Shown piece after piece: positions 1 to 64,000 of a stretch of DNA of 64,000 nt (within the stretch, counting starts at the first letter, position 1; the number at the start of each line of letters is the position of its first letter). A program made the translations under genes and the position numbers. The DNA is from Bacteroidota bacterium (GTDB taxonomy: Bacteria; Bacteroidota; JABWAT01). The stretch covers positions 1 through 64,000 of the forward strand of contig JAFLBE010000005.1 in NCBI GenBank assembly GCA_017303995.1, read 5' to 3'. The notes beneath the pieces are model-generated. The model was not told the origin of the DNA. It did not search any database and saw nothing but the letters and a program-made list of their open reading frames with translations.

Positions 1-1
1 C

Positions 2-1186
2 TTATTCAATAATCTTGTTAACGACACCAGCCCCAACAGTACGACCACCTTCACGGATGGCGAACCGGAGACCTGCTTCCATGGCTACCGGGGTAATCAG
101 TTCAGCATTTACGCTGATCTTATCACCAGGCATGACCATTTCTACTCCTTCTGGCAATTCTACAACTCCGGTCACGTCTGTGGTACGGAAATAGAACTGA
201 GGACGATAACCCTTGAAGAACGGCGTATGACGGCCGCCTTCTTCCTTGCTGAGTACATATATTTCTGCGCTGAACTTCTTGTGAGGGGTGGCTGTTCCCG
301 GTTTACAGATAACCATACCACGCTCAATCTCTTCTTTATCTACACCGCGGAGCAGAAGACCCACGTTATCACCCGCACGACCTTCGTCGAGCAGCTTCCG
401 GAACATTTCTACACCGGTTACTGTGGATTTCTTGTGAAGTCCGAATCCTACGATTTCTACTTCTTCACCTACTTTTACAATTCCGCGTTCGATACGGCCA
501 GTTCCTACTGTTCCACGACCCGTGATAGAAAATACATCTTCTACCGGCATCAGGAATGGCTTATCAATTGCACGCTCTGGTACAGGTATATAGCTATCTA
601 CTGCATCCATAAGCTCAATGATTGTTTTCTGCCATTCAGGATCGCCATTCAGTGCAAGAAGTGCTGATCCACGGATTACAGGAATGTCATCGCCAGGAAA
701 TTCATACATGGTAAGCAGTTCGCGTACTTCCATCTCAACGAGATCAAGAAGTTCTGCATCATCAACTGCATCTACTTTATTCATAAATACAACGATCTTA
801 GGTACACCAACCTGACGGGCAAGCAGAATGTGCTCACGGGTCTGAGGCATCGGTCCGTCAGTAGCAGCTACTACTAGAATTGCTCCGTCCATCTGAGCAG
901 CACCGGTGATCATGTTCTTCACATAATCCGCGTGGCCCGGACAGTCTACGTGGGCATAGTGACGGTTCTTGGTTGAGTACTCTACGTGGGCTGTTGCAAT
1001 GGTAATACCACGCTCACGCTCTTCAGGAGCATTATCAATGGAGTCAAAACTCCGGGTTTCTGCAAGACCGTCTTTTGCAAGAACTGTGGTAATTGCAGCT
1101 GTTAACGTTGTCTTGCCGTGATCGACGTGACCGATGGTGCCAATATTGACGTGCGGTTTACTTCGGTCGAATTTTTCTTTTGCCAT
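2..1186 (-). CDS. tuf: Elongation factor Tu
   Basis: GTP-dependent carrier that brings aminoacyl-tRNA to the ribosomal A site. The 394-residue protein is complete; its stop codon lies at the very left edge. The GTPase motifs are all visible: G1 GHVDHGKT near residue 19, the switch I region with RGITI, G3 DCPGHADY near 81, G4 NKVD near 136, and a G5-type SAL. Domains 2 and 3 follow, ending in GRTVGAGVV. It lies just downstream of four tRNA genes on the same strand, in the order Thr(UGU)-Tyr(GUA)-Gly(UCC)-Thr(GGU)-tuf, which is the order known from the E. coli tufB operon. In many bacteria tRNA-Trp, secE and nusG come next; that would fall outside the window. Confidence 0.98.
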
Positions 1187-1241
1187 GAGATGGTCTCCTT
1201 TTGCTATAAAGAAGGTAAGAGTGCTGGTTGATTTTTGAAAG

Positions 1242-1314
<73 letters not shown>

Positions 1315-1397
1315 GATATGCGAATTAAATTGTCCGGATGCGATTTCGGTAAGATAAACCGACTAAAAACAGAACATTTCAAATAAAAAATTCTGAG

Positions 1398-1469
1398 AGC
1401 GGGAGACGGGATTCGAACCCGCGACCAACAGCTTGGAAGGCTGTGACTCTACCACTGAGTTACTCCCGC
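1398..1469 (-). tRNA. tRNA-Gly (anticodon UCC)
   Basis: A 72-nt cloverleaf on the complement with acceptor GCGGGAG/CTCCCGC, anticodon stem ACAGC/GCTGT around loop CTTCCAA, and T-arm GCGGGTTCGAATCCCGT. Anticodon TCC reads GGA/GGG. CCA is not encoded. It is the third tRNA of the cluster. Confidence 0.96.
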
Positions 1470-1479
1470 ATAAAAAGCG

Positions 1480-1562
1480 TGCGCAGGGAAGGGTTCGAAC
1501 CTCCGTACACTTGCGTGGGCAGATTTACAGTCTGCTGCCATTAACCACTCGGCCACCTGCGC
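1480..1562 (-). tRNA. tRNA-Tyr (anticodon GUA)
   Basis: A class II tRNA of about 83 nt with a long variable arm. The acceptor is GCGCAGG/CCTGCGC and the anticodon stem GCAGA/TCTGC encloses CTGTAAA, giving anticodon GTA. The long variable arm is as expected for bacterial tRNA-Tyr. CCA is not encoded. It lies only about 10 nt upstream of tRNA-Gly. Confidence 0.96.
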
Positions 1563-1578
1563 CTTTTATGTCATTCAG

Positions 1579-1651
1579 AGCTGGCAATGGGACTCGAACC
1601 CGCAACCTACTGATTACAAATCAGTTGCTCTACCAATTGAGCTATGCCAGC
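1579..1651 (-). tRNA. tRNA-Thr (anticodon UGU)
   Basis: A 73-nt cloverleaf with acceptor GCTGGCA/TGCCAGC and anticodon stem ACTGA/TCAGT around TTTGTAA, so the anticodon is TGT (ACA codons). It is the first tRNA of the four-tRNA/tuf unit and starts 34 bp downstream of a good promoter match. Confidence 0.96.
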
Positions 1652-1685
1652 ATAAATCCCGTCGCCGCTTTAAATAAACGGACTG

Positions 1686-1716
1686 CAAATTTAGGGATGA
1701 AAATCTGTTAAATCAA
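1686..1716 (-). promoter_or_regulatory. Promoter of the tRNA-tuf operon (TTG-N20-TAAATTTG)
   Basis: On the minus strand TTG (1714-1716) is followed after exactly 20 nt by TAAATTTG (1686-1693). This matches the Bacteroidota primary-sigma consensus TTG-N~20-TAnnTTTG. The first tRNA begins 34 bp downstream, as expected for a stable-RNA operon with a short leader. Confidence 0.75.
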
Positions 1717-1721
1717 GTGGC

Positions 1722-2348
1722 TTATATATTTTTTTGCAGATTTTTCTTTTTCAGATACCAGCGAATCAGCAAAATGATAGCCAGAAGGGCCAGGAGCGAG
1801 GTTACGATGATTGAATAAGATTGAAGATATCCCAAAAGATCGCGCCAGCTGTTTCCTAAAACTTTACCCAGAAACAATAAAAGTGCATTCCAGGCTAAAG
1901 CTGAAAAAAGTGCGGCTGCTGAAGTTTTCCAAAAATACAGATTTCCGATACCGGCAAATAATGAGATTACCGCACGGGTCCCGGCAAGAAACCGGTTAAA
2001 AATGATCAGCCAATATCCAAAACGAAGAAATTGCTTGTTTACATCCCGGATTCTCTCCTTGGGTAAAAACATCAGCTTCTTATCCGACATGATCGAATCA
2101 CCCAGCCACCGGCCAATTCCGTACAAGTGGATGAAACCCAGAAAAGAACCAACGGTTGAAAAAAACAAAGCTTCAGGGAAAGAAATCACACCTGTACTGA
2201 TGAGGTAACCAGCAAAAATGACCAACAGATCGCCAGGTATGGGCGGAAATACATTTTCAAGGTAGGCAACTATCAGAATTGTAAGATAGATGTAGGTGTC
2301 TTTTAATTCAGACAACTGACCAATCAGATCATAGAAAAATTCAGTCAT
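1722..2348 (-). CDS. DedA-family membrane protein
   Basis: Integral inner-membrane protein of the DedA/VTT family, which includes undecaprenyl-phosphate and phospholipid translocases. The 208 residues hold about five hydrophobic segments. Family hallmarks are visible: the N-terminal FPPIPGDLLVIFAGYL stretch and the FNRFLAGTRAVISLFAGI stretch (R...G.R) near residues 117-134. The C-terminus is a positively charged tail (KKKNLQK). The start ATG overlaps the ispF stop codon (ATGA type), so it is the last gene of the queA-ispD-ispF-dedA run. The exact substrate cannot be read from the sequence. Confidence 0.9.
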   Translation of the reverse strand: MTEFFYDLIGQLSELKDTYIYLTILIVAYLENVFPPIPGDLLVIFAGYLISTGVISFPEALFFSTVGSFLGFIHLYGIGRWLGDSIMSDKKLMFLPKERIRDVNKQFLRFGYWLIIFNRFLAGTRAVISLFAGIGNLYFWKTSAAALFSALAWNALLLFLGKVLGNSWRDLLGYLQSYSIIVTSLLALLAIILLIRWYLKKKNLQKNI

Positions 2349-2836
2349 AAATCAATAGCAATCAAACAGGTTGAATAAGCTTCAATACCCTCTTCGGCAC
2401 CAACAAAGCCAAGTTTTTCGCTGGTTTTGCCTTTTATTCCGATCCGGTCTACGGCTACATCAAGTGCAGAAGCAATATGAAGTTTCATTTGAGGAACATA
2501 CGGAAGTAATTTTGGGCGATCACAGATCACAACAGCGTCAATGTTAATTATTTGAACTTTTTTCTCTTTCAGCATTCTGCCAACATGTGATAAAAGTAAA
2601 AGAGAGGATATATCTTTCCACTTTGGGTCTTTGTCGGAGAACAACTTACCAATGTCACCCATGTTCGAGGCGCCCAATAATGAATCAATAATGGCGTGCA
2701 ACAGAACGTCTGCATCAGAATGACCCAGAAGTCCCAAGTGAAAATCGATACGAACGCCACCAATAATCAGATTCCGGTCTGGAACCAACCGATGGACATC
2801 GTAACCAATACCAGTTCTAAGCGAAAACAGATCCAT
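2345..2836 (-). CDS. ispF: 2-C-methyl-D-erythritol 2,4-cyclodiphosphate synthase
   Basis: Fifth enzyme of the non-mevalonate (MEP) isoprenoid pathway; forms the cyclic diphosphate. The 163-residue length is normal. GIGYDVHRL near residue 9 supplies the metal-binding Asp and His, GHSDADVLLHAIIDSLLGA near 38 the third metal ligand and family signature, and GIKGKTSEKLGFVGAEEG near 133 the C-terminal signature. The start lies inside the end of ispD (20-bp overlap) and the stop overlaps the dedA start. The start is fixed because there is no other methionine before the essential GYDVHR motif. Confidence 0.97.
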   Translation of the reverse strand: MDLFSLRTGIGYDVHRLVPDRNLIIGGVRIDFHLGLLGHSDADVLLHAIIDSLLGASNMGDIGKLFSDKDPKWKDISSLLLLSHVGRMLKEKKVQIINIDAVVICDRPKLLPYVPQMKLHIASALDVAVDRIGIKGKTSEKLGFVGAEEGIEAYSTCLIAIDL

Positions 2837-3518
2837 AATTCTCCATGATCACTTTTGCAAGGGCAAGATCATCGGGAGTTGTAATTTTAAAATTGAGAGA
2901 ACTACCCTCAATTATTCTGACAGGAATCCCGAGTTGTTCAGCAAAATACACATCATCCGTCCCAATTCCATCTGATTGCCGGATTTTCACAAGTACTTTT
3001 TTAACGGCTTCAAAACTAAAACCCTGAGGAGTCTGGGCAAGGAAAACCTCACTTCGATCCAAAGTCAGTGCAACACGCAAGTCGTATGTTATTTTTTTTA
3101 CGGTATCCCTGGCTTTAATTCCAACCACAACCGCGGATTCTACCCCAAGTACGGCAGCACATTCTCTGATTATTTCAGGTCGGATGAAAGGTCTGGCAGC
3201 ATCATGAATCAGAATATTTCCGTCAAAATCAAGTGCCTTTTCAATTCCGTTGGCAACAGAATCCTGTCGTTCAGAACCAGAAGGAACAAGAGAATAGGAT
3301 AAACCGGGAAAGGAATTATGCAGCAATCCAGAAACGTAGGTGTGAAAATCGGGGTGAACCACTAGAACAAACTGGTCAACAACTTCAGATTCAACGAACA
3401 TCCGCACAGTCTGTTCGAGCACCGTGCGGGGTCCGATTGAAAGATATTGTTTGGGAGTTTCAGATCCCAGGCGTTTTCCTGTTCCGCCAGCGACGATAAC
3501 AGCAGTTAAACCAGCCAA
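2817..3518 (-). CDS. ispD: 2-C-methyl-D-erythritol 4-phosphate cytidylyltransferase
   Basis: Third MEP-pathway enzyme, transferring CMP from CTP to methylerythritol phosphate. The 233 residues begin with the nucleotide-binding loop VIVAGGTGKRLGSETPKQYL (residues 8-27). IHDAARPFI near residue 103 is the second signature and the protein ends with a TTPDDLALAK motif typical of IspD. It starts 12 bp after the queA stop and overlaps ispF by 20 bp. ispD and ispF are separate proteins here, not the IspDF fusion seen in some proteobacteria. Confidence 0.97.
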   Translation of the reverse strand: MAGLTAVIVAGGTGKRLGSETPKQYLSIGPRTVLEQTVRMFVESEVVDQFVLVVHPDFHTYVSGLLHNSFPGLSYSLVPSGSERQDSVANGIEKALDFDGNILIHDAARPFIRPEIIRECAAVLGVESAVVVGIKARDTVKKITYDLRVALTLDRSEVFLAQTPQGFSFEAVKKVLVKIRQSDGIGTDDVYFAEQLGIPVRIIEGSSLNFKITTPDDLALAKVIMENYGSVFA

Positions 3519-3530
3519 GATCAGACCCGG

Positions 3531-4568
3531 TCAAAGAATAAGCATACAATCGCCATAGCTCAGAAACCGGTAATTATCCTTAATCGCTTTTTTATAAGCT
3601 TTTGTGGTAAATTCAGGTTCAGCAAAGGCGGCTGCCAGCATAACCAGTGTACTTTCGGGCATGTGGAAATTAGTGATCAGATGATCTACTATTTTAAATT
3701 CGTAAGGAGGGAAGATGAATTTATCGGTCCAGCCTTCACTAGGCTTCAGTTTTTTGTCGGCCGTTACGCTGGATTCAAGACAACGGACGGCAGTTGTACC
3801 GCAGGCAACAATTTTTTTGCCTGCTTCAACAGCTTTATTGACCGCAATCGCAGTTTCTTCAGGAATCCTGTAATATTCAGAATCCATACGATGTTTGGTC
3901 AGATCTTCAACTTCAACCGGGCGGAAGGTACCGAGGCCGATATGAAGAGTCAGATAAACAATATGGACACCCTTTGCTTTGAGTGTTTCAAGAATTTCGG
4001 GGGTAAAGTGAAGTCCGGCAGTCGGGGCAGCAACAGCACCGATATTTTTTGCAAATACAGTTTGGTAATCTTCTTTATCGGCAGCAACAGCTTCACGTTT
4101 AATATAAGGGGGAAGCGGAGTATGACCGATTCGCATAATGATATCAAAAATATCATCGCCTTCGTGAAGAAACCGGATGGTACGTCCACGTGAGGTTGTA
4201 TTGTCAATAACTTCTGCAACCAGATTTTCGGGAAAATAGATTTTATTGCCGATACGCACTTTTCTGGCCGGATCAACAACAACATCCCAGAGTTTATTTT
4301 TGTGATCGAGTTCTCTCAGGAGAAAAACTTCAATCTGAGCATCCGTTTTTTCCTTGTAGCCAAACAAACGGGCAGGAAAAACTTTGGTATCATTCAAAAC
4401 AAGAACATCACCTGACTTAAAATAGCCGACAACATCTTTAAAAATTTTATTTTCAATGGTGTGCTTGTCTCTGTTCAGCACCATCATTTTAGCTTCGTCT
4501 CTTTTTTCAAGCGGGAATTCTGCGATTTGTTCTTTTGGCAGATTAAATTTAAAATCAGATAATTTCAT
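3531..4568 (-). CDS. queA: S-adenosylmethionine:tRNA ribosyltransferase-isomerase
   Basis: Makes epoxyqueuosine in tRNA by transferring the ribosyl part of SAM to preQ1-modified tRNA. The 345 residues match the family length. The N-terminus [17 protein letters not shown], the central [27 protein letters not shown], and [11 protein letters not shown] are all diagnostic QueA stretches. It is the first gene of a four-gene minus-strand run with ispD, ispF and dedA. A moderate promoter match lies about 105 bp upstream. Confidence 0.97.
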
Positions 4569-4672
4569 TTAAACCTCTTCAAGATGACTTCCGGAAAAAC
4601 CGAAAGAGACGATTGCGTATCTTTTCCAGGGATATTAAAATGACAGACGTCACATTCAAATCCCCGAATCGT

Positions 4673-4703
4673 TAAAAATACAAAATTTAATATGGATTCT
4701 CAA
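4673..4703 (-). promoter_or_regulatory. Possible promoter for queA (TTG-N20-TATTTTTA)
   Basis: On the minus strand TTG (4701-4703) and TATTTTTA (4673-4680) are 20 nt apart. The final G of TAnnTTTG is an A. It lies in the 166-bp gap between lpxK and queA and would leave a leader of about 100 nt. Confidence 0.45.
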
Positions 4704-4734
4704 CTTTTGGTATTGATTTTTTACGGGATTCTTT

Positions 4735-5799
4735 TTATTTGGGGGAAGTGGACTTTTTCAGGGAAGCAAGCAGCCAGCTTCTGAACTTTTCGGTTTCTGC
4801 CGGAACCAGCTCATAGGGCAAAACAGCAACCCGGTTGGATTCACGAAATGCTTTTCCGGCAGGTGTTGCATTCAAACGGCAACTGTCTTTTAACGTCGTA
4901 AGAAAAAAGTCGGCAGCAGATTCAGTCAACTCACGACTTAATCCGCTCAGATCGGAATCAGAATAAACGTGATGATCAGGGAAAGATTTACGGGAAACCA
5001 GAGCCAACCCAACTGACTCTGCATCACTGAAAAAAATGTCAGGAAGTCCGATCCCACAGAAGGCAACAGCCTTTTTTCCTGCAAAATCATACCTATTTTG
5101 AGTTCCCTGAAAAACAGGTTGTACTTTTTTCCGTTCAGCCAGAAAAGTATTCAGGGGTAAATAACCTGTTCCCAGTTTTTCGGCTTTTTCCTTGAGGATA
5201 GTACTTCCCTTTGTCCAGATCAGAGCATCTGCAGATTTTGCATGCTTCCAGGATTCACGGAAACGCCCTGAAGGCAACTGGAACCGGTTTGAAATCCAGG
5301 ATTGCAAATCCTGAACCAGAATATCAATATCACGGTGAAACTGACGGTGCTGGAATCCGTCATCCACCAAAATCACATCAACTTTAACCAACCTGAGCAG
5401 TTCAGTAGCAGCGTCAAAGCGGGATTCACTCACCACAATTGAAAGACCCGGAACCCAAAGTGCCAGTTCAACCGGTTCGTCACCACCTTCATCGGAAGAA
5501 ACGAGCAGCTTCCCTTCCCTACAAACCCAGACTGTACCTTTTGTTTGCCTGCCATAGCCACGGGAAACAATTCCAACCTGCTTGCCCTCATCAATTAACA
5601 GTTGTGCAATGAATGCAGTAATGGGCGTTTTACCCGTTCCGCCGGCAGTCAGGTTTCCGATTGAAATAACAGGAACCGATACCTTTTTTGGTTTGAGAAT
5701 CCCGGAATCAAACAGGAGATTTTTGGTGAAGGAAAGAAATCCGTACAGAAAAGTAAGCGGGAGGAATAGAATTTTCCAGACAAAGCCGAAGGGTGTCAT
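4735..5799 (-). CDS. lpxK: Tetraacyldisaccharide 4'-kinase
   Basis: Phosphorylates the 4' position of the lipid A precursor at the cytoplasmic face of the inner membrane. The 354-residue protein has an N-terminal hydrophobic anchor (about residues 8-25), the Walker A loop GNLTAGGTGKTP near residue 48, the SRGYGR motif near 79, and VDDGFQHR near 140. The start ATG overlaps the lpxB stop (ATGA), so the two are translationally coupled. Its presence indicates a lipopolysaccharide-bearing outer membrane. Confidence 0.96.
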   Translation of the reverse strand: MTPFGFVWKILFLPLTFLYGFLSFTKNLLFDSGILKPKKVSVPVISIGNLTAGGTGKTPITAFIAQLLIDEGKQVGIVSRGYGRQTKGTVWVCREGKLLVSSDEGGDEPVELALWVPGLSIVVSESRFDAATELLRLVKVDVILVDDGFQHRQFHRDIDILVQDLQSWISNRFQLPSGRFRESWKHAKSADALIWTKGSTILKEKAEKLGTGYLPLNTFLAERKKVQPVFQGTQNRYDFAGKKAVAFCGIGLPDIFFSDAESVGLALVSRKSFPDHHVYSDSDLSGLSRELTESAADFFLTTLKDSCRLNATPAGKAFRESNRVAVLPYELVPAETEKFRSWLLASLKKSTSPK

Positions 5800-6938
5800 G
5801 ATTTTGACGTTAGGAAAGAAATAACTGAATTAGCGGCAGATTTGCTGGCAGATTTTTCACTCAGCAACGACCGGAGTCTGGAGATTTTATCCATTGTTTG
5901 GGACCGGATGGCCGGATCCATAAAGCGAAGAATTGATTTTCTTACCGACAAAGGATTTGCTTCATGCTGAATAAGTTCAGGTACCACTTCCTCATCAGAA
6001 ATAATATTCACCAGAGAAATCCACTTCAGGTTAACCAAATAACGGCCAATAAAATAGGTTGGCCAGGAAGTTTTATAAACGACAGTCAACGGGGTACCGC
6101 ACAAAGCCGTTTCAAGAGTTGCCGTACCGGAAGCTACGACGGCTTGCTGGGCAAAAGACATGACGGAATGGGTTTCATCAAAAATGACGGGGATTCCGGC
6201 TTTTACCGCCAAATCATACAAACCGGAATCAACAAATCGCACACCAGCAACAACCGCCTGAATTTTGCCTTCACGGCGCAATAGATCTACAGCCTCAATC
6301 ATCAGCGGAAGCAGGGATTTGATTTCCTGAACCCGGCTGCCGGGAAGCAAAGAAACCAGCGGAACCGATTCATTTAAGTGGTGAGCCTGAAAAAACTCAG
6401 ATTTGGTAATCGGGAGGGCAATCTGCTCGGTAAGCGGGTGGCCAGTAAACTCGCAATCAACACCAGCGGCATCGTACAATTTTTTTTCGAAGGGAAGAAT
6501 GACAAGCATTTTGGTGATGAGTCGCTGAATATCTTTCAGCCGGCCTTTACCCCAGGCCCAGATCTGCGGAGAGATAAAGTAGAAAACCGGGATTCCCCGT
6601 TTTTGCGCTTCTTCGGCAAAACGGAGATTGAATCCGGGATAATCAACCAGCAAGACAAGATCAGGTTTTCGGGAATCAAGCGTGCCAATCAGTGTTTTCT
6701 TCATATCCAGAATAACCGGCAGATGTTTAACTACTTCAGCGAAACCCATGAAAGACGTTTGATTCACATGAAAAAGCAGTTCACAGCCTTCCTGCTGCAT
6801 GAGATCTCCGCCCATGCCATAAAACTGCCAATCCGGATGCAGTTTCCTGATTTCCCTGATCACAAAGGAAACATGCTTTTCACCGGAAGGTTCACCGGCA
6901 AGCACCATGATCGTTTTTGGGTCAGGATTGGCGGACAT
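5796..6938 (-). CDS. lpxB: Lipid-A-disaccharide synthase
   Basis: Glycosyltransferase (GT19) that joins UDP-diacylglucosamine and lipid X. The 380 residues begin with MVLAGEPSGEKHVSFVI, the LpxB N-terminal signature, followed by YGMGGDLMQQEG near 40, YFISPQIWAWGKGRLKDI near 120, and the SGTATLETALCGTP donor-site motif near 275. Its ATG overlaps the smc stop by one base and it is coupled to lpxK. The smc-lpxB-lpxK order implies one transcript. Confidence 0.97.
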   Translation of the reverse strand: MSANPDPKTIMVLAGEPSGEKHVSFVIREIRKLHPDWQFYGMGGDLMQQEGCELLFHVNQTSFMGFAEVVKHLPVILDMKKTLIGTLDSRKPDLVLLVDYPGFNLRFAEEAQKRGIPVFYFISPQIWAWGKGRLKDIQRLITKMLVILPFEKKLYDAAGVDCEFTGHPLTEQIALPITKSEFFQAHHLNESVPLVSLLPGSRVQEIKSLLPLMIEAVDLLRREGKIQAVVAGVRFVDSGLYDLAVKAGIPVIFDETHSVMSFAQQAVVASGTATLETALCGTPLTVVYKTSWPTYFIGRYLVNLKWISLVNIISDEEVVPELIQHEANPLSVRKSILRFMDPAIRSQTMDKISRLRSLLSEKSASKSAANSVISFLTSKS

Positions 6939-9900
6939 CAGACCGGCACTTCATTGTCAAATTTTACAGAAACGAGTTTGGACACCCCTTTTTCTTCCAT
7001 CGTTACACCATACATCATCTGGGCAACTTCCATTGTCCGTTTGTTATGTGTGATAATGATAAATTGGGTATCTGCACTGAACCGCTTGATGATTTTTGAA
7101 AACCTGTCAATGTTTGCATCATCGAGTGGCGCATCAACTTCATCAAGAATACAGAAAGGAGATGGTTTTACCAGATAAATGGCGAAAAGGAGCGCAATTG
7201 CAGTAAGCGTTTTTTCACCGCCGGAAAGCAGAGTAATCGATTGAGGCCGTTTGCCACGGGGCTTGGCGATAATTTCAATTTTTGCTTCCAGCGCATCGGG
7301 TGTATCTTCCAGAATCAGATCAGCTTCATCACCCGGTTCAAACAAAGTTGAAAAAGTAGAGGAAAAGTTTTCACGGATTTGAGTAAAAACCGTTTGAAAC
7401 TGGAGTTGGGCGGTCTGGTTGATTTCTTCAATAATTTGCTGGAGATCAGCTTCAGCTTTTGTGAGATCATCACGCTGAGTGATCATAAACTCGTACCGCT
7501 CTTTCTGTTCGGTATATTCCTGAAGTGCACCGGTGTTAACCTGTCCCAGATTTTTAATCCGTTCACGGTACCGCCGGGCTTCTTCACCCAGACGTGCAAG
7601 ATCAAATTCACCTTCATCAGGGAAGGATTTTAATTCCATTTCAATGGCATATTCTTCACGGATACGAATCTGAAGGGTCTCGATCCGGATGGATAAGTCC
7701 TGAAGTTTTTTATCCATTTCATGGCCAAGCTCGACCGATTCGTCTTTTTTCTTCCGGATGTCACGCAGCACAGTTTCCGTCCGGTTGATGTCTCCCCTTT
7801 TCTGGGAAACGTGAATTTCGGCCTGTTCAATGGAACCAAGCATTTCTTTTCGCTGGCCCAGCAATTCGATAAGGCGGGATTCAGCCTGGTGAACTTCTTC
7901 TTCAATCTGAAGAATGGATTTCCGGCTGGATTCAATTTCCTGATCTCTTCTGATTATCAGAGAATTCAATTCGGCATCCTGCTGAAGCAACCGGTTGCGT
8001 TCATTGGCAGCATTCTGAAGCTGACCCTGAAAATCAACCATTTTTGCCCGGGCTTCCTGGGCAGAACGGGAATGCTGGAGCCATTCAGATTCAAGAGCAG
8101 TAAGGCTTTCAACCAATTCTTGATGAGTTTTCTGAAGCTTTTTAATTTCGTAAGAAAATTCGTCAATTTCGGGAAGCAGTTCTTCTAGATGTTCATTGAG
8201 GGACTTTACTTCTTCACTCAAGCGGGCAATTTCAGTTTCTTCAGATTCAATCCGTTTGTTGCCGGCCTGAATAGAGGCGTCAATCTGGGCAGATTTTCTC
8301 TCAAGATCGAGCGTTTCACGGCGCAGGCGGATGAGATTTTCTTCCGGATTGAGTTTTTTCAGTGCTTCAAACTGCTGACGGGCTGATTGGGATTCTTCCT
8401 CTTTCGTTGATTTTTTGGCGAGTAAACTTTCAATTTCATTATCGAGTTCAGCAATTTTTTCAGCAACACCAATCCGGCTTTGCTTTTCATTGGCCGATTC
8501 CCCGCCACGAACGGTAATCCGGTCAGAAAAAACAACACCTTCTTTCGTCAGAAAGGTAAAGTCGGGATAGGATTCACTGAGTCTTGAAGCATCAGCAACT
8601 GAATCGGTTCCGTAAACACCCCAGAAAACGAGGTTCGCCAATCCTTTATATTCCGCATTTGTTTTAATGAGATCAGAAAGCAAAACAGCACCGGGAACAG
8701 AAGGTAAAGCCGACTCTTTTTCACTTTTCACCCGGTTCAGCAGAAAGAATCCGGCCAGGCCTTTTTTATCTTTTTTAAGCAGGTTCAGATGAGAAACGGC
8801 GTCTTCTTCATTTGAAGCAATCAGCATGCCCGACCGTTCACCCAGCCATTTGGTCACCACCGGAAGCCAGGATTCATCCGTCAATTTAATGACATCAGAG
8901 AATGTAGATTTTGATTTCAGTGCGCCTGATTTAAGCAGAAAACGGGCACCTTCAGGAATGCCTTCATAGCTTTCAAATATCGATTTCTGAAAGGATTGAC
9001 GGTGCTTTCTGGCCTGAATTTCAACATCAAGTGCAGAAGATTCGCTTCTTAAATCATCAGAAAGCGTACGGAATTGCTGTAGTTTTTCAGTGTGTTCTTT
9101 GACCAGAATTTCAGCATCTGCCAACGCCTGCTGACTTTTCTTCAACTGATACCGGAATTCATCAAGTTCTGCCGTTTGTTCATCGAGTGATTCAGCCTGT
9201 GTTTCAAGACCTTTTCTGATGGATTCAATCCGGTTTTGAGTGGAATCTTTCCGGGCTCTGGCTTTTTCCTGATCAGTCTGGCGAAGCGTCAGTTCACGGT
9301 TCAAAGCCTGAAGTCTGGAATTAAAATCACCGGCTTCCTTCCGTTTATCAGCAAGAAGGGTTTCAAACGATTTATTGGTTTCCTGAACCAATGTGTAGGC
9401 AGTTTCGGCAGAATCGGATAAACTTTTCCAGTTGGCAATTTTATCTTCAAACTGTTTTATTTCACCCGAAAGCAATTTCAGCCGTTCGCCGGTTTCAATT
9501 TTTTCCTGTTCGAAGCGCTGAATATTCGCTTCAAGACCAATTTTCTTTGTCCGGTTTACCGAAATACCCGACTCAGTTTTATTAATTTCCTCATCGGCCT
9601 GATTCATTTCTTTCTGTTTGATGGAAAGTGCCTGAGCCATTTCGAGTTCATCGGCTTTCATTCTCTGAACGGCAGCATCCTGAGTATCAATTTCAGTAAT
9701 GAGGGAAATAATTTCGGTGGAAATCTGGTCGAGCTGCTGTTTAAGCGGAACCAGCCGGCTGTTCATCTGGGCATATTCACGTTCAGCATATTCCAGATCC
9801 ATTTTCTGGAGTTCAGCACGGTACACTTCGTACAATTCAGCCTTTTTCGCCTGACGTTCGAGTGAACCCACCGTTTTGCCGACTTCGAGAATAATATCGT

Positions 9901-10474
9901 TGATGCGTTCGAGATCATGCCGGGTTTGTTCAAGTTTTCGCTGAGATTGTTTCCGGCGGGCTTTGTATTTGGTGACACCGGCAGCTTCTTCGAATAATTT
10001 ACGACGGTCATCATACCGTTCAGAAAGAATATCTTCGATCATCTTCAATTCGATCACCGAATAGGCATCAGGACCCATTCCGGTATCCATAAATAGATCT
10101 ACTATATCTTTCAGGCGGCAGGGAATTTTATTGAGCAGATATTCTGATTCTCCCGAGCGGTAAAGCCGGCGGGTAATGGTGACATCAGTATATTCTGTCG
10201 GGAGGATATTTTTGGTGTTTTCAATCGTCAGGGAAACTTCGGCCATACCGAGCGGTTTTCTCGCACGGGTTCCGTTAAAAATGACGTTTTCCATTTTGTC
10301 GGACCGGAGCGTGGACGCTTTCTGCTCACCCAGCACCCAGCGGATTGCATCAGCAACGTTCGTTTTACCGCACCCGTTCGGACCCACAATTGCGGTAATT
10401 CCCGAATCAAACCTGACGAGGGTTTTCTGTGCAAAACTTTTGAAACCGTGAACTTCGAGTTTACTTAAATACAT
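6938..10474 (-). CDS. smc: Chromosome segregation/condensation ATPase SMC
   Basis: Structural maintenance of chromosomes protein, 1178 residues, the usual length. The ABC-type head is split: Walker A GPNGCGKTNVADAIRWVLGE near residue 33 at the N-terminus, and signature LLSGGEKTLTAIALLFA plus Walker B FCILDEVDAPLDDANIDRF near 1085-1120 at the C-terminus. Between them are two long coiled coils around a hinge at about residues 500-670. It acts with ScpA/ScpB, which are not in the window. It starts 9 bp after the pseudo-GH2 gene and ends overlapping lpxB. Confidence 0.98.
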   Translation of the reverse strand: MYLSKLEVHGFKSFAQKTLVRFDSGITAIVGPNGCGKTNVADAIRWVLGEQKASTLRSDKMENVIFNGTRARKPLGMAEVSLTIENTKNILPTEYTDVTITRRLYRSGESEYLLNKIPCRLKDIVDLFMDTGMGPDAYSVIELKMIEDILSERYDDRRKLFEEAAGVTKYKARRKQSQRKLEQTRHDLERINDIILEVGKTVGSLERQAKKAELYEVYRAELQKMDLEYAEREYAQMNSRLVPLKQQLDQISTEIISLITEIDTQDAAVQRMKADELEMAQALSIKQKEMNQADEEINKTESGISVNRTKKIGLEANIQRFEQEKIETGERLKLLSGEIKQFEDKIANWKSLSDSAETAYTLVQETNKSFETLLADKRKEAGDFNSRLQALNRELTLRQTDQEKARARKDSTQNRIESIRKGLETQAESLDEQTAELDEFRYQLKKSQQALADAEILVKEHTEKLQQFRTLSDDLRSESSALDVEIQARKHRQSFQKSIFESYEGIPEGARFLLKSGALKSKSTFSDVIKLTDESWLPVVTKWLGERSGMLIASNEEDAVSHLNLLKKDKKGLAGFFLLNRVKSEKESALPSVPGAVLLSDLIKTNAEYKGLANLVFWGVYGTDSVADASRLSESYPDFTFLTKEGVVFSDRITVRGGESANEKQSRIGVAEKIAELDNEIESLLAKKSTKEEESQSARQQFEALKKLNPEENLIRLRRETLDLERKSAQIDASIQAGNKRIESEETEIARLSEEVKSLNEHLEELLPEIDEFSYEIKKLQKTHQELVESLTALESEWLQHSRSAQEARAKMVDFQGQLQNAANERNRLLQQDAELNSLIIRRDQEIESSRKSILQIEEEVHQAESRLIELLGQRKEMLGSIEQAEIHVSQKRGDINRTETVLRDIRKKKDESVELGHEMDKKLQDLSIRIETLQIRIREEYAIEMELKSFPDEGEFDLARLGEEARRYRERIKNLGQVNTGALQEYTEQKERYEFMITQRDDLTKAEADLQQIIEEINQTAQLQFQTVFTQIRENFSSTFSTLFEPGDEADLILEDTPDALEAKIEIIAKPRGKRPQSITLLSGGEKTLTAIALLFAIYLVKPSPFCILDEVDAPLDDANIDRFSKIIKRFSADTQFIIITHNKRTMEVAQMMYGVTMEEKGVSKLVSVKFDNEVPV

Positions 10475-10483
10475 AGTGGAAAA

Positions 10484-13021
10484 TTACCAGCCCTTCTGTG
10501 ACAACCACCAGGAAAAATAGCTGGAGAAGTCATAGTAATACTGATAATGAAGCCAGGTTGCAAGCAGCAGCATAAATAAACCTGTAAAGGCAACTGCATA
10601 AAGCTTTACCGGACTTGCAACCAGGATGATGCGTAATCCTTTTAAAACCCGGAGGAATAAATAAAACATGAAAATGGCCAGCAGAATACTCAGCGTCAGC
10701 GTCCATTCACTGTTTTTGGCAACCAATTGTTCGTTCAGCATGGCCGGAATAATCAGAACAATTGCCGGCGCAATTGACCAGGACAAGGATATCAGGATTT
10801 GGGAAAAACTAACCCGGATTCTGAGCATCCAACCAATAATAAGAGCAAACGAAATTAAGATCACCAGGGTTAGCAAAATCAACATCGCCAAAATCGGGAT
10901 TCCAGCCAGCGGGTTCCATGCCCACCAGATAATCATTTCCTTTACCGCATTAAACGGAATAAAGATGCTCAGGAAATAATCGAAGGAATGAGAGAACCGG
11001 TAGGAGTAAATTAAACTCAGAAAAAACGTTGAGATTGTCACTACAATAAGAAAAAGCAGACCGGTAGACTGAAGTCCGACCATAATCCGGCCATCACGGA
11101 CGTCAGAGAAGAAGCTGAAAGACCGGCGAAAACTTCTTGACAGGTTATCACGAAAACGTGGACTCGAGCTAAAAAAGAAAGCAAAGAAGAAAATAATTCC
11201 GACTCCAATAATGGGAAAAATCACTTCAATATCAGATTTGTATTTCCCTACCGGCGGATTAAAAACGGCTTCATCGGTGTACAATTTTTTTAGCATTTCC
11301 ATGGCAGGCCGGGACGTGCTGTTTGAGTTCACAAGCCCTGTGGAAACCAGACCCGGATCAATCCCACCCGCGTGCAAGCGGGGAGAACCCGTTCTGAAAT
11401 CGCGAAAAGTAAAGGCAAATCCGCCTACGAAAAGCGTATTTTCAACCAGCTTAACCCGATCCATAAAATATTTTGCCTGTGCCTGAAGGCTAAACGGATC
11501 TTCGTAGCCATTTACATTTTTTGGGTGGACTTCAATTCCGAAAGAAGCAATAAAGGGGTTTTTAAATTCAGAGAAACGTCCGGTTACTGCTTCATATTCT
11601 TCGATTGTTTTTCCATTCAGATCAAATCCGGTCATATCAAAACTGTTCGGCTGAAGTGCAAATTCAATATCCCGGGTAACAACATAAACCAACCGGTTTG
11701 GATCAATTGCCTTAACAGACCTGGCAAGATCATTGAGACTTGCAGGATCGTGATGGGTTGTAAAATTGCCGCCAATCCCGATTGCAGCAAAGGAGGGATG
11801 ACTTGCACTGCGATAAAGAAGATCACGAAGCTGGTTTTCCATCAACTTTTTGTAACTTCCTGACGAAAAAATTTCGTTGGGAATGTTTATTGCAGGGATT
11901 TCAACAAAGGCGAGCAAACCAAGGCTATCACACAAATTCAGGGCAATAGGTGAAGGTGGATATCCCCAAAACCGGATGGCATTAATTCCTGACGTTTTCA
12001 TCATCCGCAGGTCACGGGACAAAAGGGATCTTCGTTTACTCAGCTGAGTTTCTGTGTAATCTTCGAGATAAACGATTCCCCGAACCGGTTTCACTTCGCC
12101 ATTCAGAACCATCTGATTGCCCTGAAGAGTAAGCGAACGGAATCCAGTAGAAAAAGAAATCTCATCCATGAGACTTTCACCGGAATAAATACGAACGGAT
12201 ACGTGATAAGCCTTCGGATCAGAAGTTGACCAGGGAATAATTGTACCTATTCCGGCCGGAAGCGCAATTTCAGTTATACGTTCAGCCTGAACAGAAACTT
12301 CCTGAGAAAAACTGACAACGGGAATGCCGGGCATAGCCGGATCGGTGACGGTTAAAGCAAGAGAAACCGTTCCTGTTTTTCCGAAAGAAGCAGGAACTTC
12401 CCCTTTAATAAACCGGGCCGTTTTCAACCAAACTTTGGGAGAAAGGGAAAGTGAACTTCCCTGTAAAATGTAATTCAGACTCACATGATCAACCGAAACA
12501 ACCGGAGCGATCTGAATGAAAGGAGGAAATAAAACGCCGCCGGTATGTTGCGGATCACCGGGATGTTCGATTAGCGGAAGGGTATTGTTGTAACCGAGCT
12601 GACCATCAACTACCATTCTGATTTTTGTTTCAGAGTTTGGCTTTAAAAACTCGGCACCAATGGGTTGTCTAAGGGAAAGGTATCCGCCCTGATGCATTCC
12701 CACCATCTGATCGTTCAAATAAAGAGACATCAGGTGATTGATTCCGTTGGAGACCAGACTAACCGATTTCCCCTGAATATTCCCGAAACGGATGGATTTC
12801 TGTAAAACTCTGACTTTAGGTTCTGTGCTGAAATAAGGCACTTTCTGAATCGCGGGCGCTTCACCTTCTTTGATTAAAACCCAATCACCTTCGAGCGAAA
12901 TCAACGTCCGGGTGGAAGATTTAAAAACAGAATATTGATCTGGAACAACGGTTACTTTTGGCTGGGCAAACAGAACCGGTACAAAAAACAGGGATGCAAT
13001 AGAAATAAATAACGTTTTCAC
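10484..13021 (-). CDS. Secreted GH2-fold protein with lost catalytic residues and a multi-spanning membrane tail
   Basis: 845 residues. A signal peptide (MKTLFISIASLFFVPVLFAQ) is followed by GH2-like jelly-roll and Ig-like domains and a TIM barrel (about residues 310-590, VRGIVYLEDY and NAIRFWGYPPSPIALNLCD being typical GH2 stretches). The last 240 residues hold about six or seven hydrophobic segments. GH2 enzymes need Glu in GNE (acid/base) and a Glu nucleophile in an xxEYG/EFG context. Here these read GIGGNFTTHH and FIASFGIE, so both glutamates appear to be absent. I infer a non-catalytic sugar-binding or structural module anchored in the inner membrane. It is the first gene of the smc-lpxB-lpxK run, 9 bp before smc, and has a weak promoter match upstream. 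I know of no named family with exactly this architecture. Confidence 0.75.
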   Translation of the reverse strand: MKTLFISIASLFFVPVLFAQPKVTVVPDQYSVFKSSTRTLISLEGDWVLIKEGEAPAIQKVPYFSTEPKVRVLQKSIRFGNIQGKSVSLVSNGINHLMSLYLNDQMVGMHQGGYLSLRQPIGAEFLKPNSETKIRMVVDGQLGYNNTLPLIEHPGDPQHTGGVLFPPFIQIAPVVSVDHVSLNYILQGSSLSLSPKVWLKTARFIKGEVPASFGKTGTVSLALTVTDPAMPGIPVVSFSQEVSVQAERITEIALPAGIGTIIPWSTSDPKAYHVSVRIYSGESLMDEISFSTGFRSLTLQGNQMVLNGEVKPVRGIVYLEDYTETQLSKRRSLLSRDLRMMKTSGINAIRFWGYPPSPIALNLCDSLGLLAFVEIPAINIPNEIFSSGSYKKLMENQLRDLLYRSASHPSFAAIGIGGNFTTHHDPASLNDLARSVKAIDPNRLVYVVTRDIEFALQPNSFDMTGFDLNGKTIEEYEAVTGRFSEFKNPFIASFGIEVHPKNVNGYEDPFSLQAQAKYFMDRVKLVENTLFVGGFAFTFRDFRTGSPRLHAGGIDPGLVSTGLVNSNSTSRPAMEMLKKLYTDEAVFNPPVGKYKSDIEVIFPIIGVGIIFFFAFFFSSSPRFRDNLSRSFRRSFSFFSDVRDGRIMVGLQSTGLLFLIVVTISTFFLSLIYSYRFSHSFDYFLSIFIPFNAVKEMIIWWAWNPLAGIPILAMLILLTLVILISFALIIGWMLRIRVSFSQILISLSWSIAPAIVLIIPAMLNEQLVAKNSEWTLTLSILLAIFMFYLFLRVLKGLRIILVASPVKLYAVAFTGLFMLLLATWLHYQYYYDFSSYFSWWLSQKGW

Positions 13022-13059
13022 ACAACTCTCAGGGGTTTATCTTAGGGCAAAAAGAAGTG

Positions 13060-13090
13060 TTAAAGTACGAACCTGAGGTTTTAAAATCAA
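13060..13090 (-). promoter_or_regulatory. Weak promoter candidate before the GH2-like/smc operon
   Basis: Minus-strand TTG (13088-13090) and TACTTTAA (13060-13067) are 20 nt apart, about 40 bp before the gene start. Only part of TAnnTTTG is matched, so this rests mainly on spacing and position. Confidence 0.35.
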
Positions 13091-13157
13091 TTTAAAGACC
13101 TGTATCTCACCATCAACCGGCAGATACTGGCATCCAAGGTGAATAGTCAACGGGAAT

Positions 13158-13805
13158 CTATTTTAGTTTCTTCTGATTTTTCTCAAAAAAGGAGCAGAAG
13201 GATGTTACTTCACAGGATTCGCAGGCCGGATTTGCAGCTTTGCAGGTATACCGTCCATGCAGAATCAAATAATGATGGAAAGAATACCAATTTTCTTTGG
13301 GGATTCGCTTTCTGAGTTGTTCTTCGGTTTTCTTTACATCTGAAGCTTTGGCGATTCCCAGCCGGTTCGAAACCCGGAACACGTGCGTATCCACCGGGAA
13401 AGCAGGAATTCCGAAAGCACAAATCTGCACGACTGAAGCTGTTTTTCTGCCGACACCCGGTAAACTTTGCAAATCTTCAAGTGAGGAAGGCACTTCACCA
13501 CCGAACTTTTCGAGTAGAATCCGGCTGGTTTCAACGATGTGTTTTGCTTTGGTTTTATAATAATTGATCGATTTGATGTAACCGGCAACCTGCTCTTCTC
13601 CCAAAGCCTGCATTTTTTCGGGAGTAGGCGCTACCTGATATAAAGTTCGGGTGATAATGTTGACCTGTTTATCAGTAGCTTGTGCCGCCATTAAGGTAGA
13701 AATCAAAAGCTGAAAAGGGGAATTAAATTCAAGTTCCGTTTCAGGATTTGGAAACTTGGTTTGAAAAGCTTGAGTAAGGAAATCGATACGTTCTTTTGGC
13801 GTCAT
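13158..13805 (-). CDS. nth: Endonuclease III (base-excision repair glycosylase/AP lyase)
   Basis: Removes oxidised pyrimidines from DNA and cleaves the abasic site. The helix-hairpin-helix LPGVGRKTASVV carries the catalytic Lys, PVDTHVFRVSNRLG carries the catalytic Asp, and a C-terminal C-x6-C-x2-C-x5-C pattern (CKAANPACESCEVTSFC) binds a 4Fe-4S cluster. I chose the ATG giving MTPKERID because it lines up with the start of E. coli Nth and gives 215 residues. An in-frame ATG at 13823 and a TTG at 13838 exist upstream, but the latter overlaps the likely promoter. Confidence 0.95.
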   Translation of the reverse strand: MTPKERIDFLTQAFQTKFPNPETELEFNSPFQLLISTLMAAQATDKQVNIITRTLYQVAPTPEKMQALGEEQVAGYIKSINYYKTKAKHIVETSRILLEKFGGEVPSSLEDLQSLPGVGRKTASVVQICAFGIPAFPVDTHVFRVSNRLGIAKASDVKKTEEQLRKRIPKENWYSFHHYLILHGRYTCKAANPACESCEVTSFCSFFEKNQKKLK

Positions 13806-13827
13806 GTGTGTCTCATTTTTCATGGAA

Positions 13828-13857
13828 CAAAGATACAATTCAGGGAACAGGTGACAA
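13828..13857 (-). promoter_or_regulatory. Promoter of nth (TTG-N19-TATCTTTG)
   Basis: Minus-strand TTG (13855-13857) then 19 nt then TATCTTTG (13828-13835), a full match to the Bacteroidota-type consensus. Transcription would begin close to 13823, leaving a leader of only about 18 nt before the chosen nth start. The spacer and the TTG are part of a period-7 repeat tract (13842-13862). Confidence 0.7.
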
Positions 13858-13909
13858 GGGATGAGGGGAATATTTAATGGTTAATTGTAGATGGTCAATG
13901 GTTAATGAA
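13842..13909. repeat. Two period-7 tracts (GGGACAA-type, then AATGGTT-type)
   Basis: 13842-13862 reads as units agggaac/aggtgac/aagggat, and 13875-13909 as taatggt/taattgt/agatggt/caatggt/taatgaa. Both keep an exact 7-bp spacing. The first overlaps the nth promoter. The same heptamer families recur elsewhere in this window. Confidence 0.8.
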
Positions 13910-14400
13910 ATTCAAAATCCCAACTGGATTAAATGTGAATAGCCCTGGGTGCCCTTTAGGGCAAAAAAAGACAGTTCTCCCGCTGATCACGCAGATTACG
14001 CGGAAGGGAAAAATTCATTTTAACCCAAGCTAAAGCATGGGTACTTTGAAAAGGAATAGTCAGGAGGAATGCAATAATGGTTAATGAAGGAATTTGGTAA
14101 CCCCAGCGGGGTGACCTCTTGGTAGAAAACAAACACCCCAATACCAAACCCGCCCGACAATTGTCCTTCGGCACTTCGACGGGCTCATTGACCACAGGCT
14201 CAGGAATCGTATGGGTGAAAAATCTTTCACCCCAAGGCTGATATCCCTGACAGATCAAGACTTTTCTCCCGCTGATCTCACGGAAATTCGCTGATTTTAA
14301 TATCAAATTCGGCTTCCTATCCGTGCTTTCTGCGTGATCCGCGGGACAAGTATTTCTCCAGGCCATTTGCAGAATCACCTTCAAATTTCAGCCTTTAACA
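13910..14400. repeat. Gene-free composite of dispersed repeats
   Basis: No credible gene lies between nth and the activator at 14466. The stretch holds a GAATAGCCC/GGGT hairpin module (13921-13960, second copy at 49920), a CGCTGATC/ACGCAGATTACGCGG module (13979-14003, degenerate copies at 14268-14350 and 26925), another TAATGGTTAATGAA, and an AACCCCAGCGGGGTGACC/TTGGTAGAAAACAAAC module (14099-14160, copies at 26811, 27048 and 50040). The part at 14160-14205 resembles the widespread CTTCGAC/GGCTCA-type repeat. The open reading frame that spans it is built only from these repeats. Confidence 0.75.
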
Positions 14401-14465
14401 TGATTTGAGTTGAGAGTTAAGTCCGGTCTTCCTATTTTCTTGAAAATGTAACCGGAGAAAGTCCT

Positions 14466-16094
14466 TTGTCTTTTGTAACTGATGCTTTTAAAGCTGTTCA
14501 TGCTGCCTTTCAGGAGTTGAATTCCCAGGTTTCAACCCTTCCGGCTGTCCGGCCGGCAATGATGAAACTTTTCAATGAAATCGTGAAGCTGGAAGCCGAA
14601 CTGAAAAGAAAAGAGCAGCAACCTGCTCCATCCGGAAAAGAAACGGAAACCCATCGCCGGCTCGAAAATGCCAAGTCAATTATCGCAGAAAAAAATCTTG
14701 AAAAACTCCTCGATTTTGCGGTGGATTCGCTGATCAGAATGACCGGCGCCGACCGTGGATTTCTGGCAAGTTTATCAGATGACGGAAATCTTGAACTTTA
14801 TGCAGCCCGTAGCATTAGCAGCGGAGAAATCGAAGATCCCAACTCCCAGATCAGCAAGACCATTCTCAGAGAAACCCTGGCCGCGGGAACGATCAGACAG
14901 GTACAATCTGGTGAAGACGGATTTCAGTATCTGTCCATCATGAACCTCAACATCGGGTCGGTGCTTTCCTTCCCCATCAGCGATGACGGTAAACCCGTTG
15001 CCATTTTATATCTCGACCGGAAAACCGGGAATAAGCCTTTTGACAGTTCAAAAAATCAGGAACTCATGGAATTCTGCCAGATGTTGGCACCCAAACTCCG
15101 TCAGTTGAAAATCATGAACGAACTGGAAACCCGGGCCGCCGAAGAACCCGAAACTGAATTTGTTTTCCCCGGCGTTACCGGGCAATCGGGCGTTTTCAGG
15201 GATATCATCAAAATGACAAAACGGGTTTCGGTCACCGATGCTTCGGTTTTAATTCTCGGCGAAAGCGGAACCGGGAAAGAACTGATTGCCCGTGCGATTC
15301 ACGACAATTCCAAACGGAAAACAGGTCCGTTCATTGCGGTGAACTGTTCAGCCATCCCGGCAGAACTGATTGAATCAGAACTTTTCGGTTATGAAAAAGG
15401 TGCCTTTACCGGCGCCAATGCAAGAAAACCCGGGAAGTTTGAACTTGCGGATAAGGGAACCATTTTTCTGGATGAAATCGGGGATTTAAGTCTCGATCTG
15501 CAAAGCAAGTTTTTGCGTGTGCTTCAATCCCGTCAGCTCGATATTCTGGGCGGAAAACAACCCCTGCCGCTGGATGTGCGGGTGATTGCTGCCACCAACC
15601 GGAATCTGAAACTCATGGCGGAAAGCCAGAAATTCCGTGAAGATCTGTATTACCGGCTGAATGTGGTTTCGCTGACCCTTCCGCCACTCAGAAGCCGCCG
15701 GACGGACATTCCGGTTTTGGTACATTACTTCATTGAAAAAATCAGAGCCAGAATGGGAGAAACTCCCTACCTGATTACCGATGAAGCACTCGATGTTCTG
15801 ATCAATTACAAATGGCCGGGCAACATCAGAGAACTGGAAAACGTCATTGAACGGGGCATGATTCTCTGTGAAAACTACCGAATTGAACGCCGTGACCTTC
15901 CGCCTGAAATTCTGGAAGACGCTCCGCCTGCACCTACATCAGAAGGACTCAATTTTGAAGATCTGGTGTCTGACTTTAAACAGGAATTAATCGCAAAAGC
16001 TCTTCATAAAGCCAATGGAAACAAGAGTTTAGCCGCACAGATGCTGGGCATTTCACGTAATTATTTCCATCAATTGCTGAATAAGCAAGCTTGA
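14466..16094 (+). CDS. GAF-domain sigma-54-dependent transcriptional activator
   Basis: Bacterial enhancer-binding protein, 542 residues. A GAF sensor domain (about 80-215) precedes an AAA+ domain (about 235-470) with Walker A GESGTGKE, the sigma-54-contacting GAFTGA loop, Walker [12 protein letters not shown] and the arginine-finger region [15 protein letters not shown] Fis-type helix-turn-helix ([18 protein letters not shown]) ends the protein. It starts with TTG, supported by GGAG eight bases upstream; no ATG gives a complete N-terminus. It lacks a receiver domain, so it probably answers to a small ligand or partner through GAF. A partial promoter match (TTG-N20-TATTTTCT, 14410-14440) lies upstream. 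Its target genes are not evident here. Confidence 0.93.
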
Positions 16095-16100
16095 GGGGAA

Positions 16101-16130
16101 AGCTGTTAGCTGTTGGCTGTTAGCTGTTAG
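16101..16130. repeat. Period-7 tract, AGCTGTT units
   Basis: Four units in perfect register (agctgtt, agctgtt, ggctgtt, agctgtt) begin 7 bp after the stop codon of the activator gene. The same heptamer occurs at 49746 and, inverted, at 28488. Confidence 0.9.
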
Positions 16131-16180
16131 GTAATTCAATACAGGTAGAATGCTAACCTATTAATTATAAATGAATTAAG

Positions 16181-16232
16181 TTCCCCTCCTTTTCCAAAGG
16201 AGGGGTGGCAAAGCCGGGGTGGTTTTGTATTG
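16181..16232. repeat. CCCCTCC...GGGGTGGTT mosaic repeat, simple copy
   Basis: CCCCTCCTTTTCCAAAGGAGG forms a hairpin and is followed by GGTGGCAAAGCCGGGGTGG. Related copies with internal insertions lie at 28181-28266 and 30585-30660. It lies just before the sensor-kinase gene and may end transcription from upstream. Confidence 0.75.
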
Positions 16233-16319
16233 TACACTCCGGTCGTTTTCAAGAGTGATGTACCTTGGCATGTAATACGGGCAGGTGTTGGGGGAATGCA
16301 AACATGGAATCAATTTAAA

Positions 16320-19300
16320 ATGAAAACGATCAAACTTTTCATCAATTTGATTTTCATGTTCCACGGAATTGGTTTTTTCTTTTCATCTATCAGTTACAGT
16401 CAGGATTTCGAAAATTTCTCCGTTGATCAGGGCCTGCCTCAAAGTACCGTTTTCTCCATTATTCAAGATGAAACCGGATTTTTATGGTTCGGTACTGCAG
16501 ACGGACTTGCACGGTTTGATGGTTACTCCTTTTTCGTATTCAGAAATGATCCCGCAGATTCAACTTCACTTCCCGCCAACCCCATTACCGGGCTCTATCC
16601 CGGGAAAAATGGTGATTTTTATTCGAGTTCGTTTTCAACCTTTTTCAGCTATCAGAGTTCAACACAAACTTTTTCGAGAATCCGGCTTCCGGGTAATCCA
16701 ATTCTGGGCGTAACCAGTAATAAGGCTTTTTATTTCACGAATGAACTGCTGAACGAATATGATCTGAAGTCAGGTTCAGTCAAAACTCTTTTGCCCTTTG
16801 AGGGTTCCGCGGATCGAATCTATGGATTCCACTCGTTTTCTTCTTCAATTTCAGCTTGTATTTCCTTCAAAACCCTTTCGGTCTTTGTTGACGGAAAACA
16901 AAGTCATTCCCTTCAGTTTCCCATCCCCTTTAAGGAAGCCGAATGGATTGAAAGTTTCGGCGATTCTGAAACCCTTTATCTGGCAGGAAAAGGATCAGAC
17001 AACTCCCTTTTGGTTTATTCCTATTCCGTGAAGACACAAAAATTAGAGTCATTGGGTGACCCTTCGTTTAAATTTCCACCCAATGAAACCATCACTTTTA
17101 CCGGACTTGGGATTACCCGAGACCAGAAAATCTGGATTTCAATTCACAATTTTGGTTTGGTTAAATTGGATGCAAAGTTAAAGAAAGTGCTCCAGGTTTT
17201 TAAAAAAGGTGAGTACGCCCTTCCAACCAGTTTACTAACTTCCCTGCTAATTGATAAAAGTCAGAATCTTTGGATTGGAACTGATGGAAACGGCGTTTTT
17301 AAACTTGATCTGAAACCAGCCAAATTTAAACTTTTCCGTTCTGGTTTGGATAACATGACCAAAGCCATTTACAGCACCGGAGACGGAAAAGTTTGGGTGG
17401 GTTCGTATTCTGCCGATGGCGGACTGAAGCTTTTTGATCTCAAAACGGGAAAGCTTTTGAAAAACTGGAAACATCAGCCAGCTAACCCAACCAGTCTTCC
17501 TGACAATCGGCTCGTCACTATTTCTCCCGGGAAAAATGGATTTTTATGGATTTCTACAGAAAAAGGGCTATGCCGGTTTGATCCAGTTAGTGAAACAGTC
17601 AGGAGATTTACTTCCAACAGAATTACGCCGGGCAGCATCGATTATCATGTATGGATTGGCGAAGATGCTAAAGGCATCGGATGGATACTTACCCCTTCAG
17701 GTCTTGCAAAATTGGATCAAACTACCGGTACTTTTCATTATATTGATTCATTATTAACGGATCAGGCAAAAAGATTGGATGTCTGGCAGTTAAACGGACA
17801 GCTTCTCACGGATACAAGTCTGGTCTGCATTTCACCCGAAGGACTTGTTTTTTACAATACACAAACCGGGTTGAAACGAATAATCAGAACTTTACCCGGA
17901 CTTACCGTTAGCCTGAAAGATCTCTGGTTAAAAACAATTTTAAAAGAAAGTGAAAATCGTTACTGGATCGGAACGGAGAATGGGTTGATTTGCTGGGACG
18001 TGCAGACGAACAAAGCCTGGCTCCTGACTGAAAAAAATGGTCTCCCCAACCATTTCATTTACCGGATGGAAATAGAGAATAAAAACCGGCTGTGGGTGAG
18101 CAGTAACAAAGGACTTTTTTCCTTTCAAATCAAGCTAGCAGATTCGTTTGATTCAGATCCGGTTTTTCTGGATGCTGACCATTACAGCACCCGGCAGGGA
18201 ATTCAATCCAATGAGTTTAATTCAGGAGCAAGTTTCAAGGATCGAAACGGTTTTCTTTATTTTGCCGGTATTGGCGGACTGAATTACTTTCATCCGGATT
18301 CCTTAAATCAAAACCAGTTTAGACCGCAAGTTGTGCTCACCGATATCCGGATCAACAACCTGCCCTTTGCTATGGATTCATCTGCAACAACAAAGAAAAA
18401 CCTGATTTTATCTCATGACCAAAATACGATTTCAGCTAATTTTGCTGCACTTGATTTTAGTCATCCCGATTTAAACCGGTTTCAGACCAAACTGGAAGGA
18501 TTTGATTCTGATTTTGGACCAGTAACGACCAACCGAAGCATCAGATACACCAATCTCGATCCGGGCAACTATCGGCTGTTAATCCGGGGAAGCAATCCCG
18601 ATGGAATTTGGTCTGACTCACACCGGACGTTGTCGATTGTCATTTTGCCGCCATTTTGGAAAACAACCTGGTTTCTTGTTGCAGCTTTTTTGGGGGTGGT
18701 CGCTGTCGTCATCCAAACATCCAGAATGATAACTTCCCGGAAAGTAAAAAAGGCAGTTGCTGATTATGAAAGGAAACTGGAATTTGAAAAGGAAAAAGAA
18801 CGTGAACGAGCCAGAATTTCACGGGATATGCACGATGATGTCGGGGCTGGGCTCACAAAAATTGCATTGACTTTGCAAGGTTACCAACACAGAAAACACC
18901 TTTCGGGTGAAGATGATCCTGATATCCAAAAAGCTGCCTCCACAGCATCCGGGTTGATAGACAACCTCAGCAATATCGTCTGGGCATTGAATCCGTATCA
19001 CGATCCGGCCGAAAATCTGGCAGGATATTTCAGAACTTACGCATCAGACTGGTTTGAAAATACAAACATCACCTGTCATTTTATTTTTCAGGATCCGCTT
19101 CCTGACATCAAATTGCATGCTGAAATAAGACGAACTTTGTTTCTGGTTTATAAAGAATCCCTGCACAATATCCTGAAATATTCCGGGTGCGACAGGGTTG
19201 AAATTGAACTTGGCATTTCTGAGGGGAAAATTTTCCTGAGTGTTTCAGACAATGGAATTGGGATTCAGCCTGAGCAAAAAAATAAAACCGGAAATGGGTT

Positions 19301-19400
19301 AATTAATATGAAACGAAGAATAGAAGAAATCAACGGCACCCTGATTATCCACAGTGAATCAGGCAAGGGAACAAAAATTCAAATTGAAATTCCGGTTTAA
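16320..19400 (+). CDS. Propeller-type sensor histidine kinase
   Basis: Membrane sensor kinase of about 1026 residues. After a signal peptide (KLFINLIFMFHGIGFFFSS) come many Reg_prop blades (DETGFLWFGTADGLARFDGY, KSQNLWIGTDGNGVFKLD, NGFLWISTEKGLCRFD) forming one or two periplasmic propellers, then a Y_Y_Y domain (LDPGNYRLLIRGSNPDGIWS), one membrane helix, a HisKA_3 dimerisation domain with phospho-His in SRDMHDDVGAGLTKI, and an HATPase with NGIGI and the GNGLINMKRR G2 box. The architecture resembles Bacteroidota hybrid two-component systems, but the regulator is a separate gene 62 bp downstream. The start could instead be the ATG at 16296, which has GGGGGA directly before it. Confidence 0.93.
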   Translation: MKTIKLFINLIFMFHGIGFFFSSISYSQDFENFSVDQGLPQSTVFSIIQDETGFLWFGTADGLARFDGYSFFVFRNDPADSTSLPANPITGLYPGKNGDFYSSSFSTFFSYQSSTQTFSRIRLPGNPILGVTSNKAFYFTNELLNEYDLKSGSVKTLLPFEGSADRIYGFHSFSSSISACISFKTLSVFVDGKQSHSLQFPIPFKEAEWIESFGDSETLYLAGKGSDNSLLVYSYSVKTQKLESLGDPSFKFPPNETITFTGLGITRDQKIWISIHNFGLVKLDAKLKKVLQVFKKGEYALPTSLLTSLLIDKSQNLWIGTDGNGVFKLDLKPAKFKLFRSGLDNMTKAIYSTGDGKVWVGSYSADGGLKLFDLKTGKLLKNWKHQPANPTSLPDNRLVTISPGKNGFLWISTEKGLCRFDPVSETVRRFTSNRITPGSIDYHVWIGEDAKGIGWILTPSGLAKLDQTTGTFHYIDSLLTDQAKRLDVWQLNGQLLTDTSLVCISPEGLVFYNTQTGLKRIIRTLPGLTVSLKDLWLKTILKESENRYWIGTENGLICWDVQTNKAWLLTEKNGLPNHFIYRMEIENKNRLWVSSNKGLFSFQIKLADSFDSDPVFLDADHYSTRQGIQSNEFNSGASFKDRNGFLYFAGIGGLNYFHPDSLNQNQFRPQVVLTDIRINNLPFAMDSSATTKKNLILSHDQNTISANFAALDFSHPDLNRFQTKLEGFDSDFGPVTTNRSIRYTNLDPGNYRLLIRGSNPDGIWSDSHRTLSIVILPPFWKTTWFLVAAFLGVVAVVIQTSRMITSRKVKKAVADYERKLEFEKEKERERARISRDMHDDVGAGLTKIALTLQGYQHRKHLSGEDDPDIQKAASTASGLIDNLSNIVWALNPYHDPAENLAGYFRTYASDWFENTNITCHFIFQDPLPDIKLHAEIRRTLFLVYKESLHNILKYSGCDRVEIELGISEGKIFLSVSDNGIGIQPEQKNKTGNGLINMKRRIEEINGTLIIHSESGKGTKIQIEIPV

Positions 19401-19462
19401 AATACGCCAAATGGAGCATTGTATTCCTTCCCGTTCAGGAGTACTTTTAACCGGTGAAGCAT

Positions 19463-20101
19463 ATGAAAAATAAAACGGTTATTCTTGTGGAAGATGATCC
19501 TGATCTTCAGGAGTCAATTGGTCAGATTATCAGACATTTACCGGGTCTGGATCTGATAAAAATTATTGGTGACGGTTTGGAAGCGGTAAAAATCATACCG
19601 GATTTACATCCCGACCTCATTTTTATGGATATTAATCTGCCTGGTTGTTCAGGTATCGAGTGTTGCAGTACGCTTTTGGCAGAAAATCCTGAAATTCTTA
19701 TTCTGATGCTGACCTCTTTTGAGGATGATGACTCTGTTTTTAACTCCCTGAAAGCCGGTGCTACCGGATATTTGATCAAAAAAGACCTTACCCTGAAATT
19801 ACAGGAAGCAGTTGAAGATTTACTTTCGGGCGGATCGCCAATGTCGCCATCGATTGCAAGGCGGGTTGTCAACTCGTTCAGAAAACCTGAGGCTGTGTCA
19901 AACCAACAATTAGAAACGCTGACTATTCAGGAAGAAAAAGTACTTCATTTGCTTTCAAAAGGATATCAATACAGAGAAATAGCCAATGAGCTGTTTATCA
20001 GCATTTTCACCGTCAAAACTCACCTTCGAAATATTTACAGAAAACTTCAGGTTCGCTCTGGTACCGAAGCGATTCTGAAATTATTCAATAAACCCTCCTG
20101 A
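19463..20101 (+). CDS. NarL/LuxR-type response regulator
   Basis: Partner of the upstream kinase. The receiver domain (about 1-120) has the acidic pair EDD near residue 9, the phospho-acceptor Asp in LIFMDINLPG near 55, Thr in MLTSFED and Lys in YLIKKDL. A GerE/LuxR helix-turn-helix (about 148-210, KVLHLLSKGYQYREIANELF) binds DNA. I prefer the ATG at 19463 (212 residues), with GGTGA six bases before it, to the in-frame GTG at 19454. A HisKA_3 kinase with a NarL-type regulator is the standard pairing. Confidence 0.94.
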   Translation: MKNKTVILVEDDPDLQESIGQIIRHLPGLDLIKIIGDGLEAVKIIPDLHPDLIFMDINLPGCSGIECCSTLLAENPEILILMLTSFEDDDSVFNSLKAGATGYLIKKDLTLKLQEAVEDLLSGGSPMSPSIARRVVNSFRKPEAVSNQQLETLTIQEEKVLHLLSKGYQYREIANELFISIFTVKTHLRNIYRKLQVRSGTEAILKLFNKPS

Positions 20102-20180
20102 GCAAAATACTCCATTCGGCTGATTTCTTCATTTCTGAATTGTCCCGATTTTTCAGTCAGAAAAACCAAACGGAGAATCT

Positions 20181-21269
20181 ATGAAAAAGCTGGTCGTTTT
20201 ACTTTTATTTGTTTGTGCAGGTCTTCCCCTTTTTGCTCAGGATGATGACTGTGATCCAAGTTCTTCTATGGAAGATCTTTTCGCATCAAAACGAACTGAA
20301 TTTGGCCCGAACTGTATGCAGTGGGCAATTAATATTGCCATGAATGTTAACCACAACCGTAGTTTTGCCCTGGCTGATGGAAGTTATGTTCCTGTTTTCT
20401 TTGCTCAGCGAAAAGAAAGTCCGTTGCCCGGCGGAGAATGGTCAACCACCTTCCGTGAAACAAATAATTGGATTGGTCAATCCTCAAAGGGGTATGAGGT
20501 TTTCTCCAGACCGGGATCCATTATTAATCTTGGACCCATGATCAGTATGGAATTTTATACCCTGAGTCTGGATACGGGGATTATCAAAGTAGACATCAAT
20601 AAAATACTGAAAATAGTCAGAGATGAGTATGATGACTTCGAAGATGAATTGGATGTGACAGTTACTCCTCATTATGAGGAAGGGCAACTTTATTGTAAAG
20701 TAACCGGAAATATCATGCTTCTTGAAGGATTAAAACCGACGAAAGCCGGCGATATTATTTCCTATTTTTATATGTGGGTTGCAAATTTCGTTAACTATAC
20801 AATCAAGTACGACGAAAATGAAGCTGCAAAAAAAATCGGCGATATGAAGTTTGATTTTTGGAATAAAACCCAGCTTGGAGCAGCTCTAAAAGTTGGGGAT
20901 ATGGTTTCAAAAGGCAATGAAGTCAAAGATGGACGATTTGTCTGGAGTCAGAGTGACGGTGATAAAGTTATCCAGGTTGATAATTATGGAACGGAATGTT
21001 TCGTATACATTCAGGTGAAAAATTCGACCAAAGAAATTAACACAAAAGTTGTTGAAAATTTAAACGCCTGGGTTTCGAAGAAAAAACCAAAATTGGCAGA
21101 ATCGGCTGAAATCAAACTTTATGGCGATACTCCCTGGGTTTTACTGAAATTTAAAATTGCAGGAAAAACGGGTTCTGACTTATACGAAGACATCAGAGAA
21201 GATGTGATCAATGATTGGGGCGATGATTTTATTGAAGAAGCAGAAGATGTTGTTGATGATTTAAAATAG
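20181..21269 (+). CDS. Secreted protein of unknown function
   Basis: 362 residues with a clear signal peptide (MKKLVVLLLFVCAGLPLFAQ) and a strongly acidic mature part. After DDDCDPSS there are two cysteines about 20 residues apart, then mixed alpha/beta sequence rich in Asp/Glu/Lys (KNSTKEINTKVVENLNAWV, acidic C-terminus EEAEDVVDDLK). I recognise no domain. It starts 80 bp after the response regulator, on the same strand, with CGGAG before the ATG. It may be a target or accessory of that two-component pair, but that is inference from position alone. Confidence 0.8.
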   Translation: MKKLVVLLLFVCAGLPLFAQDDDCDPSSSMEDLFASKRTEFGPNCMQWAINIAMNVNHNRSFALADGSYVPVFFAQRKESPLPGGEWSTTFRETNNWIGQSSKGYEVFSRPGSIINLGPMISMEFYTLSLDTGIIKVDINKILKIVRDEYDDFEDELDVTVTPHYEEGQLYCKVTGNIMLLEGLKPTKAGDIISYFYMWVANFVNYTIKYDENEAAKKIGDMKFDFWNKTQLGAALKVGDMVSKGNEVKDGRFVWSQSDGDKVIQVDNYGTECFVYIQVKNSTKEINTKVVENLNAWVSKKKPKLAESAEIKLYGDTPWVLLKFKIAGKTGSDLYEDIREDVINDWGDDFIEEAEDVVDDLK

Positions 21270-21658
21270 GGGCATTCTGATTGGAAAATTCTTAACTCAA
21301 AATACGTGGGGGCTTTCTAAAAAGACAAAATACTGGATCCTGAGTCAAGCTCAGGATGACACAACCTTCGTTATTGATGGTTTTGAGGGGCTGTCATCCC
21401 GGACGTGATCCGGGATCCATACCATTAATTCGGGATTCCTCCCGCTTGCGGGACGGGAATGACAATACTACTGTTATTAATGTCTTGAGAGTTGTCATCC
21501 CCGCGTAGGCGGGCTAACGAAGTTCTGCGGAGCTCATCCAGCATTTTCTCCCAACAAAATCTTCCAGATTATCAGATTCAAATATTGACTATTAAAAAAA
21601 GGAAGTTAACCTTTAGTCTGACTTAGGTTTAAAAGAAAATCACTAATCCGGGTGCAGA
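21270..21658. repeat. Intergenic cluster of TGTCAT-ended mini-elements
   Basis: Three hairpin elements lie in a row with no gene: 21338-21361 (TCCTGAGTCAAGCTCAGGAT then GACA), 21392-21464 (TGTCATCCCGGACGTGATCC ... GGGAATGACA) and 21493-21545 (TGTCATCCCCGCGTAGGCGG followed by a GTTCTGCGGAGCTCATCCA part). The second has terminal inverted repeats TGTCATCCC/GGGAATGACA. Related elements are at 24210, 31444 and 32849. I see no gene between 21546 and 21658. Confidence 0.8.
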
Positions 21659-24097
21659 ATGAACCGATTCCTCTTTAATTTTGCAAACCCTTCTTTTTTA
21701 TTTTTCCTTTTCTTCCTCAACCTTTTCTCCATTCTCCCCGCCTTCGCCCAGGAATCCCTTTCCGGATTTTCATCTCTCAAAAAATCCGGTCGAAGCCTTA
21801 TTTTCTCAACTGAAACCGGACAAAAACTACGGATAACGCCGTACGGAGATTTTATCGTCCGTGTTCAGGCGATCAGAAAAGATGAAGACTTTTTCCCGGA
21901 TGATTACACCGAAATGGTGGAATCGCACAACTGGCCGGGACAAATTTCCGCGGATGAAAAGTCCGATCGCTTTATTCTGAAAACAAATCCTGAAGATGGA
22001 CTTTCCCTTCAGGTAACCAAAAACCTGCTCAGACTTTCCTTTTTCCAGAACAATCTTTCTGTTCCTTTTCTGCAGGATAAAAACGGAATTCAGTGGCAGC
22101 AGGATACACTTTCTGTTTCTTTTCAGCCGGATTCATCAGAACATTTTGCGGGTTTGGGTCACACTTATTTTGCCAGAACCGAGAAACTGGATCTGAAAGG
22201 TGAAAAAACCAGCCGGAATTATGGCACCGAACATCATCAGCAGGCACCTCTGATCGTTCCCTTCTTTCTATCCGGAAAAGGGTACGGCATCTTTTTGAAC
22301 AGCACGTTCCCCAACTCTTTTTCTTTCGGTAAAGAGGGGAAGTATGAAATTTCGGTTTCTGGTGGACGGATGGATTATTTCGTCATTGCCGGACCTGATC
22401 TCACCGACGTACTTGATCGGTACACCCAACTTACAGGCCGGCCACGGTTTCCGCCAAAAGCTGCTTTCGGACTTTCACTTTCTGACAAAGGAAACGATCA
22501 CACCTCAATGGATCCTTCAGATGAAAACTGGTGGAAACGAAAAATCAACGAACACCGGGCAGCCGGATTCCCCATTGATCACATCGTAAACGACAACCGG
22601 TGGCGGGCTGGCGGCGGACAAAGATGTCTTTCCCGTTTCGACTGGGAGTTAACCCGTTATCCAGATCCGACCGAATATCAAAGTTGGGTTCAGAAAAATC
22701 ATCTTTTTGTAACCCTTGATTTTAACCGGTGTATCGCCAGCCACAGCGAAGGCTGGAAGCCGGATAATCTCATTCCCGCCTCCGGAAAAATTGATTTCAG
22801 TGACAGTGCGCCGGATTTCACGAAAAAAGAAGTGCGTGACTGGTTCTGGAATCTCTTCTGGACAAAATCACTGAATCCGGATTTGAACTATCCGGGAGAT
22901 GCTTTGTGGATTGATGAGTTCGATGAAATGGGCGCTGCACCCGATTCCATGATTCTGGGCAACGGAAAAACCTGGAAGGAAATGAAAAATTACTGGTTTT
23001 TCCTGATCGCCAAATCTTTAGTTGCCGACGGCTGGGATAAAAGCTTTAAGGAAACCAAACGTCCGTTCGTGTGGGTGAGAGGTATGACTGCCGGCGCCCA
23101 ACGATATGCAACACTGTGGAGCGGAGACATCAAACCCACAACTGACGACATGAAAACTCAGGTGCGAAGTATGCAGTCGGCCGGACTTTCGGGCTTTCCG
23201 TTTTGGGGACATGATGCCGGCGGATTTTACAACTGGGAAACGAAAAATGGTCCGGATGACAATCTTTACCGGAACTGGTCGATGGCGTTCGGCAGTTTTT
23301 CCCCAACCTGGAAACCTCACGGTGTGGGTGAGTCCCGCTGGCCGCTTGACCGTTCTACTGAAGTTCAAAAAGATGCAAAAACCTACAGCCGGTTGCGTTA
23401 TGAACTGATGCCCTACTTTTATACGTATGCCCACCAGGCTTTTGAAACCGGAATTCCGATCGCCAGAGCCATGATTCTTGAATTTTCACAAGAATCTGAA
23501 GCATGGAAACGGGATCTTCAATATATGTGGGGAAACGAATTGCTTGTTGCACCCAACTGTTCAGACAGTGACCGGGTTTCAGTCTGGCTTCCGGGCGGAT
23601 CGTGGTTTGATTTCTGGAGTGATTCTCTTTTTTCCGGAAATCAGGTGCTTTCCTATCCGTCACCCACTGGTAAACTTCCCCTCTTTGTGAAAGACGGAGC
23701 CATCATTCCGATGACAAACTTTGCCCTCAGCACCGGAGCTCTTCCAGCAGATAGTTTAACAATTCACATCTACACCGGGAGAAACGGATTGTTCACTTTG
23801 TACGAAGACGACGGACTTTCCGAAGGTTACCGACATAAAGAAAAGCGCACCACTGAAATCACTTTCAATCAGGATCATATGTCGGTTACCGTTTCTCCCG
23901 CAAACGGAACCTATAAAAATGCACCAGCCCAAAAAGCCTGGACGTTTGTTTTTCACGGTTTTAAAAAACCGGTTTCTTTTTCAGTGAATGGAAAAAAGGT
24001 AAAAACAAACTGGGATCCGGTCAAAAAAACACTTTCACTTTCGGCGGGTAGTTTTTCTGTTCTGGAATCAATTGAAGTGGTAATGGATCAGGAATGA
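21659..24097 (+). CDS. Secreted glycoside hydrolase family 31 enzyme (alpha-glucosidase-like)
   Basis: 812 residues with a signal peptide (about 1-30, ending FAQ). GH31 retaining enzymes use two aspartates: the nucleophile is probably the first Asp of ALWIDEFDEMG near residue 418, and the acid/base the Asp of LWSGDIKPTTDD near 490. LSGFPFWGHDAGG is the strong family signature after it. An N-terminal beta-sandwich (DUF4968-type) and C-terminal sheet domains (LYEDDGLSEGY, typical of GH31) flank the barrel. The substrate is an alpha-glycoside but cannot be fixed from sequence. It is followed by a second, diverged GH31 gene. Confidence 0.93.
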   Translation: MNRFLFNFANPSFLFFLFFLNLFSILPAFAQESLSGFSSLKKSGRSLIFSTETGQKLRITPYGDFIVRVQAIRKDEDFFPDDYTEMVESHNWPGQISADEKSDRFILKTNPEDGLSLQVTKNLLRLSFFQNNLSVPFLQDKNGIQWQQDTLSVSFQPDSSEHFAGLGHTYFARTEKLDLKGEKTSRNYGTEHHQQAPLIVPFFLSGKGYGIFLNSTFPNSFSFGKEGKYEISVSGGRMDYFVIAGPDLTDVLDRYTQLTGRPRFPPKAAFGLSLSDKGNDHTSMDPSDENWWKRKINEHRAAGFPIDHIVNDNRWRAGGGQRCLSRFDWELTRYPDPTEYQSWVQKNHLFVTLDFNRCIASHSEGWKPDNLIPASGKIDFSDSAPDFTKKEVRDWFWNLFWTKSLNPDLNYPGDALWIDEFDEMGAAPDSMILGNGKTWKEMKNYWFFLIAKSLVADGWDKSFKETKRPFVWVRGMTAGAQRYATLWSGDIKPTTDDMKTQVRSMQSAGLSGFPFWGHDAGGFYNWETKNGPDDNLYRNWSMAFGSFSPTWKPHGVGESRWPLDRSTEVQKDAKTYSRLRYELMPYFYTYAHQAFETGIPIARAMILEFSQESEAWKRDLQYMWGNELLVAPNCSDSDRVSVWLPGGSWFDFWSDSLFSGNQVLSYPSPTGKLPLFVKDGAIIPMTNFALSTGALPADSLTIHIYTGRNGLFTLYEDDGLSEGYRHKEKRTTEITFNQDHMSVTVSPANGTYKNAPAQKAWTFVFHGFKKPVSFSVNGKKVKTNWDPVKKTLSLSAGSFSVLESIEVVMDQE

Positions 24098-24209
24098 GTG
24101 AACTACCTGGATTAGGTTCTCCCCTTTCAAAAAGGGGAAATGCCGAAGGCAGAAGGGTTTGGTTTTTAAAATCTGCCAGCGGCGAAAAACGCGGATCAGG
24201 TTCCTTTGC

Positions 24210-24245
24210 TGTCATTCCTGTCCTGCAAGCGGGACGGGAATGACA
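24210..24245. repeat. Short TGTCATTCC hairpin element
   Basis: TGTCATTCC and GGAATGACA enclose a second hairpin (GTCC...GGAC). The whole element is an almost perfect stem-loop between the two GH31 genes and is a minimal member of the family at 21392 and 32849. Confidence 0.8.
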
Positions 24246-24307
24246 GCCCCATAAGCCCCTTCAAAAAAGTAGAATTAACTCTCAACGTAAAGGGAATTAA
24301 AACCAAA

Positions 24308-26764
24308 ATGAAAACCAGACTTATCCTTCTTTTCCTGCTGATTGGTACCCCAGCCTTTGCCCAAAATTTCAGATCGTTCTCACAGGATGGCAACTCCGTT
24401 CTCGTCCGTTCTGAAACCTCTTCTTTTCAGTTTACCTTTTATAAAAGTGATATTCTCCGGATGGATTTTCTGCCGTCCACATCCACCCTCATTGATTCTT
24501 CATATGTAGTCATTCAGCAACCGGATAAATCCATCCCGGTCAAAACTGAGTATTCCGATTCCCTGATCCGTTTTTCATCCTCCGGACTCACGGTTTCCTG
24601 TTCTCTGTTTCCTGTTCGTTTCACTTTTTCTGATTCCACGGGAAAAATTCTGCTGGCTGAACCTTCTTTCGGTGGATTTTCAACCGAAAAAGAAGCACGG
24701 AAGGCCACCTTTTCCTTAAAACCGGATGATCATTTTTACGGTACAGGCGAACGGGGAACCAGTCTCGACAAGCGCGGACAAAAATTCGAGAGTTACAACA
24801 CTCAGATCGGCGGTTATTCAACTCCGCTCCCAACCATGAATCTGAATGTTCCGTTTTTCACCACAACGAATGGCTATTCAGTTTACATTGACAACACCTA
24901 CAAAGGTATTTTTGATTTTGGTCATTCCGATAAAACCACGTTTTCTTATACCGCAACCGGTGGTGAACTTTCCTTTTATTTGTTTGCCGGCAAAACCGTT
25001 CAGAAACAACTTGAAAACTATACCTGGCTCACCGGCCGTCAACCCCTTCCGCCCCGTTGGGCCTTTGGGTACATCCAGTCGAAAAACCGGTACACGACCG
25101 AAGAAGAAACGAGAGGCATTGTTAACACCATCCGTGAGAAAAACTTCCCCTGTGATGCCATCGTTCTCGATCTTGCCTGGTTTAAACACATGGGCGACAT
25201 TTCGTGGGATGAAGAAGCCTGGCCGAACCATGAACAAATGATTCAGGATTTTAAGCTGACCGGAATCAAAACCATTCTGATTACTGAGACGTATCTGATT
25301 GAACCATCCCACAATTTTAAGTTTGCCCTTGAAAACGGATTTTTCACAAAAAAATCTGACGGGACGCCATATTTGATGCCAAAATGGTGGTCATGCAATT
25401 ATGGATGCAATGCTGCTTTACTTGATATGACCAATCCGGAAGCCAGAAAATGGTGGTGGAGTTTACATCCCGGCTCATTCGGAACGTCTGTTCCCGGCAT
25501 CTGGACGGATTTGGGTGAGCCTGAACGCCATCCGGAGGATATGATTCATTTTCTCGGAAGCACGAACAAAATCCACAACATTTATAATCTGCTTTGGGCA
25601 CAAACAATTTTCGACGGATTTAACCAGCTTCAGCCCGGAAAAAGAGTGATGAATTTAACCCGTTCCGGTTTTGCAGGCATTCAGCGGTATGGCGTCCTTC
25701 CCTGGTCCGGTGATGTGGCGAGGGATTTTGGCGGACTTGCTGTTCAGCCTCCGATGCTGTTGAATATGGGGATGTCAGGTTTAGCGTACCACAACTCGGA
25801 TATCGGCGGATATGCCAGAAATCCGACCACACCGGAATTGTACATCAGGTGGATGCAATACGGGGTTTTCTCACCGATTGCCCGTGCACACGGTGCCGGC
25901 ACCAATGCGAACGGTTCACCCACAGAACCCTGGATGTTTGGTAAAGAAGCAGAACGGATTTCACGTGACTATCTGAGACTCAGGTACAGTTTACTTCCCT
26001 ATATCTACACACTGGCTCATGAGAATTACAAATCCGGACTCCCAATCGCACGGCCTTTATTTTTCATGGATCCTTCAGATAAAAACCTGCTGAATGAAAG
26101 TGATTCGTATCTCTGGGGTGACAATTTCCTGATTTCCCCGGTTGTAGCTGCCGGAATCAGGGAAAAGGAAGTTGTGCTGCCAAAAGGAAACTGGATCAAT
26201 TTCTGGACGGACGAAGTTGTGACTGGTGGGGGAAAAATATCTGTTTCTGCTCCGTTGGATAAAATGCCCATCTTCGTCAGATCAGGAAGTGTTATTCCCA
26301 TGGCTCCGGTCATGATTTCTACAGATGAACGACCGTTGGACACTCTGATTGTCAGGGTTTATCCTGAAATTGGGTCAACCGGTTCTTTCACTCTGTATGA
26401 AGATGATGGTGAGTCATTGGATTATCAGAAAGGGGCATTTTCTGAAACTACTTTTACCCAATCCGGTTTGGTGGTTGAAGGAAAACAGGAACTCACTCTC
26501 ACCGCAGAAAAACCAAAAGGCTCGTTCAAAGGTCAGGTTCAAAACCGGATTTACCTTTTTGAAGTCCGCCTGATGAAAGAAAAACCGGAATCGGTTTTGG
26601 CGGATGGGGAAAAAATCAAAGGCTTTTCGTCATTGGATCATCTCAGGAAAGAGAATTCCGGATTTTTTTACGATCAGAAATCAGGAATTTTATTTGTTCA
26701 GGCAAGTGGTTCTTTGAAAAAGTCTGTTGAAATTATAGTCGAGAAGAAGGCAATCACCCGGTGA
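24308..26764 (+). CDS. Secreted glycoside hydrolase family 31 enzyme (second copy, WTDxGE type)
   Basis: About 818 residues. I start it at the ATG giving MKTRLILLFLLIGTPAFAQ, a signal peptide; upstream in-frame codons run through a repeat hairpin and are not coding. The nucleophile Asp is in GIWTDLGEPE near residue 400, and the acid/base Asp in LPWSGDVARD near 468, followed by MSGLAYHNSDIGGY. The N-terminal domain carries YGTGERGTSLDKRG and the C-terminal one SFTLYEDDGESLDY. The WTDxGE form is common among GH31 alpha-glucosidases and alpha-xylosidases. It and the preceding gene differ greatly, so they are old paralogs rather than a recent duplication. Confidence 0.94.
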   Translation: MKTRLILLFLLIGTPAFAQNFRSFSQDGNSVLVRSETSSFQFTFYKSDILRMDFLPSTSTLIDSSYVVIQQPDKSIPVKTEYSDSLIRFSSSGLTVSCSLFPVRFTFSDSTGKILLAEPSFGGFSTEKEARKATFSLKPDDHFYGTGERGTSLDKRGQKFESYNTQIGGYSTPLPTMNLNVPFFTTTNGYSVYIDNTYKGIFDFGHSDKTTFSYTATGGELSFYLFAGKTVQKQLENYTWLTGRQPLPPRWAFGYIQSKNRYTTEEETRGIVNTIREKNFPCDAIVLDLAWFKHMGDISWDEEAWPNHEQMIQDFKLTGIKTILITETYLIEPSHNFKFALENGFFTKKSDGTPYLMPKWWSCNYGCNAALLDMTNPEARKWWWSLHPGSFGTSVPGIWTDLGEPERHPEDMIHFLGSTNKIHNIYNLLWAQTIFDGFNQLQPGKRVMNLTRSGFAGIQRYGVLPWSGDVARDFGGLAVQPPMLLNMGMSGLAYHNSDIGGYARNPTTPELYIRWMQYGVFSPIARAHGAGTNANGSPTEPWMFGKEAERISRDYLRLRYSLLPYIYTLAHENYKSGLPIARPLFFMDPSDKNLLNESDSYLWGDNFLISPVVAAGIREKEVVLPKGNWINFWTDEVVTGGGKISVSAPLDKMPIFVRSGSVIPMAPVMISTDERPLDTLIVRVYPEIGSTGSFTLYEDDGESLDYQKGAFSETTFTQSGLVVEGKQELTLTAEKPKGSFKGQVQNRIYLFEVRLMKEKPESVLADGEKIKGFSSLDHLRKENSGFFYDQKSGILFVQASGSLKKSVEIIVEKKAITR

Positions 26765-26767
26765 TTG

Positions 26768-27128
26768 AATGGTTTTTGAATGGTTAATGGAAATATACTT
26801 GGTTTTTGCAACCCCAGAGGGGTGACCTTTGGGTAGAAAACAAACACACCCACACGACCACCGCCCGGCCACAAATGCCTTTGAAACTGGAAAACTCATT
26901 CCGGGCAGAAAAAGACAATTTTCCCGCTGATCGCGCTGATTTACACGGAAAATGCGTTTTTTATCTGGGATAATCAGGATATACAGGATGAGAAAATAAT
27001 TATTAATGTTTAATGATCAATGGTTAATGAATTTCGGGATTTTTCCTAACCCCAGCGCCCAAGACCTTTGGTCGCGGGTTAAAAGGGTGATATCTTGGTA
27101 GAAAAACATCCCAGAACTTACCCACCAA
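26768..27128. repeat. Gene-free composite repeat region
   Basis: It repeats the module order seen at 13875-14160: GAATGG/TAATGG units (26768-26792), ACCCCAGAGGGGTGACC with GGTAGAAAACAAAC (26811-26880), CCCGCTGATCGCGCTGATTT (26923-26942), a period-7 TAATGTT/TAATGAT/CAATGGT/TAATGAA tract (27004-27031), and a second CCCCAGCG copy (27048-27128) interrupted by an extra hairpin with GACCTTTGGTC. No gene is credible here. Confidence 0.75.
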
Positions 27129-27149
27129 TTCTTTTCTTATTTCCCACCC

Positions 27150-27167
27150 TGTAATCAATCGATTACA
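27150..27167. promoter_or_regulatory. Inverted repeat TGTAATC-N4-GATTACA
   Basis: Perfect 7-bp arms separated by four bases, about 160 bp before the receiver-like gene, followed by another TGTAAC at 27174. It could be an operator for a dimeric regulator such as the LuxR-type protein encoded nearby, but no second copy was seen in the window. Confidence 0.35.
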
Positions 27168-27328
27168 CCTACCTGTAACCCCCTGCTTACAAGTTATCCC
27201 CCGAAAGGGTTAGTTTCCTTCCAAATTCAGCCCATTTCCCAAATAAATCACAAATTCAGCCTTTTTCTTTCCGGTTAACATTTCCGGCACAGTCTTTTCA
27301 ATAGTTTGGATCAGACAACGGAAGGTAA

Positions 27329-27610
27329 ATGGATCAAAAGCGGATTTTAATTGTTGCCCCTGACCTGGAAGTGCTCAAAGCCATCAGGTTCAGATTTTCT
27401 GACAACCGAGTCAGTTTGTTCACTGCAGACGATCTGGCTACAGCAGAAAAAATTATCATCTCGCTCGATCCGAAGATTGAAAAAGTATTTCTTCACCGTG
27501 ATCTGTCCCCATCAGATCATAAAGAAATAAAGGATTTATGCCACAATCTTGGAATTCCTTCGGTTGACTTTGACGATACTGTTTCAGGTGAATTGATTTT
27601 ACGAGGATAA
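27329..27610 (+). CDS. Small receiver-like protein
   Basis: 93 residues beginning RILIVAPDLEVLKAIRFRF, like strand 1 and helix 1 of a response-regulator receiver domain. KVFLHRDLSP resembles the strand-3 region, but the position where the phospho-Asp is expected (four before the Pro) is Arg, and the second acidic residue of the usual DD pair is Leu or Glu. It therefore looks like a degenerate or truncated receiver. GGAAGG precedes its ATG. It lies 3 bp before a LuxR-type helix-turn-helix gene, so the two together resemble a response regulator split in two. Confidence 0.7.
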   Translation: MDQKRILIVAPDLEVLKAIRFRFSDNRVSLFTADDLATAEKIIISLDPKIEKVFLHRDLSPSDHKEIKDLCHNLGIPSVDFDDTVSGELILRG

Positions 27611-27613
27611 CTT

Positions 27614-28054
27614 ATGCCAACCCCAGCTTCTTACTCATATCACAATCAGAACGAAATGAATAATGGCTTTTCATCAATGAATCCCGTTTCCAATGCGGAC
27701 GGACAAATCATTTATTTTGCCATCCATCCCGAAAATGTTGTTCGTCTGAAAACTTTTCTCTTGATGAACAATATTCCCTTTTCACAGGATGAAGAAAAGA
27801 AAACTGAAAGCAAAAATCAGAACCGGGATTTGATCAAGGATGTGTTTGAATCCCAATTGCCTGAACTGGGATTAAGCAACCGGGAGAGTGAAGTGTTAAG
27901 AGAAGTGGTAAACGGATTGGATTATCAGGAAATTGGTAACCGCCTGTTTATCAGCCACGAAACCGTGAGAAGTCACGTGAAAGCGATTTACCGGAAACTC
28001 GGAGTTAAAACCAGAGCCGAAGCCTTAGCGAAAATCCTGAACTTCAGGAATTAA
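27614..28054 (+). CDS. LuxR-family DNA-binding regulator
   Basis: 146 residues. The C-terminal 65 (about 80-146) are a GerE/LuxR helix-turn-helix: GLSNRESEVLREVVNGLDYQ, then ISHETVRSHVKAIYRKLGVKTRAEA. The N-terminal 60 residues have no recognised domain. GAGGA is placed five bases before the ATG, inside the end of the upstream small gene, which fits translational coupling. Together the two genes probably act as one split regulator. Confidence 0.88.
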   Translation: MPTPASYSYHNQNEMNNGFSSMNPVSNADGQIIYFAIHPENVVRLKTFLLMNNIPFSQDEEKKTESKNQNRDLIKDVFESQLPELGLSNRESEVLREVVNGLDYQEIGNRLFISHETVRSHVKAIYRKLGVKTRAEALAKILNFRN

Positions 28055-28059
28055 TTCGA

Positions 28060-28461
28060 CCGCAGAGACGCTGAGAACGCAGAGAAATGCAAATTATTAG
28101 GGAGACCCCAAAGGCCCAAAGGCGCTAAGAAAGACGGTTTTTTTATTTAAATTCTGGATTGAGTCTGCCCAAGTTTCTGATTCCCCTCCTTTTCCAAAGG
28201 AGGGGAAAATCCGGTCACTGAGTCCCGAGAATCGGGAAAGTGCCCGGATTGGGGTGGTTTGTATTTTAATAGGTTCAGGAAAACCACCCCGGTTTTTGAC
28301 GGACTGGTCGGTATTCAGGAATTTGAATGAAAAATCTCCGACCGGGAGGTCGGAGTTACAAAAATGCGGGATTTGAAACACCATTACCCATTTAGCATTT
28401 AGCCTTGAGCCCGTCAAAAGCCGCCCTTCGACAAGCTCAGGCTATCAGGTTGTAAAAATTT
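28060..28461. repeat. Gene-free region with three repeat families
   Basis: 28062-28085 is a CGCAGAGACGCTGAGAACGC-type repeat. 28181-28266 is a CCCCTCCTTTTCC mosaic copy carrying an inserted GGTCACTGAGTCCCGAGAAT-type part. 28328-28360 is the inverted half of the TGTAACTCCGACC element found whole at 30669. 28415-28450 is a CCCTTCGACAAGCTCAGG repeat. No gene seen. Confidence 0.75.
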
Positions 28462-28515
28462 AACCTTATGCCTTACTTCTTATGCCTAACAGCTAAAAGC
28501 TAATAGCTAACAGCT
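28462..28515. repeat. Period-7 tract switching from GCCTTA-type to AACAGCT units
   Basis: Reads aacctta/tgcctta/cttctta/tgcctaa/cagctaa/aagctaa/tagctaa/cagctt: nearly eight heptamers without a slip. The first half is the family also seen inverted at 30530; the second is the inverse of AGCTGTT at 16101. It ends just after the ABC-F gene's 3' end (minus strand). Confidence 0.9.
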
Positions 28516-28522
28516 TCCCGCC

Positions 28523-30475
28523 CTACTCCTCCAGTTGCGCTGCCAGTTTTTCCCATTTCTTGTACAGCGGTGGAAGTTCTGACTTCAGAGCATCGTATTT
28601 CTTGGAGGATTTCAGCAACTCCTGGGTATTCTTTTTCAAAAAGGATTCTGACGCCATTTCGGCTTCAATTTCTTTGATCTGCTTTTCTTTTTCGGCAATC
28701 TGCTTTTCAAGCGTTGAGAATTCCTTCTTCACACCCTTCAGCGATTCATGCTTCTTCTGGCGCTCTTCAGCTTCCTGACGTTTCATTTCCTTCGATTTGA
28801 AACCGGAGTTCTGATCTTTTTTATCCGATTTTTTCGAAGATTCGGCTTTCACTTCCGCCTGACGTTTTTTCCAGACTCTTTCATAAAATTCAGAGTACGG
28901 ATCAACATAAACTTTGATCTGCTTGTTATCCAGGAAAAACACTTTCGAGGTAATCTGATCGAGGAAATACCGGTCGTGCGAAATGATCAGCAAACTGCCG
29001 TCGAAATCCATCAATGCTTCAATGAGCAGATCTTTCGATTCCATATCAAGGTGATTGGTAGGCTCATCCATGATAATCAGGTTGTGAGCACGAACCAAAA
29101 GTTTGGCCAAAGCAACCCGGGCTTTCTCACCACCCGAGAGCACTTCGATGCGTTTAAAGGCATCATCCCCTTCAAAAAGAAAACAACCCAGCAACGTTCT
29201 CACACGGGTCCGGAATTCAGCCGGAGCCGCTTCGAGAACTTCATCATAAATGGTGGATTGTAAATTGAGCTCTTCAACCTGATGCTGGGCATAATAGCCA
29301 ACCGACACATTCGACCCGATAATCAGATCACCACGTGTTTTAGGCTCCTTCCCGAGAATCATTTTCACCAGGGTGGATTTACCCGAACCGTTCACCCCGG
29401 CGAGTGCGACTTTTTCGCCCCGCTCAAGAATGAAATTAAGGTGATCGAAAAGATGGTTTTCACCAAAAGCTTTTGCAAGATCACGACCTTCAAGAACAAT
29501 CCGACCGGATCGTGGTGCTTCCGGGAAATCGAAATGGATGGATTTTTCCTTGCTGCCAAGTTCAACCCGGTCCATTTTATCCATCAGTTTAATCCGGCTT
29601 TGAACCTGACGTGATTTGGATGCTTTGTACCTGAACCGTTCAACAAACCGGTTTAACTGAGTCAGTTTAGCCTGCTGATTGGCGTATTGGGCTTTAAGAA
29701 TTTCTTCCCGTTTAACTTTATCTTCTTCATAAAAGGTATAGTTTCCGGCATATTCGGTGATTTTCCCGAATTCAATTTCAAGCACACGGTTAACAATCTG
29801 ATCCAGGAAAAATCTATCGTGCGAAATAATAATCAGGGCACCTTCGTACGACTTCAGATAACTTTCAAGCCATTCGAGTGTTTCAAGATCAAGGTGGTTG
29901 GTCGGCTCATCAAGCAACAGATAATCCGGACTTGCACAAAGCAGTTTAGTGATGGCAATCCGCATTCTCCATCCACCTGAAAACTGAGAAACAGGTCGAG
30001 TAAAATCTGACGTTTTGAATCCGAGTCCGCTCAAAATTTCTTCTGCTCGCGTTTTTGCAGTGAATCCGTCTGCAACTTCATATTTATGCTGAAGGTTGCC
30101 ATAATGGTTCAGAATATCTGAGAGATCAGGATTGTTCGTAGCTGAATATTCTTCGATAAGAAGTTCGGTTTTGCGAAGTTCATCTTCGAGACTCATAACT
30201 GAACCGAAGGCGGTGAGAACTTCGTCAATGACCGAAAGATCGCCGGGTGATTGGGCAAAATCCTGCGATAAATAGCCAATTTCGACGCCTTTGGCTTTAT
30301 GGACTTCGCCCTTGTCTGGAAGGATTTCCCCGGTGATCATTTTCATCAGGGTGGATTTGCCTTTACCGTTGGCGCCAACGATGGCAACCCGGTCACGGAC
30401 GGTGAATTGGGCAGAAACGCCCTCGAAAATAACCTGGTGGTTATACTGTAAATGGATGTTGGAAAGTGAAATCAT
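28523..30475 (-). CDS. ABC-F family ATPase (ribosome-associated, YheS/Uup-like)
   Basis: 650 residues with two ABC domains and no membrane segments. Domain 1 has Walker A GANGKGKST, signature FSGGWRMR and Walker B YLLLDEPTNHLDL; domain 2 has GVNGSGKST, LSGGEKARVALAKLL and LIIMDEPTNHLDME. Between them is the charged linker (about 245-310) that reaches the ribosomal peptidyl-transferase area in this family, and the C-terminus is a Lys/Glu-rich coiled coil. ABC-F proteins rescue stalled ribosomes or protect against antibiotics. A near-consensus TATCTTCG (30480-30487) lies just before the ATG. Confidence 0.93.
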   Translation of the reverse strand: MISLSNIHLQYNHQVIFEGVSAQFTVRDRVAIVGANGKGKSTLMKMITGEILPDKGEVHKAKGVEIGYLSQDFAQSPGDLSVIDEVLTAFGSVMSLEDELRKTELLIEEYSATNNPDLSDILNHYGNLQHKYEVADGFTAKTRAEEILSGLGFKTSDFTRPVSQFSGGWRMRIAITKLLCASPDYLLLDEPTNHLDLETLEWLESYLKSYEGALIIISHDRFFLDQIVNRVLEIEFGKITEYAGNYTFYEEDKVKREEILKAQYANQQAKLTQLNRFVERFRYKASKSRQVQSRIKLMDKMDRVELGSKEKSIHFDFPEAPRSGRIVLEGRDLAKAFGENHLFDHLNFILERGEKVALAGVNGSGKSTLVKMILGKEPKTRGDLIIGSNVSVGYYAQHQVEELNLQSTIYDEVLEAAPAEFRTRVRTLLGCFLFEGDDAFKRIEVLSGGEKARVALAKLLVRAHNLIIMDEPTNHLDMESKDLLIEALMDFDGSLLIISHDRYFLDQITSKVFFLDNKQIKVYVDPYSEFYERVWKKRQAEVKAESSKKSDKKDQNSGFKSKEMKRQEAEERQKKHESLKGVKKEFSTLEKQIAEKEKQIKEIEAEMASESFLKKNTQELLKSSKKYDALKSELPPLYKKWEKLAAQLEE

Positions 30476-30529
30476 GGCGCGAAGATAAAAAACGGATGGG
30501 CGTATTCCGAAAGGAAGGACGAAAATCAG

Positions 30530-30585
30530 GCGTAAGGCATAAGGATTAAGGGAAAAGGTTAATTGTGAATGGTTAACGTATAAAG
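30530..30585. repeat. Period-7 tract with two heptamer families in phase
   Basis: Reads gcgtaag/gcataag/gattaag/ggaaaag/gttaatt/gtgaatg/gttaacg/tataaag: eight units, first of GCATAAG type, then of AATGGTT type, with no change of phase. It leads directly into a CCCCTCC repeat. Confidence 0.9.
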
Positions 30586-30830
30586 TTCCCCTCCTTTTGT
30601 AAAGGAGAGCCTGTCCCGAACGCTTTCGGGAGGTGGCGAAGCCGGGGTGGTTTTGTATTCTGTTTTCCTGTAACTCCGACCTCCCGGTCGGAGATTTTTC
30701 CGGGAAATCAAAGGATACCGACCAGAGGTCGGTGTTACAATAAATTCCAAAAACCTAACTGCTAACCCTTCGACTCCCACTTCGACTCCGCTCAGTGACC
30801 AGCTCAGGGACCGCAGCTTCCCACCTATCC
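30585..30830. repeat. CCCCTCC mosaic with inserted hairpin, then TGTAAC-ended element
   Basis: 30585-30660 is the CCCCTCCTTTT...GGTGGCGAAGCCGGGGTGG repeat split by the hairpin CCCGAACGCTTTCGGG. 30669-30739 starts TGTAACTCCGACCTCCCGGT and ends GAGGTCGGTGTTACA, so it has TGTAAC/GTTACA ends and internal hairpins. 30770-30805 is a CACTTCGACTCCGCTCAGTG repeat. No gene seen in this stretch. Confidence 0.75.
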
Positions 30831-31421
30831 TTAAAATTTCCCAAACTTGAAAATCAGATTTACTGAAACCGAAGTTAAGTCATTGCTTTGCAGATAATCA
30901 TTGTCATAGCCGTTTACCAGCCGGTAATTCACAGTTGCAGCCAGTCTCATGTATTTCACAACATTCACTTCCCAGCCAATGTACGGTTCAAAAACAAAAA
31001 CACCTTGTTCTTCAGTTTTCCGGTCAGTTCCTCTTTCTTTCAGCCAGGCTGAACCGCCACCAATCAGACTACCGGCAAACCAGTGCCCCAGAGAGTCGGG
31101 ATTGTGGATATACTCCAGCATCAATCCGCCATAATCCAACCCGATATGATAATCTTTCCCGGCAGGACTTTTACCATTTGCCCGGATATTATTAACCAGA
31201 TTTCCGCCTCCGCCACCAATCACATATTGATGATTGATAATCCACCCGCCACGTCCACCGGAAAAAAATGCTCCCTTTTGGTTAACAGATCCATAACCTA
31301 AAATGGGTGCCCCATAACCGCCGGAACTTGTCATTTCAGGAAGCAGGGTTTCAGGTTCATCCTGTGCAAAGGAAAAAACAGGGATTAGAAGAGTTATTAC
31401 AGATAAAGTTAAAGTTTTCAT
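30831..31421 (-). CDS. Secreted beta-rich protein, probably a small outer-membrane barrel
   Basis: 196 residues with a signal peptide (MKTLTLSVITLLIPVFSFAQ). The mature part is Gly-rich with alternating hydrophobic strands (RGGWIINHQYVIGGGGGNLV, GLMLEYIHNPDSL, PYIGWEVNVVKYMRLAATVN) and ends SVNLIFKFGKF, a C-terminal aromatic as in outer-membrane beta-barrels. The pattern is that of short eight-stranded barrels in Bacteroidota. Function unknown. Confidence 0.75.
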   Translation of the reverse strand: MKTLTLSVITLLIPVFSFAQDEPETLLPEMTSSGGYGAPILGYGSVNQKGAFFSGGRGGWIINHQYVIGGGGGNLVNNIRANGKSPAGKDYHIGLDYGGLMLEYIHNPDSLGHWFAGSLIGGGSAWLKERGTDRKTEEQGVFVFEPYIGWEVNVVKYMRLAATVNYRLVNGYDNDYLQSNDLTSVSVNLIFKFGKF

Positions 31422-31443
31422 TTTTGTTCCTTTTAAATTTGAA

Positions 31444-31508
31444 TGGATCCCGGATCAAGTCCGGGATGACAGCTCTGGCAAATCTAACCCCGTACCCCGT
31501 ACCCCGTA
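31444..31508. repeat. TGTCATCC-type half element and CCCCGTA period-7 tract
   Basis: 31444-31471 (TGGATCCCGGATCAAGTCCG then GGATGACA) is the inverse of the left part of the element at 32849. 31488-31508 is three exact ccccgta units; the inverse heptamer occurs at 57851. Confidence 0.85.
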
Positions 31509-31558
31509 CAACGCAAAGCGTGCCCCGCCACCTCTTTACGTCCCCAATCCCGTTCCGG

Positions 31559-31589
31559 TTGCAGGTTTTCAGGAAGTTCGCTATCTTTG
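31559..31589 (+). promoter_or_regulatory. Promoter of clpS (TTG-N20-TATCTTTG)
   Basis: TTG (31559-31561), 20 nt, then TATCTTTG (31582-31589), a full consensus match. Transcription would start around 31595-31598, almost at the clpS ATG, so the mRNA may be leaderless or nearly so. No Shine-Dalgarno sequence is visible, which agrees. Confidence 0.75.
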
Positions 31590-31599
31590 TTGTTCATTG

Positions 31600-31911
31600 A
31601 TGCGTGAGGAAGCTGTGTCAACCCGTGATTTAACCCTTGAAATTACCGATACTTTGATCGATTCTGGTGAGCCTGAAGCCAAAGTTATTCTGTTCAACGA
31701 TGATTATCATACGTTTGATGATGTCATTTTCCAGGTAGTAAAAGCCTGTGATTATTCTTTTGAACGTGCAGAGCAAATTGCCATGATCGTTCACTTCAAA
31801 GGCAAATGTACCGTCATTTCTTCTGACTTTCAAACCTGCCAGGAAGTGGCCGCCGTTTTATCTGAAATTGACCTGTTGGTCGAAATCGAACCTATTGAAA
31901 CTGAAAAGTGA
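31600..31911 (+). CDS. clpS: ATP-dependent Clp protease adaptor ClpS
   Basis: Adaptor that delivers N-degron substrates to ClpAP/ClpCP. 103 residues with the ClpS core KVILFNDDYHTFDDVIFQVV, in which NDDYHTFD forms part of the substrate pocket, then RAEQIAMIVHFKGKCTVISS. The ATG at 31600 is preferred to the overlapping TTG at 31597. The gene stands alone behind its own promoter. Confidence 0.93.
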   Translation: MREEAVSTRDLTLEITDTLIDSGEPEAKVILFNDDYHTFDDVIFQVVKACDYSFERAEQIAMIVHFKGKCTVISSDFQTCQEVAAVLSEIDLLVEIEPIETEK

Positions 31912-32027
31912 GCGGAAACACCTTTTTCTGCTCACTCTGTTTTTTTTCTATCCCCGTTTAAACCTTTCCTTTCCTGTCTCCATCGAACCGGACGTAACTC
32001 AAACAAAACCTTTTAAGGAGACTACCT

Positions 32028-32825
32028 ATGAAACGTTCAGCCTCATTCTTTCTATCCGGACTTGCACTTTCCTCTTTTGTCCTTTTTTCAGCCTGCGACA
32101 ATGAAGATAAAAAATCAGAATCCACTTCTTTAACCAATGATGAATATACTGAAGTAGCCGTCGTTGCCGGCGGAGAAATTTCATCAGCAACTGAAGGTGA
32201 TTTTTCTGATATCAGCGAAGCTGCCAATTATACTGGTAAAGCCGGACTCGGTAAAGAAGCAGTAGATACTACTTTTGAAAAAGGTCCGCTCACCATTTCC
32301 CTTTACCGCAAATTTGCTCCCGGTATTGCCAGAGATTCCTCAGATTTTTTCATCAAAGGCACTTCAACTTCAATGGTCATGAAAAGATCAGTTAAAGGTG
32401 AATGGACAAAAACTGCCGGGATGAGCAATAACAGCAAATCGGTCTCCATCAATAAATATCATTCCATAAAAGTCACCGGATTGGATACGGTTTCTGCTGC
32501 CATGACTCTCAATGGAACTTCGTCAAGGGATAATTACCGTGAAATGACGATGAAAGCTGTTGAAACGACCTTCCATGTAAAAGGTACCGGTTCTAAAACC
32601 GATGTTGTCATCAACAAGAAAAGTGACAAATATCCTGAATCAGGAACAGCAACCTACAACATGGTTATCGAAAAAACGAAGAGTAAAGCTGATAAAACTG
32701 TTGTAAAAACCATCACCGTCTCAGTTCAGGTAACCTTTAATGGAACAAAAACACCTGAAATCATCATCAACAAAGAAAAGAAATTCAAACTTGACCTAGA
32801 AACCGGTGATGTAACAGCGATGTGA
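32028..32825 (+). CDS. Lipoprotein of unknown function
   Basis: 265 residues. A lipoprotein signal (SGLALSSFVLFSAC, lipobox FSAC near residue 23) precedes an acidic linker and a long Ser/Thr/Lys-rich beta domain that ends KEKKFKLDLETGDVTAM. No known domain is recognised. AAGGAG lies a few bases before the ATG. It is probably anchored in the periplasm or outer membrane. It is a single gene followed by a repeat element and a terminator. Confidence 0.8.
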   Translation: MKRSASFFLSGLALSSFVLFSACDNEDKKSESTSLTNDEYTEVAVVAGGEISSATEGDFSDISEAANYTGKAGLGKEAVDTTFEKGPLTISLYRKFAPGIARDSSDFFIKGTSTSMVMKRSVKGEWTKTAGMSNNSKSVSINKYHSIKVTGLDTVSAAMTLNGTSSRDNYREMTMKAVETTFHVKGTGSKTDVVINKKSDKYPESGTATYNMVIEKTKSKADKTVVKTITVSVQVTFNGTKTPEIIINKEKKFKLDLETGDVTAM

Positions 32826-32848
32826 GTCTGAAATAACTGATATATTGA

Positions 32849-32937
32849 TGTCATCCCGGACTTGATCCGGGATCCATGCCTTTTAATGCTGGATGAGCTT
32901 CGCAGAACTTCGTTAGCCCGCCTTCGCGGGAATGACA
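32849..32937. repeat. Full TGTCAT-ended composite mini-element
   Basis: Begins TGTCATCCCGGACTTGATCC and ends CGCGGGAATGACA, giving terminal inverted repeats TGTCATCCC/GGGAATGACA. Its left half matches 21392 and 31444; its right half is the inverse of 21493-21545. It holds no coding sequence, so it looks like a non-autonomous mobile or recombination-shuffled element. Confidence 0.85.
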
Positions 32938-32962
32938 GCTTCCTCCTTACTCAAAATAAAAA

Positions 32963-32989
32963 AACCCGTTGAAACCAACGGGTTTTTTT
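32963..32989 (+). terminator. Rho-independent terminator
   Basis: AACCCGTT/AACGGGTT stem of 8 bp with loop GAAACC, followed by a run of T and preceded by a run of A, so it can work on both strands. It lies 140 bp after the lipoprotein gene and 60 bp before the ABC transporter genes. Confidence 0.9.
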
Positions 32990-33049
32990 ATTTCCTGTTT
33001 TTCACTTCCTTCAGGAATTTAATTCCCCCGTTTTCTCGTTTCAGCGGTT

Positions 33050-33697
33050 ATGATACTAGCCACCAACCTCATCAAAACCTATGGCAGCTACACCGCACTT
33101 TCCGGAGCAAGCTGCTCGATTCCTGCCGGAGAATTTCTTGCCATTATGGGCGAATCCGGTTCAGGAAAATCCACTTTTCTCAATCTGATATACGGAATTG
33201 ATACCGTTGATTCAGGTTCACTTTCTGTTTTTGGAAACCAGCTTGACGGGAAACCGGTCAATGAACTTCATGAGTACCGCCGGAATTTTGTTTCCATCAT
33301 TTTTCAGGATTTCAATCTGCTGCCGACCTTAACCGCCTGGGAAAATGTGATTCTTCCGCTGAAACTTCAGGGAAAACCCGTCGACCCTGCCTGGATTTCC
33401 TTTCTGTTCGAAGAAGTCGGTCTCACTTCCAGACAGCATAAATTGCCCGAAACCCTGAGCGGCGGCGAAAACCAGCGGGTCGCCATTGCCCGTGCCCTGG
33501 CCGTAAAACCCAAAGTTCTGGTCGCTGATGAACCCACCGGAAGTCTTGACAGCCGAACCGGACGTGAAGTTCTCGATTTGCTCAGAACGGTAAACCGGGA
33601 TCTGAAGGTGACGATTCTGATGGCAACCCATTCCAAAACGGCTTCGGAATTTGCTGACCGGATTCTCAGAATTGAAGACGGACGGTTTCTGCAATGA
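33050..33697 (+). CDS. ABC transporter ATP-binding subunit (LolD/YbbA type)
   Basis: 215 residues, the normal size for the MacB/LolD group. Walker A GESGSGKS near 37, Q-loop IIFQDFNLLPT near 87, signature LSGGENQRVAIARAL near 139, Walker B VLVADEPTGSLD near 160, and H-loop ATHS near 193. Its stop overlaps the start of the permease gene (ATGA), so the two form one transporter. These systems move lipids or lipoproteins, or act by mechanotransmission, rather than importing nutrients. Confidence 0.94.
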   Translation: MILATNLIKTYGSYTALSGASCSIPAGEFLAIMGESGSGKSTFLNLIYGIDTVDSGSLSVFGNQLDGKPVNELHEYRRNFVSIIFQDFNLLPTLTAWENVILPLKLQGKPVDPAWISFLFEEVGLTSRQHKLPETLSGGENQRVAIARALAVKPKVLVADEPTGSLDSRTGREVLDLLRTVNRDLKVTILMATHSKTASEFADRILRIEDGRFLQ

Positions 33698-36177
33698 AGT
33701 CGGTTTTTCAGGTTTTCAAGGTCCTCACCTTTCATTATTACCGCCGGTTTAAACTCCGCTGGATTTTATGCACCGCCGGTGTGGCAATTGGAGTTGCAGT
33801 GGCAACGTCAATCAACCTTACCAGCGACCGTGCCGTTTATTCCTTCTCAGAAACCCTTGAATCGGTTACCGGTACGGCAAACCTTCAACTTACCGCCGAT
33901 CCGGGTCTGAATCCCGATAGTTTATGGTCGGCCTCCTGGCTCTGGAAAGTGGGTTATTACTCGCCATTTATCCAGACAGCAGGGACTTCAAAAGGCAAAA
34001 CTTACCGGTTGTACGGATTTGATTTTGTCGGCGACCGCCGGATCCGCCAGCTTCAGACGTTGCAAAACGATTCAACAAAAACCACCGTCAATGGCGTTTT
34101 TATTCCTGTCGATTCCCCGTTGGGCAGTGAAGGCGATACCGTCACAATTGTGATTAATGCTGTCCGGTATCAATTGATAATTGCCGGAAAAGTCAGTGCC
34201 ATCAGCGGAAAACTTCCGCCACGAAATGCCATTTTTGCCGATCTTTCACTTTTACTTCCAATCACGAAAACCGTCTCCGGACTCGATATTTCCGTTCCGG
34301 CAGATTCACTTGATTCAGTAAAAAATAAACTTCAGCTTCAGTTCCCCACCGCCAGAATTGAAACTCTGAACGAACGAAAACAAACCACCGCCGAACTGTT
34401 TTCTGCCTTCCGGATGAATTTGCAGGCACTGGGTCTGATTGCCCTTCTGGTTTCGGCGTATCTGGTTTACAACACGCTTTTTCTTTCGGTCATTCAAAGG
34501 CGGCAAACCATCAATCTCTTGCTTTCTCTGGGAAGTCACCGCCGGAGCATTTTCATTGCTTTGCTGGTTGAAGGTGCGTTTTTCGGAACGATTGGCGGAC
34601 TTTTCGGACTTGCCGCCGGGATTCTGCTGGCTTCTTTGACTTATTCGGAAGTTTCACAAACTCTGACCGCCGTTTTTCAGCTTTCTGACAGTCAGCTCAG
34701 TTCCTTTTCGTGGATGGCTCTGGCCGGATCATATCTGACCGGCATCATTTTCGCCACTCTGGCAGCCTGGTATCCGGCATGGCTGGGTTCAGGAACTCCG
34801 ATTTCCCGTTCGCTCAAACGCGGACAAAGTGAATTTTCATCAGCCAGATTGAAAAAATCGGTTATCATTTGCGTTTCTTCCCTTTTGTTGGTTTTATTTT
34901 CTGTCTGGATGGCATCAGTTACTGAAAATCCGCTCTGGGGATATGCAGGCGTTACTTTTTCGATTCTGATGCTGAGTTTTCTTGCGCCTCCGGTTTTGAT
35001 TCTACTCACAAGCCTGCTGAAGAAGCTGTCGTCTGCCGGAGAAATTCTGCTGGCAACCTCGTCGGTGAAAGAGCACATGGTGAAAGTTTCGATTGCCGTT
35101 GCAGCTTTAACTATGACGTTAAGTATGGCCGGTGCCGTCGGGATTATGGTTCACTCCTTCCGGACGACTTTGGATGACTGGTTAACCCGATCGATTGTTG
35201 CCGATATTTATCTCAAATCATCATCCGATCCAACCCAACTTGTCGGAACGATCAATCCGGACGTGATGGCAATTCTAAGAAATCACCCGATGACTGAAAA
35301 TGTGATTACCCTGAGAACAACCCAGATTAAAATTGACGGACTTCTCACTGATATCGGCGCCAACGAAACCTCGGTTTACTTTAAGGCTAGTCCGGCCGAT
35401 CTGGTTGCCGGAAATCCTGAGAATCTAGGACTTCTGCAGAAAAAAGGCGGGGTTGCCGTGAGTGAAGTTTTTGCCAACAAGCACCACCTCACGGCCGGAG
35501 ACACCGTTCACATCCGTCAATATTCCTATCCGATTCTTGCTGTTTACCGGAATTACAGCTCTGACCGTGGATTTTTGCTGATGGATACGCTTCAGTTTTC
35601 TCAGCTTTTCGGATATAAAGATCCGACCGCCGCTGCCGTTTTTCTGAAGCCCGGAATTTCTTCGGAATCTGCCCTTTTAAGTCTAAGAGACTCTCTTAAA
35701 AATTTCGAAATGGATTTATCAGTCAACAAAGACATCAGAGAAAATGCGCTGGCGATTTTTGATCAGACGTTCAGAATGACCCGGATTCTTCAGCTGATTT
35801 CGTTTTTCATTGCTTTACTGGCTGTCATCACAACCCTGAGTTCCATTATTCTTGAGCGACGGAAGGATTTTGCGACTTTGGTCAGTCTGGGAAGTTCTAC
35901 TTTTGGGATGTACCGTTCTCTGGCTATGGAAAGTCTGATTCTCACCGGAACGAGTTTGATTCTGGCTGCCGCCGGAAGCGCTGTGCTTTCTGCCCTGCTG
36001 ATTCAGGTCATCAACCGGTATTCGTTTGGCTGGACGATTGTAACCGATATTCCCTTTGGTGAACTGGCCTTTACCGGTGTTGTGATGATTCTGGTTTCCC
36101 TGATTGCAGCAGCCTTCCCGATGAAAATGATCAAAAAGCTGAATCTACCGGAGAATCTGAAGGGAACGATCGGATAA
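33694..36177 (+). CDS. ABC transporter permease with two FtsX domains (YbbP-like)
   Basis: 827 residues. An N-terminal helix (WILCTAGVAIGVAVATSINL) is followed by a periplasmic domain, an FtsX core of three helices (about 245-370), further helices near 390-440 and 455-480, a second periplasmic domain, and a second FtsX core at the C-terminus (about 690-815). This doubled layout is that of YbbP-type exporters rather than LolC/E or MacB. The substrate is unknown. It is coupled to the ATPase gene. The TAA stop is the first three bases of a period-7 tract. Confidence 0.9.
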   Translation: MKSVFQVFKVLTFHYYRRFKLRWILCTAGVAIGVAVATSINLTSDRAVYSFSETLESVTGTANLQLTADPGLNPDSLWSASWLWKVGYYSPFIQTAGTSKGKTYRLYGFDFVGDRRIRQLQTLQNDSTKTTVNGVFIPVDSPLGSEGDTVTIVINAVRYQLIIAGKVSAISGKLPPRNAIFADLSLLLPITKTVSGLDISVPADSLDSVKNKLQLQFPTARIETLNERKQTTAELFSAFRMNLQALGLIALLVSAYLVYNTLFLSVIQRRQTINLLLSLGSHRRSIFIALLVEGAFFGTIGGLFGLAAGILLASLTYSEVSQTLTAVFQLSDSQLSSFSWMALAGSYLTGIIFATLAAWYPAWLGSGTPISRSLKRGQSEFSSARLKKSVIICVSSLLLVLFSVWMASVTENPLWGYAGVTFSILMLSFLAPPVLILLTSLLKKLSSAGEILLATSSVKEHMVKVSIAVAALTMTLSMAGAVGIMVHSFRTTLDDWLTRSIVADIYLKSSSDPTQLVGTINPDVMAILRNHPMTENVITLRTTQIKIDGLLTDIGANETSVYFKASPADLVAGNPENLGLLQKKGGVAVSEVFANKHHLTAGDTVHIRQYSYPILAVYRNYSSDRGFLLMDTLQFSQLFGYKDPTAAAVFLKPGISSESALLSLRDSLKNFEMDLSVNKDIRENALAIFDQTFRMTRILQLISFFIALLAVITTLSSIILERRKDFATLVSLGSSTFGMYRSLAMESLILTGTSLILAAAGSAVLSALLIQVINRYSFGWTIVTDIPFGELAFTGVVMILVSLIAAAFPMKMIKKLNLPENLKGTIG

Positions 36178-36209
36178 TGGTTAATGGTCAATTGCTAATG
36201 TTGAATGGA
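36175..36209. repeat. Period-7 tract starting on the permease stop codon
   Basis: taatggt/taatggt/caattgc/taatgtt/gaatgga, five units. The first TAA is the stop codon of the permease gene. Same family as 13875, 27004, 44362 and 57947. Confidence 0.9.
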
Positions 36210-36529
36210 AAATACAGGTCACTGAGTGGAGTCGAAGTGCCCTGTGTTTTCAGATAATTGTACTTGGGTAAATGAAATCTGGTAATGAAAGTCCCCCTTT
36301 GAAGGGGGTGGCTCCGCAATGCGGAGACGGGGGATGTAGAAATACCTGCCAGAAGTTTAAATTGTAAATTGAAAAAACAACATCCCCCCGGCTTCGCTGT
36401 TCCCCCTTCAAAGGGGAACTAACCAAAGGTTTCCTTTGCGATTAACTCCCCCCGTCATTTTTCCCCGTTTTGCACATCAGTTACTTCCTTTGTATTTTTA
36501 GTCAGTAAGCTTACTAAAGAAACCGTCCC
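36210..36529. repeat. CCCCCTTTGAAGGGGG repeats in inverted orientation
   Basis: 36291-36338 (CCCCCTTTGAAGGGGG, then GGCTCCGCAATGCGGAGACG, then GGGGGATG) and 36379-36420 (CATCCCCCCGGCTTCGCTG ... CCCTTCAAAGGGG) are inverted copies about 40 bp apart; together they could fold into one long hairpin. 36211-36245 is a GGTCACTGAGTGGAGTCGAA-type repeat. No gene is seen before 36530. Confidence 0.8.
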
Positions 36530-37072
36530 ATGAAAAAGCTCATTTTTCTCTTTGGATTTTTAATCCTTTTTTCCTGTTCTGATGAAGAGGACGACAAAAA
36601 AAGCACGGGTGGAAATCAAATCACTCCGGATTCGGTTAAAAACATCGGGACACTTTCATTTTCGATAGACGGAAAAGGAAAAACTGCTACCATTTCGGGG
36701 TTGTATTATCACCGGATTCTGAAAAAATACCTATTTTCTTATTCGGACGGAGTTCAGCATGCGGGCGGGATTTTTGGATTTTTCACCTTGAATACCTTGC
36801 AGAGCGGAGTTCAAGACTGGTCTGATATTGATTCATCCAAAGCAATCATTTATTCAGTTTTTACAGGCTTTGACCCTGATTTTGAAACCAGATATTACAG
36901 CGTTCCAGATTCAGGAAAAACAGAAGTGACGTTCTCTGATCTAAATGAAATTAAAGGTGTTTTTTCGGGGAAAATTCTCAGTCCGGGAAAAGGTTCAGCT
37001 CAGACCATCTCTGGGTCATTTTCAGTAAAAAATAAACCGGATTCGCTCAGTTTTGTTTTTGGATATTATTGA
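36530..37072 (+). CDS. Small lipoprotein of unknown function
   Basis: 180 residues. Lipoprotein signal MKKLIFLFGFLILFSC with Cys16, then an acidic DEEDDKK linker. The rest is beta-rich (GTLSFSIDGKGKTATISGLY, ISGSFSVKNKPDSLSFVFGY). Many Bacteroidota lipoproteins have this make-up; I recognise no family. It stands alone. Confidence 0.8.
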   Translation: MKKLIFLFGFLILFSCSDEEDDKKSTGGNQITPDSVKNIGTLSFSIDGKGKTATISGLYYHRILKKYLFSYSDGVQHAGGIFGFFTLNTLQSGVQDWSDIDSSKAIIYSVFTGFDPDFETRYYSVPDSGKTEVTFSDLNEIKGVFSGKILSPGKGSAQTISGSFSVKNKPDSLSFVFGYY

Positions 37073-37105
37073 ACGCCTAAATCACCTGCCTACCTCCTAG
37101 AAAAC

Positions 37106-37918
37106 TCAATTAAAGTCAATTTCGACCCCCAATTCGATAAACGGTTGATTATTGTAATTTTGGGGCCCTTTTACTGTTATTTGTTTTTTGTAGTGTAAAT
37201 GAAGAAAACTTAGACCGGTCAAAACAATGAAAGGTTTTCCAGTATAAAAAACCTGAGTTTTGCATTTATCCTGATCGGGATAACGGATATCAAAAGACTC
37301 ACTATTTCTATTGCTTTCCGCATCCAAACCATTTATTCTACCGCTAAAATAAATAGGGATATACTCATTCAATTTCATTGCCTCACGAATCTGAAGCGGG
37401 ATTCCAGGATCAATTTCTAAATTGATTTTATGTGACCTATTTTCAATTTGCGAGGTTTCTAATGTTGCATTCAGTATTCTTGAATTCAGCTTTTGAATAT
37501 TCTCTACGATTGGGATAAATACTTCTATACTGTCTGAATGCCATTTGTCAGAGATATGCAAGGTAAAAGAAATGGGTGGGGGTATTTCATTGTAAAAATT
37601 CATAGGAACTGAGCCGAAGCTTCCACCGGGACGAGTGCTTTTTTTATTTACAGGTAAGATTTGACCTGAATGAAGAAAAGTGACAAGGAATGAATCAGGC
37701 GTTACTTCTCGTTCAATAATGTAGGCGGGAAACTGATAAATACTGTATTCTAAATTTAAAACCTTTGTCGAATTTTCTTTATAATACAATTGGATTGTAC
37801 TTCTATAGGTATAAACCGGATCTTTTGTAACTTCATCTTGGCTGTCCCTTATAAAATCAAAAGAGCAGGAAGAAAGAAAAAAAAGAATACCAAGCCAGAT
37901 TAAACGGATTAAAACCAT
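37106..37918 (-). CDS. Lipoprotein, DUF4249-like partner of the TonB receptor
   Basis: 270 residues with lipobox LSSC near residue 18. The body is beta-rich, with TYRSTIQLYYKENSTKVLN and EVTPDSFLVTFLHSG. It overlaps the end of the upstream TonB-receptor gene by 10 bp. In Bacteroidota a DUF4249 lipoprotein often follows this kind of receptor in the same operon, so I assign it to that type by position and layout, not by a clear motif. It would sit on the outer membrane. Confidence 0.6.
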   Translation of the reverse strand: MVLIRLIWLGILFFLSSCSFDFIRDSQDEVTKDPVYTYRSTIQLYYKENSTKVLNLEYSIYQFPAYIIEREVTPDSFLVTFLHSGQILPVNKKSTRPGGSFGSVPMNFYNEIPPPISFTLHISDKWHSDSIEVFIPIVENIQKLNSRILNATLETSQIENRSHKINLEIDPGIPLQIREAMKLNEYIPIYFSGRINGLDAESNRNSESFDIRYPDQDKCKTQVFYTGKPFIVLTGLSFLHLHYKKQITVKGPQNYNNQPFIELGVEIDFN

Positions 37919-40326
37919 AATCTAAATCCAACAGTTGGTACAATGGGTAAAAGGGAGTACTGCTTTCTTTTAATTTTAACTCTTGGGAATTGGTACTCCC
38001 TTTCTGAAGATTCTTTTTTAAAATACTCTACATTTACTGAGGGGTTTTCCCTTGATAGTAAATTGTAAATGTAAATCATCAGTTCAGCCCGCCACTGCCC
38101 GCTTTCTGATTCAAATTTTCTGCTAAGACCGGCATCGACCCGGAACGTTGGAGGAAACCGATGTTCCCATGAAAGTAAAATTCTTTTTTCGTTAATCAAT
38201 TCGAGATAGGAAAAAGACGTTCCCTCCCTGAAAAATCCTTTTAAGTTCACGTTCCAATTCTCATCAACGTCCTGATACCAGCTTAATTCCGCAGAAAAAT
38301 CTGGTGATCCAGGCGAATGGTTCCATTTTTCTGTTCGTTTTAGGGATGGGGTTTCTATTTCAACCGGCAATTTATGAATGGATCGTCTGAAAGATAAATA
38401 CCCTGATAGTTCTGATGTTTTGCCCTTTCGCCAGAAACCCAATTCCACTCCACCCATTTTTGCTTCAGAAAACTCTCCTCTGATCATACTTTCAGTTGTA
38501 GAAGAAAAATTTTGGAATTTTCCGGTTTCAAAGTTCTTTTTCACACCGTACTCATTTAAAATAATAGAAAGCCCCTGATAAGTAAGGTTTTTGGAATGGG
38601 AATAAAACAATGCGGATGAAAAATGCCAGATTTCTGACAAATACAATTCCCAGTTAAGTTCAACACCGGTAACTTTTGGAATTTCAGTTTCATTTATCGT
38701 TGGCTCTAAATTAAAAAGACCAGTTTGAACATTATTTGCTGACATCAAATCATTCTGGTACTGAATCTTCCGAAATCCGGTAAAAGTCACTCTATTCAAG
38801 GTATTGGGAATCCAGTTTAATGAAAATGAACCTGAGAAATGTGGAAACTGCAACTTATTGGTGTATTTTTTAAAATTAGCCAGAGGGTAGTAGATAGTAC
38901 TCATGCTTTCGGGATAAAATAATCGATAGGTTTCAAACCCACTATTACTAATTTTGTCAGTTTTATTAATATATAGACCAGAAATGACGATCGTGCCATC
39001 AAGACTAATCTGATAATTCACAAAGTAATTACCAGTAATATAGCCGTTCCAATCCATAATTCTGGAGCCGAATCCTGGATCAATGACCCAATTTGTGTTT
39101 GTTTTCCTCTTTTCCGATTTCGCTGATAAACCTTGATTTAAAACCAGGTTTCCAAAAGTCAGCTTCTTAATTTTAAAAACGAAACCTATTGAATTGAATT
39201 CTGACGATTCAATAATTTCTTTCAAACTGTTGTTTGATTTCATTGATTCAAAAAAGGCAAAAGCCGACAAATCGAAGCTTATGCCAGATTTGAGTTCTTT
39301 TATCAAAGTCAAAATGCCACCTCTGCCAGAAAACTCATAGTCTTGGTTGGGCAGTTTTGAAGACGATATGTCAGTCTTGGATTTTGTCCAGCCCAAATGA
39401 TCACCCATCAGAATTCCTGTTACATGAACTTTCCAACCATTTTGAAAATCATTTCCTGTTGTTAATAATAAATCTTCAAAATTGTAAAGAGGAACCGGGT
39501 CTTTCGCATCAGAAAAAATAGCCTTCATAATCCAATCTGCAAAAGTCCTGCGGTAACTGGTTTTAATGTATCCAGAATTGCCTAAAGGTCCAGATACAGA
39601 AACCTGATTCGAAATAAGTCCGGTTCCTAAAGTAGTTTCCCAATTTTTTGGAGTTTTTTGACTGGTTTTCATTGAAATGACTGCGCCGGTAACCGGTGCA
39701 GACCAACCTGGTTGAGTCGACCCAAACAAGTCAACCGATTCAAGAAAATCACCCGGGATTGAGCTTAAAAACCCTCCTGAATGCCACGGATTGGGAATTC
39801 TGAGTCCGTTCAGATAGTAGTTGGATTGATAAGGGTAACTTCCCCGGAAATACAACATACCCTGGGCTTCATTTGATGGTGAAAAAGAAGGCAAATTTGC
39901 GATAAGGCGAAGCGGATCCCGTTCACCTCCAAACGAAAACCCTCTAGAAAGTTGTTCGGCTGTTAGCTTACCAATAGATTCACCTGAAATCCGTTCAGAT
40001 TCTATTTTAATTTCTTCAAGTGCAACATCCATTGGTTTTAATAAAATGGTTACCCTGTCCAAACCAGAGTCACTTTTTAACTGAATTGAATGATATCCCA
40101 AATGGGAAACTGTTAGAGAGGACTCTCCGTTCAGATTAATTTTAAAAACTGAATCCGAATTTACAATTAGAGAAACCGGGGATGGATTGCACAATACCCG
40201 GGCATCCGGGAGCTTTAATCCGGTAGCGGAGTCAATTACCGTCAGCATCACTGTTTGGGACTGAACTTCCTGTGAAAAACAGGTTGCCAGAGTGAGCAGG
40301 ATAAAAAAGAGCAGGACTCTTTTCAA
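37909..40326 (-). CDS. TonB-dependent outer-membrane receptor
   Basis: 805 residues. Signal peptide, then a carboxypeptidase-regulatory-like domain (about 25-100, ATGLKLPDARV and SHLGYHSIQL), then a plug domain (about 115-215: PLRLIANLPSFSPSNEAQG, YFRGSYPYQSNYYLNGLRIP) and a barrel to the end, finishing VPTVGFRLWF with the C-terminal aromatic of outer-membrane proteins. TonB-dependent proteins import iron complexes, vitamins, glycans or peptides; nothing here shows which. No susD-like gene is present, so it is not a classical Sus locus. The region looks more AT-rich than its neighbours. Confidence 0.9.
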   Translation of the reverse strand: MKRVLLFFILLTLATCFSQEVQSQTVMLTVIDSATGLKLPDARVLCNPSPVSLIVNSDSVFKINLNGESSLTVSHLGYHSIQLKSDSGLDRVTILLKPMDVALEEIKIESERISGESIGKLTAEQLSRGFSFGGERDPLRLIANLPSFSPSNEAQGMLYFRGSYPYQSNYYLNGLRIPNPWHSGGFLSSIPGDFLESVDLFGSTQPGWSAPVTGAVISMKTSQKTPKNWETTLGTGLISNQVSVSGPLGNSGYIKTSYRRTFADWIMKAIFSDAKDPVPLYNFEDLLLTTGNDFQNGWKVHVTGILMGDHLGWTKSKTDISSSKLPNQDYEFSGRGGILTLIKELKSGISFDLSAFAFFESMKSNNSLKEIIESSEFNSIGFVFKIKKLTFGNLVLNQGLSAKSEKRKTNTNWVIDPGFGSRIMDWNGYITGNYFVNYQISLDGTIVISGLYINKTDKISNSGFETYRLFYPESMSTIYYPLANFKKYTNKLQFPHFSGSFSLNWIPNTLNRVTFTGFRKIQYQNDLMSANNVQTGLFNLEPTINETEIPKVTGVELNWELYLSEIWHFSSALFYSHSKNLTYQGLSIILNEYGVKKNFETGKFQNFSSTTESMIRGEFSEAKMGGVELGFWRKGKTSELSGYLSFRRSIHKLPVEIETPSLKRTEKWNHSPGSPDFSAELSWYQDVDENWNVNLKGFFREGTSFSYLELINEKRILLSWEHRFPPTFRVDAGLSRKFESESGQWRAELMIYIYNLLSRENPSVNVEYFKKESSEREYQFPRVKIKRKQYSLLPIVPTVGFRLWF

Positions 40327-40419
40327 AAGGGATCTTCCATAAATTAAAAAATAATCACCAATATTTGGTATTTTTCCCTGAATTCCAATTTTGTACCTTT
40401 AAAAGAAAGGGAAGTTTCC

Positions 40420-40878
40420 ATGAAGAATCATTACATTAAGCTTTTCAATTATGATAATTGGGCAACCAACCGACTCATTGTAGCTGCAGAATCAGTTCAG
40501 AATGACCCAAAACTGAAAGATCTGATCAGTCACGTGATCACGGCCAGAATTGTCTGGTTGGGGCGTATAAAAACCGATAACTCATCTGCAACACCCTGGA
40601 ATCCAAGGGAATTATCAGAGAACATCCTACTTTTCAATGAAAATCAGGCAAATTGGGAAGTCTGGCTCAACCAAATAACCGAAACCGATTTGCGTGGATT
40701 GATTCACTACAAAAACATAAAAGGTGACCCTTTTTCGGGAGTCCTGAAGGATATTCTCACCCACCTTATCAATCACTCAACTTATCACCGTGGGCAGATT
40801 GCTACACGACTTAAAGAATTGGGTGTTCAGGTTCCGCCAACAGATTTTATTGTCTTTACCCGGGAAGAAAAAAAATGA
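40420..40878 (+). CDS. DinB-family protein
   Basis: 152 residues of the DinB/YfiT four-helix-bundle fold, often metal-dependent thiol transferases. The three expected His ligands can be placed: one in LISHVITARIVWLGR and two in HLINHSTYHRGQI. The N-terminus NYDNWATNRLI is typical. GGGAAG precedes the ATG. Its last codons overlap the start of the DUF423 gene. Function in the cell unknown. Confidence 0.85.
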   Translation: MKNHYIKLFNYDNWATNRLIVAAESVQNDPKLKDLISHVITARIVWLGRIKTDNSSATPWNPRELSENILLFNENQANWEVWLNQITETDLRGLIHYKNIKGDPFSGVLKDILTHLINHSTYHRGQIATRLKELGVQVPPTDFIVFTREEKK

Positions 40879-41237
40879 ATCCGATTTTAATTGCAGCCGT
40901 TTTTGGATTTTTGGCCGTTTCACTTGGTGCTTTCGGTGCCCACGCGTTAAAACCTTATCTGGATGATTATGCAAAAGGAATTTGGCAAACTGCAGTTTTC
41001 TACCATTTCATTCATGCCCTCGCGCTTCTGGCAGTTGGAATTTTTGCAAAGGTCAAACCGGAATTAAAAGCTAATTTTATCTGTTTCAGTTTTACAGCGG
41101 GTATTTTACTTTTTTCTGGAAGTCTTTACCTGCTGGCCCTCACTGATCTCAAGTGGCTCGGCATGGTTACGCCCCTTGGCGGACTCGCATTCCTTACCGG
41201 ATGGGGAATGTTAGCCTGGAAATCCACCCGGACATGA
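40875..41237 (+). CDS. DUF423 family membrane protein
   Basis: 120 residues with four hydrophobic helices and the family hallmarks LGAFGAHAL near residue 16, GIWQTAVFYHFIHALALL near 35, and FSGSLYLLALT near 75. The start overlaps the DinB stop (ATGA). Small integral membrane protein of unknown role. Confidence 0.92.
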   Translation: MNPILIAAVFGFLAVSLGAFGAHALKPYLDDYAKGIWQTAVFYHFIHALALLAVGIFAKVKPELKANFICFSFTAGILLFSGSLYLLALTDLKWLGMVTPLGGLAFLTGWGMLAWKSTRT

Positions 41238-41271
41238 TTTCTTGCGCTTTTAATCACCCTAAGGGAGATTT

Positions 41272-41877
41272 ATGAAAACTGTTTCTTTAACCGCACTTTC
41301 TCTTTTTTTTCTTTTTGCCGGTTGCGGCAGCTCATCTAACTCGCTTGTCTCTCAAGAGCAAATCACTGAAAATGGTGGAATCCGTGTTCAGGCACAATTT
41401 TATCCGGATTCAACATCCGGGTCAACCCAATATTTAACTGTCGGACTTGTTAAAACCACCGATTCAGTTGTTGTTTTTTATCTGCCTGTGAGAAATGACG
41501 ATCAATTTGCTCAGCTCAATATTCAGCAGGCACCCGACAGGATCACTAAAAAATTTCCGGGTCAGGCAGATTTTATGTACACACCCAAAGAGGGATATAC
41601 AAATCCGCTTCAGTTTGGTGTGAAGGGTTGGGAAGAGAACAAATGGATTACCTGGGATTTCTGGAAAACAAACAAAGTCATTACCCAGTTCAACATCCCT
41701 GCTGATGTGACTGACGGCGTTTTCACATTTGGATTCAGAATGCTCCAGTTCAATGAAAAACCTGCTGACGGCACCAATCTGAGCAGCCTTGCCTTCCGTG
41801 ATGAATACCGTTCCGGAAAAATTTCGGTCATCATCCAAAACAGGAAACTGGCTGGAATCAAAACCATGGGAAAATAG
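41272..41877 (+). CDS. Lipoprotein of unknown function
   Basis: 201 residues; signal MKTVSLTALSLFFLFAGC with lipid-bearing Cys18, then GSSSNS. The rest is a beta-rich soluble domain (GGIRVQAQFYPDSTSGSTQY, WITWDFWKTNKVITQF). GGGAG precedes the ATG. No known domain recognised. It follows the DUF423 gene at 35 bp on the same strand. Confidence 0.8.
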   Translation: MKTVSLTALSLFFLFAGCGSSSNSLVSQEQITENGGIRVQAQFYPDSTSGSTQYLTVGLVKTTDSVVVFYLPVRNDDQFAQLNIQQAPDRITKKFPGQADFMYTPKEGYTNPLQFGVKGWEENKWITWDFWKTNKVITQFNIPADVTDGVFTFGFRMLQFNEKPADGTNLSSLAFRDEYRSGKISVIIQNRKLAGIKTMGK

Positions 41878-41885
41878 GGAAAACC

Positions 41886-41920
41886 GTGGTATGTGATACG
41901 TGATAGGTGGTAAGTAGTAG
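41886..41920. repeat. Period-7 tract, GTGATAC type
   Basis: gtggtat/gtgatac/gtgatag/gtggtaa/gtagtag, five units starting 9 bp after the lipoprotein stop. Related units occur at 43121 and, inverted, at 47596. Confidence 0.9.
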
Positions 41921-41958
41921 GGCAAATTCACCCTCCAACCAAAGTCTAATGTCATTTC

Positions 41959-41990
41959 TTTGATATAAAAGTGGATTCCCCGTAATTTTG
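41959..41990 (+). promoter_or_regulatory. Promoter of bioB (TTTG-N20-TAATTTTG)
   Basis: TTTG (41959-41962), 20 nt, then TAATTTTG (41983-41990), a full match to the Bacteroidota-type consensus. It would give a leader of about 65 nt that ends in an AAGGAG before bioB. Confidence 0.7.
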
Positions 41991-42062
41991 CATCACTTTA
42001 ATTTACCAACAATGAATTCTGGATCGTTTGTGAAGGAATTCCCCGATCGAAGGAGATGTGAG

Positions 42063-43046
42063 ATGAGTGAGATTCGCCATGACTGGACCCGGGAAGAAAT
42101 CCGTGTTCTGTTCGACCGCCCGCTGTTAGACCTTGTTTTTGAAGCTGCATCTGTTCACCGCCAGCATCATAATGCCAATGAAGTTCAATGGTCAACTCTG
42201 GTTTCAGTAAAAACCGGTGGTTGTCCTGAAGATTGCGGATATTGCTCCCAATCCGCCCATTATGACACACCCGTTGATCGTACCCCGCTCATGAACGTGG
42301 AAGAAGTGCTTGAAGCTGCCCGGATTGCCAAAGCAAATGGTTCAACCCGTCTTTGCATGGGTGCCGCCTGGCGTCAGCCACGGCCAGGAAAAGACTGGGA
42401 ACAAGTTCTCGATATGGTTCGCCAGGTAAATGCCATGGGCATGGAAAGTTGTGTAACCCTTGGGATGTTAACCGAAGAACAGGCACAACAACTTGCAGAA
42501 GCCGGACTCACCAATTACAACCACAACATTGATACATCACCCGAATTTTACGAAAAAATCATTTCTACCCGGAAATTTTCAGACCGGATTCAAACCATTG
42601 AAAATGTTCAGAAAGCCGGTATCGGTGTTTGTTCGGGTGGAATTATGGGATTGGGTGAATCCACCGAAGACCGTGTCGGGTTTATACATACATTAGCAAC
42701 GCTGGCCAAACATCCTGATTCTGTTCCGATCAATGCACTGGTTGCAGTTGAAGGAACTCCACTTTCAAACCGCCCGCCGGTTGAATCGTTTGAATTTATC
42801 AGAATGATTGCTGTTGCCCGCATCACCATGCCCGGTTCAATGGTTCGTCTTTCAGCCGGTCGTCTAACGTTAACAGAAGAAGCTCAGGCAATGTGCTTCC
42901 TTGCCGGTGCGAATTCCATTTTTACCGGTGAAACCCTGCTGACAACTGAAAATCCGGGTTTTGATCAGGATCAAAGCTTGCTCAAAAAGCTCGGACTGAA
43001 AAGCCAGCCGCTTCACGCCGTCGAACTGGATTTGTGCAAAGCGTAA
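42063..43046 (+). CDS. bioB: Biotin synthase
   Basis: Radical-SAM enzyme that inserts sulphur into dethiobiotin. 327 residues from the ATG at 42063, chosen because AAGGAG lies seven bases upstream; the longer reading frame adds 25 residues that overlap the promoter. The SAM cluster motif is CPEDCGYC, preceded by [29 protein letters not shown] and [11 protein letters not shown] carry the conserved Cys and Asn residues; [18 protein letters not shown] is the C-terminal signature with the 2Fe-2S Arg. bioF lies downstream, separated by a repeat tract. Confidence 0.97.
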
Positions 43047-43051
43047 ATTCC

Positions 43052-43086
43052 AGGGACACGGGACAGGTGACAAGGGACAAGTGGCA
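43052..43086. repeat. Period-7 tract, GGGACAA type
   Basis: agggaca/cgggaca/ggtgaca/agggaca/agtggca, five units beginning 6 bp after the bioB stop. A CCCGAACGCTTTCGGG hairpin (43105-43120) and a GTGGTAA/GTGATAT pair (43121-43134) follow. Same heptamer at 13842 and 47531. Confidence 0.9.
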
Positions 43087-43228
43087 AGTCGAGCAAAGCG
43101 AAGATCCCGAACGCTTTCGGGGTGGTAAGTGATATGAATTCGGGCAATGTTCATGTCATCCTGAGTGATTTTTTACATTGTAAAAAATATTATCGAAGGA
43201 TGAGTCGCCCATAATCCATCAGAACGGG

Positions 43229-44377
43229 GTGATTTTGAATCCCAAATCCTCATTTTTCACACGCATTGAAACGGAACTTGATGATCTGAAACAGGTCAGC
43301 CGGTTCCGTTCTTTATTTATAGGATCCGGGATTATTCTCTCCGGAAATGATTACCTCAACCTATCCCATCATCCATCCTTAAGAAAAAAAGCAATCGAAC
43401 TGGCCAAAACTGCCGATCTTGCGTCCACCGGAAGCAGATTGCTTGGCGGAAACCATCCGCTGCATGAAGAACTTGAATCTTTAGTTTCTTTCTGGAAAAA
43501 GTCAGAATCTGCACTTCTTTTTAATTCAGGCTACGATGCCAACATGGGCGTTATTCAAACCCTCATCAGGAAAGAAGATATCGTCTTTTCTGATAAACTG
43601 AATCATGCCTGCATCATCGACGGAATCAAAGGAACCGGTGCCGTAACCGAACGGTTTAATCACCAGGATTTCAACGATCTTGAACGGCGTCTGAAAAAAC
43701 ATGAATTCTCCAAAACCGAAAAATTCATTATCGTTGAATCGGTTTATTCGATGGATGGGGATGTTACCGACTTCCCGTCTTTGGTTCAGTTGTGCGAAAA
43801 GTATAACGCCCATCTGATTGTGGATGAAGCCCACGGAACAGGCGTTATCGGGCAAACCGGCGCCGGTGTTCTGGAACGTGATGGATTGATGAATTATCCG
43901 CTGGCAACGATCCACACCTGTGGCAAAGCACTGGGGACTTTTGGTGCTTTTGTTTCCTGCAGGAAATCAGTCCGTGATTATCTGGTTAACAAATGCCGCA
44001 ATTTTATTTTCACAACCGCCCTTCCCCCGTGGCAGGCCGGTTTGATTGCTGAAGCCATTCGGCTTGTTCAGCCCATGACCGCTGAACGTGACTATCTCAT
44101 GAAGCTGTCAGCAGATTTCAGAAAACTGGTGGCAGAGAAAACAAAGTGGTCAACCGGAAATTCAAAAACCATGATCGTTCCCGTGATTATTGGTGAAGAT
44201 TCTGAGGCTGTAAAAATTGCCTCTTTTTGCCGGGATGCCGGGTTTGACGTCAGGGCAGTACGTCCGCCAACCGTTCCCGAAGGAACATCACGCCTCAGGT
44301 TAAGTTTTCATGCCGGAATTCAGATTGCCGACATGGAAAAACTGGCGGAATTGCTTACCAAAATGGTCAATGGTTAA
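43229..44377 (+). CDS. bioF: 8-Amino-7-oxononanoate synthase (or related alpha-oxoamine synthase)
   Basis: PLP-dependent enzyme that condenses pimeloyl thioester with alanine in biotin synthesis. 382 residues of the oxoamine synthase family: STGSRLLGGNHPLHEELE, the PLP-binding VDEAHGTGVIG, and the Schiff-base Lys in HTCGKALGTFGAF near residue 232. The close relative Kbl cannot be excluded by sequence, but bioB upstream favours BioF. The start is GTG at 43229 or TTG at 43235; no ATG gives a full N-terminus. The last codons and stop lie inside a period-7 repeat. Confidence 0.88.
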   Translation: MILNPKSSFFTRIETELDDLKQVSRFRSLFIGSGIILSGNDYLNLSHHPSLRKKAIELAKTADLASTGSRLLGGNHPLHEELESLVSFWKKSESALLFNSGYDANMGVIQTLIRKEDIVFSDKLNHACIIDGIKGTGAVTERFNHQDFNDLERRLKKHEFSKTEKFIIVESVYSMDGDVTDFPSLVQLCEKYNAHLIVDEAHGTGVIGQTGAGVLERDGLMNYPLATIHTCGKALGTFGAFVSCRKSVRDYLVNKCRNFIFTTALPPWQAGLIAEAIRLVQPMTAERDYLMKLSADFRKLVAEKTKWSTGNSKTMIVPVIIGEDSEAVKIASFCRDAGFDVRAVRPPTVPEGTSRLRLSFHAGIQIADMEKLAELLTKMVNG

Positions 44378-44396
44378 TTGTTAATGGTAAATAGAA
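44362..44396. repeat. Period-7 tract overlapping the 3' end of bioF
   Basis: aatggtc/aatggtt/aattgtt/aatggta/aatagaa, five units. The first two encode the last residues of BioF (MVNG) and the stop codon, so the tract is partly coding. Confidence 0.9.
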
Positions 44397-44463
44397 AGCC
44401 TTAGTCTTGTTTTGAATATTGTCTTGTCCTGAATTTGGTTGACTAATTTTAGTGAAATTCAGA

Positions 44464-45360
44464 TTAACCAATTAACTGAAGTGTTTTTTTGTTTTTAGGT
44501 TTATAATAATTTTTCCAGGTTCGTTTTAATTCACCAACACACAAGTGTGCCTGAACCGGAGTTTTATTTTCAATACTTCTATGAGGACGGATTTTGTTAT
44601 AAAAATCGATGACTTTTGGCAGTTCTTTTTGTGCTTCTGCCAACGTTCGATAAGTTAAATCTGCATTGTCATCAAATTCACCCTTAAGTATTCCATTAAC
44701 CCGTTCTGCAATCGAATTTTCAAGTGGATCACCGGACTGGGTCATGCTGATTTTCATCTTTTTCTTGTTTAAAAGTTTTGTGTATGCATGACAACAGTAT
44801 TGAATTCCACGGTCCGAGTGATGAATGCAATCTTTCAGTTCTTCCTTTGGTGATTGTTTTATTGCCATTTTTAACGCTTTTATCGTTCCTTCTGCAGCTA
44901 AACTCTCACTTAAAAAATGACCCAATATTTTTCTCGAATACTGATCTGTAATCAGGGACAGATAGGCAAATTCATCTGTTTCCTTTAGCCGGATATAGGT
45001 AATATCTGACACCCAAACTGCATTTGCCCGTATCGGAGTTAAGTGCTGGATCAGATTGCTATATTTATGATAATGGTGATAACTATTTGTCGTTATAGCC
45101 CGATTTCGCTTCCGGTTGATCAATAGATCATTATTCCGCAAAATATCAAAGAACTTATCCCGCCCAAAGGACAGTTGGTGAGAGGTAAACTCAGCTCTCA
45201 GCGAGGTAAATAAATTCCTTCCGCTGCCCCGTTTCCATAGCTGACGTTTTTTCCTTACAAGATCAACAACCAGAAGTTCATTCATTTCCTGTCTGGCCTG
45301 ACCCTTGAGCACTTTGTAGTACCCTTGCTTGCTTTTTCCCAGCATTCCGCACAAATCCAC
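44464..45360 (-). CDS. IS3-family transposase OrfB (DDE integrase)
   Basis: 298 residues. An HTH_21-type N-terminal part is followed by an rve integrase core. The DDE triad can be placed: Asp in WVSDITYIRL, Asp in IHHSDRGIQYCC, Glu in PLENSIAERVNG. The end is the usual FYNKIRPHRSIENKTP. It begins with GTG overlapping the orfA stop and lies in the -1 frame relative to orfA. In this family OrfAB is made by -1 frameshifting; an A-rich run (AAAACAAAACGAAAATAG) lies just before the orfA stop. The gene is intact. Confidence 0.95.
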   Translation of the reverse strand: MDLCGMLGKSKQGYYKVLKGQARQEMNELLVVDLVRKKRQLWKRGSGRNLFTSLRAEFTSHQLSFGRDKFFDILRNNDLLINRKRNRAITTNSYHHYHKYSNLIQHLTPIRANAVWVSDITYIRLKETDEFAYLSLITDQYSRKILGHFLSESLAAEGTIKALKMAIKQSPKEELKDCIHHSDRGIQYCCHAYTKLLNKKKMKISMTQSGDPLENSIAERVNGILKGEFDDNADLTYRTLAEAQKELPKVIDFYNKIRPHRSIENKTPVQAHLCVGELKRTWKNYYKPKNKKTLQLIG

Positions 45361-45809
45361 TATTTTCGTTTTGTTTTGCGCTTCTTTGAATCGTTGGATG
45401 GCGGGGCACCAGACTTTTTTTTTATTTCAATTCCAAATTTCTCTTCCGCTACCTCTACAAGGGTCTGCCAGAGGCCACTTCTCATTTTCTCATGTTCCAA
45501 TTGGCGTTCCAACTCAGCTATCCGTTGTTGTAATGCCAATTTTTCAGCTTTTTCTTCTTGTGTCTTCATTTCAGACAAAGGTAAGCAAATACTCTGTCTA
45601 TTTAATTCTCCGCTGAATTGACGAATCCAGTAAAGTATACTGCTTTTTCCTTTTATTCCGTACAAACGACGAGCCGCTTCCTTTGAATACAAGCCGGATG
45701 TTACATCCGATATTACCTGCCTTTTAAACGTCTCGCTGTAGTAAACCGGCCGTTGATGGTTCATGTTTTGTCCTGTTTTTAGTTGACTTTTTTCTGTTCT
45801 TAGAGTCAA
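45360..45809 (-). CDS. IS3-family transposase OrfA
   Basis: 149 residues. A helix-turn-helix at the N-terminus (YSETFKRQVISDVTSGLYSK, then EAARRLYGIKGKSSILYWIR) is followed by a coiled coil (ALQQRIAELERQLEHEKM), as is normal for OrfA. The basic C-terminus (KKRKTKRK) runs into the putative frameshift site. It binds the terminal repeats and regulates transposition. Confidence 0.93.
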   Translation of the reverse strand: MTLRTEKSQLKTGQNMNHQRPVYYSETFKRQVISDVTSGLYSKEAARRLYGIKGKSSILYWIRQFSGELNRQSICLPLSEMKTQEEKAEKLALQQRIAELERQLEHEKMRSGLWQTLVEVAEEKFGIEIKKKSGAPPSNDSKKRKTKRK

Positions 45810-45828
45810 CCTATTTTAGGACAAGACA

Positions 45829-45912
45829 TATCCCCCTTTGAAGACGAAGATCCCGAATTCCTTCGGGAGGGGAAATCCGGCATTCGCCGGAAGGGGGATG
45901 TTGCGAGTTGTT
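45829..45912. repeat. CCCCCTTTGAAG repeat with nested hairpins
   Basis: Starts CCCCCTTTGAAGACGAAGAT, holds the hairpins TCCCGAATTCCTTCGGGA and CCGGCATTCGCCGG, and ends AAGGGGGATG. It is a variant of 36291-36338 with different inserts. The IS3 element ends exactly at its border. Confidence 0.75.
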
Positions 45913-46051
45913 TTTCCCTCTGCGATCCCGATCACAGAATCAGTCCATGCCTGAAACAAACCCGCTTAATATCCCGAATACGTCCTCTTTTTAATTTGAA
46001 TAAATCACCCAACCAGGAAATGATTTCATCTGGTTGAGTGTTAAGGTGTCT

Positions 46052-46525
46052 ATGAAAACTGTTTTTATCCTGTTCAGCATTCTGCTTTCCTTCGCCTCAT
46101 GCAACACCGACTCCCGTGAAGAAGAAAACCAGTCCTTGAAAATTTACACTTTGACTGCTGCCAATGGCAATTCACTTCCATTCAAATCAATTTACACTGA
46201 CAGTGTCGGTTATGATACAGTCTGGACGGCAATCGGCAGTTCGGGTATGCTTACCCTTTCGACTATCACAAAAGACTATGATCTGAAATTTAACACCAGT
46301 TCTGGATTTATAACCGGTGCAATAAAATCTGCCGAAGACAAAGTGTATTCTGACCAGGGGACTTTTGAACAAACAAGAGATACCTTGTGGTTAAAAAGTA
46401 AAGGATCCGAGCCGGTAAAACCCCGTTTCTTAATAATTAAGAACGGAACCGTCATTCTTACGACTAAAGTCTGGTTTGATGATGAGAAAAATCTGGAATC
46501 TATTTATGAACTTGAATTCAGATAA
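46052..46525 (+). CDS. Lipoprotein of unknown function
   Basis: 157 residues from the ATG at 46052 (AAGGTG before it); upstream in-frame TTG adds six residues without support. Lipoprotein signal MKTVFILFSILLSFASC, then NTDSREEEN. The mature part is beta-rich with repeated turns. No domain recognised. It follows the IS element and a repeat. Confidence 0.8.
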   Translation: MKTVFILFSILLSFASCNTDSREEENQSLKIYTLTAANGNSLPFKSIYTDSVGYDTVWTAIGSSGMLTLSTITKDYDLKFNTSSGFITGAIKSAEDKVYSDQGTFEQTRDTLWLKSKGSEPVKPRFLIIKNGTVILTTKVWFDDEKNLESIYELEFR

Positions 46526-46599
46526 GAAACGGTGAACATCCGATTTCTATTGATTTTGATTCTTTGTTTCCGTTGCTTTGTAAATCACGAGGAGACTTC

Positions 46600-47010
46600 A
46601 TGCTCAAAATTTCATTGATTGACCGCAGTCTGTATTTCAAAGGGCTTTTACTTTTGATCAGAAAAGATGCCCAAATCTCTGATCCGGAAATGATTCTGAT
46701 GAAACAAATCGGGCAATATCTTGGATTTGAAACGGAATTCTGTGACACTGCAATCCGGGATATTCTTACTAACGAACATATTGTTGATAGTCCGCCTGTT
46801 TTTTCAACACCTGAAATTGCTGTAAGATTTATCAGGGATGGCATTACGATCAGTCATTGTGATCATGACATTCATCCGAAGGAATGGGATTGGCTGGAAT
46901 CCGTTGCGAAAGTTAATCAGCTTGACTTTGTGCCTCTTTTTGAAAAATGGAAAACGGATCATTTTCAAAAAGAACTGATTCCGATTGAAGCGGAAAAGCT
47001 GACGGTGTAA
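46600..47010 (+). CDS. Cytoplasmic protein of unknown function
   Basis: 136 residues from the ATG at 46600, with GAGGAG upstream. Mixed alpha/beta sequence without signal peptide or membrane segment. Notable residues: Cys in EFCDTAIRDIL and a His/Cys/Asp cluster ISHCDHDIHPKEWDWLE that could bind metal. A TerB-like (tellurite-resistance) or similar helical fold is possible from the KGLLLLIRKDAQISDPEMIL start, but I cannot confirm it. Confidence 0.75.
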   Translation: MLKISLIDRSLYFKGLLLLIRKDAQISDPEMILMKQIGQYLGFETEFCDTAIRDILTNEHIVDSPPVFSTPEIAVRFIRDGITISHCDHDIHPKEWDWLESVAKVNQLDFVPLFEKWKTDHFQKELIPIEAEKLTV

Positions 47011-47013
47011 AGC

Positions 47014-47034
47014 AGTTACAAGTTGTAAGTTATA
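47014..47034. repeat. Short period-7 tract, AGTTACA type
   Basis: agttaca/agttgta/agttata, then a slightly broken atagtta/caagtca. It starts 4 bp after a stop codon. Confidence 0.7.
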
Positions 47035-47084
47035 ATAGTTACAAGTCAGGTGAAAAATAGTTTAGTCTAATTGAAATCAAGAAA

Positions 47085-47525
47085 ATGAATACATCCATAC
47101 AAAATTTCATTTCAAAAAAGCGGATTGCAGTTGTTGGAATTTCACGAAATAAAAATAAATTCGGCACGGCTGCCTACCTTGAACTTCAGAAACGTGGATT
47201 TGACGTGTTTGCCATTCATCCAAACGAAACTGAAATAAACGGAGTTGAGTGTTACCCAGATTTAAAATCAGTTTCAGGGCAAGCTGATGCTGTTTTTATT
47301 TCCATCCCGCCAAAATCAGTGCCCCCTGTTTTAAAAGAGGCTGCTGATGCCGGTTTCAAATTGATCTGGCTTCAACAAGGCGCTGAATCTACTGAGGCAA
47401 TTGGTTATGCCAAAGAGCTCGGACTCGAACTCATTTCAGGAAAATGCATTCTGATGTATGCTCCGCCAGTCACCTCCTTCCATAAATTTCATCAGGTCAT
47501 CTGCAAATGGACGGGGACGTTTTAA
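47085..47525 (+). CDS. CoA-binding domain protein (YccU-like)
   Basis: 146 residues with a Rossmann-type CoA-binding fold as in succinyl-CoA synthetase alpha: KRIAVVGISRNKNKFGTAAY near 12, VFAIHPNETEINGVECYPDL, and DAVFISIPPKSVPPVLKEA. IWLQQGAESTEAIGYAKELG and a Cys in SGKCILMY complete the family pattern. Function unknown; it probably binds a nucleotide or CoA ester. Confidence 0.9.
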   Translation: MNTSIQNFISKKRIAVVGISRNKNKFGTAAYLELQKRGFDVFAIHPNETEINGVECYPDLKSVSGQADAVFISIPPKSVPPVLKEAADAGFKLIWLQQGAESTEAIGYAKELGLELISGKCILMYAPPVTSFHKFHQVICKWTGTF

Positions 47526-47530
47526 ATATC

Positions 47531-47678
47531 GGTGACAAGGGACAGGGGACAAGTGACTGAAATTCCAGTTACAGCCTGTCCCGCTACTGCGGGAGGTCAC
47601 AAATCACATATCACGGGTTGAATTCCCGATAAAGAAAATTCCCCATTGTTAACTGACTCCTGTCTTCTGACTTCTGAC
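47531..47678. repeat. Three period-7 tracts in one intergenic gap
   Basis: 47531-47558 ggtgaca/agggaca/ggggaca/agtgact; 47596-47616 gtcacaa/atcacat/atcacgg (inverse GTGATAT type); 47651-47678 aactgac/tcctgtc/ttctgac/ttctgac (inverse GTCAGAA type). Between them is a GTCCCGCTACTGCGGGA hairpin. Three families therefore lie within 150 bp. Confidence 0.9.
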
Positions 47679-47697
47679 TACTTTTCAAGGATAAAAA

Positions 47698-48141
47698 ATG
47701 ATCACTACCCTCGCTGAATTTTTTGACCGTGACATTAAAAAAGTTGCCGAAGAAATCAGTTCATACAAAACTGAGGAAAACCTGTGGGTTATTAACGGAG
47801 CCATCTCCAATTCGGCGGGTAATCTGGCTTTGCACCTGATCGGAAATCTGAATCATTTTATTGGTGCCACTCTAGGCCATTCAGGTTACATTCGCGAGCG
47901 CGACCTGGAATTTTCGCAAAAGCATATTCCCCGCCAGCATCTAATTAGCGAACTGAATAAAACCGTGCAGATTGTTTCAAAAACTTTTGCAGAATTCCCT
48001 GAGAATAAACTCAAAGAAAATTTCCCGCTTGAAAAACATGGCAAAATCGTTACAAACGAACATATGCTGTTCCATTTGCTCGCCCATCTAAGCTATCACC
48101 TCGGTCAGATTAATTACCACAGACGGTTAACTGATTTATAA
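47698..48141 (+). CDS. DinB-superfamily protein (DUF1572-like)
   Basis: 147 residues, a helical bundle of the DinB superfamily. Candidate metal-binding histidines are in LHLIGNLNHFIG and HLLAHLSYHLGQINYH. It is diverged from the DinB protein encoded at 40420. It has no clear operon partner. Enzymatic role unknown. Confidence 0.82.
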   Translation: MITTLAEFFDRDIKKVAEEISSYKTEENLWVINGAISNSAGNLALHLIGNLNHFIGATLGHSGYIRERDLEFSQKHIPRQHLISELNKTVQIVSKTFAEFPENKLKENFPLEKHGKIVTNEHMLFHLLAHLSYHLGQINYHRRLTDL

Positions 48142-48529
48142 ACCTCTAACCGAATTTCTCTGCATCCTCTGGCTAGAAAACTTTCCACTCTGATATAAAG
48201 AATTTTCATTGAAAAGAACGGGGGGATTTTTTAACCACACCCAAGTTATTTCATGACACGGGTTAAAGAAATCACGGAACTCACAGAAATGGGAAAAGGA
48301 AAAGGTTAAATTGTAAGGGTTGAATGGTTAATGAAATTCAACTCCCTTTTCTGTAATTTCTGCGTTTTCTGTGGTCGAAAAACGGCTGTTAAATTTGAAA
48401 GAGGCGACCTGGATTTCGTATTGAGATTAAAAAGTATTTTGCACTTTTCTTTTTTCTGCTGATTTAGTACTTTCATTTAACCGGCCCCGCAAACCGGGAA
48501 AATCCGTCAGCAAATCAAATGGAACACTC
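48142..48529. repeat. Gene-free stretch with degenerate repeats
   Basis: Holds a CACGGAACTCACAGAAATGG-type piece (48273-48292), a degenerate period-7 tract gttaaat/tgtaagg/gttgaat/ggttaat (48305-48332), and a TAATTTCTGCGTTTTCTGTG piece (48354-48373). No gene or RNA seen. Confidence 0.6.
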
Positions 48530-49735
48530 ATGAAAATTTGTCTCACCCTTCTTCTCGCTGTTCTCAGTTTAACAGTCTCTGCACAGAAATTTGAAAACCT
48601 TGCCAAAACTCCCCCAATGGGATGGAACAGCTGGAATAAATTCGCCTGCAACGTCAGTGAAGATTTGTTGAAAAATATGGCAGATGCAATATCTTCATCC
48701 GGAATGCGAGCTGCCGGATACGAATATATTGTGATCGATGACTGCTGGCACGGGAAACGGGACAGTCTTGGATTCATCCACCCAAATCCTGAACATTTTC
48801 CATCCGGAATGAAAGCCGTTGCTGATTATATTCATTCGAAAGGATTGAAATTCGGGATTTATTCATGTGCCGGAAATAAAACCTGTGCCGGACATCCCGG
48901 TAGCCGTGGACATGAGTATCAGGATGCCATCACTTATGCCTCATGGGGAGTTGATTACTTGAAATATGACTGGTGCAATACTGACGGACTCACCACAATC
49001 GGAGCCTACACAACCATGAGAGATGCCCTTTATTCGGCCGGAAGACCCGTTGTCTTCAGTCTCTGCGAATGGGGAAACAGCAAACCGTGGGAATGGGGTA
49101 AAAACGTGGGGCATCTCTGGAGAACAACCGGTGATATTTACAATGTTTTTGACGGAGAAGTGAACCACGGAACCTGGTCGTCATGGGGAGTCATGAAAAT
49201 TCTGGACATGCAGAAAGGTCTTGAGAAATATGCCGGACCCGGTCACTGGAATGACCCGGATATGCTTGAAGTTGGAAACGGAATGCCCGTCAATGAAGAT
49301 CGTGCCCACTTTTCAATGTGGTGTATGCTGGCTGCACCACTCATTGCCGGAAACGATCTGGCAACCATGAGTAAAGAAACCCACGACATTTTAACCAATA
49401 TGGATGTCATTGCCCTTGATCAGGACACACTTGGGATTCAGGGTTTTCAGTTTACTACCCTTGAGGATAGCATTCAGGTTTATGCCAAACCACTTTCAGG
49501 TGGCGAAGTTGCCATTGCCTTTCTTAACCGGAGTAAAAAATCACAGGCTATTTCTTTTTACTGGCAGGCAACTGTTATTGAAAATGAAGGAACCGGAACC
49601 AAACTTGCTTTGAAGGAAAAACTCTATTCTATCCGGGATTTGTGGACGAAGAAAAACCTGGGAACAACCGCAAAAGCTTTAAAAGCTGAAGTTCCTTCTC
49701 ATGATGTTTTGCTGGTGAGGTTAACGGGGAAATAG
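48530..49735 (+). CDS. Secreted alpha-galactosidase, glycoside hydrolase family 27
   Basis: 401 residues; signal peptide MKICLTLLLAVLSLTVSAQ. The GH27 signatures are PPMGWNSWNKFACNVSE near 27 and YIVIDDCWHGKRDSLG near 64. The nucleophile is the Asp of YLKYDWCNTD near residue 146, and the acid/base the Asp of WRTTGDI near 201. A C-terminal antiparallel sheet domain follows from about 300. It removes terminal alpha-galactose from glycans in the periplasm or outside. It stands alone. Confidence 0.96.
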   Translation: MKICLTLLLAVLSLTVSAQKFENLAKTPPMGWNSWNKFACNVSEDLLKNMADAISSSGMRAAGYEYIVIDDCWHGKRDSLGFIHPNPEHFPSGMKAVADYIHSKGLKFGIYSCAGNKTCAGHPGSRGHEYQDAITYASWGVDYLKYDWCNTDGLTTIGAYTTMRDALYSAGRPVVFSLCEWGNSKPWEWGKNVGHLWRTTGDIYNVFDGEVNHGTWSSWGVMKILDMQKGLEKYAGPGHWNDPDMLEVGNGMPVNEDRAHFSMWCMLAAPLIAGNDLATMSKETHDILTNMDVIALDQDTLGIQGFQFTTLEDSIQVYAKPLSGGEVAIAFLNRSKKSQAISFYWQATVIENEGTGTKLALKEKLYSIRDLWTKKNLGTTAKALKAEVPSHDVLLVRLTGK

Positions 49736-49745
49736 GGGGAAGGGA

Positions 49746-49878
49746 AGCTATTAGCTATTAGCTTTTGGCTGTTGGGCAATGCAATTCAAGGCAGAAGGAA
49801 TAAGATTTAAGGCGTAGGGTAAAAGTAAAAAGATTAAAAACTCAAGGGTAAATTTAAAAGGATAAAGGTTCAATGTTT
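49746..49878. repeat. Longest period-7 tract, 19 units, families in phase
   Basis: Starts agctatt/agctatt/agctttt/ggctgtt, passes through gggcaat/gcaattc, and continues aaggcag/aaggaat/aagattt/aaggcgt/agggtaa and eight further AAGG- or AAAG-like units to aatgttt. The phase is kept over 133 bp. It begins 11 bp after the GH27 stop. Confidence 0.85.
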
Positions 49879-49919
49879 AAAACCTTTTCTTAATTATATC
49901 TGGCTTTTTTCAATCCCGG

Positions 49920-50115
49920 CAGGATTGAATCTGAATAGCCCGGGTGGAACCCGGTGGATAGTTTCGAATTAATCACCAAACCCCGTATGGGGTTTAATAC
50001 TGTTCACCTTTTTCGTCCGGAATAAAATCACCAGTTTCAACAAATTTTGTGGCCGGACGACTGTTTTCTCTGGTTTGTATTTTCTACAAATAGGTCACCA
50101 CTCTGTGGTTACGAA
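49920..50115. repeat. GAATAGCCC hairpin and inverted GGTGACC/TAGAAA module
   Basis: 49920-49958 (GGATTGAATCTGAATAGCCC then GGGTGGAACCC) matches 13921-13960. 50040-50115 is the inverse of the CCCCAG..GGTGACC-TTGGTAGAAA-CAAAC module at 14099 and 26811. No gene is seen between 49879 and 50135. Confidence 0.7.
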
Positions 50116-50135
50116 TTCTAAAAGTCACGCAGGGT

Positions 50136-50378
50136 TTACTGTTTTCTCTTCTCTTCATCCACCGTCACCAAATATAAATCTTCGACTTTTTTCCTCGCCC
50201 ATGGGGTTTTTCGTAAGAATTTTAGACTTGATTTGATGCTGGGGTTTTCAAAAAAGCAATTGATACGAATCTGATCGTTGAGTTTTTCCCATCCGTAAGC
50301 CTGAACCAGATACGTCAGGATCATTTCAAGGGTCACACCGTGCAACGGATTATTGGGTTGGTTTGGGGTTGTTGTCAT
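50136..50378 (-). CDS. VF530 family (DUF2132) DNA-binding-like protein
   Basis: 80 residues, with the family hallmarks [17 protein letters not shown] and [20 protein letters not shown], then [13 protein letters not shown]530 proteins are small helical proteins, one of which has a structure suggesting DNA binding. The ATG overlaps the stop of the Nudix-like regulator gene, so the two are co-expressed. Confidence 0.92.
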
Positions 50379-51028
50379 GGTTGAGAAAACTCGTAGTAAA
50401 ATGCACCTTTTTTTGATTCGCTTGTATTTTTAATGGTCAGTTTATTAAGAACGCCCATTGATAACGCTTTTTTGCGAAAGTTGCCAGGGTCTAGTGGTTT
50501 TCTGAAAATCGCCTCGTGAAGCTGGCGAACCTGCATGAGTGTAAACCGTTCAGGAAGGAGATCACGACCAACCAGTTCTGAATCTGCAAGAGCCTGAAGA
50601 TGCAGCAATGCTTTTTCAACCATTTTTTCATGATCAAAAATGAGTTTTGGCAATTTGTTGATTGGCCACCATTGCGCACCATGCTCCCTGATGAGTTCCT
50701 TGTCATGCTGATTGGGCCTGATGAGAGCAGAAAAGGCAATACTAATGACCCTTTCCCCTGAATCCCGGTTTGGCTCAGAAAATGCCCCAACCTGATCCAG
50801 ACGGATATCATGAAAACCGGTAATATTAAATAAAACCCGTTTTGCTGCTGATTCAAGTGACTCATCAAGGTTTACAAATCCACCCATCAGCGACCAACAT
50901 CCCTGTTCAGGCATAATTGCCCGTGGAAATAGCAAAACCTGCAAATCACCTTCATCATATCCAAAAATGATGCAATCAACTGCAACAAGGTGCTTTTCAG
51001 CTTTTGAGTATGTAATCGTATTCATCAT
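50375..51028 (-). CDS. Nudix-fold transcriptional regulator (NrtR/AraR-like)
   Basis: 217 residues: a Nudix domain (about 1-140) joined to a winged helix (about 150-217, [32 protein letters not shown]). The Nudix box at residues 50-72 has Gly50, Glu56 and Arg64, but the essential glutamates of REUxEE are Val65, Asn68 and Ile69, so hydrolysis is unlikely. This is the pattern of NrtR/AraR regulators, which sense ADP-ribose or sugars such as arabinose and repress NAD or sugar genes. Its operator and targets are not visible here. Coupled to the VF530 gene. Confidence 0.88.
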
Positions 51029-51283
51029 TCAACTTTTTAAAATCTGAAACGAGCCAGTTTAAAACAAAATGCCATCAGCAGACTGGTAAAAAGAATAAGA
51101 GTAACCAATGCTTTTATTTATTTCAACCGAATTTGCAATAAAAGTTCAAAAGCACAGCTGAAATGAAAAAGGAACCGACCAATTAGCAAGTTAAACCTAA
51201 TCACCTTTTTATCCCAAAATCCGGATATTATCCCTCTTTTTTCCTAACTTGTTGTAAATTCAACAGTTCAGGACTTTCTCAAG

Positions 51284-52225
51284 ATGAAACCAGGTCTTTT
51301 TTTAACTGCACTTACCGGCCTTTTACTTTCCGGATGCACGCTTTTTATTCCGCAAAAACCCAGAGCTGATATTTTTGATACCGGACTTCAGCAGGATTTT
51401 ATTCTGGTTATGGAACATCAGGAAATCACCCGAATGGCAACGATCCACATGCCTGACGGATACCAATCTTCCGGGAAATATCCGCTTGTACTGGTCATGC
51501 ATGGTGGCGGTGGAAACGCCGGGAATGCAAAAGAAATGACGGGTATGAACACCATTGCAGACAAAAATGGATTTATTGTTGTGTACCCGAACGGAACCGG
51601 AAAACTCAATAACCGCCTTTTAACCTGGAATGCCGGCGATTGCTGCGGATATGCCCAGGAAAACCAAATTGATGATGTTGGTTTTTTGGTGTCTCTGATT
51701 GATACACTTGTTCAACGGCTACCCGTTAACAAGAAAAAAGTTTACGCCACAGGAATGTCAAATGGTGGAATGATGGCCTACCGGCTGGCTCACGACCGCC
51801 CGGATATGGTGGCTGCAATTGCCCCGGTTGTAGCAACTATGGCTTTGAATGAGATTTCACCCAAAGGTTCAGTTTCAGTTTTGGCTATTAACGGAATGAA
51901 AGATCAGCATGTACCCTATGAAGGAGGAATCGGGCCTGAATCAATAGTGAAACAGGACTGGCGGCCGGTTGAAGAATCCATCATGACCTGGGTAAGGGCA
52001 AATCATTGCGATCCGGTTCCGGTTGTTATTTCAAAACCAACTTACCGGATTGATCTCTATTCCAGCAAAAACCCGTTTTATGAGGTGATTCTTTATTCAC
52101 TTTATGAGGGAGAACATGCCTGGCCAGGTGGGAAAAAGGGGTCTTTAATCGGTGATAAACCAGAACCGGAACTCAATGCCTCACAGATCATCTGGGATTT
52201 CTTCAATCGCCATTCAAAACCCTGA
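51284..52225 (+). CDS. Lipoprotein esterase of the PHB-depolymerase/LpqC family
   Basis: 313 residues with a lipoprotein signal (LTALTGLLLSGC). An alpha/beta hydrolase: oxyanion loop VLVMHGGGGNAGN near 67, nucleophile Ser158 in ATGMSNGGMMAY, and His in YEGEHAWPGG near the end. This family includes polyhydroxyalkanoate depolymerases and feruloyl/acetyl-xylan esterases (CE1). With the glycosidases elsewhere, a role in releasing ester groups from plant or algal polysaccharide is plausible but not shown. Confidence 0.9.
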   Translation: MKPGLFLTALTGLLLSGCTLFIPQKPRADIFDTGLQQDFILVMEHQEITRMATIHMPDGYQSSGKYPLVLVMHGGGGNAGNAKEMTGMNTIADKNGFIVVYPNGTGKLNNRLLTWNAGDCCGYAQENQIDDVGFLVSLIDTLVQRLPVNKKKVYATGMSNGGMMAYRLAHDRPDMVAAIAPVVATMALNEISPKGSVSVLAINGMKDQHVPYEGGIGPESIVKQDWRPVEESIMTWVRANHCDPVPVVISKPTYRIDLYSSKNPFYEVILYSLYEGEHAWPGGKKGSLIGDKPEPELNASQIIWDFFNRHSKP

Positions 52226-52227
52226 TT

Positions 52228-53040
52228 TCAGGTTTTTGTAAGTAACCGAAATTGATCGATGGCTTCTGCCTGCTTCTGATGGAAAAAGTCCAGAACGGTA
52301 GCAACCTGTTTTTTCGGATCTTTCCGTTCAGACAAAAATCGGTTGAGGTTTTCGACCAAAACATCATAGTCCTGAATTTTTCCAAGTTTTTTTTGCCAGT
52401 CAGTTAGTTTTTCGAGCACCCACGGATCAACCGGATGTTTTTCATTTAAAACAAAACACGTATATTTTGAATGTTTAACAACCAATCTGAAATCATGCAA
52501 AGTCTTAGGTTTATTAAACTGAACTTTATTAAACCCTTTGGTCATGTTCTGAAGTACCGAAATGAGCTGGCGGTTCCAACTTGCATAGTCGCCGGAAATC
52601 TGGCTTTTCTCAATTTCAGGAATGACAAGTTTCATTGCTGAATCAGTCAGGTTTACCGTTTTTCTGGATGGCAGCCAGGAAATTTTACAAAGTAATTTTT
52701 CTTCTTGTGCAAGAAATTCATCAAAATCTGCCAAAACAGGAAATTCAGAACCAAATTGGGAAATTATCTTTCGCTGAACCTGAATATCTCTGATTTCACC
52801 TGGTTTTTTCATCCAGGTTTTCAAAACTGAATGCAGACGACTACTCTCAGACGACCCGATAAGACTCAGGTGAGCCATAATCTGCCGGATTCCTACCCTA
52901 AGATAATGAACAGAATCACGGTCTGCAGAAAGTCTTGCAGTATCCAAATGAATGAGTACTGACTCCCATTCCGCCCGGAAACGTTCGGCAAGGGCGGCTT
53001 TCCCTGTTGCTTCTTGCCCGGCCGGGTTTGATTTGTTCAT
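52228..53040 (-). CDS. CHAD-domain protein
   Basis: 270 residues from the ATG at 53040 (AAAGGA upstream; the longer frame begins with an unsupported TTG). CHAD hallmarks: VHYLRVGIRQIMAHL, the RDIQV stretch, TLHDFRLVVKHSKYTCFVLN and LGKIQDYDVLVENL. CHAD domains bind inorganic polyphosphate through the conserved His/Lys/Arg. No adjoining CYTH (triphosphatase) domain is present. It converges with the esterase gene. Confidence 0.92.
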   Translation of the reverse strand: MNKSNPAGQEATGKAALAERFRAEWESVLIHLDTARLSADRDSVHYLRVGIRQIMAHLSLIGSSESSRLHSVLKTWMKKPGEIRDIQVQRKIISQFGSEFPVLADFDEFLAQEEKLLCKISWLPSRKTVNLTDSAMKLVIPEIEKSQISGDYASWNRQLISVLQNMTKGFNKVQFNKPKTLHDFRLVVKHSKYTCFVLNEKHPVDPWVLEKLTDWQKKLGKIQDYDVLVENLNRFLSERKDPKKQVATVLDFFHQKQAEAIDQFRLLTKT

Positions 53041-53120
53041 CAGAAATCCTTTAATTAGTATGCTATGCAACTTACAATAAATTCAGCAATTAATCTATAC
53101 CCCATTTTCCGGAGAGATAA

Positions 53121-54173
53121 ATGAACCTTAAGCCAGTACTGACCTTAACTGGTTTGTTTTTGTCAACAACCCTTTTTGCACAATCCGCCGAAACAACTCT
53201 GATTTTCGCTGGCGAGAAAAACTTTAAATCGGTAAAACAACTCACCTTCCGTGGAGAAAATGCAGAGGCCTATTTAAGTGAAAATGATCAGCAGCTTATT
53301 TTTCAGTCATCAAATGACTCAACCCCCTGCGATCAGATTTTTACCATGACTCTTGACGGAAAGAACGTTAAAAAGGTTTCTTCGGGTGGCGGAAAAACCA
53401 CCTGTTCCTATTTTATTCCAGGAACAAAGCGAATTGTCTATGCGTCAACCCGTGCATCAAACTCTGCCTGTCCGCCTCCGCCAGATTACTCGAAAGGCTA
53501 TGTCTGGCCAATTTATGATACCTTTGACCTTTTTACTGCAGATGAGGACGGTGAAAACGTTACTCAGCTAACCACAACCCCTGGCTATGATGCAGAAGCA
53601 ACCCTTTCTTTTGATGGGAAAAAAATTGTCTTTACATCCACCCGCAACGGTGATCTTGATATTTACACAATGAATGTTGATGGCTCTGATCTGAAACAAC
53701 TCACATCAGCACTTGGTTATGATGGTGGACCCTTTTTCAGTCATGACGGGAAAAAAATCATTTACCGTGCCTACCATCCTGAAACCGAAAAAGATAAAGC
53801 TGAATACAAAGCGTTATTGGGTGAAAATATCATCAGACCCATGAATTTTGAAATCTGGATTATGGATGCAGACGGCTCAAACAAAAAGCAATTGACTCAT
53901 GCCGGAATGGCGAGTTTTGCTCCATTTTTTACTCCGGATGATAAAAACGTCATTTTTTCTTCAAATATTGGCGATCCGGTTAAAAAAAGAAATTTTGACC
54001 TTTACATGGTTGACGCAGAAGGAAAAACTGAACCCAGACAAATCACAACCAGCCCTGGTTTTGATGGATTCCCGATGTTCACAAAAGATGGCAAAAAACT
54101 CATTTTTTGTTCAAACCGGAATAATGGCGGAACGAACAGCACCAATGTTTTTGTAGCTGAGTGGCAGAACTAA
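53121..54173 (+). CDS. Secreted TolB-like beta-propeller protein
   Basis: 350 residues; signal peptide MNLKPVLTLTGLFLSTTLFAQ. Six or so PD40/WD40-like blades with the marks FDGKKIVFTSTRNGDLDIYT, FFSHDGKKIIYRA, FFTPDDKNVIFSS and FTKDGKKLIFCSNRNN. A Cys-rich loop (STPCDQIF, TTCSYF, SACPPPPDY) is unusual. It is not TolB of the Tol-Pal system, since the neighbours do not fit. Probably a periplasmic or surface binding protein. Confidence 0.85.
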   Translation: MNLKPVLTLTGLFLSTTLFAQSAETTLIFAGEKNFKSVKQLTFRGENAEAYLSENDQQLIFQSSNDSTPCDQIFTMTLDGKNVKKVSSGGGKTTCSYFIPGTKRIVYASTRASNSACPPPPDYSKGYVWPIYDTFDLFTADEDGENVTQLTTTPGYDAEATLSFDGKKIVFTSTRNGDLDIYTMNVDGSDLKQLTSALGYDGGPFFSHDGKKIIYRAYHPETEKDKAEYKALLGENIIRPMNFEIWIMDADGSNKKQLTHAGMASFAPFFTPDDKNVIFSSNIGDPVKKRNFDLYMVDAEGKTEPRQITTSPGFDGFPMFTKDGKKLIFCSNRNNGGTNSTNVFVAEWQN

Positions 54174-54200
54174 GTTCAGAAATTTCTTTAAGAGGCACCT

Positions 54201-54980
54201 ATGAAATTTGAAACGCTCATGTATGCTGTCGAAGAAACAGTCGCCACCATTACCATTAACCGGCCTGATAAACTGAATGCCCTCAACAAACAGGTTTTCA
54301 AGGATCTTACGGCAGTTTTAGATGAAATCGGAAACAGTCAAAATGTTCATGGCGTCATTATCACCGGAGCCGGACCCAAGTCTTTTGTTGCCGGGGCTGA
54401 TATTACTGAAATTCAGCAGCTTAACGCTTCAACGGCCAAAGACTTTTCTACCCGCGGACAAAATGTTCTGAACCGGATTGAAAATCTGGGGAAACCTGTC
54501 ATTGCAGCCGTAAATGGCTTTGCACTTGGTGGCGGATGTGAACTTGCAATGGCCTGTACACTCCGGGTTGCTTCTGAAAGTGCTAAATTTGGTCAGCCTG
54601 AAGTTAATCTTGGCATCATTCCTGGCTATGGCGGCACTCAACGGCTGGTTCGTCTCATTGGTAAAGGCCGGGCTATGGAAATGATTCTGACCGGTGATAT
54701 GATTGATGCCAGGGAAGCTTACCGGATTGGGCTGGTGAATAAAGTTGTACCCGCTGTGGAGTTAATGCCTGAAGCCCGTCTGCTCGTCAATAAAATTCTT
54801 TCAAAAGGACAAATTGCCGTCAGATATTCGATTGAAGCAATCAATGCCTCTGATTCCATTTTGTGTGAGGGACTTTCAAGAGAAGCTGCTCTTTTTGGAC
54901 TTTCGGCAACAACCGATGATGCTCATGAAGGAATTGAAGCCTTTCTCGAAAAACGTTTTCCCAAATTTAAACAGAAATAA
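54201..54980 (+). CDS. Enoyl-CoA hydratase/isomerase (crotonase family)
   Basis: 259 residues. Oxyanion-hole segments SFVAGADITEIQQL near 63 and NGFALGGGCELAMACTLR near 104 are present. Both catalytic glutamates of true hydratases are kept, in GGGCELAMAC and FGQPEVNLGIIPGYGGTQ. It would hydrate 2-enoyl-CoA in fatty-acid or related breakdown. The stop overlaps the ATG of the next gene by one base. Confidence 0.95.
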   Translation: MKFETLMYAVEETVATITINRPDKLNALNKQVFKDLTAVLDEIGNSQNVHGVIITGAGPKSFVAGADITEIQQLNASTAKDFSTRGQNVLNRIENLGKPVIAAVNGFALGGGCELAMACTLRVASESAKFGQPEVNLGIIPGYGGTQRLVRLIGKGRAMEMILTGDMIDAREAYRIGLVNKVVPAVELMPEARLLVNKILSKGQIAVRYSIEAINASDSILCEGLSREAALFGLSATTDDAHEGIEAFLEKRFPKFKQK

Positions 54981-56221
54981 TGATGACTATTGAAACCGGA
55001 TATCTAGTTATTCTTGCCCTTACTCTTGTTTTAAGTGCCTTTTTTTCTGGCTCTGAAATTTCATTTGTAACTGCAAACCGGCTTAAAATTGAAATTAAAA
55101 ACCGTCAGGGAAAATCGGGTGCTGCTCTGGCATCCTGGTTTGTAAATAAGCCTGAAAACTTTCTGATTACGACTTTAGTTGGCAATAATTTTGTTAATAT
55201 TGCTTATTCAACTGTAATGTCCATCTTCCTGATAGAATCCTTCGGCATCAAAAGTATTCTTTTTCAAACTTTGATTTCAACGACCCTTTTACTCTTTGCC
55301 GGTGAAATTATTCCCAAAAGCATTGCCAGACAATTTGCCGACAAACTGGTTTTTATCCTGGTTTATCCGCTACGTTTTTTTTATTTCTTCCTGTATCCAT
55401 TCGTTTTCATTTCCAGAATGGCATCCCTTTTTCTGATTAGAATAATTGGAATTAAACCGGATTCGTTTGATACTTTTTTCAACTACAAAGACGTTGAAAT
55501 GATTCTTGAGGAAGGAAAAACAAATGGCAGTATTGATCCCGGTGAATCTGAACTGATTGAAAATGTTTTTGAACTTAAAGACCAGAAAGTCAGGGAATCG
55601 ATGATTCCCAGAACGGATATTGTTGCCATAGATGTTTCAGATGATATTGAAGACTGCATCCGGATTTTCAAAGAGTCTGGATTTTCAAAAATTCCCGTTT
55701 ATGAAGAAGAAATTGACAATATTACCGGGATTATTCATGCTCATGACCTGTTCAGACAGCCCAAAAGCCTGCAGGAAATCATTCGTCCGGTTATGTTTGT
55801 GACTGAGTTTAAAAAATCAAGTGAACTCATGAAAGACTTCAGAGACAAGAAAACTTCAGTTGCCATAGTCATTGATGAATTTGGTGGTACTGCCGGACTT
55901 GTCACCCTTGAAGATCTGATTGAAGAATTGGTTGGCGATATTCAGGATGAGTACGATACGGATGAGAATATCCTGAAAAAATTAGATGAAGACGTTTATC
56001 TGGTTTCCGGTCGTACCTTAGTTGAAGACATCAACGAAAAATTTCTGATCGGGATGGATGAGGGAGATTTTGAAACGGTCGGTGGGTTTGTCATCCATAA
56101 TTCAGGCCGGATTCCCCACACAGGTGAAAAACTGGAACTTGGCAGGTTTCAGTTTACTGTAATCAAGGCAACAAAAAACCGACTTGACCTGCTGAAACTT
56201 CAGGTTAAGCAGACTGAATAA
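54980..56221 (+). CDS. CNNM/CorC-type transporter-associated membrane protein
   Basis: 413 residues: a DUF21 (CNNM) membrane domain with about four helices (1-165, LSAFFSGSEISFVTANRLKI at the start), two CBS domains (about 200-320, MIPRTDIVAIDV, IDEFGGTAGLVTLEDLIEEL) and a CorC_HlyC domain at the C-terminus (VSGRTLVEDINEKF). Proteins of this family are linked to magnesium or cobalt efflux. It is coupled to the crotonase gene and followed 13 bp later by the orphan below. Confidence 0.94.
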   Translation: MMTIETGYLVILALTLVLSAFFSGSEISFVTANRLKIEIKNRQGKSGAALASWFVNKPENFLITTLVGNNFVNIAYSTVMSIFLIESFGIKSILFQTLISTTLLLFAGEIIPKSIARQFADKLVFILVYPLRFFYFFLYPFVFISRMASLFLIRIIGIKPDSFDTFFNYKDVEMILEEGKTNGSIDPGESELIENVFELKDQKVRESMIPRTDIVAIDVSDDIEDCIRIFKESGFSKIPVYEEEIDNITGIIHAHDLFRQPKSLQEIIRPVMFVTEFKKSSELMKDFRDKKTSVAIVIDEFGGTAGLVTLEDLIEELVGDIQDEYDTDENILKKLDEDVYLVSGRTLVEDINEKFLIGMDEGDFETVGGFVIHNSGRIPHTGEKLELGRFQFTVIKATKNRLDLLKLQVKQTE

Positions 56222-56234
56222 AACCGGAGCAAGA

Positions 56235-57845
56235 ATGGCAGGCAAGACAATTCAGGAGGTTCAGGCAGAGTTTGAGAAATCGGCGTTAACGGCGCTAAAG
56301 CGTGCCGTTCATCAAATTTCAATCGATGCTTTTTCAGTTTCGGCGACCCGATTTCTCCAGATCATGAATCTGAATCAGGACTTCATGACTACTGAGCTGC
56401 TCGATCATCTCAGTTTTCAACAGATGATCTGGGAAGATCTCAATCGCGTTAAGTCACTTTTCTTTACTGTTTTATCTGACCTCGGGGCAACGGCTCCAAC
56501 AGTTTCGTCTCCTCTTGAAGACCGTCGTGATTTTGCTGTTTATTGTGAGGCGAAAGGGTTCATTGGCGAATTGTCAAAAGTAATGACCCGGTATAAAACC
56601 TATCCTGATCCACCCGAAACGCTGGTTGGAAAATCTGTTTTAAATGAATTAAAACCCGTTCTAAGCTACGTTTTGCTCAGACATGCTCAACTCCAGGCCA
56701 CAAAATTCCAGTTTCTTGAAGATGTGAGTCACCGTTGGGGTGTGGGTTCAGAAACACTTGAAAATCCGCCTTATGGCGGCTTTGAAGATCTGGTCAGAAT
56801 TCAGTCCTCATTGTTCAGACCTGAAGAAAACACCAACAGCAACCGAAATAAAATTCAGGAATTGCTTGAATTCCCGGGAATCTGGCAGGAACATCTGGCC
56901 ACATTGCCTCAAAGTGAATTACTCGAACTTGAGCAAATCATTTTGATGGGAACTGTGCTTGAAACCGCACAGAAACTGATCAGCATCGCCAACGATTCGA
57001 AGAGAATTTTACCTGACTTCCCCATTTTTAAAACGTATTTGCAGTTATTCGGTAAGGTCAATCCGCTCAAACGATCTGAAGAACAGTGTTATTTCGAAGA
57101 TTTTCTTTACGCAATCTGGAAAGAAGGATTTACCAACACGATTCTGACTTTGCGTGAATCTGGTCTTCAGGCTGCCCAGGAAGTCTGGAATCAGATGTAT
57201 CAGGATCTTGATTTCAACACCGATATGCTGATTCAGTCGGCAGAGCAAACTCAGCTTTTCTCGCAGCTTGAAGAACTCGACAAGACTGATGTCTCGATGG
57301 ATGACATCCGGAACCAATTCATGGATCAGTTCCTGCGGGATGAAATTCCGGGTGTGGTGAAAGCGGTTAGAGGATTTTTGGTTACCCTTCAGAAAGAAGA
57401 CAACGAACCAATAAGAATTGAAACTGCCCGGGCCTTCCGGATGACTGAAAGTTCACTGAATGTTTCGAAACAGGGACAAATGAAGGAAATTGCGGAGCTG
57501 GTTGCAGATGTCCTGGAGTCTGATGCCGGTTCAATTCATTGGATCAGGAAAAACAGTCAGGATATTGAGGATACTCTTCTTGCAATTGAATCTCTAAGAA
57601 TGATTGCCCTTGAAGAAGAAGTTCTCACACTTGAAAAAATTGAATTGCTTGATTCAGTCACCTCCCGTTGGAAAAAACACATCCAGGAATTGAAAATTGA
57701 CAGGAGTGCCTCAAAATCAAAATCAGCTGAACCGAAGAATCTGAATTTTAAAGATGACTCTGGTTTTGATTTCTTTGGTGATTTAACCGGTTCACTCGGC
57801 GACGATCTTGAAAGTCTCGACTTCGGAGCTCTGGATAAGGAGTGA
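56235..57845 (+). CDS. Large helical cytoplasmic protein of unknown function
   Basis: 536 residues without signal peptide or membrane helices, almost wholly helical, with a flexible acidic tail (SKSAEPKNLNFKDDSGFDFF, ending SLDFGALDKE). Residues 385-425 (IRIETARAFRMTESSLNV, then EIAELVADVLE) resemble the spacing of the HPt helices in ChpA/FimL-like proteins, where the active motif is HTLKGS; no such His is present here. That similarity is weak and is inference. It starts 13 bp after the CorC-like gene and is probably in its operon. Confidence 0.75.
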   Translation: MAGKTIQEVQAEFEKSALTALKRAVHQISIDAFSVSATRFLQIMNLNQDFMTTELLDHLSFQQMIWEDLNRVKSLFFTVLSDLGATAPTVSSPLEDRRDFAVYCEAKGFIGELSKVMTRYKTYPDPPETLVGKSVLNELKPVLSYVLLRHAQLQATKFQFLEDVSHRWGVGSETLENPPYGGFEDLVRIQSSLFRPEENTNSNRNKIQELLEFPGIWQEHLATLPQSELLELEQIILMGTVLETAQKLISIANDSKRILPDFPIFKTYLQLFGKVNPLKRSEEQCYFEDFLYAIWKEGFTNTILTLRESGLQAAQEVWNQMYQDLDFNTDMLIQSAEQTQLFSQLEELDKTDVSMDDIRNQFMDQFLRDEIPGVVKAVRGFLVTLQKEDNEPIRIETARAFRMTESSLNVSKQGQMKEIAELVADVLESDAGSIHWIRKNSQDIEDTLLAIESLRMIALEEEVLTLEKIELLDSVTSRWKKHIQELKIDRSASKSKSAEPKNLNFKDDSGFDFFGDLTGSLGDDLESLDFGALDKE

Positions 57846-57850
57846 CGGGC

Positions 57851-57972
57851 GGGGTACGCTTTACGTAGTACGGGGTACGTTTCTGGAGAAAGCGCCGGTC
57901 ACCGAGTTCAGTCGCCGGTTGATTATCGAGGTGCCCGGTTGAAAACAATTTACCATTTACCATTATCCCTAA
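57851..57972. repeat. Two convergent period-7 tracts around a GGTCACCGAG repeat
   Basis: 57851-57878 ggggtac/gctttac/gtagtac/ggggtac starts 5 bp after the orphan's stop. 57947-57972, read on the minus strand, is gttaggg/ataatgg/taaatgg/taaattg and begins at the feoB stop codon. Between them (57894-57940) is a GGTCACCGAGTTCAGTCGCC-type repeat. Each tract therefore starts at the 3' end of the gene next to it. Confidence 0.85.
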
Positions 57973-59927
57973 CTGATTCCCAAAAACCTCAATCCCTGAA
58001 CAATTGCAACGGCTCCAATGTAAGCCACAGCCGTATATACGCCCAATTGAAGAAGTGGAATTTTCCAGCCGTTGGTTTCTTTTTTTGCAACCGCAAGTGT
58101 TGAAATACACTGCATGGCAATGATGAAGTAAAATAGCAGTCCAAGAATAGTAGCAGTTGTAAAAAGAGGCAATCCGGTTTTTTCATTGACCGATGTTTTC
58201 ATTGCTGAAAGGATTGAACCCTGAAGGGTTTCTTCATCACCAGTCACATTTAAAGTCAGAGCCAGAGAAGAAACAAACACCTCCCGTGCCGCAAAAGCAG
58301 TAATCAGCGAAACCCCGACCCGCCAGTCAAATCCCATCGGTTGCATCACCGGTTCAAGTACTTTTCCTAACTGAGCCGCATAAGATTCCTGAAGATGACC
58401 AGAAACTGAAGTATCATGCTGGTCAGGAACAGGGAAGTAAGTCAATCCCCAGATTAAAATCGAAATCACCAGGATGGTTGCACCAGCTTTTCTGAGATAT
58501 AACCAGGATTTGTAAAGAGTATTTTTGAAAATAATACTGAGTTGCGGCAGACGGTAAGCCGGAAGTTCGAGAATAAACGAAGACTCTTCAGTCTGCTTCG
58601 TCCATTTGCTGATGAGGGCTGTAACCACTGCACCTGAAACCAATCCGGCGAGGTAAAGTCCGGTCATGGCGAGACCGCCGAGCCAGGGTTTATCAGCGGG
58701 AATCAAAAAAGCAAGTAAAAGTGCATAAACCGGAAGCCGGGCAGAACAGCTCATTAACGGAATAATCAGAATAGTTAGCATCCGTTCACGGGTGTTGGGA
58801 ATGGTTCTGGCAGCCATCATCGCCGGAATGGCACAGGCAAATCCGGATAAAAGCGGGACAAAAGAACGGCCGTTCAGACCGATTGCTGCAAGTGGTTTAT
58901 CAACCAGCATAGCGCCACGGGCAAGGTAACCTGAATCTTCAAGAATCGTCAACAGCAGAAACAAAATCATAATCTGGGGGACAAAAACCATCACCGCACC
59001 AAAACCGGTAATGATTCCACCCGAAATAAAATCAGACATCCATCCGGAACCCAGAGTTGAACCGGCAAAGTCACCCAGTAAAGAAAATCCGGCATCTACT
59101 GCATCCATCAGCGGAGCTGCGAGCCAGAAAATCGCAGTAAAAAATCCGGTCATTATCAACAAAAACATGACCAGACCCCACACCGGGTGAAGAAAAATCT
59201 TGTCAAGTTTAAGCGTCAGATCATCCGGGTGAGGTTTAGCAATCCTCAACGCCTCTTCCAGAGTTTTTTCACCGGTGGCAATAATGACCGACCGTTCAAT
59301 TTCCTCAGCAATCCGGTAACTTTCACTTATCGTTTCAAGCGTTCCTGCATCGGGACGTTTGATTTCCTGTTTGGGAACCGAACCGTAAACTTTCCCGATA
59401 GCTTCTGCCAGTTCCTCTAATCCCCTTTTCCTGATTCCCTGAACAGGAATTGCCGGCATTCCAGCTAAAATACCGAGTTTCCCGGCATCCAGTTTCAATC
59501 CTCGTTTTTCAAGCAGATCACTCATGGTCACAGCCATCACACACCGGAATCCGGCAGCTTTAATCTGACCGGCAAGATAAATCTGCCGACTTAACTGAGT
59601 TGCATCTGCCATGACAACTACAACATCAGGGACACCGAACTCAGGGTGATTGAAAAGGGAGGAAATTGAAACTTCTTCATCGGGAGAATGGGGAGTCAGA
59701 CTTAAAATTCCTGGTGTATCTACGATCTGGGCTTTAAATCCAGATGGAATCTGAAGTTCACCAACTGAATAATCTACAGTTGAACCCGGATAGTTAACTG
59801 TTGAGAAATGGGAATGGGTTAAGGCATTAAAAATGGTAGTTTTGCCGGTATTGGGCTGACCGACAAGCATAACAACCAGTTCATCCTTGCGGATGTGGTG
59901 TTCAGTTTCGATCAGATCCTTATACAT
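57969..59927 (-). CDS. feoB: Ferrous iron transporter FeoB
   Basis: 652 residues: an N-terminal G domain (about 15-185), a helical GDI-like linker and a polytopic membrane domain with two Gate parts (GAMLVDKPLAAIGLNGRSFV, CSARLPVYALLLA, and FIIAMQCISTLAVAKKET). G1 is GQPNTGKT and G3 DTPG. The G4 motif, NxxD in the family, reads VTMSDLLEKRG, with Thr for Asn. It overlaps feoA by 16 bp. It imports Fe(II) across the inner membrane. It is shorter than E. coli FeoB (773) at the linker and C-terminus. Confidence 0.95.
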   Translation of the reverse strand: MYKDLIETEHHIRKDELVVMLVGQPNTGKTTIFNALTHSHFSTVNYPGSTVDYSVGELQIPSGFKAQIVDTPGILSLTPHSPDEEVSISSLFNHPEFGVPDVVVVMADATQLSRQIYLAGQIKAAGFRCVMAVTMSDLLEKRGLKLDAGKLGILAGMPAIPVQGIRKRGLEELAEAIGKVYGSVPKQEIKRPDAGTLETISESYRIAEEIERSVIIATGEKTLEEALRIAKPHPDDLTLKLDKIFLHPVWGLVMFLLIMTGFFTAIFWLAAPLMDAVDAGFSLLGDFAGSTLGSGWMSDFISGGIITGFGAVMVFVPQIMILFLLLTILEDSGYLARGAMLVDKPLAAIGLNGRSFVPLLSGFACAIPAMMAARTIPNTRERMLTILIIPLMSCSARLPVYALLLAFLIPADKPWLGGLAMTGLYLAGLVSGAVVTALISKWTKQTEESSFILELPAYRLPQLSIIFKNTLYKSWLYLRKAGATILVISILIWGLTYFPVPDQHDTSVSGHLQESYAAQLGKVLEPVMQPMGFDWRVGVSLITAFAAREVFVSSLALTLNVTGDEETLQGSILSAMKTSVNEKTGLPLFTTATILGLLFYFIIAMQCISTLAVAKKETNGWKIPLLQLGVYTAVAYIGAVAIVQGLRFLGIS

Positions 59928-60136
59928 GAAGCTTCCCGCCGGCGAATTGCAATAATCGTTCCCCTAAGGGCGATAGCAATGGGATCCTGGAGAAGTGCTT
60001 TACTGATTACAGTGACTTCCTGGCCAGGTGTAAAACCGAGTTCCATCAACTTTAATGAAGATGAACTATCCGGATCAAGAGAGCGAATGATGGCCGATTC
60101 ACCGATAATTAACTGATCTAAACTGCGAGTACCCAT
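59912..60136 (-). CDS. feoA: Ferrous iron transport accessory protein FeoA
   Basis: 74 residues with an SH3-like fold: LIIGESAIIRSLDPDSSSS, LKLMELGFTPGQEVTVISKA and DPIAIALRGTIIAIRRREA are typical of FeoA. It overlaps feoB and precedes it on the minus strand. It helps FeoB function at the inner membrane. Confidence 0.95.
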   Translation of the reverse strand: MGTRSLDQLIIGESAIIRSLDPDSSSSLKLMELGFTPGQEVTVISKALLQDPIAIALRGTIIAIRRREASCIRI

Positions 60137-60178
60137 GGAGCAAATTTTTAATGTTAAATTTTGAATTTTAAATTAAGA

Positions 60179-60206
60179 GGTCAGAAGTCAGAAGACAGAA
60201 GTCAGT
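60179..60206. repeat. Period-7 tract, GTCAGAA type
   Basis: ggtcaga/agtcaga/agacaga/agtcagt lies between feoA and fur. The inverse heptamer occurs at 47651. Confidence 0.9.
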
Positions 60207-60227
60207 CCAATGAAAATCTGAATTTTT

Positions 60228-60686
60228 CTATTCTTTTGATGAACAGTCGGAACATTTACCGAAAATCTGAAGGGAATGGCGGTCGGCTTTGAAAGAAAGC
60301 CGGTTACACATTTCATCTTGAAGCATTTCAATTTCGGGCATACTGAATTCAATGATTTTACCGCAGGTGGTGCAGATCAGGTGATCATGATGCTTATACC
60401 CAAAAGCACGTTCATAGTGCATGTGGTTCTGTCCGAATTGGTGACAGTCAACCAGATTGCACTCAACCAGAATTTCAAGTGTGTTATAAACTGTTGCTCG
60501 GCTGATCTGGGATCCGTTATTTTTCATCCGAAGAAAGATTTCATCTGCATTGAAATGTCCTTCAGAAGCATACAACTCTTCAAGGACTGAATAACGTTCT
60601 GGTGTATTTCTGTACCCTCTGTTTTTAAGAAAGAGTTTTAGAATTTCAGTGGCTTCGTTTATATATTTTCGAGAAAGTGTTGTCAT
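60228..60686 (-). CDS. fur: Fur-family metalloregulator
   Basis: 152 residues. A winged helix (about 25-90, RNTPERYSVLEELYASEGHF, then SRATVYNTLEILVECNLV), then the metal site HHDHLIC near 107 and two CxxC pairs (CTTCGK, CSDC) for a structural zinc. Next to feoAB, it is most likely the iron sensor Fur rather than PerR or Zur. It is transcribed from its own promoter and is divergent to the barrel protein at 60892. Confidence 0.94.
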   Translation of the reverse strand: MTTLSRKYINEATEILKLFLKNRGYRNTPERYSVLEELYASEGHFNADEIFLRMKNNGSQISRATVYNTLEILVECNLVDCHQFGQNHMHYERAFGYKHHDHLICTTCGKIIEFSMPEIEMLQDEMCNRLSFKADRHSLQIFGKCSDCSSKE

Positions 60687-60707
60687 ATAATTTAGATTTT
60701 GTCTTAT

Positions 60708-60738
60708 TAAAGATAGTGTATGAATTTTTTACAGTCAA
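60708..60738 (-). promoter_or_regulatory. Promoter of fur (TTG-N20-TATCTTTA)
   Basis: Minus-strand TTG (60736-60738), 20 nt, then TATCTTTA (60708-60715), one base off TAnnTTTG. It would start transcription about 15 bp before the fur ATG. Confidence 0.6.
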
Positions 60739-60805
60739 CAAGAATTCCTTAAAGCGGGGTTAGAAATTGATTAAGACGAAGAACTCCCATCATTCGACTA
60801 CAATT

Positions 60806-60824
60806 ATTATTACTGATCATTATC
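60806..60824 (+). promoter_or_regulatory. Fur-box-like sequence overlapping a TATCTTTG element
   Basis: 13 of 19 positions match the classic Fur box GATAATGATAATCATTATC, with a good right half (GATCATTATC). It overlaps TATCTTTG (60821-60828), which could be the -7 element for the barrel protein gene at 60892, although no TTG lies 20 bases before it. Confidence 0.35.
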
Positions 60825-60891
60825 TTTGTTTAACCGGATCCCGAAATTGCCTTTTTATCCGGTTCCGACACCACAAAAAAAACGAGATTTT

Positions 60892-61482
60892 ATGAAAATT
60901 TTTCTGGTTCTTTTTCTCGCCCTTTTCACAATCCCCTTTTTTTCATTTTCTCAACCTGTTAAAGGAAATACTGAACTCTCATTTCAGGGAAACTATTCAA
61001 GTATCAAGACAACTTCTGATCCAAGTTTGGGATTTTATAATCCAGGTGAAAACATAAGTCAGGGTATGTTATTTATTAGGGCAGGTTATTTTTTGACCAA
61101 TCAATTCTCTATTGATCCAGAATTAACCTGGAGCTTCTCATCTTCAGCTTCAGGAACCAGGTCAGTTGCATTGTCACTTAATGGTACTTTTCACATGGTA
61201 GTTAATACCAAATTCCTTTTATTCGGAACTGCTGGAGCCGGCTTGACGGATGCGATACCTAACACGTGGATGTTTCGTGACAAAATTAAACTTGATATAC
61301 TGATGTTAAATTTTGGTTTGGGCTTAAAGTATTTTGTTTCTGAAGATATTGCTTTGAGAACAGAATACAGAAATCAGGCTTACAGTTATGATGAACACTT
61401 TAGCTATTTTGGTCGAAAAACAAAAACTACTTTTAAAACTTCGGTAAATAATTTTCTACTTGGATTCTCAATATTTCTGTGA
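60892..61482 (+). CDS. Outer-membrane beta-barrel protein
   Basis: 196 residues from the ATG at 60892; signal peptide MKIFLVLFLALFTIPFFSFS. Alternating strands (GNTELSFQGNYSSIKT, MLFIRAGYFLTNQFSIDPEL, RSVALSLNGTFHMVVNTKFL) and a C-terminus NFLLGFSIFL typical of eight-stranded OmpA/OmpW-like barrels. It is divergent from fur and has a Fur-box-like sequence upstream, so it may be iron-regulated. Confidence 0.8.
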   Translation: MKIFLVLFLALFTIPFFSFSQPVKGNTELSFQGNYSSIKTTSDPSLGFYNPGENISQGMLFIRAGYFLTNQFSIDPELTWSFSSSASGTRSVALSLNGTFHMVVNTKFLLFGTAGAGLTDAIPNTWMFRDKIKLDILMLNFGLGLKYFVSEDIALRTEYRNQAYSYDEHFSYFGRKTKTTFKTSVNNFLLGFSIFL

Positions 61483-61619
61483 TTTTTTAAATCCAGTTCA
61501 GGGAAAATGACCTGAATTGGATAACCTTCCTGAATAGATAAACTCTCCCTTTCCTCATTCCAGTTGCGTGTTTGAGATAATTTAAACATTTTTCAAGTTT
61601 TACTTTTAACCGGACTGAT

Positions 61620-64000
61620 ATGAAATCCTTTTTGGGAATTTTCCTTTTTATCCTTCTCACGATTCCTTCATTTGCAAACCCAGGCGACTGGAAAAAAATC
61701 ACCGGAACCTATTCCTGGGTTGAATATCTTGAAGGGCAGGAAAAAACTGCTGACTCCCTCCTTAAAATTGCTGAACTCTCCCTTCCACGCATTTCAAAAA
61801 TGGTCGGCGTTCCCCTTTCAGATTATCAGCGTGAAAAATGCCGGATTATTCTCACTGATGCCCCTGATGTCACCAATGGGTTTGCCATTGACAACACTGT
61901 CGTCATTTATGCCACCTCATCCATGTATGTACCCTTCTGGACTGGTACAATTGGCTGGTACCATCAGGTTTTGACGCATGAACTTGTTCACCATGTCACA
62001 TTCAGAGCTGTCAGAAGACAACTATCACCTTACACAGGTGTGCTTGCAATTGCAGATGTTCCCCGTTGGTTCTGGGAAGGAACGGCTCAATATTATTCTG
62101 AATATTGGAATGCTTATCGGGGCGATCTTTTCCTGAAAAATTCAGTTTTTGACGGATCCTTTACTTATAACAGTATGAATTCACTTGATGATGGTCGGCT
62201 TTTGTATGCAGCCGGGCATGCTTTTGTGCGATATCTTGCCGATCAGTACGGTGATTCTTCACTGATTAAGCTGATGGCTTTCGAGAAAGATGACTATTTC
62301 TATGATTTTGACAAAGCATTTAAATCCGTTTATAAAAAAAGTCCCGCCGATATTTTCCCTGTATTTTACCGGCATCTCGTTCTTTTTTATGGAAGTAAAT
62401 ACGGTGACTATCCGGTAACAAAAATCCCAGATGAATTACCTTCCTTCGGATTTTCACAAGGCCAGATTGTTCCTGTCTCCCAAAAAGATTCAACGTGGAT
62501 TTCAGTGACTCAGGTTGCAAAAAATCATCAGTATGCCACACTTGTAAAAATCAGACAGGAGAAAAAAGGTCTAAAAACTGAAGAGGTTTTCGCAACAGAT
62601 ATTTCTACTGAAGTATTGATTTCTGATGACCGGGAATGGATTGCCTGGGGCAGGTCTTTTGCCGGTACAAAAAATGATCAGGAAGTAAGTACCACAACCT
62701 GGACAGTCCGTAATCTGGATAATGAACTGCAACGTATTCTTGCCAGAAATGTTCGGGCCAGATTTGGCACCCTGCATAACGAAGGACTGGTGCTTGCAGA
62801 AGTTGAAAATGACCGATCGGTTATTAACTGGTACCCGTTTGCTGGTGGACAAAAGGAAAAATTATTTGAAACACAGATGCCGGTTGGGCGTTTATCAGCT
62901 GATGGGAAAGGTAACATTCTTCTTGAAGCTCAGCGATCAAACGGAAACCGTGATTTATTCAGCCTGGATGGGAATGGCGTTCTAACCAGCCTAACCAATG
63001 ATGAAACTGATGACCGGATTCCGCTTCAGGTCAACGATTCTCTACTATTGTTTAACCAATACATCGAAAATCAACCGTCATTGGCGGTCCTGAATACAAA
63101 AACCGGACAATCACGCTTATTACTACGTGATCTCTATGAGTACTGGCTTTCAGGATATGATAAAGAAAAAAATCAGGTAATTCTGAAGTCATGGAAGCCC
63201 GGCAGGAAAACCTCTTTTTCATCAATCCAACTGGATAGTCTTCTTGCATTATCAGTGACCGTTCGTCCATTAGAAATTAATACCAGAATCAGCTCCTGGT
63301 CAACCCGTTCACCTGAATTTGCCGATGTTAAATCCCTTCCAGACACCACGATTTCGGTTTCATCAGAAACTGTTCCGTCACCGCACATGGAATTGATTAA
63401 TGTTGCATCAATGGCCTTTCCCTATTATGTTAATAATTCAGGTGGACTAATTGCTGCCACCACCTGGCTTGAAGCATTGCAAAGGCAGGCCTTTCAGATC
63501 ACCGCCTTTCTACCGATAAATAATTTCAAGACAGACTACGTTCTGGCTATCATTCATCAGCTTAGGGTTTCTGATGTAACCGTTATTTCAACACTTTATC
63601 ACGGTCCCGCCTTGTTCAGTTTTAAAGGGGATGACTATCTGAATGCTGAACAGTGGCTAATAAATACTCAACTATCACGCACTTTTTACTATTCAGGCAA
63701 CCCAAGGTTAGCTCTGACACCGCTTGCAGGATTCCTTTTCAGCAAACGAAGCTACAGCAAAACCGAACCTTTCCTACCTGATGAAGAATCGTTTTATGGT
63801 CCGACTGCAACTCTGGCGTTTAACTACCGGATGCCATCTTCCTTCAATTCAATCATCGAAAAGCGAAGGGTTAGTGTGGATGCTTCTTTATTCAGGTCGA
63901 TTGATGAAGTATATGATTTCTCTGTTTTTAATTTAAACCTGACACTTGGGACCAATCTTTATTTTGAGAAACTGGGAATTGTCAACAAATTCTCAGCGAT
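61620..64000 (+). CDS. Secreted HExxH metallopeptidase-propeller-barrel fusion, cut by the window end
   Basis: An open frame of 793 residues runs off the right edge. Signal peptide MKSFLGIFLFILLTIPSFA; a gluzincin peptidase domain with zinc motif HELVHH at residues 120-125 and the downstream Glu ligand at 153 (WFWEGTAQYY); a TolB-like propeller (about 265-520, LISDDREWIAWGRS, LSADGKGNILLEAQRSNGNR); and, from about residue 590, strands like an outer-membrane surface-antigen barrel (ALTPLAGFLFSKRSY, GPTATLAFNYRMPSS). Many Bacteroidota/Chlorobi genomes carry such peptidase MA-like proteins; their substrates are unknown. The start has no clear ribosome site. Confidence 0.85.
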   Translation, partial: MKSFLGIFLFILLTIPSFANPGDWKKITGTYSWVEYLEGQEKTADSLLKIAELSLPRISKMVGVPLSDYQREKCRIILTDAPDVTNGFAIDNTVVIYATSSMYVPFWTGTIGWYHQVLTHELVHHVTFRAVRRQLSPYTGVLAIADVPRWFWEGTAQYYSEYWNAYRGDLFLKNSVFDGSFTYNSMNSLDDGRLLYAAGHAFVRYLADQYGDSSLIKLMAFEKDDYFYDFDKAFKSVYKKSPADIFPVFYRHLVLFYGSKYGDYPVTKIPDELPSFGFSQGQIVPVSQKDSTWISVTQVAKNHQYATLVKIRQEKKGLKTEEVFATDISTEVLISDDREWIAWGRSFAGTKNDQEVSTTTWTVRNLDNELQRILARNVRARFGTLHNEGLVLAEVENDRSVINWYPFAGGQKEKLFETQMPVGRLSADGKGNILLEAQRSNGNRDLFSLDGNGVLTSLTNDETDDRIPLQVNDSLLLFNQYIENQPSLAVLNTKTGQSRLLLRDLYEYWLSGYDKEKNQVILKSWKPGRKTSFSSIQLDSLLALSVTVRPLEINTRISSWSTRSPEFADVKSLPDTTISVSSETVPSPHMELINVASMAFPYYVNNSGGLIAATTWLEALQRQAFQITAFLPINNFKTDYVLAIIHQLRVSDVTVISTLYHGPALFSFKGDDYLNAEQWLINTQLSRTFYYSGNPRLALTPLAGFLFSKRSYSKTEPFLPDEESFYGPTATLAFNYRMPSSFNSIIEKRRVSVDASLFRSIDEVYDFSVFNLNLTLGTNLYFEKLGIVNKFSA

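Follow-up and report, generated by a model that had tools for sequence, protein, structure and literature searches.

Seven-nucleotide arrays between the genes of a Bacteroidota genome as probable arms of hairpin elements akin to the intervening sequences of 23S rRNA

The heptamer arrays found in the intergenic DNA of this genome are probably (we put the probability at about 0.68) the arms, or terminal inverted repeats, of small hairpin elements related to the intervening sequences (IVS) of 23S rRNA. A complete copy would comprise a 7-periodic arm with a G>C and AG-rich 5′ side, an ORF for the S23/IVP protein (PF05635, a four-helix bundle) and an inverted 7-periodic arm, and would lie in the gap that follows one gene's stop codon and precedes the neighbouring gene. 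Each heptamer word would stand for one arm family, and most copies in this genome would be ORF-less or eroded to a single arm, overlaid by REP-like palindromes. The association of IVP genes with such arms holds in two phyla and on one Azospirillum plasmid; the weakest step of the argument leads from IVP elements that bear such arms to the derivation from such elements of the solitary arrays, of which we extrapolate about 450 in this genome.

Extent, placement and polarity of the arrays

The window, i.e. the whole stretch of 64,000 nucleotides that was analysed, belongs to a 4.31 Mb draft genome in 127 contigs, for which genome-wide figures come from sampled stretches and whose placement in the Bacteroidota was found from the relatives of its genes. 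The first-pass annotation had reported an exact 7 bp period at about twenty loci. The period stands at 17 of the 20 (P <= 0.003 for lag 7) and is weak at 57851 (P = 0.016), 13842 (P = 0.054) and 48305 (P = 0.16), but it is not exact, the arrays being 66–100% matched. Compared with dinucleotide shuffles, the autocorrelation of the window intergenic DNA reaches z = 8.8 at lag 7, 6.0 at lag 14 and 3.3 at lag 21; the same measure shows no lag-7 excess in the window coding DNA. When runs of lag-k identity are scored, the window intergenic DNA contains 14 lag-7 arrays versus 0.13 expected, with 0–1 arrays at each lag other than 7 and its multiples, and the window coding DNA (55.8 kb) contains one lag-7 array. 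An unbiased sample of the genome yielded 15 arrays over 8.7 kb of intergenic sequence. In the whole 754 kb sample there are 78 lag-7 arrays in 55.9 kb of intergenic DNA, versus two in one shuffle and at most seven at any lag other than 7 and its multiples; the period is strong and specific. No lag-7 arrays were found in a 50 kb control from Escherichia coli K-12. The claim of one shared period carried by several words on both strands was thus borne out, and genome-wide: AAGTTAT, AATGGTT, AAGTTAC, AGCTGTT, AAGTGAC, AAGTCAG and AAGTGGT each occur in 6–10 intergenic regions. The arrays of the window are listed in Table 1.

Table 1. Heptamer arrays of the window, with their surroundings and the corresponding sites in the genomes G002 and G001
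Positions	Strand	Array	Surroundings and remarks	Corresponding site
13842–13868	+	weak AG/G-type heptad stretch, AGGGAACAGGTGACAAGGGATGAGGGG	just past gene boundary 13838; lag-7 P = 0.054	
13874–13907	+	AATGGTT family, left-arm polarity		
16101–16130	+	AGCTGTT family	6 nt past stop; inner end GGTAATTC, also found in the IVP element L211 arms	same word in G002
26997–27030	+	AATGGTT family		near-identical array in G002
28462–28515	-	right arm, AAGGCAT-type then AGCTGTT-type heptads	7 nt from gene at 28523	word differs in G002
30528–30551	+	AGGCRTA		AATGGTT word at same site in G002
31487–31509	-	GTACGGG/ACGGGGT		ACTTATA-type word in orthologous G002 intergenic region
36172–36208	+	AATGGTT	holds stop codon (TAA of gene ending 36177)	
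41886–41919	+	GTGGTAT/GTGATAC	past a stop codon	
43053–43089	+	GGGACAA	6 nt past stop	AGTTACA in G002; 18 bp intergenic region without array in G001
44362–44392	+	AATGGTT/AATGGTC	holds stop codon of gene ending 44377	
47014–47046	+	AGTTACA/AGTTATA	between stop 47010 and start 47085	AGTGGTA ×6 in G002
47534–47557	+	GGGACAA, left arm		identical in G002
47597–47614	-	short GTGATAT-type heptads	inner; C-rich on +	
47653–47682	-	right arm, CTGACTT (AAGTCAG on minus strand)	just upstream of start 47698	CTACTAA in G002
49746–49775	+	AGCTATT/AGCTGTT, left arm	10 nt past stop of GH27 gene; inner end GGGCAAT like other family members	same word, one extra 7 bp unit in G002
49790–49870	+	degenerate AAGGCGT/AAGGNNN heptads	extends the 49746 array; read by eye, unscored	
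57851–57880	+	GGGGTAC-type, left arm, weak	past stop 57845; P = 0.016	
57945–57964	-	AATGGTA, right arm	just before stop of convergent gene	intergenic region only 13 bp in G001
60143–60174	+	AAATTTT/AATGTT		
60176–60205	+	GTCAGAA	polarity exception: AG-type beside right gene	

The median distance between an array edge and the nearest gene is 9 nt, and a stop codon is often inside the array (TAA followed by TGGTTAATGG, TAA followed by GTTATAAG). Array density is highest between convergent genes, and arrays are depleted between divergent genes (0.58/kb, compared with 1.6–2.3/kb). Moreover, they obey a polarity: an array next to the left gene shows G>C and AG>CT and one next to the right gene the complement, irrespective of gene strand (71:12 when counted by G/C, p = 2e-11), and intergenic regions devoid of arrays show no G/C skew of this kind. 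The same strand rule was reported by Rehm et al. for G-rich heptamers (PMC4692102). G-quadruplex formation is not the cause of the polarity here, because most of the words cannot form G-quadruplexes. Simple G-skew was rejected as a universal polarity marker: the arms found in Saprospiraceae do not follow the G>C skew but do follow the AG rule, and AG/AAG does better.

An inverted match of at least 18 was found for 8 of 85 arrays, compared with 1.2% of mismatched pairs taken from other array-bearing regions; at L104 (9968/10097) the mirrored inverted pair has 27 matching bases, the variant unit among them, and over these the order of variant units is mirrored. Most arrays lack a same-word inverted partner, and arm–arm pairing as a general trait of this genome was rejected, since it holds for a minority only.

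As for other mobile DNA in the window, a two-ORF insertion sequence with an rve integrase (44464–45809) adjoins the AATGGTT array at 44362 and is missing at the orthologous G002 position, where the alignment jumps from 44416 to 45831.

IVP genes, their arms and their insertion sites

A small ORF inside an inverted pair of this genome (C40:78715–79092) matches 23S_rRNA_IVP (PF05635, E = 5e-36). It also matches bAvd weakly, below the cut-off of that family; reverse-transcriptase-driven mobility, at which this match hinted, was rejected, RVT_1 being absent from G001, G002 and G041. The genome has six IVP matches: five flanked copies with the S23/IVP ORF inside the element (L211, L233, L239, L240 and L242) and one weak, unflanked relative.

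A survey of 26 Bacteroidota genomes, 23 of them with a match, provided 69 IVP loci, which were scored for arrays within 200 bp of the gene and compared with 537 control ORFs of similar size (80 loci, phylum-wide). An array is present in either flank at 42 of the 69 IVP loci versus 34 of the 537 controls (p = 8e-26), and in both flanks at 25 versus two (p = 9e-24); at 27 IVP loci there is no detectable lag-7 array. As the controls come mostly from other genomes, comparisons within genomes are stricter: in G001 and G003 taken together, both arms are found at four of seven IVPs and at none of 68 controls, and inside our genome both flanks carry arrays in only 2 of 144 controls. The flank inverted-repeat score is at least 15 at 31 of the 69 IVP loci, compared with 0.4% of mismatched flanks and two of the 537 controls. 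Lag 7 is seen in 35 upstream and 32 downstream flanks out of 69, lags other than 7 and its multiples in nine at most. The polarity matches that of the solitary arrays (G>C upstream 34:6, C>G downstream 29:7), and the Bacteroidota IVP loci examined sit in short intergenic gaps.

Heptad arms are the common but not the only arm type at IVP genes. Long inverted flanks without a 7 bp period occur at L255, L263, L274 and L231, the last with a 13 bp unit. At L218 (G001:C24), a CTGACTT array is present three times 27–240 nt downstream of the IVP gene with an exact 91 bp spacing, arm and spacer together forming a tandem repeat of higher order.

IVP genes on plasmids come mostly from heterocystous cyanobacteria. 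Among 16 such loci (15 cyanobacterial and one from Azospirillum), a lag-7 array lies upstream of the gene in 13 and downstream in 15, with inverted scores of 10–26; the Trichormus plasmid has no arrays in 50 kb away from its IVP gene. The arm words include AGCTGTT in Calothrix and GTCAGGA/GTCAGAA in Nostoc. The plasmid loci lie between protein genes and not in a 23S rRNA helix, yet complementary terminal arms forming a stem, as in an IVS, are found at Bacteroidota and plasmid IVP loci alike.

At three sites on Nostocales plasmids, filled and empty alleles can be compared, and each reveals a single insertion. Site 1 reads AAAAAGTAATTAACAAATAAATATG in the empty plasmids of Nostoc linckia and Tolypothrix; in Trichormus it is about 428 bp longer and reads AAAAAGTAAT, then AAATCAGAATTCAGAAGTCAG..., the IVP gene, ...CTGACTCCTGAGTTCTTCTTTGTAAT and then TAACAAATAAATATG. 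This site is occupied in Brasilonema by an element that has arms of the same type but lacks the ORF, and in Nostoc C052 by what is left of a truncated IVP. Sites 2 and 3 lie in a single Nostoc operon, at two separate stop/start junctions. Some plasmids have IVP elements there, whose arm words differ between the two sites (GTCAGGA; GGGAAAA), and other plasmids are empty; the empty junction of site 3 is an overlapping TAATG. In all three cases arms and gene enter jointly as a single unit, between a stop codon and the start codon that follows it, the neighbouring ORFs remain intact and the heptads are absent from the empty alleles. Target duplications are short and variable (GTAAT; ATTCTAA; ATG). 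In our genome, the IVP-bearing interval of L211 measures about 758 bp, versus 193 bp without an IVP in G002; its ends are too rearranged for a junction to be read, and no filled/empty pair with clean junctions was found for this genome.

No array of the window adjoins an IVP gene. However, a conserved inner end, (A/G)GGTAAT(T/A), recurs in AGCTNTT arms at window position 16101, at several other loci and in both arms of L211, and the 49746 array has it with one change. The shared word and inner end therefore relate the AGCTGTT family of the window, at least, to a complete element. For the other window words, period, polarity, position and word sharing suggest an IVP link; indeed, words of IVP arms in this genome (AGCTATT, AGTTATA and AGAAGGT) recur among the solitary arrays. 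The words look like families of element arms, not like the output of free-running 7 nt copying.

The sole solved relative of the IVP found by sequence is 2GSC (XCC0516) from Xanthomonas campestris, and no nuclease or transposase motif was recognised in the IVP. The protein, a five-fold ring in this relative, might help in binding or mobility. Arms would lengthen and shorten in 7 nt slippage steps, and fold-back (palindrome) copying, or else selection for pairing, could preserve the likeness of the two arms of a copy. By analogy with the Coxiella IVS, the stem of which is cut by RNase III (PMC4990558), the RNA stem may be a substrate of this enzyme. ORF-less copies would outnumber complete ones.

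The Saprospiraceae MAGs G041 and G042 harbour near-perfect intergenic palindromes of about 135 bp, with AGTCCTG/AGTCCTA/AGTCGTA heptad arms around a conserved core, and at least 85 matches per genome, a count in which one palindrome can match on both strands. Unit order varies between copies and is mirrored between the arms of one copy, and arm identity is 0.948 within copies versus 0.88 between them. The likeness of the two arms of a copy is thus maintained, through either fold-back copying or selection for pairing; we claim in-cis homogenisation for the Saprospiraceae copies alone, with selection for pairing as the alternative. Examples are found at L043 (3933–4067, 12254–12442 and 13738–13871) and L023 (4144–4291), with fold energies of about -100 to -150 kcal/mol. 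Some of these palindromes lie between divergent genes and are bounded on both sides by TAnnTTTG-like motifs.

Congeners and competing explanations

Of the 116 intergenic regions shared with the congener G002, 23 have arrays in both genomes, 86 in neither and seven in one only (p = 2e-17). At same-side array pairs the word nevertheless differs at 17 of 29, in a setting of gene ends that are about 88% identical. The proposed comparison with a related genome did reveal at least one exact 7 bp copy-number difference, AGCTATT ×2 here and ×3 in G002 at 49746. "Same place, different word" would reflect reuse of the site or exchange of the element. A concerted change of word in place was considered and set aside: the genome's own IVP gene at C40:78715 is only 72% identical (partial match) and its flank 92%, which makes it no less likely that an entire element was replaced or re-inserted at a hot spot. 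Array density is about 14 per 10 kb of intergenic DNA in this genome, compared with 4.8 in G001 and 3.3 in G003. Triple AGTTAYA arrays have 41 matches here and 26 in G002; G001 and G003 lack them, and four of the other 144 genomes of the phylum have 1–2 matches. The genome G079 had seemed from a control count to carry another heptamer; it has no arrays in 100 kb and was rejected.

The first-pass annotation had proposed a common slippage mechanism with a 7 nt step, and neutral replication slippage in unconstrained intergenic DNA, without any element, would account for the specificity of lag 7, for the one-unit difference at 49746, for the greater likeness of adjacent over distant units (0.851 falling to 0.795) and for long pure runs such as AAGTCAG ×14 in G002. 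As a complete account it is unlikely, since it predicts neither the polarity (71:12), nor mirrored inverted arms, nor the association with IVP, nor whole-unit insertions, and leaves the empty sites and the array-free 50 kb of the Trichormus plasmid unexplained. Slippage alone should change repeats by unit steps with no orientation rule and no linked gene; such a step was seen once, and both rule and gene are there. The IVP data contradict slippage as a sufficient cause, yet it may well be how arms grow. Less probable still is the view that a protein reads the heptamers at gene ends as regulatory or RNA-binding arrays, as proposed for the Beggiatoaceae TAACTGA repeats: array sites are conserved between congeners and lie beside stop and start codons, but a word that differs at most shared sites (17/29) means that no fixed sequence is maintained, and the arrays are depleted at divergent promoters (0.58 versus 1.6–2.3/kb).

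It is about equally improbable that heptad palindromes arise independently and that IVP elements merely prefer to insert there. Array hot spots are common to congeners while the words differ, and G041/G042 have an IVP placed between two complete palindromes that lack an ORF; both observations would suit such target sites; the three empty alleles, however, have no heptads, the arms come with the gene, and genomes poor in arrays still have arms at their IVPs. Finally, the arrays could be parts of terminators or of REP/BIME palindromes spread by Y1 (REP-associated) transposases, which we regard as very improbable. This genome does have seven Y1_Tnp matches and REP-like palindromes (47 matches here and 51 in G002, versus two each in G001 and G003), often inside or beside arrays, and array density does peak between convergent genes. 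Yet the REP units have their own sequences without a 7 bp period, arrays also occur just before start codons and between divergent genes, and the IVP loci of cyanobacterial plasmids have arms without such REPs. The REP-like palindromes fall into families (GGATCCCGGATCAAGTCCGGGATGACA, CACTGAGCGGAGTCGAAGTGCCC, AAGTCGAGCGAAGCGAAGATCCCG...CGGG), some of them inside heptad arrays, and are found in the window at 21270–21658 and 32849–32940 and at about 50 places in this genome and G002.

Relation to described repeats

The first-pass annotation took a multi-word system with one period to be undescribed in this kind of genome. This has to be corrected: multi-word intergenic heptamers have been published for cyanobacteria, Xanthomonas, Beggiatoaceae and five Bacteroidetes (PMC4679880, PMC4692102), and a 7 nt polymerase-slippage (footprint) idea of Mrazek (2007) is reported in PMC4692102. 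Heptamer repeats and IVS elements are each known; the link between them appears to be new, and in the open literature we found no paper joining the two beyond a remark on Coxiella. The Coxiella IVS has two to three GACAGAT heptamers ahead of its S23 ORF, in a number that varies between strains (PMC4990558). Complete copies resemble the 23S IVS of Coxiella and Leptospira (PMC4990558) in three ways: the loop holds an S23/IVP ORF, which every array of the window lacks, complementary arms can pair into a long stem and, as with GACAGAT, heptameric repeats lie beside the ORF. The elements described here differ in being intergenic between protein genes instead of inside rRNA, in having arms that are 7-periodic arrays of many words and in what would be hundreds of ORF-less copies per genome.

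Like the STRRs of heterocystous cyanobacteria, the arrays are tandem, degenerate 7 nt units, intergenic and present at many loci with several words per genome; the plasmid IVP set comes mostly from the same bacterial group, and its arms are such heptamers. Descriptions of STRRs are not known to link the repeats with a gene or with mobility. The introduction of PMC4692102 presents them likewise, whereas the heptamers here are tied to IVP elements, in Bacteroidota too. The GGGNATC and GGGGAYT heptamers are known from Xanthomonas and Nostoc (PMC4692102), and the solved IVP relative is a Xanthomonas protein; most words here, in contrast, are not G-quadruplex formers. The TAACTGA repeats of Beggiatoaceae, cyanobacteria and five Bacteroidetes (PMC4679880) are also heptamer direct repeats near start codons, but the main words here are at least one base away from TAACTGA, and a mobile IVP element with paired arms was not recognised there. 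TAACTGA is not the favoured word in our genome, where AAGTTAT, AATGGTT, AAGTTAC, AGCTGTT and others dominate; the AGTTATC arrays of the Saprospiraceae locus L043 are the TAACTGA-repeat word on the opposite strand. MITE-like palindromes and REP/BIME are likewise short, intergenic, ORF-less inverted-repeat units in many copies, without the slippable heptad arms, with a known transposase instead of IVP as partner, and with a constant target duplication that is lacking here.

If the arrays are arms of IVP elements, heptamer repeats catalogued for decades without explanation in several phyla would gain an origin and a partner gene, the odd strand rule would be explained, and the S23/IVP protein, which has a solved fold and no known function, would be the likely handle of a mobile hairpin element. 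The question also becomes testable, by scoring public genomes for IVP flanks, filled and empty sites and 7-mer density and by assaying arms as IVP ligands and RNase III substrates. A broader reading, tentative and as a whole somewhat below even odds, is that the heptamers of cyanobacteria, Xanthomonas, Beggiatoaceae and Bacteroidota are arms of one widespread S23/IVP element class that moves horizontally, of which the rRNA IVS would be a special case lodged in 23S rRNA, and that AG-type heptads may be wound around the five-fold ring of IVP, in which case the protein and not the polymerase would set the unit length.

Two minor observations concern the plasmids. A search for ABC-F proteins on them yielded nothing useful. 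In L279, L286 and L290, IVP elements lie inside CRISPR operons of cyanobacterial plasmids, flanked by cas10 and a cmr3-family gene or by cas6 and cas4.
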